Source of the DNA: Candidatus Aquicultor sp.
Lineage (GTDB): Bacteria > Actinomycetota > Aquicultoria > Aquicultorales > Aquicultoraceae
Length of the DNA stretch: 43,022 nucleotides
Direction of reading: 5' to 3'
Assembly: GCA_036504445.1 (NCBI GenBank)
Contig: DASXVE010000013.1
Coordinates: 1-43,022 of the forward strand
How positions within the stretch are numbered: position 1 is the stretch's first letter; each line of letters begins with the position of its first letter. Below are positions 1 to 43,022 of this stretch, one piece after another. The notes under the pieces are model-generated. The model worked only from the letters and a program-made list of their open reading frames with translations, was not told where the DNA came from and made no database searches. A program made the position numbers and the translations under genes.

Positions 1-252
1 GTCGAGCAGATCGCGGCAATCAGCGAAGAGACCTCGGCGACCGCCGAAGAAGTCGCCGCATCGACCAGCCAGGTAGTAAATGCCGTTGACTCGATTGCGG
101 CTTCAAGTGAAGAGGCGGCCGCATCGGCCGAAGAAGTTTCAGCTTCAACAGAGGAAACCTCGGCCAGCGTTCAGGAGATCGCGGCCCAAGCCCAATCACT
201 CTCGGCGATGAGTGAGGAACTCGATGCCTTGGTCACTAACTTTAACCTCTAG
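1..252 (+). CDS. Methyl-accepting chemotaxis protein, C-terminal end (partial)
   Basis: An open frame enters the window at base 1 and ends at TAG (250-252). The 83 visible residues are an Ala/Ser/Glu-rich heptad helix (for example EEVSASTEETSASVQEI) ending in LSAMSEELDALVTNFNL. This is the descending arm of the cytoplasmic coiled-coil hairpin of a chemoreceptor, including the methylation-helix region. In this family the domain carries membrane signals to CheA/CheW. The sensor and signalling tip lie outside the window. A strong terminator follows 28 bases later, so it is the last gene of its transcript. A complete second receptor lies about 1.1 kb downstream. Confidence 0.9.
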   Translation, partial: VEQIAAISEETSATAEEVAASTSQVVNAVDSIAASSEEAAASAEEVSASTEETSASVQEIAAQAQSLSAMSEELDALVTNFNL

Positions 253-280
253 AACGAGCAACAATATAAAAGCGTTATAA

Positions 281-312
281 AAAAACAGCCCTCATGCGAG
301 GGCTGTTTTTTA
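281..312 (+). terminator. Rho-independent terminator after chemoreceptor
   Basis: A perfect 13-bp stem (AAAAACAGCCCTC / GAGGGCTGTTTTT) with an ATGC loop is followed by T residues. It lies 28 bp after the stop of the upstream chemoreceptor gene. The A-tract on the left arm lets it work in both directions, and it could also stop minus-strand transcription coming from the gene at 522-1223. Confidence 0.92.
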
Positions 313-521
313 TGTGCTTTATAGGTATGTGTGCATACACACAATGCACAGTGCTAAGCAACCGGTTTTACAAACGATCATGCAGCTGCGTGAAGCTCCT
401 AAAAATGCATAAACATGCGTACAGCGTAGCTGCCCCATGCCCTCACTATCCGACGTATATAAAGATATGGGCATGGTAAAAGAGTTTTGATGGTCTTCTA
501 AATGCAATGGGTTTGCGCAAG

Positions 522-1223
522 CTATGCCGGCTGCGCCTGTGTGATGATTCGTGTTTTCTTGAATAACAACCGGCTTAACACGAGGGGTACTAGAAAGAGA
601 ATGCCCAGCGGAATAAAGATTAGTTTCTGTTGCCCGGCAAGCGTTTTATTAACTGTTTCAAGGGACATATCAATGCCGATGATAGCAACGGCACGGCCCG
701 AGCTATCATATATCGGCGCATAGCCGGAGAGAAATGTTCCCCACTCATCGGTATACGGTTCGCTGTCGGCAAGAGCACCGTCAAATCCTTGAGGGATTAT
801 TCCTGATACGTCGTATGGATCACCAAGATGAGATACGAGTTTCGGATCTTCTTCGGCATCGACAATAAATTGTAGTTTGTTCGGGTCGTTTGTATGAGCC
901 ATTGTGTAGGCATAACGGATCTTAGGATTTGCATCCCGTACTTCCTGCAACCGTTTCTTTAAGTTGTGGTAGAGGGGTGAACTCTCTGCGCCGCTTTCCT
1001 GAAGCTGCCTGTGTTCATCGCCATTGATTGATGCGCCGGCAAGCCGTGCGGTTGATGTAAGTTCATTTTGAAGCCCGTTAAATAATGACTCATATGTTTG
1101 TTGGTAAATGAGATACGAAAAAGATGCAACGATAAGATAGAAAGCCGCTATTACGGCGAGCATAAACCTATTTTCCCGGATAAAGGTAAAGCTTAATGCT
1201 AAAAAGTGGCGCAAACGCTTCAT
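522..1223 (-). CDS. Orphan membrane sensor with extracytoplasmic Cache/PAS-like domain, no output domain
   Basis: About 233 residues. There is a TM helix near residues 18-41, an extracytoplasmic region of about 145 residues, and a second TM helix near 203-221, followed by a basic tail of only about a dozen residues. The stretch GTFLSGYAPIYDSSGRAVAI followed by GIDMS is typical of extracytoplasmic PAS/Cache sensors that usually precede HAMP, GGDEF, kinase or receptor domains. Here the protein ends directly after TM2, so no signalling output is encoded. The ATG at 1223 is preferred over the one at 1226, because GAGGAG lies 5 nt from it and only 2 nt from the other. It is transcribed divergently from the chemoreceptor at 1372. 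It may be a degraded larger sensor or a sensor subunit for a partner protein; the sequence does not decide. Confidence 0.75.
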   Translation of the reverse strand: MKRLRHFLALSFTFIRENRFMLAVIAAFYLIVASFSYLIYQQTYESLFNGLQNELTSTARLAGASINGDEHRQLQESGAESSPLYHNLKKRLQEVRDANPKIRYAYTMAHTNDPNKLQFIVDAEEDPKLVSHLGDPYDVSGIIPQGFDGALADSEPYTDEWGTFLSGYAPIYDSSGRAVAIIGIDMSLETVNKTLAGQQKLIFIPLGILFLVPLVLSRLLFKKTRIITQAQPA

Positions 1224-1371
1224 CATTTCTCCTCACGGCTGGTTTCTAAGATTCTGTCTTGTTTTCTACATCGGCAACTTAACCAGCAGCTTAAGATATT
1301 AAACTGTATGTATTAAGCACGAACGATCTTTTTCCGATATAACCAATAATCACCTAATTAGGAGTTACTTG

Positions 1372-3105
1372 TTGAAAAAGCGGCTGACCATCGATGTTAA
1401 AGCAAACGTAATTATTGTCATTATCGCCCTGATACTCTTGGCAACGGCTGTTGTCTTCTTGTTTGCAACAAATAAGCTTATCGGCACGGTGAGTAATATT
1501 GCACAAGATTCATCCAGTCTAGAGCGCATCAGCCACTTGCAGCTGATGGCCCGAAGCATGACGCTGCCGGCCCAAGATTTCCTGCTGAATCACAACAGCG
1601 ATAATATTCGCATGTTTAATAACCTGGCCACCGATTTTGATACTAAGTTGAAAGATACCCGCGGTAAAACACTTAACGGCAATCACCAGGCGCGGGCCGA
1701 TGCTGATAAAATCAATGCAAGCCTTGCACAAATCCGCCACACGGCAAATCAGCTATTCCACACCACCGGTAGCTCAAGAGACGCTATGGTACTTAAAGAT
1801 ACGCTCGATAAACAAATTAACAAGCTCGTTAATGAGGTGAACGAGCTGCATGCGCTGAGCCTCAACAACATATCAACGAAATCCTATGACAGTAAACAAA
1901 TCGGGCAGCAGATCAGGATTATACAGATTTTTGTTGTTTGTATTGCCCTTATTACCTTGCTATTCGTACCAATCTACATGCACCGGTTTGTGGCCAGCCC
2001 GATGCGGCGTTCGTTTAACCTTATAGTCGATCTTGCATCGAGTTTGGCAACATCATCAAACGGACTCAACGAAAACGCTACTTCGATTAATGAAACCGCA
2101 AAGGAAGTTGTACAAGTTCTCGGCGAAGTTGCCGAAGCGGCGGGTGAGCAAAGCAATAGCGCAGAAGAGCTCTCGGATATTGCGACAAGTATTAGTTCTG
2201 CGATTGATGCGGCGGCTGAAGGCTCAGGAACGCAAGCAACGCGCATAGGTGAAACGGTCGAGCAATTACGCAAGCTTACCGAAGCCATTGACACTGTTAC
2301 GCAGAATGCTGAACTTGTCTCTAACGTCGCCAACGACGCAACTAAAACCGCGACTCATGGTAAAGGTGCGGTAATAGATATCATCACCGAAATGGAGCGC
2401 ATCAAAGATACCACACTCTCCTCTGCAGAAAAAATTCAGGCACTCGGTGAGAAATCAAAACAAATCGGTGAGATCATCGAAGTAATCGATGACATCGCCG
2501 GGCAAACCAATCTTCTTGCGCTTAACGCTGCAATTGAGGCAGCCAGAGCCGGCGAGCACGGTAAAGGCTTTGCCGTCGTAGCCGATGAGGTGGGAAAACT
2601 TGCCGAACGCTCTACTCGGGCCACAGGCGAGATTGCAGAGCTTATCAAAGGTATCCAAGATGAAACGATTGAGGCAGTTGCATCCATGGAACATGGAACT
2701 GCTGAGGTTGAGGCAGGCGTAGAGCTTGCCGGAAAAGCCGGAACGTCGATTGAGCAAGTTATGACCTCTATAAATGATGTAGTAAAGCGAATCAGCCAGG
2801 TTGCGGAAGCCGCACAGCAAATGGTCGAGCTTAACAAAGAGGTCGGCGGCGAGATCGACCAGATTGCGGGTCTTGCCGATAATACTAAGGCAGCAACCGT
2901 TCAGATAAAAAGCGATATATCAAACGTGACCGACGGTATCGCAATGATTGCAACAATAACCCAAGAAGCCGCTTCTTCAACTGAGGATGTATCGGCCAAT
3001 ATGGAGCAGCAAAATGTAGCGATAGAAGCGATAGCAGATTCCGCGGCCGAGCTTTCCTCAATGTCATCAAGGCTTGAAGAGCTTATGGCCGAGCTGAACA
3101 TTTAA
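1372..3105 (+). CDS. Methyl-accepting chemotaxis protein (complete)
   Basis: A transmembrane chemoreceptor of 577 residues. TM1 is near residues 12-33, an extracytoplasmic helical ligand domain spans about 34-182, and TM2 is near 183-204. A long cytoplasmic coiled coil follows, with the conserved hairpin tip near 369-413 ([20 protein letters not shown] then [17 protein letters not shown]). This tip binds CheA/CheW in the family. Two TTG codons are possible starts (1369 and 1372). The second sits 7 nt after GGAG (1361-1364) against 4 nt for the first, so 1372 is chosen. No HAMP domain is obvious after TM2. No CheB/CheR-docking pentapeptide is seen at the C-terminus, which ends in ELMAELNI. No che genes are in the window. 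The ligand is unknown. Confidence 0.92.
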
Positions 3106-3222
3106 GCACTGGACAGAACACCTGGCTACGCTCTCCGCCAAAAGCACCAAAACACCCTGGTCTTTTTCAACACCTCCTTCAAATTTACAGAAGACATGCC
3201 CTGTTTGAACGCGCTATGATTT

Positions 3223-4476
3223 GTGCATATACTGACCTTAGTGAATGTAGCTGTGACATCGTGCGTCATGCCGCACGAGTCTCAAATAATCGGACTGCTT
3301 ATGACAAGGCGAAGGCTCCCCGAAGACGTGGCAATTCCAATACGCATTACACTCGTTTACATAGTCATCAGCGCTGTCTGGATTTTTTTCTCAGACCTCC
3401 TGGTTGTTGCGCTCACCAGCAACCCGGCAACGATAGCCCGCCTGTCAACATATAAAGGATTCTTCTTTATCTCCGTATCGGGGCTGCTCCTGTTTTCACT
3501 AATACGAAATAACATTCGCGCGCTGGAAGAGTCGACGGCACGACTTAAAGAAAGCGAGGAGAAATTCCGCGAACTCGTTGAGCATACAAGCGATTGGGTG
3601 TGGGAGCTCGATGAGAACATGCTTTTTACCTATAGCAACCAGAAAGTTGAAGATGTTCTGGGATATACGCCGAACGAGGTCATAGGCAAGCATCCGACCG
3701 ATTTCATGGCACCTGATGAGGCGCAACGGGTGTCAACCATAATAGAGGATCTTGTTGTTGAGAAAGCGCCTTTTAACCTTATAGAGAATACTTTAATCCA
3801 TAAAAACGGGCTGCCGGTTATTGTGGAAGTCAGCGGGCTGCCTATCGTTGACAGCGAAGGCCGGCTTCGGGGATGCCACGGCATTAATCGCGATATTACC
3901 GAGCGCAAGCAAGCCGAAGAAGTACTCAGGGAGCGCGATCTTTATGTGCGCCGTGCGTATGCTGACGCACTGGGCGCTGTAACCGGTGGGCGCCTCATCA
4001 TCATGACGATTGATGAGATACGTGCAGTGCTTGGCGAGCCTATTACAAATTCCCAGACTATCGATTCATATAAAGACCTGGCGTACGTCCGCGCACAACT
4101 CATAGCAACACTTGAATCGCAATTTTCGGATAAGGAGCGCGCGAACGAACTATTGCTCGCTGCAAGCGAGGCAATCACCAATGCCGTTAAACATGCAGGC
4201 AAAGGCACATACCAAGTTCTTAAGCGCAACCGAACTATACAGCTCATGGTTGAGGATGCCGGGCCTGGGATCGATTTTACGCTCCTACCGAAGGCCACAT
4301 TGCTTTCAGGCTTTTCAACAAAGCAATCTCTTGGGATTGGATTTAGCGTCATGCTGGAGCTAAGCGACCGCGTACTTCTCTCCACCCAGCCGGGCGGCAC
4401 CATAGTCGTCCTCGAGAAGAGGCTGACAGCACCGGAGGAAGGTGAAGATATCGATCAATACAAAGCAGTCGACTAA
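3223..4476 (+). CDS. Membrane PAS-domain protein with HATPase_c (RsbT/histidine-kinase-like ATPase)
   Basis: Up to 417 residues. Two N-terminal TM helices lie near 40-65 and 78-98. A coiled linker and one PAS domain (about 110-230, starting EEKFRELVEHTSDWVWELDE and ending in the ITERKQAEEVL linker) follow. The C-terminus is a GHKL ATPase (about 300-400) with N-box SEAITNAVKHA, G1 box VEDAGPGID and G2-like GIGFSVM. No canonical H-box histidine is visible before the ATPase, so a serine kinase or RsbW/RsbT-like partner-switching role is as likely as a classical histidine kinase. The start is uncertain: GTG 3223 gives the longest frame, and ATG 3301 gives a protein beginning MTRRRLPED that keeps both TM helices. 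Neither has a clear ribosome-binding site. Its stop lies 4 bp from the convergent CapA gene. Confidence 0.85.
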   Translation: MHILTLVNVAVTSCVMPHESQIIGLLMTRRRLPEDVAIPIRITLVYIVISAVWIFFSDLLVVALTSNPATIARLSTYKGFFFISVSGLLLFSLIRNNIRALEESTARLKESEEKFRELVEHTSDWVWELDENMLFTYSNQKVEDVLGYTPNEVIGKHPTDFMAPDEAQRVSTIIEDLVVEKAPFNLIENTLIHKNGLPVIVEVSGLPIVDSEGRLRGCHGINRDITERKQAEEVLRERDLYVRRAYADALGAVTGGRLIIMTIDEIRAVLGEPITNSQTIDSYKDLAYVRAQLIATLESQFSDKERANELLLAASEAITNAVKHAGKGTYQVLKRNRTIQLMVEDAGPGIDFTLLPKATLLSGFSTKQSLGIGFSVMLELSDRVLLSTQPGGTIVVLEKRLTAPEEGEDIDQYKAVD

Positions 4477-4480
4477 GGTT

Positions 4481-5704
4481 TTATTTATTGCTTATCGTAA
4501 GCTCGGCCGACACCGTATTGATTGCGCACGGTGTCTTAAAAGACTGGGAACGCAGGGCGATTCCCCGCAGCAAAGAACACCCTCTTGAGCCGCCTATCCG
4601 TGCCGGGCGTACACCCTCAATATAGATGGGATAGACGCTTGCGCTACGCAGCTTGCCATCGGATAGTTGCATGATAAGCAGCATAGATTGCCTGCCAAGA
4701 GAATTCCCCGGTGAGAAAATAAAGTTGCCCAGGCTGTAGGCAACCATTTTTCCTTTGTAGATTTCTATCCCCTGCACCACGTGGGGGTGATGCCCGAGAA
4801 TTATGTCAGCCCCTTGATCGATAAGCTTGTGAGCTGCGTTGATTTGATCGCGAGAAGGTGTGGTGCTGAGTTCTTTCCCCCAATGTATCGAGATGACGAC
4901 AACATCGGCCGACCGGCGCGCCTCGTGGAACGCAGCCGCAACGCGGCGGCTGTCGCGTATCGACGCAACGCCGCATGATGAAGCGGTTACGCCAAAACCG
5001 GGAGGCATAACGTTTGAAAATGCCAGAAAAGCAACCCGGGTGCCTTTGAGCGTAAGAAAGACCGGCCGATATGCGTCTGCGATACTCTGACCGCTGCCGG
5101 CTGAGATTAGCTGGTTATCCTTGAGCATCTTAAGCGTATCGAGAAGCGCTACGGCACCGTAGTCTTTGCTGTGGTTATTAGCGGTAGAAAGCACATCAAA
5201 GCCTACCGCTTTCAGAAGCCGGGCGTGTTGCGGCCCTCCGCAAAAAGTATACTTCTTACCGGGGATCGGCGTTCCCCGTGTAGAAAGAGCGCTCTCAAGG
5301 TTGCCGAACGTAAGATCGGCGTTCTGCAAAAGGCGGGTTACTGCGCTATGCGGAAATGCATGGGCCTTATTGTAACGCACATCTTTTCGCATAAAGCTAA
5401 TATCACCTACCGCGCATAGTGTGAGCGGTAGGCTGGGTGCTGTTGTGTTTGCTAGCGGTTTCACCACGGTGTGCTGGGCCGGTGGCACTTCGGCTGTATG
5501 CTGCACCGGCAATCGGACTGATACCGAAACAACCCTTTTATTGTGCTGCTTTTCAGGATGCGCATAAAGGGCTAGGGCTGAGCAAACTATAGTAATCAGC
5601 ATACCGCCGGCAATCACTGCAACAAACACTACCATCTGGGGCCTATTCAAACGACTGGTTCTATTTCGTCTCGATGTTGTTCGCCTAAGGTTGCTTGAAG
5701 CCAT
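4481..5704 (-). CDS. CapA family protein (PGA_cap metallophosphatase-like)
   Basis: A 407-residue membrane-anchored protein. Residues 1-24 are basic, and a TM or signal anchor lies near 25-47, so the main domain is probably outside the cell. From about residue 95 it has the order of motifs of the CapA/poly-gamma-glutamate capsule fold: AVGDISFM, FGNLESALS, FDVLSTANNHSKDYG, VISIHWGKE, ILGHHPHVVQGIE and YSLGNFIFSP. The paired Asp, Asn, His residues are those of a calcineurin-like metallophosphatase fold. Members are linked to poly-gamma-glutamate export or anchoring, but many CapA homologues stand alone without capB/capC, as here, and their role is then unclear. It has no strong Shine-Dalgarno sequence. 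It lies 58 bp downstream of the nitroreductase on the same strand. Confidence 0.88.
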   Translation of the reverse strand: MASSNLRRTTSRRNRTSRLNRPQMVVFVAVIAGGMLITIVCSALALYAHPEKQHNKRVVSVSVRLPVQHTAEVPPAQHTVVKPLANTTAPSLPLTLCAVGDISFMRKDVRYNKAHAFPHSAVTRLLQNADLTFGNLESALSTRGTPIPGKKYTFCGGPQHARLLKAVGFDVLSTANNHSKDYGAVALLDTLKMLKDNQLISAGSGQSIADAYRPVFLTLKGTRVAFLAFSNVMPPGFGVTASSCGVASIRDSRRVAAAFHEARRSADVVVISIHWGKELSTTPSRDQINAAHKLIDQGADIILGHHPHVVQGIEIYKGKMVAYSLGNFIFSPGNSLGRQSMLLIMQLSDGKLRSASVYPIYIEGVRPARIGGSRGCSLLRGIALRSQSFKTPCAINTVSAELTISNK

Positions 5705-5762
5705 AGAGAAATAGTAACAGAAAACACCGCAGTATTCACCTGGAAGGTAGCTTTATCGTCTG

Positions 5763-6332
5763 CTAATCAATATAGGTTGTTCCTACACGCGGATGCGGCT
5801 TTGCAGAAGGCTCTTCGTTGGGATATCCTAAGCTGATGCCACAAATGATTTCTCGATCCTCAATGCCGAATTCTTTCTGAATCTGCTCGCCGATATATGG
5901 AGGAACAGTGATCCCGCACGCCCCAAGACCTTCAGTGCCGGCCAGCAGCATGATCAGCATGACCTCGCTCATCGCTGCGATATTGGCAAATGAGTATTCC
6001 CACCTGCTCTCGTTCGGTATTTTTGGGATCGTAACAAAAACTAAGTTGGGGGCATCGCCGAGGTTCTCATAGTACTCAAGCGCCTTTTTTTCGCTGTCAG
6101 GATCCATCATGGCGAAGAGGTCACGCAAAATGACCGTATTCTGCGTGAGTAAATCGGCTACACGGTCGCGGGCATCACCGCTGGCGATAACAAACTCCCA
6201 TGAACGAAATGCAGCCACAACAGGTGCCCATCGAGAATTCTCAAAAATTCGCTCGAGCGCCTCTCGCGGCACAGGCATTTTTTTGAATTTCCTAATAGCC
6301 CGTCTGCTCCGGACTGCTTGTGCGAGTTCCAT
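5763..6332 (-). CDS. Nitroreductase family FMN oxidoreductase
   Basis: 189 residues with the nitroreductase fold signature. The N-terminal RSRRAIRKF is the FMN-phosphate-binding arginine motif. NSRWAPVVAAFRSWEFVIA, the central AAMSEVMLIMLLAGTEGLGACG, and the C-terminal ISLGYPNEEPSAKPHPR are also typical. Such enzymes transfer electrons from NAD(P)H to nitro compounds, quinones or flavins, and the true substrate cannot be read from the sequence. AAGGAG lies 6 nt before the ATG. It follows the small winged-helix gene by 10 bp, so it is the last gene of the minus-strand HD-GYP/GGDEF/winged-helix operon. That context suggests a redox function tied to the haem-containing sensor upstream, which is inference. 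Confidence 0.88.
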   Translation of the reverse strand: MELAQAVRSRRAIRKFKKMPVPREALERIFENSRWAPVVAAFRSWEFVIASGDARDRVADLLTQNTVILRDLFAMMDPDSEKKALEYYENLGDAPNLVFVTIPKIPNESRWEYSFANIAAMSEVMLIMLLAGTEGLGACGITVPPYIGEQIQKEFGIEDREIICGISLGYPNEEPSAKPHPRVGTTYID

Positions 6333-6342
6333 TTCTAACTCC

Positions 6343-6699
6343 TTAACTAGCGTTTTGACTCTTTCCGTCTTTTTCGATTAAGTAATTGAGGATCAGCCAG
6401 CGCATACTGCGATCATTTAACATCTTGGTAAACTTCTCAATATGCGGTTGCCACGTTTTGCATGGGGAGAATCGGTAGCAAATTGTGGCACCATCATCTT
6501 GGTATTGCACAATTTTACATGCCGATAGCTCTGACAAGGCCTGTTTTACCTCGCTTACGCTGCGGCCGACCGATGAAGCGATATCTTCAGGGGATACGAG
6601 ATCATTTGGGTTGAGCTGCAGGTATGCAATCATATCCCACTTCACGAGGGTGTCTATTACGTTATCGAGTAGCTCTTGTATGTCCTTGGAGATTGGCAT
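6343..6699 (-). CDS. Small winged-helix DNA-binding protein (hypothetical regulator)
   Basis: 118 residues. The segment VKWDMIAYLQLNPNDLVSPE then DIASSVGRSVSEVKQALSEL looks like a winged helix-turn-helix (about residues 18-72), with KIVQYQDDGATICYRFSP as the wing. The C-terminal 45 residues are helical. GAGGAG lies 6 nt upstream of the ATG. The ATG overlaps the stop of the upstream GGDEF gene by one base (TAATG), indicating translational coupling. The nitroreductase starts 10 bp downstream. It may regulate this operon or respond to the redox state sensed by its neighbours. No exact family is recognised, and no ligand-binding cysteines or histidine clusters are evident. Confidence 0.7.
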   Translation of the reverse strand: MPISKDIQELLDNVIDTLVKWDMIAYLQLNPNDLVSPEDIASSVGRSVSEVKQALSELSACKIVQYQDDGATICYRFSPCKTWQPHIEKFTKMLNDRSMRWLILNYLIEKDGKSQNAS

Positions 6700-8225
6700 T
6701 AGGCTCTCCTCTCGCGCGTTTGTTTCTTGTTCTGCGCTACCAGTCGTTTCTTGGCGATCGTAACACCGTCTTTGCCACTGCTTTTAACCTCGTACATAGC
6801 TGAATCCGCGTGCTCGATGATCTCTACTATGCTCGTACCCTGGCTCGGATAACTTGCCGCGCCAATACTTACGGTTAGGCCAGGTTCTACAGGGCCATTA
6901 TTGTCCGGATATGACTCCCGGCGAACGTTTTCTATAATCTTTCCCGCAACAACTGCCGCTTCCTCAAGCCCCGTGTTAGGCAAAATCACCACAAATTCTT
7001 CACCGCCATAGCGGGCGGCGACATCTGTCTCCCGACATGAGATCCTAATAGCGTGAGCGATCTTTGCAAGAGCTTTATCACCATTCAGGTGCCCGTAAAG
7101 GTCGTTATGCGCCTTGAAATCATCAACGTCAATAATAAGAAGCGACATGTCGTGTTGCTCGCGCTGTGCTCGCTTTATCTCTTCATTTATGCGCTCATAG
7201 AAATAACGCTGGTTGTAGAGTCCGGTAAGATGGTCCGTAAGAGACGATTCTCTAACCTTTTCTAAGAGGAGAGCATTATCGATAGCCAGTATAAACTGGC
7301 TGAAGGTCGTCTGAAAGATATCTTGTTCGTCGAAGAGTTCTTTGGTTTCGCTGTCTTTTACTAAAAGCACGAAGAGCCCCTGTGAGCCTTGTTGTACCGC
7401 GCCAACCGAAAGCTTGAGGGGCCGCAGTAAAGTCCCGGCTGTAAGCGATTCTTTCTTGATCTTTAAGAGATGCTCGAAAAGCATGGTTGTTGTAACGCCG
7501 ACGTTCGATATAACAAGCGGCTGGCGAATACCCTGATCGAGCATCACGAGAATATGCTCTGTTATGCCGAAAATCCTGCCGACCGTTTCCTGGAAGTATG
7601 AGCTTAGTTTTCTTAGGTCGTTAATAGACCCAAGCACCCTGCTCGCACTTATTAATACGGTAACTTTGTTATCAAGTTCATCGTTTAACCGCTGAATCTG
7701 TTTTCTATTGCTCGAAACAAGGTTAATGGTAGAGCCGATAAGTATGGCACCGAGCCATACCAGACCTACCCTTAAAACAACCGGGCCATAAAGATACGGC
7801 TGCCCGGCAACTTGCTCGATATAACAATAATCGTATGCGGACGTAAACAGTGCCATAGCAACACCGCCTGCTAGGCCAAGCCGTAACGACGAAAAAGCGA
7901 CAACTGTAAGATATGAATAGATCAAGTAGCTTTCGAGTGGGCCAAGTAGCGAGAAGGCTTTTATCACACAAAGGGCATCTGCAACCGCTATAAGCAAACA
8001 TGCCCATTTATTAACCAGTTTATAGTTTGCTATGATAAACATTAGGCCTGTTACCATACATGCTGCAAGCCACGATAATAGGACAAAAGTGCTGCTGGAG
8101 CTGCTGGATAAGCCGGCGATTAAAACGATTAGCACAATGGCGACCCTCAACCCGATAAAGAGCGATTCGGTCGCAAAACGCCTATCTGTGGTTTTCTGCA
8201 TTAGTTCGGTAAGCGTTTGTTTCAT
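6699..8225 (-). CDS. Membrane-bound diguanylate cyclase (GGDEF)
   Basis: 508 residues. About six N-terminal TM segments lie within residues 20-180. A GAF-like region (about 190-335) contains ASRVLGSINDLRKLSSYFQE, and a complete GGDEF domain occupies about 340-500. The active site RYGGEEF (GGEEF near residues 407-411) is intact, and RETD lies five residues before it, the canonical RxxD inhibitory site for product feedback. It should make cyclic di-GMP from two GTP. Its start is 11 bp after the stop of the HD-GYP gene, and its stop overlaps the winged-helix start. Synthesis and breakdown of c-di-GMP are thus encoded in one transcript. The multi-TM domain may be a MASE-type sensor, but I cannot assign its class. 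Confidence 0.93.
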   Translation of the reverse strand: MKQTLTELMQKTTDRRFATESLFIGLRVAIVLIVLIAGLSSSSSSTFVLLSWLAACMVTGLMFIIANYKLVNKWACLLIAVADALCVIKAFSLLGPLESYLIYSYLTVVAFSSLRLGLAGGVAMALFTSAYDYCYIEQVAGQPYLYGPVVLRVGLVWLGAILIGSTINLVSSNRKQIQRLNDELDNKVTVLISASRVLGSINDLRKLSSYFQETVGRIFGITEHILVMLDQGIRQPLVISNVGVTTTMLFEHLLKIKKESLTAGTLLRPLKLSVGAVQQGSQGLFVLLVKDSETKELFDEQDIFQTTFSQFILAIDNALLLEKVRESSLTDHLTGLYNQRYFYERINEEIKRAQREQHDMSLLIIDVDDFKAHNDLYGHLNGDKALAKIAHAIRISCRETDVAARYGGEEFVVILPNTGLEEAAVVAGKIIENVRRESYPDNNGPVEPGLTVSIGAASYPSQGTSIVEIIEHADSAMYEVKSSGKDGVTIAKKRLVAQNKKQTRERRA

Positions 8226-8236
8226 TGCCCGTCCTA

Positions 8237-10045
8237 CTAAGCCGATCTTACATCGGCATCCTCTTTACTGTCGTGGTGATTCATCGCTCGCAAAAGAGCC
8301 TCCACAAGCAGGGGGTCGAATTGTTCTCCTGAACATGCTTTCATCTCGGAAAGCGCTGTTTCGAAACTGCAACCTGCCCTGTAGGGCCGGTCGCTGGTCA
8401 TCGCGTCGAACGCATCGGCAACAGCAAGAATGCGTGAACCGATCGGTATGTCTTCACCCGCTAAGCCATCGCTATACCCTGTCCCGTTAAAATGCTCGTG
8501 ATGGTGACGGATAATCGACGCAGCGCGCGCTAGGTTTGGGATTCTTCCGACAATCTGGGCGGAAAGTGCCGGGTGAATCTTTATATGGTCATATTCACTA
8601 TCAGTCAGAGGACCGGTTTTATTGAGAATCTCTTCCCGGACACCGATTTTGCCGATATCGTGCAGGAGCGCCGCGACATGCAATTCATCCAGCTCATCGA
8701 CTGAAAGACCTAGCTCCTGCCCGATAAGCAAGGTGTACTTAGCAACATTCTCTGAATGTCCTCGCGTGTACGGGTCCTTCGCTTCTATCGCCTCGACCAG
8801 CGCTTTAACGGTATTAAGATGCAGTTCGCGCAACTTGTTATTGACATGTGTGAGCTCATCTTGCGTCGAACGAATTTTGCCAACCATCAAGTTAAATGCA
8901 TGTGCTAAATCTGCGACCTCATCTCTGGCGGTCATGTCTACTATATATGTGTAGTCACCGTTGGAGATCGCATCGATAGCTTTTGAAAAGACGGCGACGC
9001 GCTTACGCACCCACGTAGTGACGAGAGCCGCTCCTGCCAGTGAGAACAATATTACGCACAATGCGAGTGCAAACATGAATGCTTTCAGACGAGTCCTGAC
9101 TTGCTTGTCCTGTTGCATCGATCGTGCGGCATCCGCACGTGCAAGGTCCAATATCTTTGCCATGGATCGTTCCGGTTTAGTAAACGATGTTTTAAACCTA
9201 TGTAGCGCCTGGGCATCGAACCGGGATTCCCTTTTTGCTACTACAAGTTTATTCATTGTATTTTTAATCTTCTTAGTGATTTCTGGAAGTTGTGCGATTT
9301 CATGATGACATGAATAGCAGTTGCCTTTAAGCGGGGGCTCAACCGGTTTTGATTTAGCCAGTTCGCTTAATCGATTATATGAAGCCTGCGCTTTTCCGGC
9401 TGAATCATTCTTAATAGCCAGATCTAGTTCGTGCACCGTTATAATCAATGATGTCGCACGTTGCTTGAGCTCTAGATCTCTCGCCAGCCGCCTAGGTACA
9501 TGCGCCTTAGCGCCCGGTTGCTGCGCTGATGATGCTTTAATCTCAGCGCGCGCCCTGCGTAACTCATCCTTGGTAAGCGTATCGATCTTGGCGGAGATAC
9601 GCTTGAGGTTCTGCATATTTTGGTTGACAGCGCGTTGATAGCGGTGAGCGGATGAATCGTCGGAGAGTCGAGCTTTATCAAGCTGCGCCAGGTTCTTCTG
9701 CAGCAAACCAAGCTCCGGCTTAAGTGAAATGAATGCTTTATGGCATGTCTTGCAGTCGCCGCTATGTATCGCTGAAGCCTGGTTGTCAATGAGAAGTTTT
9801 AGCTCATCGAAGGTTCCCCAGAACGTTTTCTCGTTACTACCGCGTGCAAGAAGTACCGCATACCCTCCTGTTTCGACCTCAGTTATTTGACTGTCGATAC
9901 GCTCGATATTTTTTAGTACGCCAAGAGCCCTTGCTTGTTGCCCTTCAACCGTATCCGCATCGCTAAACATCCGAATGCCGATAAGGCTTGTTAGGACAAC
10001 GAATACGATGATGAGACCGACAAAAACCGCCAATTTTTTGTACAT
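8237..10045 (-). CDS. HD-GYP c-di-GMP phosphodiesterase with extracytoplasmic di-haem sensor domain
   Basis: 602 residues from the ATG at 10045, which follows AAGGTG by about 10 nt. A longer frame to 10108 has no ribosome-binding site. TM1 is near 3-24. The extracytoplasmic region (about 25-322) carries two CxxCH c-type haem attachment motifs: CKTCH at about 98-102 and CYSCH at about 243-247. TM2 is near 325-350, followed by HAMP (about 350-400) and a full HD-GYP domain with HDIGKIG (Asp near 463), RHHHEHFNGTGY and SDRPYR. HD-GYP enzymes hydrolyse c-di-GMP. The two motif-containing segments look like a duplicated half, each with a long helix before the Cys pair. It is the first gene of the operon leading to GGDEF, winged-helix and nitroreductase genes. 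A redox- or gas-sensing input through haem is inferred. Confidence 0.92.
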   Translation of the reverse strand: MYKKLAVFVGLIIVFVVLTSLIGIRMFSDADTVEGQQARALGVLKNIERIDSQITEVETGGYAVLLARGSNEKTFWGTFDELKLLIDNQASAIHSGDCKTCHKAFISLKPELGLLQKNLAQLDKARLSDDSSAHRYQRAVNQNMQNLKRISAKIDTLTKDELRRARAEIKASSAQQPGAKAHVPRRLARDLELKQRATSLIITVHELDLAIKNDSAGKAQASYNRLSELAKSKPVEPPLKGNCYSCHHEIAQLPEITKKIKNTMNKLVVAKRESRFDAQALHRFKTSFTKPERSMAKILDLARADAARSMQQDKQVRTRLKAFMFALALCVILFSLAGAALVTTWVRKRVAVFSKAIDAISNGDYTYIVDMTARDEVADLAHAFNLMVGKIRSTQDELTHVNNKLRELHLNTVKALVEAIEAKDPYTRGHSENVAKYTLLIGQELGLSVDELDELHVAALLHDIGKIGVREEILNKTGPLTDSEYDHIKIHPALSAQIVGRIPNLARAASIIRHHHEHFNGTGYSDGLAGEDIPIGSRILAVADAFDAMTSDRPYRAGCSFETALSEMKACSGEQFDPLLVEALLRAMNHHDSKEDADVRSA

Positions 10046-10187
10046 ATTTCCGGGGCACCTTTCGCTAAGGGTTTCTTGCTTTAAATATCGGTTCCCGGAA
10101 ATAAACATTTAGCGTTGATATAGAGGCAGCAACTATTATGGGGTACGCTTGGGGTTATTAATGAAGAGGAAATGGGGGCGGATTCAG

Positions 10188-10754
10188 TTAAAGGCCTTGT
10201 TCTATTCTTTCTACCGCTAAGTCCAAGGACTGTTGCCCGCTGGTCAGCTTCGTAAGACATGCTTGCGACAGCTTAGCGTTCTGATCAACCAAAGCCGTAA
10301 TGAGGTTGTCCATTGCCCAGCTATAATCACGAATCGCTTTCTTTAAACTCATATCGGCGACTTCATGTTCGTGCGGCGGCATGAGCTGTTTGGTTTGGTT
10401 TAGAACCGTCTTCATCGAGGTGACCTGGACTTGGACCTGCTGTCTTAGGGCTGGATTGGTGATCGCTGCATCGTCATTCAATAGATAGAGCAGGTTCTCG
10501 TTTATAGTCGCGATCTTATCGTAGCTATCTAAGAACGCGCGTTCATATACAAGCGGGGATAGCGGTTGCGGATCGGGCTTAGCGTTGCGCATAAGGATGG
10601 AAACGAGCAAAAGGTTCGCCGAGATTATAAAAATGCTGCCGATGAGGAGCGTTTTGATAAGCCAGTGCTGCCGCACCGGCTCGGTCGTCTGGGCTTCTTC
10701 ATATTTATCGTCTATCTCTAACTCCGACAGGTTTTGTTGATCGATCTCGTCCAT
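10188..10754 (-). CDS. Single-pass membrane protein with extracytoplasmic helical domain (hypothetical)
   Basis: 188 residues from ATG 10754, which has AAAGGG 6 nt upstream; the ATG at 10760 abuts that motif and is unlikely. The N-terminus is acidic (MDEIDQQNLSELEIDDKYEE), a TM helix lies near 34-56, and about 130 residues of predicted amphipathic helices follow. These contain YDKIATINENLLYLLNDDA and the repeated helical segments expected of a four-helix-bundle ligand-binding domain as in chemoreceptors. There is no cytoplasmic output domain and no CxxCH motif. It lies between the haem HD-GYP gene (same strand) and the divergent haem GGDEF/EAL gene, so it may be an accessory of that c-di-GMP module. 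The family is not recognised. Confidence 0.6.
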   Translation of the reverse strand: MDEIDQQNLSELEIDDKYEEAQTTEPVRQHWLIKTLLIGSIFIISANLLLVSILMRNAKPDPQPLSPLVYERAFLDSYDKIATINENLLYLLNDDAAITNPALRQQVQVQVTSMKTVLNQTKQLMPPHEHEVADMSLKKAIRDYSWAMDNLITALVDQNAKLSQACLTKLTSGQQSLDLAVERIEQGL

Positions 10755-10937
10755 ACGCATCCCTTTTGCAAATAAACCTACAACCCTACCTTACACAATT
10801 TAGCGGCGCGTGGCTAGCAGGAAGGCAGTGCGACCTAGCCCTTCTCTCCCCCGTACAACATAACCGGCAACGTTAAATTGCATTTAGTGCAGCAGTATAT
10901 ATGCCGATATTTTTATACATATGAAGGGAGAAGCCGT

Positions 10938-13907
10938 ATGAGTTTGCACTTCGTAAAGCGCTTTTTCACACTTGCTATCGCAATAATCGCTGTAGTGCTA
11001 ACGCTAATATTCGTGGGCTTTTATATGCGTACCGAGAGCCTCACCGAAAGCGTGATGTTAAAACAAGCGCGCGCATTATTTAACGAGATGGTGCTTACCC
11101 AAAGATGGGTTGCAAAGAGTGACGGCGTATACGTCAGGGTTGCGCCCGGCATGCATCCCTCGGCAAACGAAGCTAAGATGCTTGGCCCGGAATTCCAGAT
11201 AAAAGATACAATCGGTCGAACCTATATTTTAAAAAATCCGAGCATTGCAACGGTCGAAATATCGCAAATGGCCAACAATTCGGATTTATTTGCGCTTCAT
11301 CCTACAAGCCTGCGGCCTTTAAACCCAAAGACCGGCTCTCCTGATGCTTTTGAACGAGCCGCGCTCAAAAGCTTTGAGCAGGGCAAGCAAGAGTTCTTCT
11401 CGATCATTCACAGGAAGGACGGCGCATTTTACCGGTATATGGCGCCGCTACGCTATGAACAGAGCTGCAATAAATGCCATGCACGTCAGGGCTATAAGCT
11501 CGGCGATATACGCGGCGGAATCAGCATCACCATCCCGATGTCGGCAGTTCACGGCGAGATGCGAGCAAATCGGCTATACATGATACTAGCCGGCATAACG
11601 GTGCTGGTTTTACTGTGCGGAGCTCTCTATTTCCTATCAGCGAAGTTCTTGAAAGCGCTGCGAGACACACAAGGCAAACTTGTAAAGATGGCCGCCACAG
11701 ACGAGCTCACCGGCTTGCCAAACCGGCGTGCCGGTATCGCGCGCATGGAAGAAGAGATTTCTCGATACCGGCGCTCGGCTGAGCCGCTTTCCTGTCTGCT
11801 TCTTGATATCGACCACTTTAAACGAATCAACGATAACTACGGCCACCAGGCCGGCGATCTCGCCCTTACGGAAATTGCTCGTATCCTAAGAGGATGCCTT
11901 CGCCATTACGACTGCGTATGTCGTTACGGCGGCGAGGAATTCCTTTTAATACTGCCGGGAGCCAACATACAAGCCGCCCTCAGTGTTGCGGAGAAGATCC
12001 GGCAATCCCTTGCCGACACCGCCATTAATTACAATGACGCTACAGTTAAGGTGACGGCAAGTATTGGTTTGGCTGAGACGACCGGTGGAATCCTTGCCGA
12101 CATCGATACGATTATCAACAATGCAGACACGGCCTTGTATAAAGCTAAAGCACGCGGGCGCAACCGCATTGAAGTGTTTATGATGCAGAGCAACACCGCA
12201 CCGGTCGAGAAGACTCCGGTTGTGCCGGTCATAGAAGAAGCACATGAATACCTTGAAGCAGGCAGTGATGTAGTAGATATCCTTGAGAGTATTACCGATG
12301 CATTCTTTGCTCTTGACTCTGAATGGCGCTTTACATACGTCAATAAAATAGGTGAGCGTATGCTTCAGAAATATAAGGACGAGTTGCTCGGAAAGGAATT
12401 ATGGGACGAGTTCCCGGTGGCCGTCGAGCTTAAATTCTACCGGGAGTTTCATCGCGCGCTCGAGGAAAATGTGCAGGTTAAGATGGAGGAATTTTACGAG
12501 CCGTTCGATCGCTGGTATGAGGTGAACGCCTATCCTTACCGCGACGGCCTCTTTGTGTACTTCAGCGACATTACCGAACAGAAGCGCGCAGAGCAGCAAC
12601 TTAACTTTATGGCGTTTTACGACTCGCTTACCGGTTTGCCAAACCGCACGCTCTTAGATGATCGTCTGAGTCTGGCATGCGCGCATGCCCACCGCAACAG
12701 TGATAAATTCGCCGTGCTGCATATCGATCTCGATAACTTCAAGACAATCAACGACACGTTGGGGCACATCGCGAGCGACGAGCTATTGCGTGCCGCAACA
12801 AAACGTCTCCTAACGCACTTAAGAGAGGGAGATACTGTGGCACGTGTTAGCGGTGATGAATTTGTCGTACTGCTCCCACAGGTAAACCACGAAGAAGACG
12901 TGGCAATAATTGCCCAGAAGTTGCTCGAAACGATACGTCGTCCCATCTCGGTAAGCAACCAGGATGTCTATGTAACAGCGAGTATCGGCATCAGCCTGTA
13001 TCCGCACGACGGCATTGACGGGCAGGCGCTGTTGCGTCACGCCGATGCTGCTCTTGGGCTCTCAAAAGATCAGGGTAAGAACAACTACCAATTCTACTCG
13101 CCCGACCTCAATGATAAGGTTCTGAAACGCTTTGCAATGGAAAACCTCATCCACAGAGCGCTTGATAATGATGAATTCATGCTTTACTATCAGCCGCTAG
13201 TCGATTCTGAAACCAACACGATCGTTGGCATGGAAGCGCTCCTGCGCTGGGAAAACCCCGAGCTCGGCACCGTATCGCCACTCGACTTCATCCCGATTGC
13301 CGAGGAAACGGGGCTCATTATATCAATCGGCGAGTGGGTGCTTCAAGAGGCGTGCCGCCAAACGAAAGTATGGCACGATGCGGGTTATCCGCCGATAAAG
13401 GTCTCGGTTAACCTTTCACCCCGCCAGATCCAACAGCAGAACCTGGTTGAAACGGTCAAAGGGATTCTCGCCGAGACCGGTCTTGAGCCCCAATATCTTG
13501 AGCTTGAGCTCACTGAGGGCACAGTAATGAAAGACGCCGAGAAAGCTATTGCTGTACTCGCTCAGTTTAAGGAAATGGGCATACGCATAGCGATCGATGA
13601 TTTCGGCACCGGCTATTCGTCGTTGAGCTACCTCAAACAGTTCCCTGTAGATAAGCTCAAGATAGATAGGTCGTTTATTAGCAGCGTTGATAAAGACCCG
13701 AGCGATGCGGCAATCATCTCTACAATTATTGCGATGGCACATAACCTTAACCTAGGTGCGGTAGCCGAAGGAATTGAAACCCAAGCGCAACTCGAATGCT
13801 TGCGTTCGCTCAATTGCGGTGAAATGCAGGGCTTTTTGTTCAGCGAGCCCCTCACCGCCGAGAAGTTTGCCGAACTCCTTAAAAAAGCCAAGCGCATGTG
13901 CGCCTAA
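10938..13907 (+). CDS. Haem-domain/GGDEF/PAS/GGDEF/EAL dual c-di-GMP protein
   Basis: 989 residues from ATG 10938, with GGGAG 7 nt upstream; a frame from 10878 lacks a binding site. TM1 is near 8-28. The extracytoplasmic domain ends in SCNKCHARQGY (CxxCH at about 177-181), matching the Tll0287-like (DUF3365) haem domain architecture. TM2 is near 214-237. GGDEF-1 has GGEEF at 331-335 and an RxxD site (RHYD). A PAS domain spans about 435-545. GGDEF-2 has SGDEF at 638-642. The EAL domain has EAL at 766-768, plus NLSPRQ, ELTEG, DDFGTGYSSL, KIDRSF and EGIE, all expected of an active phosphodiesterase. The first cyclase site looks active; the second has Ser for the first Gly, common in GGDEF-EAL tandems. 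It can probably both make and break c-di-GMP under haem control. Confidence 0.93.
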   Translation: MSLHFVKRFFTLAIAIIAVVLTLIFVGFYMRTESLTESVMLKQARALFNEMVLTQRWVAKSDGVYVRVAPGMHPSANEAKMLGPEFQIKDTIGRTYILKNPSIATVEISQMANNSDLFALHPTSLRPLNPKTGSPDAFERAALKSFEQGKQEFFSIIHRKDGAFYRYMAPLRYEQSCNKCHARQGYKLGDIRGGISITIPMSAVHGEMRANRLYMILAGITVLVLLCGALYFLSAKFLKALRDTQGKLVKMAATDELTGLPNRRAGIARMEEEISRYRRSAEPLSCLLLDIDHFKRINDNYGHQAGDLALTEIARILRGCLRHYDCVCRYGGEEFLLILPGANIQAALSVAEKIRQSLADTAINYNDATVKVTASIGLAETTGGILADIDTIINNADTALYKAKARGRNRIEVFMMQSNTAPVEKTPVVPVIEEAHEYLEAGSDVVDILESITDAFFALDSEWRFTYVNKIGERMLQKYKDELLGKELWDEFPVAVELKFYREFHRALEENVQVKMEEFYEPFDRWYEVNAYPYRDGLFVYFSDITEQKRAEQQLNFMAFYDSLTGLPNRTLLDDRLSLACAHAHRNSDKFAVLHIDLDNFKTINDTLGHIASDELLRAATKRLLTHLREGDTVARVSGDEFVVLLPQVNHEEDVAIIAQKLLETIRRPISVSNQDVYVTASIGISLYPHDGIDGQALLRHADAALGLSKDQGKNNYQFYSPDLNDKVLKRFAMENLIHRALDNDEFMLYYQPLVDSETNTIVGMEALLRWENPELGTVSPLDFIPIAEETGLIISIGEWVLQEACRQTKVWHDAGYPPIKVSVNLSPRQIQQQNLVETVKGILAETGLEPQYLELELTEGTVMKDAEKAIAVLAQFKEMGIRIAIDDFGTGYSSLSYLKQFPVDKLKIDRSFISSVDKDPSDAAIISTIIAMAHNLNLGAVAEGIETQAQLECLRSLNCGEMQGFLFSEPLTAEKFAELLKKAKRMCA

Positions 13908-14141
13908 TCAATTGATCCATACTCTTTTTGTTATACTTGTCTCAGGGATATCCCACAACATTCCCATTACAGCAGTTCATCTCATTCTGCCGGCTGACTT
14001 CAACGCAATAATAATAATTGCTATACAAAAACCTCTTTTATGGGGGATAATGAATGAGTCTCTTTTACTCGGGCCCGCTGCCAGATGGTCGTGACGTGAT
14101 CTCGGTACGATAAAGTTAGCCTGTATGTAGGGAGGACTCTG

Positions 14142-14168
14142 ATGCATTACGCGATCATCTGGAGGTGA
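14142..14168 (+). CDS. Eight-codon leader ORF ahead of cold-shock gene
   Basis: ATG at 14142 is preceded by GGGAGG with a 6-nt spacer and encodes MHYAIIWR followed by TGA at 14166-14168. The stop lies within the Shine-Dalgarno GGAGGTGA (14161-14168) of the cold-shock gene that starts at 14172. Ribosomes ending the leader would therefore sit on, or re-initiate at, the downstream start. This is seen directly in the sequence. A regulatory role is inferred, and expression of the peptide is not proven. Confidence 0.5.
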   Translation: MHYAIIWR

Positions 14169-14171
14169 AAT

Positions 14172-14546
14172 ATGGCTCAGGGCAAAGTAAAGTGGTTTAA
14201 TAGCCAAAAAGGATATGGCTTCGTTGAGCAAAGCGAAGGCGACGACCTCTTTGTTCATTACAAAGCGATTGAGGGCGCCGGCTTTAAAAACCTCAGCGAA
14301 GGCGACGTTATCGAATACGAAGTCGCCAAAGGCGCAAAAGGTGATACCGCGATCAACGTGAAGATTGTATCACAGAACCCCGCATCTCAAGATCAACAGC
14401 CCCAGATGCGCAGAACAGCTTCTTCCGTGAGAAAGCCGCACGGTGAGGTAGGCGTAGGTCGAAATCTTGACGATCAACTAAAAGCGCTCCGCAAAAGCAG
14501 TAAAGAGAATCAGCAAGATTTGACGAATAGATTAAAGCGTAGATAG
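14172..14546 (+). CDS. Cold-shock domain protein with basic C-terminal tail
   Basis: 124 residues. Residues 1-66 form a classic CspA-type cold-shock domain with KVKWFNSQKGYGFVEQ (RNP1) and DLFVHY (RNP2), which bind single-stranded RNA/DNA and act as an RNA chaperone. Residues 67-124 are an extra, low-complexity, polar and basic tail (QPQMRRTASSVRKPHG, then DLTNRLKRR), roughly doubling the usual 65-70 residue length; it could strengthen RNA binding. GGAGGTGA lies directly upstream and overlaps the stop of an 8-codon leader ORF. A strong hairpin and then an RRM-protein gene follow on the same strand, making this a small RNA-binding-protein cluster. Confidence 0.93.
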   Translation: MAQGKVKWFNSQKGYGFVEQSEGDDLFVHYKAIEGAGFKNLSEGDVIEYEVAKGAKGDTAINVKIVSQNPASQDQQPQMRRTASSVRKPHGEVGVGRNLDDQLKALRKSSKENQQDLTNRLKRR

Positions 14547-14567
14547 TGCTGGACATAATGTATATCG

Positions 14568-14593
14568 TGTGGCGTGACTTCTGTCACGCCACA
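14568..14593 (+). other. 11-bp perfect hairpin between cold-shock and RRM genes
   Basis: TGTGGCGTGAC and GTCACGCCACA pair perfectly around a TTCT loop, 22 bases after the cold-shock stop. There is no following T-tract, so it is not a standard intrinsic terminator. It could protect the cold-shock mRNA end, separate the two cistrons, or act as a temperature-responsive structure. The pairing is seen directly; the function is open. Confidence 0.6.
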
Positions 14594-14643
14594 TACGAGT
14601 GAGGTAGTGTGGGGCTGCGGCACCGCGAGAGAAAGGAGCACAT

Positions 14644-14921
14644 GTGGCGATGAAGCTTTACGTGGGAAACTTGGCTTACGGCACCGATGAGGACACTCTT
14701 AAAAAACCTTTGGCCAGTATGGTGAGGTAACATCAGTCAATGTCATCACCGACAGAGATACTGGACGAAGCAAAGGATTTGGCTTCGTTGAGATGACGGA
14801 TTCGGATGCCGCCAAAGCGGCAATGGACGCGCTTAACGGCACCGAGCTTGAAGGGCGCACAATCAAGGTAAGCGAATCTAAACCGCAAGAGCGTCGGCCG
14901 GGCGGCGGCCGCAGGTATTAG
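14644..14921 (+). pseudogene. RRM-type RNA-binding protein gene, frameshifted
   Basis: Frame 1 reads M-A-MKLYVGNLAYGTDEDTLKK from GTG 14644 (AAAGGAG 5 nt upstream) and would hit TAA shortly after 14706. Continuing in the -1 frame from the A6 run at 14701-14706 gives T-FGQYGEVTSVNVITDRDTG, RSKGFGFVEM, AMDALNGTELEGRTIKVSES and a Gly/Arg-rich end (RRPGGGRRY, TAG 14919-14921). Joined, this is a complete 91-residue glycine-rich RRM protein with RNP2 (LYVGNL) and RNP1 (KGFGFVEM), as in cyanobacterial Rbp proteins. One A is missing relative to the expected LKKTF. It may be a sequencing or assembly slip, a genuine mutation, or ribosomal/transcriptional slippage on the A-run. Both halves are otherwise well conserved, which argues against long decay. 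Confidence 0.8.
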
Positions 14922-14942
14922 ATAAAGATGCCATAGCAACGG

Positions 14943-17294
14943 CTACTTCTTGATAGGCTGCTGGCATAGCAGTACAAGCATCTTTGAAACCTCAGCTCGA
15001 GTCGCGAGCTTATCCGGCCGAAACGTGCCATCGATATAACCGCCGATAATTGCGTTGTCTTTTGCTGCAATTATATATTGCCAGCCCCACGTGCTTGCCA
15101 TCGTATCGGTAAACACCCTGCGGTACTGAGTGGCAGGCGTAAAGCGTCCCGCCCTAATAAGTATAACTGCAATTTCTTGTCGCGTTATCGCTGCCAACGG
15201 CTTAAACATGCCATCGGCGTAACCGGTAATGATTCCGAGTTCCTTAGCGCGTTCGATATATCCGCTAGCCCAGAACCCACTTGAAACATCCGCGAATGAC
15301 GATGCAGCAGCTGTTGGCGATTCGCCGATTGCCAGGATGATGGCTTTAGCTAGTTCTGCCCGTGTGATCTTGCCCGCCGGGAGAAACGTGTTATCCGGAT
15401 AACCGCTGATTACGTGCATCGCCGTAAGTTGGTCGACGTAGCTTCTGTACCAAACATTAGCGGGTACATCGGTAAACTCTGTTGCTTGCCGTGGTGCATA
15501 CTTCACGACACGGTGGTTGCCGGTATCCGTTACATATACATTGCCTGCGGTGTCGATAGCAATGCCGCGCGGATTCTTCAAAACGGTTCCCGAGAGATCG
15601 GTCGCGCCCCACGACGCGATAAACGTGCCGGTCGAGGAGAATTTCTGAATGCGGTTGTTCCCCCCGTCGGCGATGTACACATCACCGGCAGCGTCGATAG
15701 CTATGCCGTACGGGCGGTTGAGTTCGCCCTCATCTGAGCCGCGTGCGCCCCAATGTGTAACACTAACGCCGTCCGCGGTGTATTTATATACTGCACCCAA
15801 CACGCTATCGGCCACATACACGTTGCCCGAGGTATCGAGGGCGATACCTGTCGGCATAAAGGTAACGTCGGTGCTCGTCCCAACCACACCTTGACGGCTC
15901 CATGACGCGATGACAAGTCCGTTTGCCCCATATTTTATAACCTTATGGTGGTATGTATCGGCAATATAGATGTTGCCGGATACATCAACCGCAACGCCGA
16001 GTGCTTCGGCCGGCGTGTAATTATCCCCATCAATAGTTATTTTCCACAGATACGATCCGCTCGGGTCGAACACGCGCACACGGTAGCGGTCGAGTACGTA
16101 AAGGTTCCCTAGCGCACCAATAGCGACACCGCTCGGGTCTTTAAACGATGTATCTCCGGTATCGTTGATCTGCCATGAAACGGCGGTCACGCCATCGGTT
16201 GCGAACTTCTGCACGCGGTTATTGCCGGTATCGGCTACATACGTATTGCCTGCCGAGTCGACCGTAATACCGTACGGTGTGTTAAACGCACCCGGCGAAT
16301 TATTCTTCGACCCCCATTTTTCTACAAACGTACCGCCGGCCGTAAATTTTTGTACCTGGTTATTGTCGGTATCAACAACGTAAACGAATGCGTCGGCCGG
16401 ATCGAGCGCTATGCCGCTCGGGTTTGTAAACTGCCCGTTATCCGATCCTGTTTGGCCCCAATGTGTTATCAGTCCGCCGGTACTGTCAAATTCACGCACG
16501 CCCTTCCCGTTTCCGGTGCGATCGACTACATAAACATTATCGTCATCATCGATCTCCAGCCCTTCAGGGTGCGAGAAATGGGCGGTATCGGTTGTCGAAT
16601 CGCTACCCCATATAGCCTTAAACGAGCCGTTCGACGAAAACAACTGGATGCGATTGTTATTAGTATCAGCCACATAAACTGTGCCTTTGGAATCGATGGC
16701 GATATCTTCAGGAGACTTAAAGTAACCGGCGCGGTTGCTGTACCCCGTGCCCCATGTTGTTATAAATACGCCGTCACTTGAGAACGTCTGAATGCGATTG
16801 TTGTCGGTGTCGGCTACGTAGACAACGCCGCCGCGGTCGATCGCGATGCCGGTCGGCCGCCGGAATTTTTCCTGCTCTATGCCGTAGGTTCCCCACTTTG
16901 CGAGAAATTTCCCGTCTGCAGTGAACTTCTGAATGCGGTTGTTGCCCTGGTCGGCAATGTAGACATTACCGCTGCTATCGATAGCGATGCCTTTCGGGCT
17001 GCTGAATTGCCCATCCTTCATGCCAAGGGTTCCCCAACGCGCGATAAGGGTGCCGTCTGAAGCGAATTTCTGCACGCGGTTGTTAAGACAATCGGTCACA
17101 TATACATTTCCCAGAGCATCCGTTGCAATACCGAATGGCTGATTGAGCTGCCATGTCTGCGGCCAACTCGCCGTAACCTCATATGTCTGTGCTGCATACG
17201 CCTGTCCTGAGTACAATATTAATAGTAGCAGCAAAATTACACACAGCGTGAAGATATTACGCCGTGTGTTACAGAATTGCGAAGTATTTTGCAT
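14943..17294 (-). CDS. Secreted NHL-repeat protein with three C-terminal SLH domains
   Basis: 783 residues from ATG 17294 (AAAGGA 7 nt upstream); the open frame extends to 17396 but with no binding site. Residues 1-33 form a signal peptide (basic start, Leu-rich core, AYA cleavage site). I count 12 NHL repeats between about 45 and 600, each close to GIAIDxxGNVYVADxxNNRIQKF-like units, enough for two six-bladed propellers. Three SLH domains (about 606-780) follow: FTDVPANVWYRSYVDQL, FADVSSGFWASGYIERA and FTDTMASTWGWQYIIAA, each with GY-x-D-x-F and a TRAE or TRQE motif. SLH domains attach proteins to secondary cell-wall polymers, so this is a surface protein. The ligand of the propellers is unknown. 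Confidence 0.94.
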   Translation of the reverse strand: MQNTSQFCNTRRNIFTLCVILLLLLILYSGQAYAAQTYEVTASWPQTWQLNQPFGIATDALGNVYVTDCLNNRVQKFASDGTLIARWGTLGMKDGQFSSPKGIAIDSSGNVYIADQGNNRIQKFTADGKFLAKWGTYGIEQEKFRRPTGIAIDRGGVVYVADTDNNRIQTFSSDGVFITTWGTGYSNRAGYFKSPEDIAIDSKGTVYVADTNNNRIQLFSSNGSFKAIWGSDSTTDTAHFSHPEGLEIDDDDNVYVVDRTGNGKGVREFDSTGGLITHWGQTGSDNGQFTNPSGIALDPADAFVYVVDTDNNQVQKFTAGGTFVEKWGSKNNSPGAFNTPYGITVDSAGNTYVADTGNNRVQKFATDGVTAVSWQINDTGDTSFKDPSGVAIGALGNLYVLDRYRVRVFDPSGSYLWKITIDGDNYTPAEALGVAVDVSGNIYIADTYHHKVIKYGANGLVIASWSRQGVVGTSTDVTFMPTGIALDTSGNVYVADSVLGAVYKYTADGVSVTHWGARGSDEGELNRPYGIAIDAAGDVYIADGGNNRIQKFSSTGTFIASWGATDLSGTVLKNPRGIAIDTAGNVYVTDTGNHRVVKYAPRQATEFTDVPANVWYRSYVDQLTAMHVISGYPDNTFLPAGKITRAELAKAIILAIGESPTAAASSFADVSSGFWASGYIERAKELGIITGYADGMFKPLAAITRQEIAVILIRAGRFTPATQYRRVFTDTMASTWGWQYIIAAKDNAIIGGYIDGTFRPDKLATRAEVSKMLVLLCQQPIKK

Positions 17295-17528
17295 TATGTA
17301 ATCCTTTCCTATATATACATGGTCGGCGAATACGGTAAGCCGGAACGCAGTATATATGGCTTTGTGGCTATACGGCTTCAAGCCAGGCGATAGCATGCCA
17401 CCTTTTTAGTGTATAGAATCCTAGTGTTTATTTAAAGACCAACGGCAGTTTGTCTTGAGAAATCGTCTTCGGTAGAGAATTAAAAACGGGGGAATAATAA
17501 CACGTGGTGCAATATCTCATCATGGCAG

Positions 17529-17915
17529 GTGGTCACTATATCAGCGATATCATGGCAGTATCTCGTTGCCGGTTTTCTGGTCTTTCACGGTATCGGCCAT
17601 GTAGCAGGTTTCTGGGTTGCAAGTGGTGCTTCACGTCTTGTTAATCGTCTTGACGATACCACGATAAAAACGCTTGGGGGCATGCTGTGGTTGGTAGCTC
17701 TTGGCGGCTTCGTTGCTGCTGGTCTTGGTGTGCTAGATATCGGATCAACACACGAAGCCTGGCGCGACCTGGCCATCGCCGCCTCGCTCATCTCAATGCT
17801 TACGATGGTTCTCTTCACCCGTTTGTCGCTGTTTGGCGCATTCCTGGCAGATATTGTTATTATAGTGGCGCTTGTTTGGCTGCAGTGGCCGTCTGACGTG
17901 CTGATCGGCCGGTAG
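17529..17915 (+). CDS. Four-TM membrane protein of unknown function
   Basis: 128 residues with four predicted TM helices, near 9-31, 47-70, 82-99 and 101-120. It includes FHGIGHVAGFWVASGASRLV, with a His-Gly-x-Gly-His motif in the first helix. The predicted start is GTG 17529 with only a weak upstream GGCAG. No other in-frame start with a better site is visible, so the start is uncertain. It stands alone between the SLH-protein promoter region and the decayed c-di-GMP genes. I do not recognise the family. The hydrophobic pattern and lack of frame disruptions make a real gene likely. Confidence 0.65.
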   Translation: MVTISAISWQYLVAGFLVFHGIGHVAGFWVASGASRLVNRLDDTTIKTLGGMLWLVALGGFVAAGLGVLDIGSTHEAWRDLAIAASLISMLTMVLFTRLSLFGAFLADIVIIVALVWLQWPSDVLIGR

Positions 17916-17941
17916 GATGTTATGTGGGCAAACAGGCTGTG

Positions 17942-18286
17942 CTAGCTTACCAGATTGAGGTCATCCGAAGGCTGATCGGTGGCAACAAAAATCTCTACCC
18001 TGTTTTTCCCGTTGTGTTTTGCTGTATAAAGCGCATTGTCTGCACTCTTGATCAGCATGTCTTTTGAAGTTGCACCGCTTGGGTACGTTGCAACACCAAT
18101 TGAGATAGTAAGTTTGCCTGATGGTTGGTTCTCTTCGCTCTCAAACTTCGCAAGCTCGGCCCCGAGACCTATTCTGACCGCTTCATTGGCAAGCAGTACC
18201 TCATAATCTTTGTTAACCAACATGACGTGAAAGGGGACCGAATCTAGTATGCCGTGGATCTCCGATCCGATAGGTAGCGGCAACAT
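17942..18286 (-). pseudogene. PAS-GGDEF gene remnant with internal deletion
   Basis: This 114-codon frame begins with a PAS-like segment (HGILDSVPFHVMLVNKDYEV then LLANEAVR). It passes without a break into the last third of a GGDEF domain (GKLTISIGVATYPS, SADNALYTAKHNGKNRVEIF). The cyclase core with the GGEEF site and the rest of the PAS domain are missing. A large internal deletion has joined the two ends in frame, so the product cannot be a cyclase. It meets the HD-GYP remnant on the other strand head to head, overlapping it at 18274-18286. It could still be translated as a small protein, but it has no clear ribosome-binding site. Confidence 0.75.
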
Positions 18287-18706
18287 TACACGATATCGGT
18301 AAAATATATGTACCGGCTGAGATTTTAAGCAAGCCGAGTAAGCTTACCGAGATGGAGTTTAATATTATCAAGACCCACTCATCGCACGGTTGATATTTTG
18401 CGCACTATTGAATTCCCCTGGCCGATCGCACAGATCGTGCTGCGGCATCATGAGCGAATCAATGGTTCGGGATATCCGCACGGCTTACAAGAGAACGAAA
18501 TTCTTGTAGAAGCAAAAATACTAGCGGTTGCCAATGTTGTCGAGGCAATGGCCTCTCACCGACCGTACCGTCCAAGTTTAGGGCTTAATTGTGCGCTCGA
18601 TGAAATCGCGCAAAACAGGGGCATTCTCTATAATCCCGAGCTGGTTGATGCATGTTTAATGCTTTTTAAGAAAAGCGAAATCTGTTTTGACCAGGTAGCG
18701 GTATAA
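18274..18706 (+). pseudogene. HD-GYP phosphodiesterase remnant, truncated and frameshifted
   Basis: From 18274 one frame reads VAATLHDIGKIYVPAEILSK, the HD motif of an HD-GYP domain, and continues to IIKTHSSHG, where TGA interrupts. Two bases appear to be missing there relative to the usual G-YDIL. The next frame carries on with DILRTIEFPWPIAQIVLRHH then ERINGSGYPHGL, ASHRPYRP and a normal C-terminus to TAA at 18704-18706. The N-terminal part of the gene is absent, with a stop immediately upstream (18271-18273). The second part has an ATG at 18398 but no plausible binding site. Loss of the start and a frameshift make this a pseudogene. It appears to derive from the same kind of PAS/GGDEF/HD-GYP system as its neighbour. 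Confidence 0.85.
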
Positions 18707-18770
18707 CCCTCTCCACAGGAACCTGCCTGCCGCTCATAAAACCTCTTTTCGTATTGTTAACTGCATTATT

Positions 18771-18835
18771 ACGGTGTTGCATAATTAATCGTTCTTTGAA
18801 AGCCGCATAAAGAACGATTAATTATGCAACACCGT
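18771..18835. repeat. 27-bp perfect inverted repeat with 11-nt spacer
   Basis: The left arm 18771-18797 (begins ACGGTGTTGC, ends GTTCTTT) is the exact reverse complement of 18809-18835, around the spacer GAAAGCCGCAT. It is AT-rich with no T-tract, so not a typical terminator. It lies 65 bp after the HD-GYP remnant in a 249-bp gap before the glycosyltransferase. No transposase or target duplication is visible. A MITE-like remnant, a protein-binding site or an RNA hairpin are possible. Confidence 0.8.
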
Positions 18836-18955
18836 AGAAGTATTACTAAATCTAGCATTAGGATAAGCTGCTAGCAAGCAAAAGCCTCGGCGCTACCATT
18901 AAGTTCACAACAAAAATTGCTTTGTCGATGATCTTTCCGGGCTAGAAGATAGCGG

Positions 18956-20620
18956 ATGGCCTTCGTATACCTCTTGAGAGCGACCTTCTCATTTTACACT
19001 CAAATATTTAAAGTGCCCATTGATTGTGTAACAATAGCAAGCATGAAGGTTCTATTACACACAAAACGCTCAGCAGATAGCACGGATTTATTATCGTGGC
19101 AATCACATATAGCGCTGTTAGCAACGCTTCTTATGGGAACTATTGCGCGAATATACCACCTCAGTACGGCCAGCCTCTGGTTTGATGAAGCGTTCTCCGT
19201 GCGCGTATCGAGCATGAGCTTTACCAACATGCTGCAAGAGATTATCCGCACCGATTTCAATCCGCCACTGCACTTTATCATTTTGCATTACTGGATGAAG
19301 CTCTTCGGCAACTCGGAAGCTTCGATACGGTGCTTGTCAGCGATATTTGGCATCGCCGCAGTGTATATGATGTATCGGCTGGGCAAATACCTCTTCAACA
19401 AAGAGATTGGCATTATGAGTGCCCTACTGTTAGCCTTATCAAGACCTAATATCTATTTTTCTCAAGAGGCGCGCGGGTATAGCCTGATGCTCTTTTTGAC
19501 TTTGATGTCTTTCTATTTTCTCTTTCGACTTATCGATAAAAGGACCACCTCTTCCTCTGTTCTTTATTTGTTATCGAGCGCGCTTCTGTTATACACGCAT
19601 ATGTTCGGTGTGTTGATCGTAGTTACACAAACGGTATATCTAGTATTCAAGGCTGTGTTGTATGATCTCAAACACGATCGACGCTTCATACAGTGGTTGG
19701 TTCGCGCTTGGCCAATCTACCAGATGATATTACTCGTAGCATATGCGCCGTGGGTTATGGTATATATTCATAAACTCACAGAGGCACGGTCGATGGCACA
19801 GCAACCTCTAGGCTGGACGCTTGAACAACCCTCACTTGCAATGCTTTCTACGATTTCAACCAAGCTGGCGGGATCTTCGTGGTTGCTAATAGCGATTATT
19901 GCCTGCATTGTACTGGCGGCACTATCAATGGGTCTGGGTAGGCTAAGCCCCTCGCATCGTTATTCTATACTAACCGGGCGTTTCATATCTAATGGCTTAG
20001 ATAGCGCATGGGTTGATAACGAAAGATTGCTTTTGTTGTTGATGTGGTTTCTCGCGCCTATCCTACTTGCGGCCGTGGTGTCCATAACTTTTGTGCCCAT
20101 CATTCACTATAAATATTTGCTTGGAATAACGCCCGCGCTCTACCTGCTAACCGCCGTAGGGACTCAGAGCGTGAAGCCTGTAGCAGCCAAAACAGCGATC
20201 GTTGTGATTATTGTGGCGCTTTCTCTCGTTAATATTTGGGGCTACTACACGACGCCCACCAAGCCGGACTGGCGAAGTGTTGTGGCTAGCATAGAAAGGC
20301 GTGCTGCGGCCGGTGAGTTAGTCGTTGTCTCGCCGGCTCCCAATATTGAGAACGGCTTCAGCTATTATTTGAAGCGAACGGATCTAGTAGTTGCGCCATT
20401 CCCAAAACAAGGGATGTTAAGCGACACGCAAAGGACAGATGAATTGAGGGCTGTAGTAAAAAGCAATCGGGATTTCTGGGTGGTCGTACTTATAGCTCAC
20501 GGTGAGAACGGGCTTATCGGAAACCGAATGGCGCTAACCCAAATACTGAAGTCCAATTATCACATTGCCGATAGAACGGATTTTGACGGTATCGAGCTCT
20601 ACCACTGTCAACAGAGGTAG
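18956..20620 (+). CDS. GT39/ArnT-like membrane glycosyltransferase (GT-C fold)
   Basis: 554 residues with about 10-11 TM helices. The first loop carries LWFDEAFSVRVSS, the acidic catalytic-type motif of GT39/PMT/ArnT-like GT-C enzymes, and is followed by FNPPLHFIILHYWMKLFGNS and SQEARGYSLMLF. These enzymes move a sugar from a polyprenyl-phosphate donor onto lipid or protein on the outer face of the membrane. The C-terminal domain (about 435-554, with PTKPDWRSVVASIERRAAAG) is soluble and extracytoplasmic. The start is uncertain: ATG 18956 is the longest, and ATG 19043 begins MKVLLHTKRS and keeps all TM helices. Neither has a good binding site. The acceptor cannot be told from the sequence, and no cluster of sugar genes surrounds it. 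Confidence 0.85.
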   Translation: MAFVYLLRATFSFYTQIFKVPIDCVTIASMKVLLHTKRSADSTDLLSWQSHIALLATLLMGTIARIYHLSTASLWFDEAFSVRVSSMSFTNMLQEIIRTDFNPPLHFIILHYWMKLFGNSEASIRCLSAIFGIAAVYMMYRLGKYLFNKEIGIMSALLLALSRPNIYFSQEARGYSLMLFLTLMSFYFLFRLIDKRTTSSSVLYLLSSALLLYTHMFGVLIVVTQTVYLVFKAVLYDLKHDRRFIQWLVRAWPIYQMILLVAYAPWVMVYIHKLTEARSMAQQPLGWTLEQPSLAMLSTISTKLAGSSWLLIAIIACIVLAALSMGLGRLSPSHRYSILTGRFISNGLDSAWVDNERLLLLLMWFLAPILLAAVVSITFVPIIHYKYLLGITPALYLLTAVGTQSVKPVAAKTAIVVIIVALSLVNIWGYYTTPTKPDWRSVVASIERRAAAGELVVVSPAPNIENGFSYYLKRTDLVVAPFPKQGMLSDTQRTDELRAVVKSNRDFWVVVLIAHGENGLIGNRMALTQILKSNYHIADRTDFDGIELYHCQQR

Positions 20621-20852
20621 AAGGAATTGTAATAGCCAAAGGGCTCTCTATATCAAGATTTAAATACGTTTTGGGATAAATCGAAACATTACGGGGACGA
20701 ATAAAAATTCAAAAAGAACAACAAGGTCACTGTTTCTTAAAATTATCATCAGATTATCATCAAAAAAGGGCAACAAGATCGTTAAGCCCCTAATAAAATT
20801 TGTCTAGTAGGAGCATCTGTACTTGTTGCCAACTGTTTTTACAGTTACATTA

Positions 20853-21206
20853 TTATTGTCCTTGAAGCGTCTCTGCGGCTTTCATAGCGCCACTTTCTTT
20901 TGCTTCTTCCGCAGTGCTATTAACTTGCACTGCTGGCGCTACAGTTTGGTTTTTAATTCCCAGATACGCATCTACTGTTTTCACGTCCAAGCCCAAGCTG
21001 CTGGCAATCTGGGACGCCGTCTGTCCCGCATGTTTTAGAGCGCGGGCTTGTGCTGCCGTTGAAATATGCACTGTATCTTTGTTTTCCTGAGTCTTTTGCG
21101 GCTGTGGGGTCGGTGTTTTAGCCTGAGTCACGTTAGGCTGTTTCGCTGCGGCTTGTGCCACTGCGCTGGACCCCGAAGAATTAATTCCTAGAGCTGAAGT
21201 TGTCAT
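20853..21206 (-). CDS. Small hydrophilic protein with HTH-like repeat motif (unknown function)
   Basis: 117 residues starting at an ATG 6 nt after AAAGGAGGT, an unusually strong ribosome-binding site. Residues 1-45 are a Ser/Ala/Pro/Gln/Thr-rich disordered segment. Residues 46-85 (DTVHISTAAQARALKHAGQT then ASQIASSLGLDVKTVDAYLGI) read like a helix-turn-helix, and the tail is again low complexity. Similar motif-containing small proteins of unknown function occur in several bacteria, from memory only. There is no signal peptide, TM helix or cysteine. The strong initiation site suggests high expression. It sits alone, about 190 bp upstream of tRNA-Ala on the same strand side. Confidence 0.65.
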   Translation of the reverse strand: MTTSALGINSSGSSAVAQAAAKQPNVTQAKTPTPQPQKTQENKDTVHISTAAQARALKHAGQTASQIASSLGLDVKTVDAYLGIKNQTVAPAVQVNSTAEEAKESGAMKAAETLQGQ

Positions 21207-21355
21207 TTCATTACCTCCTTTTTTGATAGTATCGGCACACTACTAGATTATCTACACACATTCCACAATTTAGCACCAATCTGTTGGCTTGTCACAATGG
21301 TTGGTGTGCTGGCTTCCGTTTTATATGGAGGTACTCCCGAAGTTACTGGGCAAAA

Positions 21356-21389
21356 TTAAAAACCCCGGCATTTCTACCAGGGATTTTCT
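21356..21389 (-). terminator. Terminator after tRNA-Ala
   Basis: On the minus strand, CCCTGG pairs with CCGGGG (one G-T pair) around TAGAAATG, flanked by AAAAT and a TTTTT tract. It lies 9 bases past the tRNA 3' end. Confidence 0.75.
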
Positions 21390-21397
21390 TTCAAGTG

Positions 21398-21470
21398 TGG
21401 AGGATAACGGGCTCGAACCGATGACCTCCTGCGTGCAAGGCAGGCGCTCTCCCAACTGAGCTAATCCCCC
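21398..21470 (-). tRNA. tRNA-Ala (anticodon TGC)
   Basis: A 73-nt cloverleaf. The acceptor GGGGGAT pairs with ATCCTCC (one G-T). The D arm is GCTC/GAGC, the anticodon stem CCTGC/GCAGG has loop CTTGCAC (TGC anticodon), and the T arm has GGTTCGAGCC. The CCA end is not encoded (the discriminator A is followed by CAC), unlike the tRNA-Ile 1 kb away. This tRNA normally decodes GCA/GCG/GCT alanine codons and is often found in rRNA spacers, but here it is free-standing. Confidence 0.96.
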
Positions 21471-21586
21471 AAGTATTTAATTATGCGAGCTGGCCTAATT
21501 GGCTCGTCGCACTTGAACATTCTATAGTATTTCGCGGCAAACTTCAACTTTTGCATGAAAAACAGTAGTGTTGTGTTTTAGTTCAT

Positions 21587-21613
21587 CAAAAACCGCTTAT
21601 CAAAATTAAGCGC
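21587..21613 (-). terminator. Weak terminator after CpsB-type gene
   Basis: On the minus strand, CGCTTA and TAAGCG pair around a 7-nt loop and are followed by GTTTTTG, 24 bases past the stop of the phosphatase gene. The stem is short, so efficiency is uncertain. Confidence 0.5.
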
Positions 21614-21636
21614 TACCATAGCGCGATTTCGGTGTT

Positions 21637-22347
21637 TTATTTCAGGATCTCGGCGGGGGTTTCTTTTACTAGCCGCCGCGCGGCTTCGAAGCCGATGATT
21701 TTGGTAACGATGGCAAGCGCAGCGGTAAAGTCAGGTATACGACGCGTAGCCGAGTGCGCATCCGAGGCGATAATATCGACAAAGCCGAGGTTTAGCAGCT
21801 CGAGTGCGACATCGCGGCTCTGCCTCCCAAGTTCACCAGAAATACTGTTTGAGTTGACCTGGACCATACATCCTATCGCAATATATTTCTCAATCCGCCG
21901 CGGTTTTTGCTGGATATCATAGATGCGCTCGCAATGCGCTAAAATGGGCACCCAATCATCCAGGCGCAACTGGAAGATGATATCTTCCGCAAAAAAAGGA
22001 ATGCCGTCAAACGGGAACTCTAAGAGAATATATTTACTGTTGGCAAGCGGCAATGCGCGACCGTCTTTGAGCTGAGCGGGAAGATCCGGGTCGATGCGAA
22101 GCTCCATGCCGGGGTATAGTGTAACCGGCACCCGTGCCGCTTTGAGCGCTTCAACCACTGCGTTGAAAGCCGCCTTGACCACACTGACCGGTTCGTGGTG
22201 GAAATCGTTGTGGTGCGGCGTCGTAACGATATGAGTGATGCCGTGCTCAAGAGCGACTCGGGCCACATCGACAGCTCCATCAACCGTAGCGGGCCCATCA
22301 TCAAGCCCCGGCAGAATATGGTTATGCGTATCAATAAAGCCTTCCAA
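21637..22347 (-). CDS. CpsB/YwqE-type tyrosine-protein phosphatase (PHP domain)
   Basis: 236 residues, full length for the CpsB/CapC family of manganese-dependent phosphotyrosine phosphatases with a PHP fold. Metal-binding motifs are visible in order: IDTHNHILPGLDDG, TTPHHND, YPGMELRID, ILAHCERI and IASDAHS. In the family these enzymes dephosphorylate bacterial tyrosine kinases that control capsule or exopolysaccharide synthesis. The start is TTG with GGAGG 8 nt upstream. No tyrosine kinase or capsule operon is seen near it, although CapA and a glycosyltransferase lie elsewhere in the window. The gene sits between tRNA-Ile and tRNA-Ala, all on the minus strand. Confidence 0.9.
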   Translation of the reverse strand: MEGFIDTHNHILPGLDDGPATVDGAVDVARVALEHGITHIVTTPHHNDFHHEPVSVVKAAFNAVVEALKAARVPVTLYPGMELRIDPDLPAQLKDGRALPLANSKYILLEFPFDGIPFFAEDIIFQLRLDDWVPILAHCERIYDIQQKPRRIEKYIAIGCMVQVNSNSISGELGRQSRDVALELLNLGFVDIIASDAHSATRRIPDFTAALAIVTKIIGFEAARRLVKETPAEILK

Positions 22348-22442
22348 GCCTCTCGCCTCCAGCTCTCAGCGGCACAGTAGTCTGCTTCTTACCTGTCAAA
22401 CACGGGCGCCAAAGCACATGTATATTCCCGTTGTGTCAAAAG

Positions 22443-22467
22443 CAAAAAACCGGCTTGAAGCCGGTTC
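22443..22467 (-). terminator. Terminator after tRNA-Ile
   Basis: On the minus strand, a near-palindrome AACCGGCTT/AAGCCGGTT is followed by TTTTTTGCTTTT, starting directly after the encoded CCA of the tRNA. Confidence 0.88.
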
Positions 22468-22544
<77 letters not shown>

Positions 22545-22554
22545 ATATCCTTTA

Positions 22555-22563
22555 ATTATAGCA
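22555..22563 (-). promoter_or_regulatory. Extended -10 promoter of tRNA-Ile
   Basis: On the minus strand, TGCTATAAT (TGn plus a consensus TATAAT) lies about 11 bases before the first tRNA base. No good -35 hexamer is seen at 16-18 bp, which fits an extended -10 promoter. Confidence 0.65.
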
Positions 22564-22810
22564 CAACCAACACTTGTTCGTGTTTGCCGCGCCAGGTACA
22601 TATTGTACACGGCCGTGTTTAAAATTTCAAGGATCTTCAGGTGCTTGAAGCACAGTATGTGGCTAATAACTTGCTGAAGCAAGCGCCTGGGTGCCGGTGG
22701 GTTTGTAATCGACAAACGCCGTACGATACTGCCGGGCAGTGTTGCTTAACCCGTTAAAACTTTGCTATTGTTGGCATATAGATGTTGGCAACACTTTTGG
22801 CGGTGATACT

Positions 22811-23284
22811 TTGTTTGAAATGGAAGTCCACGGCGTCAATCTAGACGTGCTCACAAACCAGCCGGTCATTATATTAAAAGACACGCAAGCTAATCGCTAC
22901 CTCCCTATCTGGATAGGGCAGTTCGAGGCAACGGCGATCCTGATGGAGATCCAAGGGATACATCCGTCCCGACCTCTTACTCACGACCTATTAAAGACGG
23001 TTATAGACTCGCTGAGTGCCACGGTTACAAGCGTTCTGATCAGCGACTTAAAAGAGGGCACCTTCTATGCACAGATACGGCTTGCCGCCGATGGTAATAG
23101 CCTATCGGTCGACGCACGACCCAGTGATGCAATAGCGCTGGCGGTACGAACCAATGTGCCGATCTATGCTGACGCCGATGTGCTTGAGCAAGCGGCCATC
23201 GTCAACGATTCGGGCGAAGAAGAAGAGGTCGAACGCTTCCGTGAGTTTCTTGAGAACGTAAAACCGGAAGACTTTAGAGAGTAA
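22811..23284 (+). CDS. Bifunctional nuclease family protein (DUF151)
   Basis: 157 residues from TTG 22811, giving MFEMEVHGVNLDVLTNQPVI; ATG 22820 is the alternative. A longer open frame back to 22739 has no family-like sequence. Family features include VIILKDTQANRYLPIWIG, FEATAILMEIQGI, RPLTHDLLKTVIDSL and LSVDARPSDAIALAVRTNVP. The DUF151 fold includes nucleases with DNase and RNase activity and is widespread in bacteria, but its physiological role is poorly defined. The C-terminus is acidic (GEEEEVERFREFLENV). It lies convergent to the next gene with only one base between the stops. Confidence 0.88.
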   Translation: MFEMEVHGVNLDVLTNQPVIILKDTQANRYLPIWIGQFEATAILMEIQGIHPSRPLTHDLLKTVIDSLSATVTSVLISDLKEGTFYAQIRLAADGNSLSVDARPSDAIALAVRTNVPIYADADVLEQAAIVNDSGEEEEVERFREFLENVKPEDFRE

Positions 23285-23285
23285 A

Positions 23286-23657
23286 TTAGAACTTAATTTC
23301 TCCCATAACGTTCATGTGTTTGATGGTTCCGCGAGGGATAATGTGAAAATCATTGTGGCGATAGCCTCGACCGTGATTTGTTAGGTCATAGTCCTGCACA
23401 AGAACAACATAATCTTCGGTTTCTTGCCACACGAGGCCTACGGTAATTTTGGAGAGCCGAAATATTTCGAAGTCATCGGGGATCTCGACACGAGAGTACG
23501 CGGTAATATCTTCCCACCACACTGCTGCAATTTTTTTAATCTGGATATCTTCTTCGGGAAATTCCAGTTCTTCGTCTAAATGAAACGACTCGGGTTCGGG
23601 CGAATACGTTGCTTCTGAAACAGCTTTTCCCCTAAGGTTCGATGGTTGATTCTCCAC
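23286..23657 (-). CDS. Hypothetical small protein, unknown family
   Basis: 123 residues from GTG 23657, which has AAAAGGAG 8 nt upstream; the open frame reaches 23741 but with no ribosome-binding site. Residues 1-45 are polar and variable. The rest (KKIAAVWWEDITAYSRVEIP then TVGLVWQETEDYVVLVQDYD, ending IIPRGTIKHMNVMGEIKF) looks like a compact beta-rich domain. It has the pattern of small proteins in which a WxD segment, a TVG strand and an IPRG-x-IK end recur, but I cannot name a family. There is no TM helix, signal or cysteine. Its stop abuts that of the convergent DUF151 gene. Confidence 0.65.
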   Translation of the reverse strand: MENQPSNLRGKAVSEATYSPEPESFHLDEELEFPEEDIQIKKIAAVWWEDITAYSRVEIPDDFEIFRLSKITVGLVWQETEDYVVLVQDYDLTNHGRGYRHNDFHIIPRGTIKHMNVMGEIKF

Positions 23658-23973
23658 GCGCACGTCTCCTTTTACTTTCAACACTGTAGCTTTCTGAGGT
23701 GTGACTGTTAACGTCCCTGGGAAAATTCTAAACCGTCCCAATACCTAATGTCAAACATTTTTGTTAAGATACGCCTGGTCATGGGCATAATTGCTTAGTA
23801 ACTGACAGCTTGTTTGTGTGCTTATTTGCTTAGTAAGAGACCGGCCGCATTGCTCAAATGAGCCTTACATGTTTTATCTACGATATGGTCGGGAATAAAA
23901 ATGGTGCACTGCAAAACAGATGTATAAGCCCGATATGGGTGGTATAAGACCAGCGGGAAGGCGGTTTCAAGGT
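23658..23973. other. 316-bp intergenic region between divergent genes
   Basis: No convincing coding sequence is seen here. It should hold the divergent promoters of the hypothetical gene at 23286-23657 and the STAS gene. It contains the 11-bp direct repeat TTGCTTAGTAA at 23791-23801 and 23826-23836 (35-bp period) and a small inverted repeat GCTCA-AA-TGAGC near 23854-23865. No clear promoter hexamer pair was found. Confidence 0.5.
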
Positions 23974-24324
23974 ATGCAGATAACCAGAATGACTGTCGAT
24001 GAGACGCCGGTTATTGAGGTTGGGGGGCAGATTGATCTCAGTAATTGCCATCAACTTCATGATGCAATCAGCGAAGAAGTCGCCGCGGGGAACTTCTTTA
24101 TAGTTGTAAATCTCAATAAGATTAGTTATATAGACAGCTCATGCCTCGGGGTCTTGCTTGGGGGGTTAGAGCGGGTCAAAAAACGGGGCGGAACGCTTGC
24201 TATTGTCGGGAACTCACTCGTTGATAGAGTGCTCACACTGACCGGTTTAACACGAATATTTCCCTTTCACTCCTCCGTCCACGAAGCAATCGGTAATTTG
24301 AAAAAAGCAAAGGCAGCTAGGTAA
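23974..24324 (+). CDS. STAS-domain anti-sigma factor antagonist-like protein
   Basis: 116 residues from ATG 23974 (MQITRMTVDETPVIEVGGQI), the usual length for SpoIIAA/RsbV-type proteins; an upstream in-frame ATG at 23920 has no support. The STAS core is clear: GGQIDLSNCHQLHDAI, VVNLNKISYIDSSCLGVLLG (the DSS serine is the usual phosphorylation position) and the C-terminal LTGLTRIFPFHSSVHEAI. Such proteins switch partners with anti-sigma kinases. The window's PAS/HATPase_c protein at 3223-4476 is the only candidate ATPase with an RsbW/RsbT-like look, about 20 kb away, so pairing is speculative. Its stop is 6 bp before endonuclease V, so they are probably co-transcribed. Confidence 0.88.
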   Translation: MQITRMTVDETPVIEVGGQIDLSNCHQLHDAISEEVAAGNFFIVVNLNKISYIDSSCLGVLLGGLERVKKRGGTLAIVGNSLVDRVLTLTGLTRIFPFHSSVHEAIGNLKKAKAAR

Positions 24325-24330
24325 AAAGTC

Positions 24331-25023
24331 ATGAAGGCCCTTGATCTTCACCCCTGGCAGGTCACACCTACAGAAGCGGCAGAAATTCAAAAACGTCTGC
24401 GCGCCCGTATTCACATCAAACCGGCCGATATTACTAAAGTCCGCTATGTGGCAGGCGCGGATGTATCGTATTCCCGCGGCTCCAATGAAATCTACGCCGT
24501 CGCGGTTGTTTTCTCGTTCCCCGATCTAAGGCTGGTAGAAGAGCACGGCGCAGTTAAAACCACTAACTTTCCATATATCCCGGGGTTTTTAACGTTTCGC
24601 GAGGGCCCGGCCGTGCTCGCCGCTTTCGAACAGGTTGAAACCGTCCCCGATGTAATTATTTTCGATGGCCAAGGTATCGCGCACCCCCGCGGTTTTGGTA
24701 TCGCTTCACATATCGGCGTACTGCTCGAAACACCTTCTGTTGGTTGTGCAAAATCGCTACTTACAGGCACATATAGCGAGCCAAGTAATGATCGCGGTGA
24801 AACCAGCTCGCTCACGAAGGGCGACCGGCAGATCGGGGCGGTACTTCGCACCAGGAAAGATGTAGCGCCGGTATTCGTCTCAATCGGTAACGATATCGAC
24901 CTACCAAGCGCGGTGGATGTCGTACTGGCGTGCGCGCCGTGCTACCGCTTGCCGGAGCCGATTCGACGGGCCCACAATCTCTCAAACGGACTACGTGTGA
25001 GGAGCGCCAAAAACCTCGGGTGA
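24331..25023 (+). CDS. nfi: Endonuclease V (deoxyinosine 3' endonuclease)
   Basis: 230 residues, the normal length. It starts repair of deaminated adenine by cutting the second phosphodiester bond 3' of deoxyinosine. Catalytic acidic residues are in place: Asp44 (GADVSY), Glu91 (PYIPGFLTFREGP) and Asp112 (FDGQGIAHPRGFGIASHIG). The Pro-Tyr wedge is in FPYIPGF. The C-terminal part keeps SVGCAKSLLTG and QIGAVLRT. It follows the STAS gene by 6 bp on the same strand. Its last 33 bases overlap the 3' end of a small gene on the other strand. Confidence 0.95.
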   Translation: MKALDLHPWQVTPTEAAEIQKRLRARIHIKPADITKVRYVAGADVSYSRGSNEIYAVAVVFSFPDLRLVEEHGAVKTTNFPYIPGFLTFREGPAVLAAFEQVETVPDVIIFDGQGIAHPRGFGIASHIGVLLETPSVGCAKSLLTGTYSEPSNDRGETSSLTKGDRQIGAVLRTRKDVAPVFVSIGNDIDLPSAVDVVLACAPCYRLPEPIRRAHNLSNGLRVRSAKNLG

Positions 25024-25206
25024 TATGGCGTCCTCGGGAAGATCTTGCGTGTGAATTGATTGAATTGTATAGAGTGGATAAATAATTTCACCCCGGTCTA
25101 TCAGGTCAACTCGCACTAAGCTCTCTAACGGCTCACCGATAGTTATGCTCTCAGCCAAAAATTGCCGCTCCTCACCATTTGTTAAGATTATGGTTGAGAT
25201 TAACAT
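24991..25206 (-). CDS. Small hypothetical protein (71 residues)
   Basis: ATG 25206 has GGAGG 5 nt upstream, giving MLISTIILTNGEERQFLAES and a short beta-rich protein (ITIGEPLESLVRVDLIDRGE, then IYPLYTIQSIH). The open frame extends to 25275 without a binding site. The C-terminal 10 codons overlap the end of nfi in antisense. No family is recognised, and no TM helix or metal-binding motif is seen. The strong ribosome-binding site supports a real gene. Confidence 0.6.
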   Translation of the reverse strand: MLISTIILTNGEERQFLAESITIGEPLESLVRVDLIDRGEIIYPLYTIQSIHTQDLPEDAISPEVFGAPHT

Positions 25207-25313
25207 ATACGCCTCCGGTATCATGAAACCAGTTGATAGAAGCATTATTCCCGATTGTTTAATTATTAAAAACACTTGTGTGATAAGCAGTAGGGGTTCT
25301 ATTTATATCTTAT

Positions 25314-26768
25314 TTATCCTTTAAGAACACCGAGGGGGCGCATCCGTGCGACCTTGCGGGCGATTCCGGTTGCGTGGCATACCTCAACAACTTTGCTTAC
25401 GTTTTTGTATGCCAGTGGGGCTTCTTCTGCAAGTAAGCTCATATTGCCTGCAATGACTGTTATGCCGCGCTTCTTAAGTTCTTTTTGAAGTTCCTGGCTT
25501 TGCACCTGCTTTTTAGCCTGACTGCGGCTTAATTGCCTGCCCGCGCCGTGACACGCCGAGCCGAAAGTCTGCTTCATTGCAGCCTCGGTGCCACAGAGCA
25601 CATAGGATTCGCTTCCCATATCCCCCGGCACAAGAACCGGTTGGCCGGTGTCACGATACGATTGCGGTACAAGTGGGTTTCCCGGGGCAAAAGCGCGCGT
25701 TGCCCCTTTACGGTGGACGCAAACGCGCTTGATCGAGCCATCAACCTCGTGCTCTTCAAATTTGGCGATATTGTGGGTCACATCGTAGAGAAGCCGCATT
25801 CCCAGCGATTCGGCGCTTTGTTTAAGAACGCGTTCGAACGACTCGCGCACCCAGTGTGACAGCACTTGGCGGTTAACAAACGCATAGTTGACGGCGCACG
25901 CCATTGCCGCATAATATTCTCTTCCCTCTTTAGAGTTGACCGGGGCACAGCTGAGCTGGCGATCGGGTAGGTCGGTGCCGAGCCGCTTTACCACGCCCTC
26001 CATGACCCGGATGTAATCGGTGCAAACCTGGTGGCCGACGCCGCGAGAGCCGGAGTGAACCATGACGACGAGTTGTCCTGGAAATAGCCCGAACACACCG
26101 GCGGTATGCTGCTCGAAAATTTCGACGACTTCTTGGATTTCAAGAAAATGATTGCCGGCGCCAAGCGTGCCGACCTGGTCGACGCCGCGCTCATAGACGC
26201 GACCGCTTACAATTTCAGGGTCGGCTCCGGCAAGACAGCCGTTTTCTTCGGTGTGCTCGATATCCTCGGGCCAGCCGTAACCGTGTGTAACCGCCCACTT
26301 TGAACCGTTAACCATAAGACGTGCCATTTCTTTTTGATTCAAGCGAATCTTACCGCGGCTTCCCACACCTTTAGGCACCGAGCGCGCGAGTTCTACCGTT
26401 AACGCCTCCGTATATTGTGCGACATCCGCGGCGAGAATCTCCGTCTTAATCAGGCGCACGCCGCAGTTGATATCAAAACCGACCCCGCCCGGTGAAATCG
26501 AGCCGTTCTCGGCATCCATAGCCGCAATACCGCCGATCGGAAAACCGTAGCCCCAGTGGATGTCGGGCACTGCTATCGACGCCTTAAGTATGCCGGGCAG
26601 CATCGCCACATTGGCAACTTGCTCGAGTGCTTTATCCTCGTTGGCTTTTAATAATAATTCTTTGCTCGCGTACACGATGCCGGGAACGCGCATACCGGTT
26701 TTGTACTCAACCGGTATCTTCCAGGTGTATTCGGAGAGCTGCTCTAATTGTTCAAAAATGTCAGCCAT
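25314..26768 (-). CDS. rtcB: RtcB 3'-phosphate/5'-hydroxyl RNA ligase
   Basis: 484 residues, full length and without an intein. RtcB joins RNA 2',3'-cyclic phosphate or 3'-phosphate ends to 5'-OH ends, using GTP and Mn2+, in tRNA splicing or RNA repair. The metal-site and catalytic motifs are present: PDIHWGYGFPIGG, GGVGFDINCGVRL (Cys near 102), GAGNHFLE, VHSGSRGVGH, DVTHNIAKFEEH, HRKGATRAF and CHGAGRQLSR, which carries the histidine that is guanylylated. A GAGGT lies 4 nt before the ATG. Archease, its activator, is encoded 110 bp upstream on the same strand, so the two probably work together. Confidence 0.96.
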   Translation of the reverse strand: MADIFEQLEQLSEYTWKIPVEYKTGMRVPGIVYASKELLLKANEDKALEQVANVAMLPGILKASIAVPDIHWGYGFPIGGIAAMDAENGSISPGGVGFDINCGVRLIKTEILAADVAQYTEALTVELARSVPKGVGSRGKIRLNQKEMARLMVNGSKWAVTHGYGWPEDIEHTEENGCLAGADPEIVSGRVYERGVDQVGTLGAGNHFLEIQEVVEIFEQHTAGVFGLFPGQLVVMVHSGSRGVGHQVCTDYIRVMEGVVKRLGTDLPDRQLSCAPVNSKEGREYYAAMACAVNYAFVNRQVLSHWVRESFERVLKQSAESLGMRLLYDVTHNIAKFEEHEVDGSIKRVCVHRKGATRAFAPGNPLVPQSYRDTGQPVLVPGDMGSESYVLCGTEAAMKQTFGSACHGAGRQLSRSQAKKQVQSQELQKELKKRGITVIAGNMSLLAEEAPLAYKNVSKVVEVCHATGIARKVARMRPLGVLKG

Positions 26769-26878
26769 TATGACCTCGATTACTATTTACTGCCGCGCTC
26801 GGTTATTGCCCGGGTGAAGTAAATATAGGAGTTTTACAACAACCCTGCAACTAATACAGGAAAATTATCCGGGAGCGA

Positions 26879-27298
26879 TTACACGTCAAAAATGACTTGG
26901 GCGGACCAGATACCATCGGTGTACTCGACTTTAAGCATGTGGTAGCTCGTAGCCTTGATCTGGGTTTTTATCTGGTGACGGCCGAGATCCAGCGGCTCGC
27001 CGTAGGCGATGGCCCGCAAGCGGTGTTCCTCGTCCCAGTCGACGATGTTGACGCGTTTAAAAACCTTATAGCGCACCTCAAACTGGTAAAGGAGCTCGTT
27101 GAGCCATTCGACAAGTAAGTCCTCTCTATCCTCGGCTTCGATTTCGATCTCCTCAGATAGAGAGGACTTTACATTATCAAGGTCTGTTATAAGGCTGAAC
27201 ATGCCGACGGCAATGTTCTCAAACACTTCTTTCAGCGTATGACCATAGGCACGCAAACCAACATCAGCTGTGTGATCTAGAATTTCAAATGCTTGCAT
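26879..27298 (-). CDS. Archease (RtcB activator)
   Basis: 139 residues with the archease pattern: FEILDHTADVGLRAYG at the N-terminus (the metal-binding HTADVG), a central LLVEWLNELLYQFEV, and the C-terminal VKATSYHMLKVEY-like segment (IKATSYHMLKVEYTDG) ending in VIFDV. Archease speeds guanylylation and allows multiple turnover of RtcB. It starts 28 bp after gyrA and is followed by rtcB, so it probably lies in the gyrase transcript. GGGGAG lies 3 nt before the ATG, a short spacing. Confidence 0.94.
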   Translation of the reverse strand: MQAFEILDHTADVGLRAYGHTLKEVFENIAVGMFSLITDLDNVKSSLSEEIEIEAEDREDLLVEWLNELLYQFEVRYKVFKRVNIVDWDEEHRLRAIAYGEPLDLGRHQIKTQIKATSYHMLKVEYTDGIWSAQVIFDV

Positions 27299-27326
27299 GA
27301 GCTCCCCGGAAAGAAGCGCTTCTACC

Positions 27327-29795
27327 CTATTCTGCTACTTCCACTTCTACTCCATTGCCATCGCCGTCGTCTTTTTCAACAACCAGGGCAACGGCACTTA
27401 CGGTGTCGTTATCATTAAGATTCATAATCCTGACACCCTGGGTATTTCTACCCATCTGGGAAATCTGTTTAACCCGCATCCTGATAATTATGCCTTCGCT
27501 TGAGATCACCAGTAACTCGTGGTTTTCCTGGACCATCTTGGCGGCGGCGATTTGCCCGCGCCTCGATGTGTCTTTAAGCGTTTTTACACCTCGCCCGCCG
27601 CGACCTTGCAGCGGGTAATTACTCATCGGCGTGCGCTTTCCAAAACCGTTTTCGGTCACGATAAGGAAATCGGATTCATCTCGAGCGATTTCTATCGCAA
27701 GCACTTCGTCCTCGTCGCCGAGCGTCATTCCTTTAACGCCGGTTGCAGTACGGCCCATCGGGCGCACATCGGTTTCGCGGAAGCGAATCGACATGCCGGC
27801 TTTCGATACCAGAATGATATCGTCGGAGCCCCGGGTGATTTTCACGCCGATAAGCTCGTCGTCCTCACGCATGGTTATCGCCAGGATGCCGTCACGACGT
27901 GAGCTATTGTACTCGACAAACGGTGTTTTCTTTGCGATGCCGTTTTTGGTGGCCATGATGAGATATTGATCGCTCTCAAATACTTTTGTTGAAATAACGG
28001 CGGCGATTTTCTCGTCCGCGGTAAACGGCAACAAGTTCACGACTGCTTGGCCGCGGGCCGTCCGGCTTGCGAGCGGCAGTTCATGCACCTTCAATTTATA
28101 TACCTTACCCTTATTCGAGAAGAATAAGATGTAATTATGTGTCGATGCGATGAAGAGGTGCTCGATAAAGTCGCCCTCTTTGAGGTTCGCCCCGGCGACA
28201 CCCTTGCCGCCCCGCGCCTGTCCCTTGTAGGTTGTGGCCGGCAGGCGTTTTACGTAGCCTGAGTGGCTTATGGTGATTACCATATCCTCTTCGGCGATCA
28301 AATCCTCGATTTCAATCTCGGTCGCCGCAGAAGTGATCTGACTGCGCCGTGCGTCCGCATATTTATTGCGAACCTCGGTGAGTTCGTCCTTGATGATACC
28401 AAGGAGCACTTGTTCGCTCTCCAAGATGCTTCTGAGATATTTAATGCGCGCAAGCAACTCTTTGTGCTCGTCGATGAGTTTTTGCCTCTCAAGAGCAGCT
28501 AAGGCCCGCAAGCGCATCTCAAGAATTGCCGATGCTTGAATTTCTGAGAGCTCAAAGCGCTCCATAAGGCGCCCTCTCGCTACATCGACCGTCTTCGAGG
28601 AGCGGATAATCTCGATAACCTCATCGAGATTATCGAGCGCTATAAGTAGGCCTTCGACAACATGAAGCCGGTCTTCGGCTTTCTTGAGTTCGAACTTGGT
28701 GCGCCTGGTCACAACATCTTTTTGGTGCTCGATATAATATTTGAGCACTTGTGGTAGCGTCAAAACGCGCGGCACACCATCGACGAGCGCGAGCATGATT
28801 ACACCAAAGCTCGTCTCGAGCTGGGTGTGTTTATAGAGCTTATTAAGCACTACCTGCGAAATCGCGTCGCGCTTAAGCTCGATAACCAGTCGCATGCCGG
28901 AGCGATCGCTCTCGTCACGAAGGTCGGATATTTCTGTTATCTTTTTGTCGCGCACGAGTTCGGCTATTTTCTCGGTCAGCCGAGCTTTATTGACCTGGTA
29001 CGGTATCTCGGAAATTATGATCCGCTGTTTACCCTGCTTGGTCTGCTCGGCGTGGGCTTTACCGCGAATTTTAATCGAGCCGCGCCCTGTCTCGTATGCT
29101 TCCCTAATGCCGGTTCGACCCATAATGATGCCGCCGGTTGGAAAATCGGGGCCTTTGACGTGCTGCATGAGATCGGCGACTGTGCTCTCCGGATTATCGA
29201 TCATCGCAATAACCGCGTCGATTACCTCACCTAAATTATGCGGTGGAATATTGGTCGCCATACCAACAGCGATACCGGATGCGCCGTTGACTAAAAGGTT
29301 TGGATAACGGCTGGGAAGTACGATTGGCTCTTCGAGTGTCTCATCGAAGTTCAGCGTAAAATCGATGGTATCCTTATCGATATCGCGCAGCATTTCCGCT
29401 GCAAGCTTCGAAAGCCGTGCCTCGGTATAACGCATTGCGGCGGCCGAGTCGCCATCGACCGAGCCGAAGTTGCCGTGGCCGTCGATCAGCTCGTAGCGCA
29501 TCGAGAAATTCTGAGCCATCCGCACCAGTGAATCATATACCGCCGAGTCGCCGTGCGGGTGATACTTACCCAACACTTCTCCGACGATACGGGCGCATTT
29601 CTTATATTGGCTGCCCGGGCGCATACCCATGTCGTGCATCGCGTACAAGATACGCCGGTGCACCGGTTTTAATCCGTCGCGGACATCGGGAAGTGCACGA
29701 CCAACGATGACGCTCATCGCATAATCGATATATGAACTTCTCAGTTCATCTTCAATTTCAATTGTTTCTACTCTGCCTGCTAAGGCTTCGACCAT
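27327..29795 (-). CDS. gyrA: DNA gyrase subunit A
   Basis: 822 residues, the usual size. It cuts and rejoins DNA in the A2B2 gyrase. The active tyrosine is Tyr123 in [13 protein letters not shown]. The quinolone-resistance region reads [20 protein letters not shown] with Ser84 and Asp88, the sensitive-type residues. The C-terminal beta-pinwheel holds a GyrA-box-like QARGGKG and further QGRGGRG repeats, favouring gyrase over topoisomerase IV. The C-terminal tail is acidic. AAGGAG lies 9 nt before the ATG, itself preceded by a 7-bp GC hairpin. It follows gyrB by 120 bp. Confidence 0.97.
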
Positions 29796-29814
29796 CTTGT
29801 ATTACTCCTTCTGG

Positions 29815-29833
29815 GGCCGGCAGGAAGCCGGCC
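29815..29833 (-). promoter_or_regulatory. GC-rich hairpin in the gyrB-gyrA spacer
   Basis: GGCCGGC and GCCGGCC pair perfectly around a 5-nt loop just upstream of the gyrA ribosome-binding site. There is no T-tract after it on the minus strand, so it does not look like a terminator. It may stabilise a processed gyrA mRNA or modulate gyrA translation. Confidence 0.5.
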
Positions 29834-29915
29834 AAAATTAACTATAATATTAAAACAGTATTCGCATAAGCGTTGTTGGTGGCGGCCGCACGACGTCACC
29901 ACGGGTACTGCTTAA

Positions 29916-31904
<1,989 letters not shown>

Positions 31905-31935
31905 TTAGTGAATTTGTGCTGAAAAAATCCATCCG

Positions 31936-32412
31936 TTAGCCGCCTTGCGCACGCCATCGCTTAAGCTTTTTATCCTTTTCCGCAAGCCGTTTCAGGCGGT
32001 CGCGGAGCTCGTCTTCCGGCAGCTCATCCACTATGTCGTCGATAAAATCCTGCTCGTCATCGGAGAGCTTAACCGCGGCAAGCGGCGGCGCGTCTTTCAT
32101 CTCGGGCTCTGCCTGTGTAGCAGGTTCGGTTTGCCGGCATGTGAAGCGGATCTCGCGCACAACCTGCTCGCCAATTGCGGCATTTATTTTGCGGCGAATA
32201 TTGCCTTCGAGCGCCTTTAATTCTTGCGACCACGCGGGGCTTTTTGTCGCCACATATAGCACGCCTGAGCGGATGCGCAGCGGGCGGGCGCATTCGCATA
32301 CCGGGCGCCCGACAATCTCATCCCAAACGGAAAGGGCTTTTAGCTCGGTAAATTTTCCGGCAAGCGGTCCGCCCCTTTCCAACTCATCGAAAGCATCGCT
32401 TAATCGCTTCAT
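31936..32412 (-). CDS. dciA: DciA-type helicase loader (DUF721)
   Basis: 158 residues. The N-terminal domain (about 1-95) has the DUF721 pattern ALSVWDEIVGRPVCECARPL, RSGVLYVATKSPAWSQELKA and LEGNIRRKINAAIG, and the rest is a charged helical tail. DciA is the ancestral DnaB helicase operator or loader in most bacteria lacking DnaC/DnaI. The position recF-dciA-gyrB is typical of Actinobacteria. Its ATG directly follows the recF TAA with no intervening base, so translation is probably coupled. Confidence 0.88.
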   Translation of the reverse strand: MKRLSDAFDELERGGPLAGKFTELKALSVWDEIVGRPVCECARPLRIRSGVLYVATKSPAWSQELKALEGNIRRKINAAIGEQVVREIRFTCRQTEPATQAEPEMKDAPPLAAVKLSDDEQDFIDDIVDELPEDELRDRLKRLAEKDKKLKRWRAQGG

Positions 32413-33504
32413 TTATTTAATCCTCATAATATGGGCCTGGCCGATATCGATTTCGGTTATATATTCCGCATTTGTGCTTGTTATAATAACCTGAACGCCG
32501 TCGTTAATTTGTTTAAGAAGCGCGCGTCGCCGTGATTGGTCGAGCTCCGAGAGAACGTCGTCTAAGAGCAGGACCGGCTCCTCCCCCGCTCGCTCGTGCA
32601 CAATCAACATTTCGGCGATTTTCAGCGCCAGTGCGGTAGAGCGTTGCTCTCCCTGCGATCCGAACGAGCGCAGATCGACGGTGTTTGCATACATACCGAC
32701 GTCATCGCGGTGCGGCCCGACCAGCGTTATCCCCCGCTCGATTTCGTGTTTTCTTCGCTCTTCTAGTGAAGATTTAAAGCGCTCGGTAATTTCATCAAGT
32801 GTGTTGTGATCGGTTAACAGCTGATTCTCGTACGTTAATGAAAACACCATATCACCGTCGGCGATATTTTTATACGCCTCGGCTGCGTGCTCTTCAAGTG
32901 TTGAAATTAGGGCGCGCCGCGCCGCAATCAATTTAATACCCGCGGGAATGAGTTGTTGGTCCCAATAGTCGAGCACATCTTGTTTCATGCGCCCGGCCGC
33001 TATTTTTTTAAGCAACATATTCCGCTGCTTTAGTATTTTTCCGTAGTGCCCACGCCAGTATCCATAATCCGGTTTGATTTTTTCAAGAACTTCATCAAGG
33101 TATGCGCGCCGGTATTCCGGCATTTCCTTCACGATTTTGAGGTGGTCTGGGGTAAAAAGAACCGTTAAAAGGGGCCTTTGTACCCCTTTCCCTTGCCGAT
33201 AACTAACGCCGTTTACTTTAACCTGTTTTGTGCCGGTTTTGAAAATTGTCGTTTCGGCCGCGACCTCGCGGTCGCTCCGCGATACCGCCGCTTTTACGTG
33301 TGCAAATTCTTCGCCCCATTTTACCAGGTCTTGATTCGTGGTTGTGCGGTATGAACGGCCGTTTTCAAGCACATAAATTGACTCCAATAAATTTGTTTTC
33401 CCGGCGGCATTTTGGCCGACAACAAAATTTAAGCCGGGTTCAAGCTCGCTCGCAAATTCGCTATAATTTCTATAATTTCGAAGTTGAATTTCCTTTATGC
33501 GCAT
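32413..33504 (-). CDS. recF: DNA replication and repair protein RecF
   Basis: 363 residues from ATG 33504 (MRIKEIQLRNYRNYSEF); the open frame extends to 33549 but the family start fits 33504, though no clear Shine-Dalgarno sequence is seen. Walker A is VVGQNAAGKTNLLESIYVL, the ABC-type signature region is LRSFGSQGEQRSTALALKI, and Walker B is LLDDVLSELDQSRR. RecF is an SMC-like ATPase that loads RecA onto gapped single-stranded DNA with RecO and RecR. It follows the S4-protein gene by 96 bp. Confidence 0.95.
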   Translation of the reverse strand: MRIKEIQLRNYRNYSEFASELEPGLNFVVGQNAAGKTNLLESIYVLENGRSYRTTTNQDLVKWGEEFAHVKAAVSRSDREVAAETTIFKTGTKQVKVNGVSYRQGKGVQRPLLTVLFTPDHLKIVKEMPEYRRAYLDEVLEKIKPDYGYWRGHYGKILKQRNMLLKKIAAGRMKQDVLDYWDQQLIPAGIKLIAARRALISTLEEHAAEAYKNIADGDMVFSLTYENQLLTDHNTLDEITERFKSSLEERRKHEIERGITLVGPHRDDVGMYANTVDLRSFGSQGEQRSTALALKIAEMLIVHERAGEEPVLLLDDVLSELDQSRRRALLKQINDGVQVIITSTNAEYITEIDIGQAHIMRIK

Positions 33505-33600
33505 AACAATATTGTAAACTATCTGGGCGTGAAGCGTGAGGGAAAGCACGCGCCGGGCGTGTTGATAGGCGAAGATATATAAAGCTAGCGGGATTTGTGT

Positions 33601-33813
33601 TTATTGCTGTATTGAAACTTCTATACTCTCACCATCAATGGTGACAATATCACCGTCTTTAACTTTGTAGCCGCGCCGCAGCTCGGTCTTACCGTTTACC
33701 GCGACGGCTCCGTCCTGTATCTCGAGTTTAGCTTCTCCGCCACTGCCGACAAGATCGGCCAGCTTTAAGAGCTGCTCCAGCTTTGTGCCGGGCGTAACCG
33801 TGATGTTTCTCAT
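33601..33813 (-). CDS. S4-domain RNA-binding protein, YaaA/RlbA type
   Basis: 70 residues with a single S4 RNA-binding fold: KLEQLLKLADLVGSGGEAKL, then QDGAVAVNGKTELRRGYKVK and DGDIV. This matches the small S4 protein encoded between dnaN and recF in Bacillus and relatives. Its role is not settled; ribosome-assembly links have been reported for relatives. It starts 13 bp after dnaN, with AAAGGCGG 6-7 nt upstream. No unusual features. Confidence 0.9.
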   Translation of the reverse strand: MRNITVTPGTKLEQLLKLADLVGSGGEAKLEIQDGAVAVNGKTELRRGYKVKDGDIVTIDGESIEVSIQQ

Positions 33814-33826
33814 GAAAAAGCCGCCT

Positions 33827-34924
33827 TTAGCCGATGCGCACCGGCATCGCTAAGTAGATGAAGTCTTGTGCACTTCCCGGGCGCAATATTCCGGGTTTTA
33901 ACGGGTTAATAAGTTCTAAAAGCACCTCGTCGTCGGTTATCGAATTAAGCCCGTCGATAAGGTATTGCGCGTTAAAAGCAATTTCCATCGCGCTACCGCT
34001 CATATCTGCGGTAATGCTTTCGCTTGCCGAGCCGATATCTGCGGTAATCGCCGATAGCTGTACTGCCCCCTCGCCGAGTTTTATCTTTACAAGCGCGTTG
34101 TTTTGCGCCAGCAGAGCAACTCTGCGCAGCGCGTGCGCGAACTCTTCTTTGTTGATTTTTACCCGAAGATCGCAACTCTCCGGCAATAATTGTTGATATG
34201 GTATGAAATTTCCTTCGATGAGGCGCGAGACAATCGTGGTATTACCGGCGGTAAAGTGAATCTGGTTTTGTGTAATCCCGATTTGCAGAGGAATATCACC
34301 GCTAATTTTTGCAATCTCATCCATACAGCGCGCCGGGACGATTACACTAACGCCGCTTACGACAACACCGTCAACCGCCGCTTCATATACGGATAGCCGG
34401 TAGCTATCGGTCGAAACCATTTTAAGTCTACCCTTGTCGAGAACAACCAGGATGCCGCAGAGAACCGGCCGCGTCTCGTCTTTTGAAACGGCGCGAATCA
34501 CCTGTTTGATTGCTGTCGTTAATTTATTACTTGGAAGCGTTACGGTTTTCTCTTCTTTAAGCTCCGGAAACTTCGGAAAATCCTCGGCCGGCATGGTTTT
34601 AATATCAAACGCCGAACTTCCACAAATCAGGCGAATAATGTTGCTCTTTGTATCGATATCGATATCCACCCGACCATCCGGAAGGTTCTTTACTATATCG
34701 CTAAGAAGACGTGCCGGAACAACAACGCGCTCTTCCACGTCGCTTTTTACAATAATCCGGTGCCTGATGGAAAGTTCGAGATCTGTTGCATACAGATCGA
34801 TGTGATCGCGCTCAACAGAAAGCAGCACCCCCGTGAGAACGGGAAGGATACTTTTTGCCGACACCGCTCTTTGAATTGATTGTATGGCGCTATGTAAATC
34901 ACTTTGCGCTATTGAGATTTTCAC
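33827..34924 (-). CDS. dnaN: DNA polymerase III sliding clamp (beta)
   Basis: 365 residues from GTG with AAGGAGG 4 nt upstream. Three clamp domains are visible: MKISIAQSDLHSAIQSIQRA, the middle DETRPVLCGILVVLDKGRLK and the end LRPGSAQDFIYLAMPVRI. The ring-shaped dimer holds polymerase III on DNA and recruits Hda-like and repair proteins. It lies 189 bp downstream of dnaA, across the AT-rich part of the origin, and 13 bp ahead of the S4 gene. Confidence 0.97.
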   Translation of the reverse strand: MKISIAQSDLHSAIQSIQRAVSAKSILPVLTGVLLSVERDHIDLYATDLELSIRHRIIVKSDVEERVVVPARLLSDIVKNLPDGRVDIDIDTKSNIIRLICGSSAFDIKTMPAEDFPKFPELKEEKTVTLPSNKLTTAIKQVIRAVSKDETRPVLCGILVVLDKGRLKMVSTDSYRLSVYEAAVDGVVVSGVSVIVPARCMDEIAKISGDIPLQIGITQNQIHFTAGNTTIVSRLIEGNFIPYQQLLPESCDLRVKINKEEFAHALRRVALLAQNNALVKIKLGEGAVQLSAITADIGSASESITADMSGSAMEIAFNAQYLIDGLNSITDDEVLLELINPLKPGILRPGSAQDFIYLAMPVRIG

Positions 34925-35113
34925 ATGTCCTCCTTATTAATATGTAATTAATAATTGTTTAGTAATAGTAATAAGTGGTGTTCAATCTGTTAATAACCAC
35001 TAAGCCAGCACGTTATTGCTATCGAGAGCTTGTTAAGAAACCCTATGAACAAATTGTGTAAAATGTGGAGCGATTAGATCATCCACAGATATACACATAG
35101 TTTTACACAGCTT
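34925..35113. other. oriC part 2: AT-rich region with degenerate DnaA boxes between dnaA and dnaN
   Basis: The stretch 34932-34975 is almost all A/T and includes TAGTAATAGTAATAA at 34960-34974, which fits five units of the DnaA-trio pattern (5'-[T/A]A[G/A]-3'). Toward dnaA are box-like 9-mers: TTTTACACA as TGTGTAAAA (35055-35063), TCATCCACA (35079-35087), TTTTACACA (35101-35109) and TGTTAATAA (34988-34996), each with 1-2 mismatches from TTATNCACA. Such an AT-rich unwinding region next to weak boxes is what is expected of the dnaA-dnaN side of a Bacillus-like bipartite origin. Unwinding here is inferred. Confidence 0.6.
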
Positions 35114-36460
35114 TTACGTCTTCTGTTTGATGCGGTTTGTTAATTCTTGAACCTGATTATAAACGTCTCTTTGTTTATTAATCATCTGCGCGACTTTATT
35201 ATTCGCATACATAACCGTTGTGTGGTCGCGACCACCGAACTCCTCGCCGATCTTGGGTAGCGACAAATCGGTGAGCTCGCGCGCTAAATACATTGCGATC
35301 TGCCGCGGGTAGACGACGGATTGCGAGCGTTTGTTGCCGGTGAGCTGGGCTTTAGAAAGGTTAAAGTACCGGCAGACCTCTGATTGAATTGTCTGAATCG
35401 ATATTGGGCGGCTTGCCCTGTTTGGAAAAATATCTTTTAAAACATCTTCCGCCAACGTGAGGTTGATCGGTGTCTTTGTTAAGGATGAAAATGCGACGAT
35501 GCGAATCAATGCCCCTTCAAGCTCGCGGATGTTTGATTGAATCTTTGATGCGATAAATTCAAGAACGTCTTTTTGTATCGTCAATTTTTCAAGCTGCGCT
35601 TTTTTAGAGAGAATAGCGATTCGTGTTTCAAGGTCGGGTGGTTGGATATCGGTGATTAATCCCCACTCAAAACGCGAGCGCAACCGGTCTTCAAGCGTTG
35701 CGATATCTTTAGGCGGACGGTCGCTCGATAAGACGATCTGTTTATTGGCGCTGTGAAGCGTATTAAACGTGTGGAAAAACTCCTCCTGCATCCCCTCTTT
35801 GTGTTCGAGAAACTGGATATCATCAACGAGCAAAATATCGTTGTCCCGGTAGCGCTTCTTAAAACCGGAAATTTTGTCTTTATCGCGGATCGAGGCGACA
35901 AAATCGTTTAAGAACTTCTCGCACGAGACGTAGTTAATCTTAAGCGATGGATGATGGTTAAGTGAATAGTGAGCGATCGCCTGCAAAAGATGGGTCTTTC
36001 CCAACCCGACACCGCCGTAGATAAACAACGGGTTATATGCTTTTGAGGGGGTTTCCGCCACAGCGAGCGCGGCCGCGTGTGCGAAACGGTTACTGCTTCC
36101 AATAACGAACGACTCAAAGGTATATTTGGGATTAAGCAGGGTTTGCTGCACTTTATAGTCGCTTTTGAGGGGCTGGGCCTTCTCTTGCGGAATTACCAGC
36201 TGCTCCTCTGTTTCATCCACAACCACCTTTATATGGATTTCCTCACCGAGTACCTGAAAGAGCGCATCGGTAATCAAACTGTTATAGCGGGATTCGAGCC
36301 ATTCTTTTGCAAATGCATTCGGCGTGTTAATGATAATCGTGTCACCCTCAAAAGACTGCGGCGTCGTATGCTCAAACCAGGCCTTATATGTGGGCGTGTT
36401 GAGTTGCTTTTTTATTATTTTAAGGGCTTGCGCCCAGATAATTTCGAGTTGATTTTGCAC
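35114..36460 (-). CDS. dnaA: Chromosomal replication initiator DnaA
   Basis: 448 residues from GTG 36460, with AGGTGA about 6 nt upstream. Domain I (about 1-85) contains [20 protein letters not shown]. Domain II is short. Domain III has Walker [10 protein letters not shown] (149-157) and Walker [11 protein letters not shown]. Domain IV has the DnaA-box-binding [11 protein letters not shown]. It binds DnaA boxes around its own gene and melts oriC. It is 13 bp downstream of the ATPase/winged-helix gene, whose stop codon TAA directly precedes the AGGTGA, so the two are probably co-transcribed and coupled. Confidence 0.97.
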
Positions 36461-36473
36461 AACAGTTCACCTA

Positions 36474-37316
36474 TTATGGCCTGAGTATCTCGTCTAAGAA
36501 TTCTGTACCTGCCGGTGTGAGGACCCTCTTGCCTTGCTCGTCAGAGTATATTAAGGATTTTTCTTCCAAGTATATCAAATCTCTGTATGCGGTGCTAAGG
36601 CTAATGCTGAGTTCTTGTGCAATCTTCGACGGACCGACACAGCCGAGTTCCATAATGAGGAACAAAACCTGCTGCTGTCGTTTGTTTAGGTCGACCGATT
36701 GTATATCTTGTGGGCGTGGGATGTTTACAGACGCTGTCGCTTGACTTGGAATTTTCAGCGTAATAACCGTTCCCTGGTTGAGATTATCCTCAATAGTGAT
36801 TGCGCCGCCGAGAAATGAGAGCGCTTCTTTTGTGATGGGCAGGCCGGAGCCAACACCTTTTATATACCGTTTCATATTGGCCGTGGCGGTAGAGAATCCC
36901 GGCTCGAACGCCTTTTCTTTTTGTTTAATACCAGGCCCCTGATCGGAGATGCGGATAGTATTGCCGCCATCAAACACACTAACCACAACTTCTGTAAAAT
37001 AGGCGTGGATTAAATTCTCGATGATTTCGCGAAGCACGGTATACGGCATATTTCCACCGATTTCTTTGGCCGCCTGGTACGTTTTTGTGGCCAGCGCATC
37101 TATAAGACCCTGATAGTCTTCAGCATCAAGTTCGTGGACGCGAGGCGCCGCCCTGAGCGAATCATACACTGCAAGACGTGCCATAATCCGCGCCACACCG
37201 GTATTGGCGGTTTGCGCACGTTGTATCACACGCCGGTCGTGCTCCACCCCGTCTTGGTGGGCAACCTCGCGGTCGTGCTCTAAATTTTCGACAAATCGTT
37301 GAAAGTAGTTTTCCAT
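36474..37316 (-). CDS. GHKL ATPase with C-terminal winged helix, first gene of the dnaA operon
   Basis: 280 residues from ATG 37316 (MENYFQRFVENLEHDREVAH); the open frame runs to 37517, but that part overlaps DnaA boxes and has no family-like sequence. A helical N-terminal region (about 1-90) precedes a HATPase_c domain (about 90-190) with N-box REIIENLIHAYF, G1 box ISDQGPGIKQKEKAFEPGFS, G2 GVGSGLPITKEALSFLGGAI and GTVITLKIP. The C-terminal 70 residues (LNKRQQQVLFLIMELGCVGP then SKIAQELSISLSTAYRDLIY) form a winged helix. No phosphoacceptor histidine box is seen. An ATP-dependent DNA-binding regulator is inferred. Being directly ahead of dnaA, it may control initiation; I know of no named family with this role. 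Confidence 0.85.
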   Translation of the reverse strand: MENYFQRFVENLEHDREVAHQDGVEHDRRVIQRAQTANTGVARIMARLAVYDSLRAAPRVHELDAEDYQGLIDALATKTYQAAKEIGGNMPYTVLREIIENLIHAYFTEVVVSVFDGGNTIRISDQGPGIKQKEKAFEPGFSTATANMKRYIKGVGSGLPITKEALSFLGGAITIEDNLNQGTVITLKIPSQATASVNIPRPQDIQSVDLNKRQQQVLFLIMELGCVGPSKIAQELSISLSTAYRDLIYLEEKSLIYSDEQGKRVLTPAGTEFLDEILRP

Positions 37317-37368
37317 CTGTATTTCCACTATATCAGGAATTAAGTTATCCCCAAAGTTATTAACAGTC

Positions 37369-37377
37369 TGTGGATAA
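37369..37377 (-). promoter_or_regulatory. DnaA box (consensus)
   Basis: TGTGGATAA, the reverse complement of TTATCCACA, an exact match to the DnaA-box consensus TTATNCACA. It is 53 bp upstream of the start of the ATPase gene, where DnaA binding could also repress its own operon. Confidence 0.85.
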
Positions 37378-37497
37378 AATAATAAACCAATGGGTATGAA
37401 TTTTACACCGGGTTTTCGTGATGAAAAACAAACCGCTATCTTTTCGTGCGTAAATTGGAAAGCCAATGATAATATTCTGCCAGCAATTTTATAGAAG

Positions 37498-37506
37498 TTA
37501 TCCACA
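37498..37506 (+). promoter_or_regulatory. DnaA box (consensus)
   Basis: TTATCCACA, an exact consensus match. It is followed within 5 bp by a TTTCCACA/TGTGGAAA palindrome made of two near-boxes pointing toward each other. Confidence 0.88.
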
Positions 37507-37850
37507 GAACTTTCCACATGTGTGGAAAAGTCGCAAAAATTGCGAAAACCGGACGGTCATAATCATAACAGACGTGGAGAAACCCAGAAATTTACTTCCA
37601 ACAAACCCAAAATTTTTTCACGGCTGAAGCTGACCTGTGGAAAACTACCGCGATCAATTTTCGCGGTCGGACGCGCATCGCGTTTTACACACGAAAAGGG
37701 TCGAACACACAGGTGAGGTACTTAAATATTTTTTATACTATAATGACCTGCTGGTTTATGCGATAATAAGGGCTCGGATGCCCTGTGCGCTCGCCCTTAT
37801 ATTCCTACTAATACACGGTGTATTCAAAAATATAAAACGGCGAATTGAAG

Positions 37851-37868
37851 TTATTCACATTATCCACA
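37851..37868 (+). promoter_or_regulatory. Two directly abutting consensus DnaA boxes
   Basis: TTATTCACA and TTATCCACA lie head to tail with no base between. Both match TTATNCACA exactly. They end 32 bp before the -35 of the rpmH promoter, close enough for bound DnaA to affect it. Confidence 0.9.
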
Positions 37869-37900
37869 GGTCGGGCACCCCGGCGGGTATACTGGTTTTC

Positions 37901-37929
37901 TTGACAGTGCTGATGAGCAACAATATAAT
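37901..37929 (+). promoter_or_regulatory. Consensus sigma70-type promoter of rpmH operon
   Basis: TTGACA (37901-37906), a 17-bp spacer and TATAAT (37924-37929): a perfect match in both hexamers and spacing, expected to start transcription near 37936, about 25 bases before rpmH. Confidence 0.93.
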
Positions 37930-37960
37930 AATTGCTGTTCTTTTAATATAAGGAGATGAC

Positions 37961-38095
37961 ATGAAGAGGACGTTTCAGCCTAATAATAGGAAGAGAAAAA
38001 AGACCCACGGCTTTAGAATTAGAATGCGGACGCGCTCCGGCCGCAAGATTATTGCAAACCGCCGTCGGAAAAACCGCGAACGCCTTTCTGCTTAA
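37961..38095 (+). CDS. rpmH: Ribosomal protein bL34
   Basis: 44 residues, [20 protein letters not shown] and on to [11 protein letters not shown], the full-length, very basic bL34 of the large subunit. AAGGAG lies 5 nt upstream. It is driven by the consensus promoter at 37901-37929. It is the first gene of rpmH-rnpA-yidD-yidC-jag, placing ribosome, tRNA-processing and membrane-insertion functions in one strongly expressed transcript next to the origin. RnpA follows by 5 bp. Confidence 0.98.
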
Positions 38096-38100
38096 CCGAT

Positions 38101-38469
38101 ATGCGCCGGGAGCAGCGCTTAACAGCGGCGAAAGACTATCAAGAGGTATATAAGGCCGGCACATCGAAGGCCAACAGAGACCTCGTAGTCTATTTCATGC
38201 GACGGGACGGAGGTACGCTGCGCATCGGTTTTTCGGTATCAAGGAAAGTGGGATCTGCGGTTACTCGTAATAGAATACGCAGGCTTCTGAAAGAAGCAAT
38301 CCGCGGTAACGCAGCGAATATTAAAAAGGGTTATGATGTTGTTATCATAGCGAGGCAGCCAATCAAGGGAAAGTCTTTTCACGAGGTTGAAAAGACTTTT
38401 ATTGATATTTTCGCAAAGGCAGGGCTTATAAATAAAGATCATGAAACAGATTGCGATAGCGCTGATTAA
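38101..38469 (+). CDS. rnpA: Ribonuclease P protein component
   Basis: 122 residues. The conserved features are [14 protein letters not shown] near the start, [20 protein letters not shown] (the RNR motif that contacts RNase P RNA) and [12 protein letters not shown]. With the catalytic RNA it matures tRNA 5' ends. It starts 5 bp after rpmH with no separate strong binding site, consistent with coupling. Its last 29 bases overlap the start of yidD in another frame. The C-terminal tail ([13 protein letters not shown]) is acidic. Confidence 0.95.
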
Positions 38470-38650
38470 AATATACCAAAAAGCAATATCACCACTAACA
38501 CCACCATCGTGTAGGTTTTATCCGACGTGCTCGCATTATGCCCTCCAAGCGATAGAGAAACATGGATTAATAAAAGGCGGGGTCATGGCCACAGGCCGCG
38601 TGTTACGCTGCCACCCGTTCTCTCCGGGAGGATACGATCCAGTAAAATAG
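38441..38650 (+). CDS. yidD: Membrane protein insertion efficiency factor YidD
   Basis: 69 residues with the full YidD/DUF37 signature: [20 protein letters not shown], then [19 protein letters not shown], three conserved cysteines and [14 protein letters not shown]. It is a small peripheral membrane protein that helps YidC-dependent insertion. It overlaps rnpA by 29 bp, the usual arrangement, and is 16 bp ahead of yidC. Confidence 0.95.
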
Positions 38651-38666
38651 ATAAGGAGGAACAAGC

Positions 38667-39344
38667 TTGCTACAGCCCATTATAGATGTGCTTGCGAGCA
38701 TCTTAACGTTTTTGCACAACAATGTGGTGTCGGATTATGGTGTCGCCATCATACTGCTGACTGTGTTAGTGCGAATAGTTATATTGCCGCTGACAGTGCG
38801 TCAGACACAGCAAATGTACGAGATGCAGCGGTTACAGCCGAAACTGCGTGAACTGCAGGACAAATACAAAGACAACAAGGAAAAACTTCAGCAAGAAATG
38901 ATGAAGTTTTATTCGGAGCACAAAGTAAACCCGCTAGGCGGATGTTTGCCGCTGATCCTGCAGCTTCCGATATTTTATGCGCTATTTCGGATGCTAAGTG
39001 TAAACAAAGCAATTTTGGCTTCAACATCACTCGGGTTCTTTCAATTAGGGCTTGCGCCGAGCAAGAGCTATGCTATGGGGTTTATGCCGTTTATCCCATA
39101 TCTGATACTAATACTTCTCTTAGCGGCCACCACCTATATACCGCAGCGGATGATGACGACCGACCCACAACAGCAAAAAATGGGCCTCTATATGATGCCT
39201 ATCATGGTTATCTTTGGTTGGAGCCTACCAGCCGGGGTCCTAGTATATTGGGTGACAACAAATATTTGGACAATTGGACAGCAATATGTGATGGTCCGGC
39301 TCGCGTCAACAAAAGCGGAGGTTAAAAATGGCGAGAACAATTGA
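38667..39344 (+). CDS. yidC: Membrane protein insertase YidC (Oxa1 type)
   Basis: 225 residues from TTG with AAGGAGGA 6 nt upstream. It is the short Oxa1-like form without the large periplasmic domain of Gram-negative YidC. The key features are the hydrophilic groove arginine in LLTVLVRIVILPLTVRQTQQ, the cytoplasmic coiled coil (LQPKLRELQDKYKDNKEKLQ), NPLGGCLPLILQLPIFYALF and five predicted TM segments. No lipobox cysteine is visible near the start. It inserts membrane proteins alone or with SecYEG. Its end overlaps jag by 17 bp. Confidence 0.96.
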   Translation: MLQPIIDVLASILTFLHNNVVSDYGVAIILLTVLVRIVILPLTVRQTQQMYEMQRLQPKLRELQDKYKDNKEKLQQEMMKFYSEHKVNPLGGCLPLILQLPIFYALFRMLSVNKAILASTSLGFFQLGLAPSKSYAMGFMPFIPYLILILLLAATTYIPQRMMTTDPQQQKMGLYMMPIMVIFGWSLPAGVLVYWVTTNIWTIGQQYVMVRLASTKAEVKNGENN

Positions 39345-40011
39345 AACCGAGGGCGGCACGGTCGAGGAAGCAATCCAGACGGCGCTCAGCGAACTCGGCG
39401 TCGATCGCTCACAAGTCGAGATAGAGACACTCGAAGAAGAGAAAAAAGGCTTCTTTGGGAGGGGCGGCGGTAAAGCTAGGGTAAGAGCGACTATTGCCGA
39501 GGATGAACATATGGCTGAAACCGAAAAGAGTGAGAAGCAAAGCGACGCCGACCGCTCACAAAATGAAAGCGGGCTTGATAAAGCGGTCGCACTGATTGCA
39601 GACATTATGCACACATCACACGTAAGCGGTGACATTGTAGTTGTTGAGGGCGAGGATGTGGTGCAGATCAATATCTCGGGGAGCGACCCAGGGGTACTCA
39701 TCGGCAAGCACGGCGAAACACTTGCCGCAATTCAAACCATTGTAAATGTGGTGTTGAAAAAAGCCGGTACCGATAAGAAAGTTATTATCGATGTAGAGGG
39801 CTACCGTCAGCGCCGTGCCGAAGCACTGACCGAGACAGCGCGAATCGCCGCGACCAAGGCGCTTCGCATGGGGCGTGCAGTAGCGTTGGAGCCGATGAAC
39901 TCATATGATAGAAGAATGGTACACTTGGCGCTTCAAGATAACGACCAGGTGCACACGGTGAGCGAAGGCGAGGAGCCAAGCCGGCAAGTGGTAATTACAC
40001 CAAAGGTATAA
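39328..40011 (+). CDS. jag: KhpB/Jag RNA-binding protein
   Basis: 227 residues. The Jag N-terminal domain (about 1-52; TIETEGGTVEEAIQTALSEL, GFFGRGGGKARV) is followed by an acidic linker. A KH domain (about 85-155; GVLIGKHGETLAAIQTIVN) and an R3H domain (about 160-225; AEALTETARIAATKALRMGR then MNSYDRRMVHLAL) follow. Relatives pair with KhpA to bind mRNAs and sRNAs and influence cell wall and division. Translation starts inside yidC. A strong terminator follows, ending this operon. Confidence 0.95.
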   Translation: MARTIETEGGTVEEAIQTALSELGVDRSQVEIETLEEEKKGFFGRGGGKARVRATIAEDEHMAETEKSEKQSDADRSQNESGLDKAVALIADIMHTSHVSGDIVVVEGEDVVQINISGSDPGVLIGKHGETLAAIQTIVNVVLKKAGTDKKVIIDVEGYRQRRAEALTETARIAATKALRMGRAVALEPMNSYDRRMVHLALQDNDQVHTVSEGEEPSRQVVITPKV

Positions 40012-40034
40012 TCGAAGCAGTATTACCAATATTA

Positions 40035-40072
40035 CAAAAAACACCCGGCAAGGCTTAGCCGGGTGTTTTTTA
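40035..40072 (+). terminator. Rho-independent terminator after jag
   Basis: Stem AAAAAACACCCGGC / GCCGGGTGTTTTTT around AAGGCTTA with a T-tract, 24 bases after the jag stop. It separates the rpmH-jag operon from mnmE. Confidence 0.94.
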
Positions 40073-40090
40073 ATAAGTAAGACCATAAGC

Positions 40091-40106
40091 ACAAATGAAC
40101 ATTTGT
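40091..40106. repeat. Small inverted repeat upstream of mnmE
   Basis: ACAAAT and ATTTGT pair around GAAC. The core GAACATTTG recurs in the larger hairpin after mnmE (41694-41702). It lies 39 bp before the start of the 38-bp palindrome (40106 to 40130 is a 23-bp gap). Confidence 0.55.
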
Positions 40107-40129
40107 ACATAAATAGTTAACAAGCGCCC

Positions 40130-40167
40130 GTTCATTATTAGTTAACAGCTGTTAACTAATAATGAAC
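40130..40167. repeat. Perfect 38-bp palindrome upstream of mnmE
   Basis: The 19-base half-site GTTCATTATTAGTTAACAG is followed immediately by its reverse complement, with no spacer. It lies 52 bp before the mnmE start. TAGTTAACA also occurs as a single direct copy at 40114-40122, so three copies of this 9-mer lie in 45 bp (one inverted). It looks like an operator for a dimeric or tetrameric regulator, or a cruciform-forming site. There is no T-tract on either side. Confidence 0.8.
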
Positions 40168-40219
40168 ATACCTGCCAGTAAAATAGGTGAGTAATATGGA
40201 AGGCAAGGGGTTTTAAGCC

Positions 40220-41620
40220 GTGATACGGTTGTATATTAATGATACGGTTGCCGCAATTTCTACCGCAATGGGTGAGGGTGGAATCGGCATTATTCGCATC
40301 AGCGGCGACGATGCAATAAAAATTGCACAAAAGATAGTATCTTGTAGAAATACAACAGCGACAGCGCTTGAGCACAGGAAAAGCCATAGTATGTGCTTGG
40401 CCGATGTCGTCGACCCGGTGGATGGAAGCCGAGTCGACGAGGCACTTATCACGGTCATGCGTGCGCCGAATACCTATACTAAGGAAGATGTCGTCGAGAT
40501 AAATTGTCATGGCGGTATTATGGCGGTGAGAAAAACACTACAACTTGCGTTAGCAGCCGGTGCACGTGCTGCCGACCCCGGTGAATTTACCAAGAGGGCG
40601 TTTCTAAACGGCCGGATCGATTTAACACAAGCAGAAGCGGTTATCGACACGATTCAGTCCCGAACGGAGATTGCGCTAAAAGCTGCCGCCGACCAGTTGG
40701 AAGGCGGGCTCTCAAACAATATAAACGAGATTGCCGAGCGTGTAGCCGACGTGCTCACACAAGTCGAAGCGGCCGTCGATTTCTCGGATGAGGACATCGA
40801 AACCCTACCGCTAACCGAGCTGCTTGATTTACTACAGAAAACCCACATTCACATCGACGAACTGCTCGCGACTGCAGTGCGCGGTCGCATGATTAAAGAG
40901 GGCATTCGCGTGGCGATCGTGGGAAGGCCCAACGTGGGTAAATCGAGCCTGCTCAACGCGTTACTCCGCCGCGAGAGGGCGATTGTTACACCGATTCCCG
41001 GAACGACGCGCGATGTTATTGAGGAAACGGTGACGGTCTCTGGAATCCCGCTTATTCTGAAGGATACCGCCGGAATCCGCGAGTCAGACGATCATATCGA
41101 ACGCATCGGTGTTGAACTTACAAAGAAAGCCATGCAAACAGCCGAGCTGGTGATCTGTGTTGTTGACGGCAGCAATGATTTTACTGAAGACGATGACGCG
41201 CTTATTGGCGAGCTGCCGTGTACCCCATCGATTCTCGTTGTTAATAAGAGCGATCTTCCGCAAGCGCAAAGCGCGCGCGCAAGGTACAAGGATAACAAAA
41301 TAAACGCGATCGTAGAGCTTTCGGCGTACACCGGGGACGGCATCAACCAGCTTGAGAGCGCTGTCGAAAAACTTTTATTTGACGGAGACATCGCTGCACC
41401 TGGTACCACAATCATTACAAATGCACGGCACGAACAACTTTTAGATAAAGCCCTACATGGACTCGATGAAGCGATAGCGCTTCTACGGGACGAGCAGCCG
41501 GAAGAAATTATTGCGATGATACTTCGCGACATCTTGCGCGATTTGGGTGAGATAACCGGGGAAACGGTAACCGAGGATATCTTAAGTAGGATATTTAGCC
41601 AGTTCTGCATAGGTAAGTAA
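40220..41620 (+). CDS. mnmE: tRNA modification GTPase MnmE
   Basis: 466 residues from GTG, with AAGGGG 9 nt upstream. The N-terminal domain has MIRLYINDTVAAISTAMGEG and the GIGIIRISG formyl-THF-binding fold. The inserted G domain has G1 GRPNVGKSS (235-243), G2 GTTRD, G3 DTAG (282-285) and G4 NKSD. The C-terminus is CIGK, with the catalytic-type cysteine. With MnmG it makes 5-carboxymethylaminomethyluridine at the wobble position of some tRNAs. It is separated from jag by a terminator and a palindrome, so it has its own promoter region, and it is followed by mnmG. Confidence 0.96.
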   Translation: MIRLYINDTVAAISTAMGEGGIGIIRISGDDAIKIAQKIVSCRNTTATALEHRKSHSMCLADVVDPVDGSRVDEALITVMRAPNTYTKEDVVEINCHGGIMAVRKTLQLALAAGARAADPGEFTKRAFLNGRIDLTQAEAVIDTIQSRTEIALKAAADQLEGGLSNNINEIAERVADVLTQVEAAVDFSDEDIETLPLTELLDLLQKTHIHIDELLATAVRGRMIKEGIRVAIVGRPNVGKSSLLNALLRRERAIVTPIPGTTRDVIEETVTVSGIPLILKDTAGIRESDDHIERIGVELTKKAMQTAELVICVVDGSNDFTEDDDALIGELPCTPSILVVNKSDLPQAQSARARYKDNKINAIVELSAYTGDGINQLESAVEKLLFDGDIAAPGTTIITNARHEQLLDKALHGLDEAIALLRDEQPEEIIAMILRDILRDLGEITGETVTEDILSRIFSQFCIGK

Positions 41621-41673
41621 ACAAATAATGAACAAGATAAAAAAGCAGAAGGGCTCGTTTAGTAATGCAATGC

Positions 41674-41704
41674 GCCAAATGTTCTTGATACAAGAACATT
41701 TGGC
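41674..41704. repeat. 14-bp perfect inverted repeat between mnmE and mnmG
   Basis: GCCAAATGTTCTTG and CAAGAACATTTGGC pair around ATA, followed by ATTTTAT. It could act as a weak terminator for mnmE, leaving mnmG to its own promoter, or as a binding site. The inner GAACATTTG is shared with the small inverted repeat at 40091-40106. Confidence 0.8.
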
Positions 41705-41762
41705 ATTTTATACGTAACACGCGCGTTTCACAGGAAAATGCGCCATTTAGGACGGAATAACA

Positions 41763-43022
41763 ATGGTAGAAGACAGAATTTATGATGTAGTTGTTATCGG
41801 AGCGGGGCATGCCGGCTGTGAAGCCGCACTCGCTGCGGCGCGCATGGGTGCGGTGACGCTTCTTTTAACAATTAGCCTAGATACAATAGCAATATTGCCG
41901 TGCAACACATCAATAGGAGGGCCGGGAAGGGGCCAGCTGGTGCGTGAGATTGATGCGCTGGGTGGCGAGATGGCCCGTCGTGCGGATGCGTGCACGCTGC
42001 ACTCTCGCCGGTCAAACACTGCAAAAGGGTTGGCCGTTCAAGCGCCCTTTGTTATTGTTGACAGGCGCCAATACCAACTTTCGATGAAGTTTCTACTTGA
42101 GCGCACGGAAAACTTATCTATCCGCCAAGCGTTAATTGTCGATATACGGCCGACGGATACAGGTATTGCCGTTACCTCGGCGTTCGGTGAGCGATTCGCC
42201 GGGAAAACCGTAGTTCTAACAGCGGGCACATTTCTTGGTGGCGAGATCGCTTACGGTAAGGTTCGTGAGCCGGCGGGCCGCCACGCGGAAATCGCAGCGC
42301 CGGAGCTCTCAGTGTGCTTATCGAGGTTGGGAATCAGGATGGGGCGCTTTAAAACCGGCACGTCACCCAGGATAAATGCGGCAACCACAGATGTTGCTGC
42401 CCTGGAAGTACAAGCGCCGGACCCCACGCCTGAACCATTCTCGTTCTGGACCCGGGAGTTCACACCGCAATCGTTAGTTTGCTACAAAACAAAAACAACA
42501 GAGGCAACCGGAGCGCTGGTCGTAGATAATATGGAAGCTTCGCCATTGTTTACCACAGAGGGCCGTCATACCGGCGCGCGCTATTGTCCATCAATCGAAG
42601 ACCGGGTGGTTCACAGCCCTGATCGCTCCCACCATCCGATCTTCTTGCAGCCCCAAGACGATACCGGCCAGGAATACTATATCCAGGGCTTATCTACATC
42701 ACTGCCGGCAGATGTGCAGGTAGACCTGGTTCACTCTATTAAAGGTTTAGAGCATGCTCGCATTATGCGACCAGGCTATGCGGTTACCTACGATTTTCTC
42801 CACCCGGATCAGCTTTCGCAAAGCTTAGAAGTAAAAACAATACCGGGATTGTTTACTGCAGGACAGGTTAACGGCACCAGCGGCTATGAGGAGGCCGCTG
42901 CCCAGGGCTTAATCGCCGGTATTAACGCCGTTCGCAAAGTGCGCTCCGAAGAGCCGTTTATCCTGGATCGCAGCCAGGCGTACATCGGTGTACTCATCGA
43001 TGACCTGGTTACAAAAGGCGTA
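41763..43022 (+). CDS. mnmG: tRNA uridine modification enzyme MnmG (GidA), truncated by window end
   Basis: 420 codons are visible of an expected 600 or more; the frame is open at the window edge. The N-terminal FAD-binding motif is intact (YDVVVIGAGHAGCEAALAAA). The C-terminal half of the visible part is canonical: GLSTSLPADVQVDLVHSIKG, LEHARIMRPGYAVTYDF, GLFTAGQVNGTSGYEEAAAQ. The segment after VREIDALGGEM (RRADACTLHSRRSNTAKGLA then VQAPFVIVDRRQYQLSMKF) departs from the usual IDxTxIQFRxLNxSKGPAVRALRAQ pattern. With MnmE it modifies wobble uridine. It follows mnmE by 142 bp across an inverted repeat. No good binding site is seen before its ATG. Confidence 0.93.
   Translation, partial: MVEDRIYDVVVIGAGHAGCEAALAAARMGAVTLLLTISLDTIAILPCNTSIGGPGRGQLVREIDALGGEMARRADACTLHSRRSNTAKGLAVQAPFVIVDRRQYQLSMKFLLERTENLSIRQALIVDIRPTDTGIAVTSAFGERFAGKTVVLTAGTFLGGEIAYGKVREPAGRHAEIAAPELSVCLSRLGIRMGRFKTGTSPRINAATTDVAALEVQAPDPTPEPFSFWTREFTPQSLVCYKTKTTEATGALVVDNMEASPLFTTEGRHTGARYCPSIEDRVVHSPDRSHHPIFLQPQDDTGQEYYIQGLSTSLPADVQVDLVHSIKGLEHARIMRPGYAVTYDFLHPDQLSQSLEVKTIPGLFTAGQVNGTSGYEEAAAQGLIAGINAVRKVRSEEPFILDRSQAYIGVLIDDLVTKGV

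Follow-up and report, generated by a model that had tools for sequence, protein, structure and literature searches.

A conserved HD-GYP and diguanylate cyclase gene unit with a putative two-haem extracytoplasmic sensor in Candidatus Aquicultoraceae

Introduction

Could haem held outside the membrane set the level of c-di-GMP, and do two adjacent haem-motif enzymes form one module that does so? These questions are raised by a locus from an uncultured member of Candidatus Aquicultoraceae (Actinomycetota, by lineage lookup) with a genome of 2.57 Mb. We analysed a stretch of 43,022 nucleotides from this genome, referred to here as the window. An initial annotation had placed six genes within it and had read them as a joint haem/c-di-GMP module.

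The Tll0287/DUF3365 domain (sCache_heme) is a haem-c Cache domain with CXXCH in at least 99% of the family and haem c shown in several members, and it was reported in a 2026 preprint on the signalling outputs GGDEF/EAL, histidine kinase and MCP (PMC12889525). When a member taken from a signalling protein was tested, it bound NO and gave no stable complex with oxygen; redox roles are supposed for the stand-alone Tll0287 proteins, and the domain has been reported as rare or absent in Actinomycetota (PMC12889525). In a 2022 census of c-di-GMP stimuli, the terms 'c-type' and 'cytochrome' are both absent from the main text.

Results

Gene arrangement of the locus

All six genes were found where the initial annotation had placed them. 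Four of them, on the minus strand, encode in order an HD-GYP protein (8237–10045), a diguanylate cyclase (GGDEF; 6699–8225), a winged-helix protein (6343–6699) and a nitroreductase-fold flavoprotein (5763–6332), with intergenic gaps of 11, −1 and 10 bases, suggesting that these genes very probably form one operon. The TAATG overlap of the winged-helix gene with the cyclase gene at 6699 proved real, and an overlap or near-overlap of the winged-helix start with the GGDEF stop is kept across genomes as TAATG, TAGTG (G005) or ATGA. A small membrane protein is encoded on the same strand (10188–10760), and a large GGDEF/EAL protein is encoded divergently on the plus strand (10938–13907). The HD-GYP open reading frame extends to 10108; because MYKKL, read from the ATG at 10045, is the start in three relatives, translation probably begins at 10045 and not at 10108. 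The large divergent protein probably starts at ATG 10938, in view of the ribosome-binding site GAAGGGAG that precedes it, and not at TTG 10878.

Scanning the window for riboswitches and other RNA families returned two tRNAs only and no c-di-GMP riboswitch. The fold of the HD-GYP leader RNA was not significant, and a promoter scan gave background level. Also in this region are an MCP gene, a gene resembling a PAS kinase and broken c-di-GMP genes.

The HD-GYP protein carries a helical sensor with two CxxCH motifs

The HD-GYP protein consists of a TM helix, a sensor region, a second TM helix, a HAMP domain (Pfam, 3e-9) and an HD_5 domain (Pfam, 2.9e-42). Topology prediction together with a motif check confirmed that CxxCH motifs lie between the TM helices, two in this protein and one in the large divergent protein. 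The extracytoplasmic region of the HD-GYP protein spans about 290 residues and holds CKTCH (9740–9754, minus strand) and CYSCH (9305–9319, minus strand). Both motifs are kept in the relative G008, as CRACH and CYGCH, and the sensor halves there are 29% and 35% identical over the compared stretches.

No Pfam or NCBIfam family matched the sensor, and no relative was found among PDB sequences. The Pfam scan gave no Tll0287 (PF11845) match in the sensor and no 4HB_MCP (PF12729) match in the HD-GYP protein, and Paired_CXXCH_1 and Cytochrome_C7 stayed below cut-off and centred on the motif itself, which does not place the sensor in a multihaem family. The AlphaFold model of the sensor (pLDDT 50) is all-helical at low confidence and was left out of the fold search; in the secondary structure predicted from it, each CxxCH stands at the start of a helix.

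Comparison of the two halves of the sensor in the window protein gave a score of 48 against 30.5 ± 5.4 for shuffled sequences, with 3 of 500 shuffles reaching 48, and hhalign returned an E value of 4e-4 for this single comparison with a probability of just 33%. Moreover, a HAMP-GGDEF protein of the genome G004 has a 4HB_MCP-like sensor with one CxxCH (E = 4.8e-6 to PF12729, slightly short of cut-off), which aligns weakly to both halves, centred on the motif. The HD-GYP sensor is therefore most readily interpreted as a tandem pair of helical, haem-bearing units, a reading that is consistent with these comparisons, not proven by them, and that rests on sequence pattern and secondary structure because the sensor model has a pLDDT of 50. 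A search of 396 genomes of the phylum with the sensor profile found no carriers outside the family, and a literature search on c-type heme, HD-GYP and CXXCH found no reports. A two-CxxCH helical sensor on an HD-GYP protein, operon-linked to a cyclase, appears to be a new variant, of which we found no description in the literature searched.

The HD, HHE and DAFDA metal-site motifs are intact in the HD_5 domain when aligned to PmGH and V-cGAP3. The triad that gives HD-GYP its name reads GYS (8471–8479) instead of GYP, which is present in G008. Because the metal-site residues are kept and the triad is GYS, we class the protein as HD_5/HD-GYP-like, not as a canonical HD-GYP. Its nearest solved relatives by sequence in the PDB are V-cGAP3, a 3'3'-cGAMP phosphodiesterase and the best match, and PmGH. 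HD-GYP phosphodiesterase activity is likely, with c-di-GMP or cGAMP as the predicted substrate.

The cyclase, the winged-helix protein and the nitroreductase

The cyclase was complete, as initially annotated: a Pfam GGDEF match of 4.5e-48, a GGEEF active site and an RxxD inhibitory I-site follow about five TM helices, and the middle part appears GAF-like. Its relatives are 41–59% identical. An Asp after GHxxG/GHxxS in GGDEF domains marks c-di-GMP over Hypr (cGAMP) activity. This residue is kept in all three GGDEF domains of the locus, which fits c-di-GMP, and the reading of a Hypr cyclase was rejected.

The winged-helix protein has weak matches to several wHTH families and 64% identity to its counterpart in G005. 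It is a paralogue of a protein whose gene is flanked by a YggU-like gene and ileS within the Aquicultoraceae cell-division region, and may act as a transcription regulator. The nitroreductase (Pfam Nitroreductase, 7.8e-26) has a counterpart of 73% identity at the same position in G005; it may serve as a redox output, its putative tie to the module being based on gene order.

Haem attachment is plausible in this genome

The initial annotation had made its haem reading depend on cytochrome c maturation genes in the genome. One cluster with CcmA-, CcmB-, CcmC-, CcmE- and CcmF-like genes was present, and Pfam confirmed CcmE and CcmF. CcmH is absent from the genome; a lack of CcmH is known in variant Ccm systems. 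CcmE carries Cys where His is expected (QCPSKY), which we take to be the Desulfovibrio type of CcmE. Across the whole genome, the CxxCH-coding pattern has 437 matches, compared with 176 for a reversed control. Given this excess and the retention of both sensor motifs in a relative, we regard the CxxCH motifs of the HD-GYP sensor as beyond chance at the sequence level. With CxxCH outside the membrane, the genome-wide excess of the pattern and the CcmABCEF set, covalent haem c on these proteins is plausible.

The divergent protein is a predicted Tll0287 GGDEF/EAL enzyme

The large divergent protein has the order TM, Tll0287 (sCache_heme), TM, GGDEF, PAS, GGDEF and EAL (Pfam: Tll0287-like 4e-19, GGDEF 6.8e-97, PAS_4 2.7e-13, EAL 5.7e-77). 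Its Tll0287 domain (PF11845) scored 69.9 bits against a cut-off of 24.1 and contains CNKCH (11466–11480, plus strand). The first GGDEF motif reads GGEEF and the second SGDEF, and the usual EAL motifs are present. The protein resembles the described sCache_heme proteins in its Tll0287 domain with CxxCH, flanking TM helices and GGDEF/EAL output, and such fusions are already listed (PMC12889525); it differs in the host phylum and in its GGDEF-PAS-GGDEF-EAL output. Tll0287 domains occur in 5 of the 11 Aquicultoraceae genomes, with only one in this genome. The divergent protein adds a member to the sensor type published in 2026, from a phylum in which that type had seemed rare.

The small membrane protein joins a single TM helix to a four-helix bundle outside the membrane and has no haem motif. 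Its model has a mean pLDDT of 75, exceeding 90 over most of residues 70–189, where the four-helix bundle is confident, and Foldseek matched it weakly to ligand-binding domains of chemoreceptors (best E 0.018). Relatives of the small protein in G003, G006 and G008 adjoin a gene that is dCache-GGDEF by Pfam in G006 and similar-looking in the others; its pairing with c-di-GMP enzymes therefore recurs, with a different partner.

Conservation of the gene unit in Aquicultoraceae

Parts of the order HD-GYP, GGDEF, winged helix and nitroreductase recur in three further Aquicultoraceae genomes, namely Candidatus Aquicultor secundus (G005), Candidatus Aquicultor sp. (G008) and an Actinomycetota bacterium (G003), the pairing of these handles with names being inferred partly from match position. 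G008 shows HD-GYP, GGDEF and winged helix before the contig ends, with the HD-GYP frame broken mid-sensor, which may reflect an assembly error or decay. One contig of G005 covers the first 33 codons of the HD-GYP gene before it ends, and a second, presumably adjacent, opens inside GGDEF and continues with winged helix, nitroreductase and PilZ. The presence of this gene for a c-di-GMP effector beside the unit supports a c-di-GMP role. An internal deletion in the HD-GYP gene of G003 has taken out the sensor together with the larger part of the HD domain; because the cyclase is kept there, it can outlast the haem sensor.

The cyclase occurs in 4 of the 11 family genomes and is absent from the other 7, and the full sensor was found solely in this genome and, with a broken frame, in G008. 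A contig scan with the whole HD-GYP protein gave no match, and one with the cyclase alignment found just the three relatives. Judged by gene order, the conserved unit in Aquicultoraceae is made up of the HD-GYP, GGDEF, winged-helix and nitroreductase genes.

The genes upstream of HD-GYP differ among G008, G003 and G005 (cation efflux, a small nucleotidyltransferase-like pair, and others), and no counterpart of the divergent gene or the small protein gene lies next to the unit in these genomes. Moreover, the Tll0287 domains of the relatives belong to other proteins in other places. Since the two genes are not neighbours of the unit elsewhere, adding them to it is speculative, and their inclusion in one module could not be upheld. 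Of the joint module first proposed, the haem-c-type sensors on c-di-GMP enzymes and the four-gene order stood, whereas membership of the other two genes was not supported. Two of the three findings that the initial annotation had named as refuting it, a genome lacking maturation genes and a neighbourhood lacking conservation in relatives, were looked for and did not occur.

Discussion

The reading that we favour, and hold with moderate confidence, is that a conserved operon of HD-GYP, cyclase, winged-helix and nitroreductase genes turns over c-di-GMP under extracytoplasmic haem-c redox or NO sensing, and that the divergent neighbour is a second haem-c enzyme of separate origin. Its starting points are the genes, motifs, topology, conserved order and maturation genes found here. 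Counting against it are the patchy distribution of the unit, GYS in place of GYP, the low-confidence sensor model and the lack of a riboswitch in the window.

As regards haem attachment, enzyme activity, signal and direction of control, the following working is a proposal. The phosphodiesterase and the cyclase of the operon would break and make c-di-GMP, and the catalytic domain of the phosphodiesterase would be connected through HAMP and TM2 with two tandem haem-c helical units. Should a gas such as NO, or the redox potential set by the respiratory chain or electron acceptor, alter haem redox state or axial ligand, the helices that run into TM2 and HAMP would shift and thereby switch the phosphodiesterase against the cyclase transcribed with it. 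The winged-helix protein and the nitroreductase would carry the response onward, and the divergent sCache_heme enzyme probably reads a related signal. For c-haem chemoreceptors of Geobacter, a redox-linked change of axial ligand has been proposed to signal across the membrane (PMC8396549); by this precedent, haem ligation in the HD-GYP sensor probably changes with redox or NO. Because flagellar genes are common in members of Ca. Aquicultoria (PMC10746217), a switch from motile to sessile life could plausibly be the outcome.

The electrons themselves may be what the HD-GYP sensor reports: its CxxCH haems would accept them from multihaem cytochromes and so follow respiratory flux and not a free ligand or the ambient redox potential. 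A genome rich in CxxCH clusters, the suitability of two haems in one sensor for a relay and the redox roles supposed for stand-alone Tll0287 proteins (PMC12889525) all fit; however, no cytochrome gene adjoins the module, no other predicted gene in the window has CxxCH, and two further pattern matches there lie outside predicted gene frames. We consider such electron transfer rather unlikely. If the cysteines instead formed a disulfide or metal switch, like those of the CSS domain in E. coli PdeC, haem would drop out of the picture altogether, and extracytoplasmic cysteine pairs do control other c-di-GMP enzymes (PMC8846402). This is highly improbable here: the His of CxxCH is kept in every copy compared, the G004 sensor included, maturation genes are present, and CxxCH occurs in 99% of the Tll0287 family, several members of which have been shown to carry haem c (PMC12889525).

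Whether the two haem proteins belong together is evenly balanced. They may be unrelated neighbours that met by chance in a signalling-rich region, a view that bears on the joint module and does not conflict with the favoured reading of the HD-GYP operon. The differing HD-GYP upstream genes, the family's Tll0287 domains on other proteins elsewhere, the dCache-GGDEF partner of the small-protein relatives and the MCP, PAS kinase-like and broken c-di-GMP genes nearby speak for chance, whereas the gathering of 3 of the 19 GGDEF matches of the genome, its sole Tll0287 domain and the haem HD-GYP within 8 kb speaks against it.

Globin and hemerythrin domains hold their cofactor without a CxxCH link. 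The globin-coupled HD-GYP of Vibrio fluvialis (PMC10882959) and the hemerythrin (di-iron) Bhr-HD-GYP of Ferrovum (PMC8846402) resemble the present protein in that gas or redox state is read through a metal cofactor that governs an HD-GYP phosphodiesterase, but here haem c is predicted, outside the membrane and in a different domain. GSU0582/GSU0935 and DcrA, periplasmic c-haem chemoreceptors for redox, share a covalent haem (here predicted) in an extracytoplasmic sensor and transmembrane signalling (PMC8396549), whereas theirs are PAS/Cache folds with one haem on MCPs and the HD-GYP sensor is predicted to be all-helical with two CxxCH. The 4HB_MCP/Tar-type four-helix sensors have the same layout of TM, helical unit, TM and HAMP, to which CxxCH has been added here in an apparently duplicated unit.

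Possibly, and we advance this only tentatively, the four-helix unit with covalent haem represents a novel sensor class acting outside the membrane, present twice in the HD-GYP protein and once in a relative's GGDEF protein, that would couple respiratory redox state or NO to c-di-GMP breakdown and synthesis in deep-branching actinobacteria. Extracytoplasmic haem c sensors are newly recognised through the 2026 sCache_heme preprint. If the reading holds, a second, unrelated-looking haem-c sensor on a phosphodiesterase beside its cyclase would indicate how cytochrome-rich bacteria adjust their lifestyle to the flow of electrons; the HD-GYP sensor, a small expressible domain, is suited to testing this link. 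In this organism, c-di-GMP enzymes are apparently wired to extracytoplasmic haem, through which redox state or a gas such as NO could determine cell behaviour.

CxxCH proteins and cytochrome c maturation genes in Aquicultoraceae

The genome carrying the window (G000) encodes a cytochrome c maturation cluster that adjoins hem genes (locus L010, contig C25, positions 6069-12647). In the CcmE of this cluster, CxxxY replaces HxxxY; CcmH is absent from the genome. Tll0287 proteins of approximately 290 residues that contain a CMKCH motif are present in several Aquicultoraceae genomes (loci L067, L068, L069, and L071); these proteins stop after the second transmembrane helix and a HAMP domain and have no output domain. 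In the relative G004, a HAMP-GGDEF protein (locus L110, contig C17, positions 6924-8252) carries a CTSCH motif within a 4HB_MCP-like extracytoplasmic domain, making it a candidate haem-c four-helix cyclase.

Module neighbourhood, paralogues, and gene remnants

Additional signalling genes lie near the module on the forward strand of the window (1369-4476), where a methyl-accepting chemotaxis protein, in which no ligand domain was recognised, is followed by a TM-PAS-HATPase protein. A paralogue of the winged-helix protein of the module was found at two loci (L042, 6571-6924; L043, 5409-5762), and its position in the division gene region is kept, with a YggU-like gene on one side and ileS on the other.

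In the relative G003, an in-frame deletion inside the HD-GYP gene (locus L063, 8038-8289) fuses the first 10 or so residues directly to the HD domain's end; the cyclase is intact. Within the window, a GGDEF remnant on the reverse strand (17942-18286) consists of a short PAS-like start followed by the C-terminal end of the GGDEF domain, and an HD-GYP remnant on the forward strand (18398-18706) is a C-terminal fragment covering HD_5 positions 90-170. These two c-di-GMP gene remnants suggest earlier gene loss in this part of the genome.
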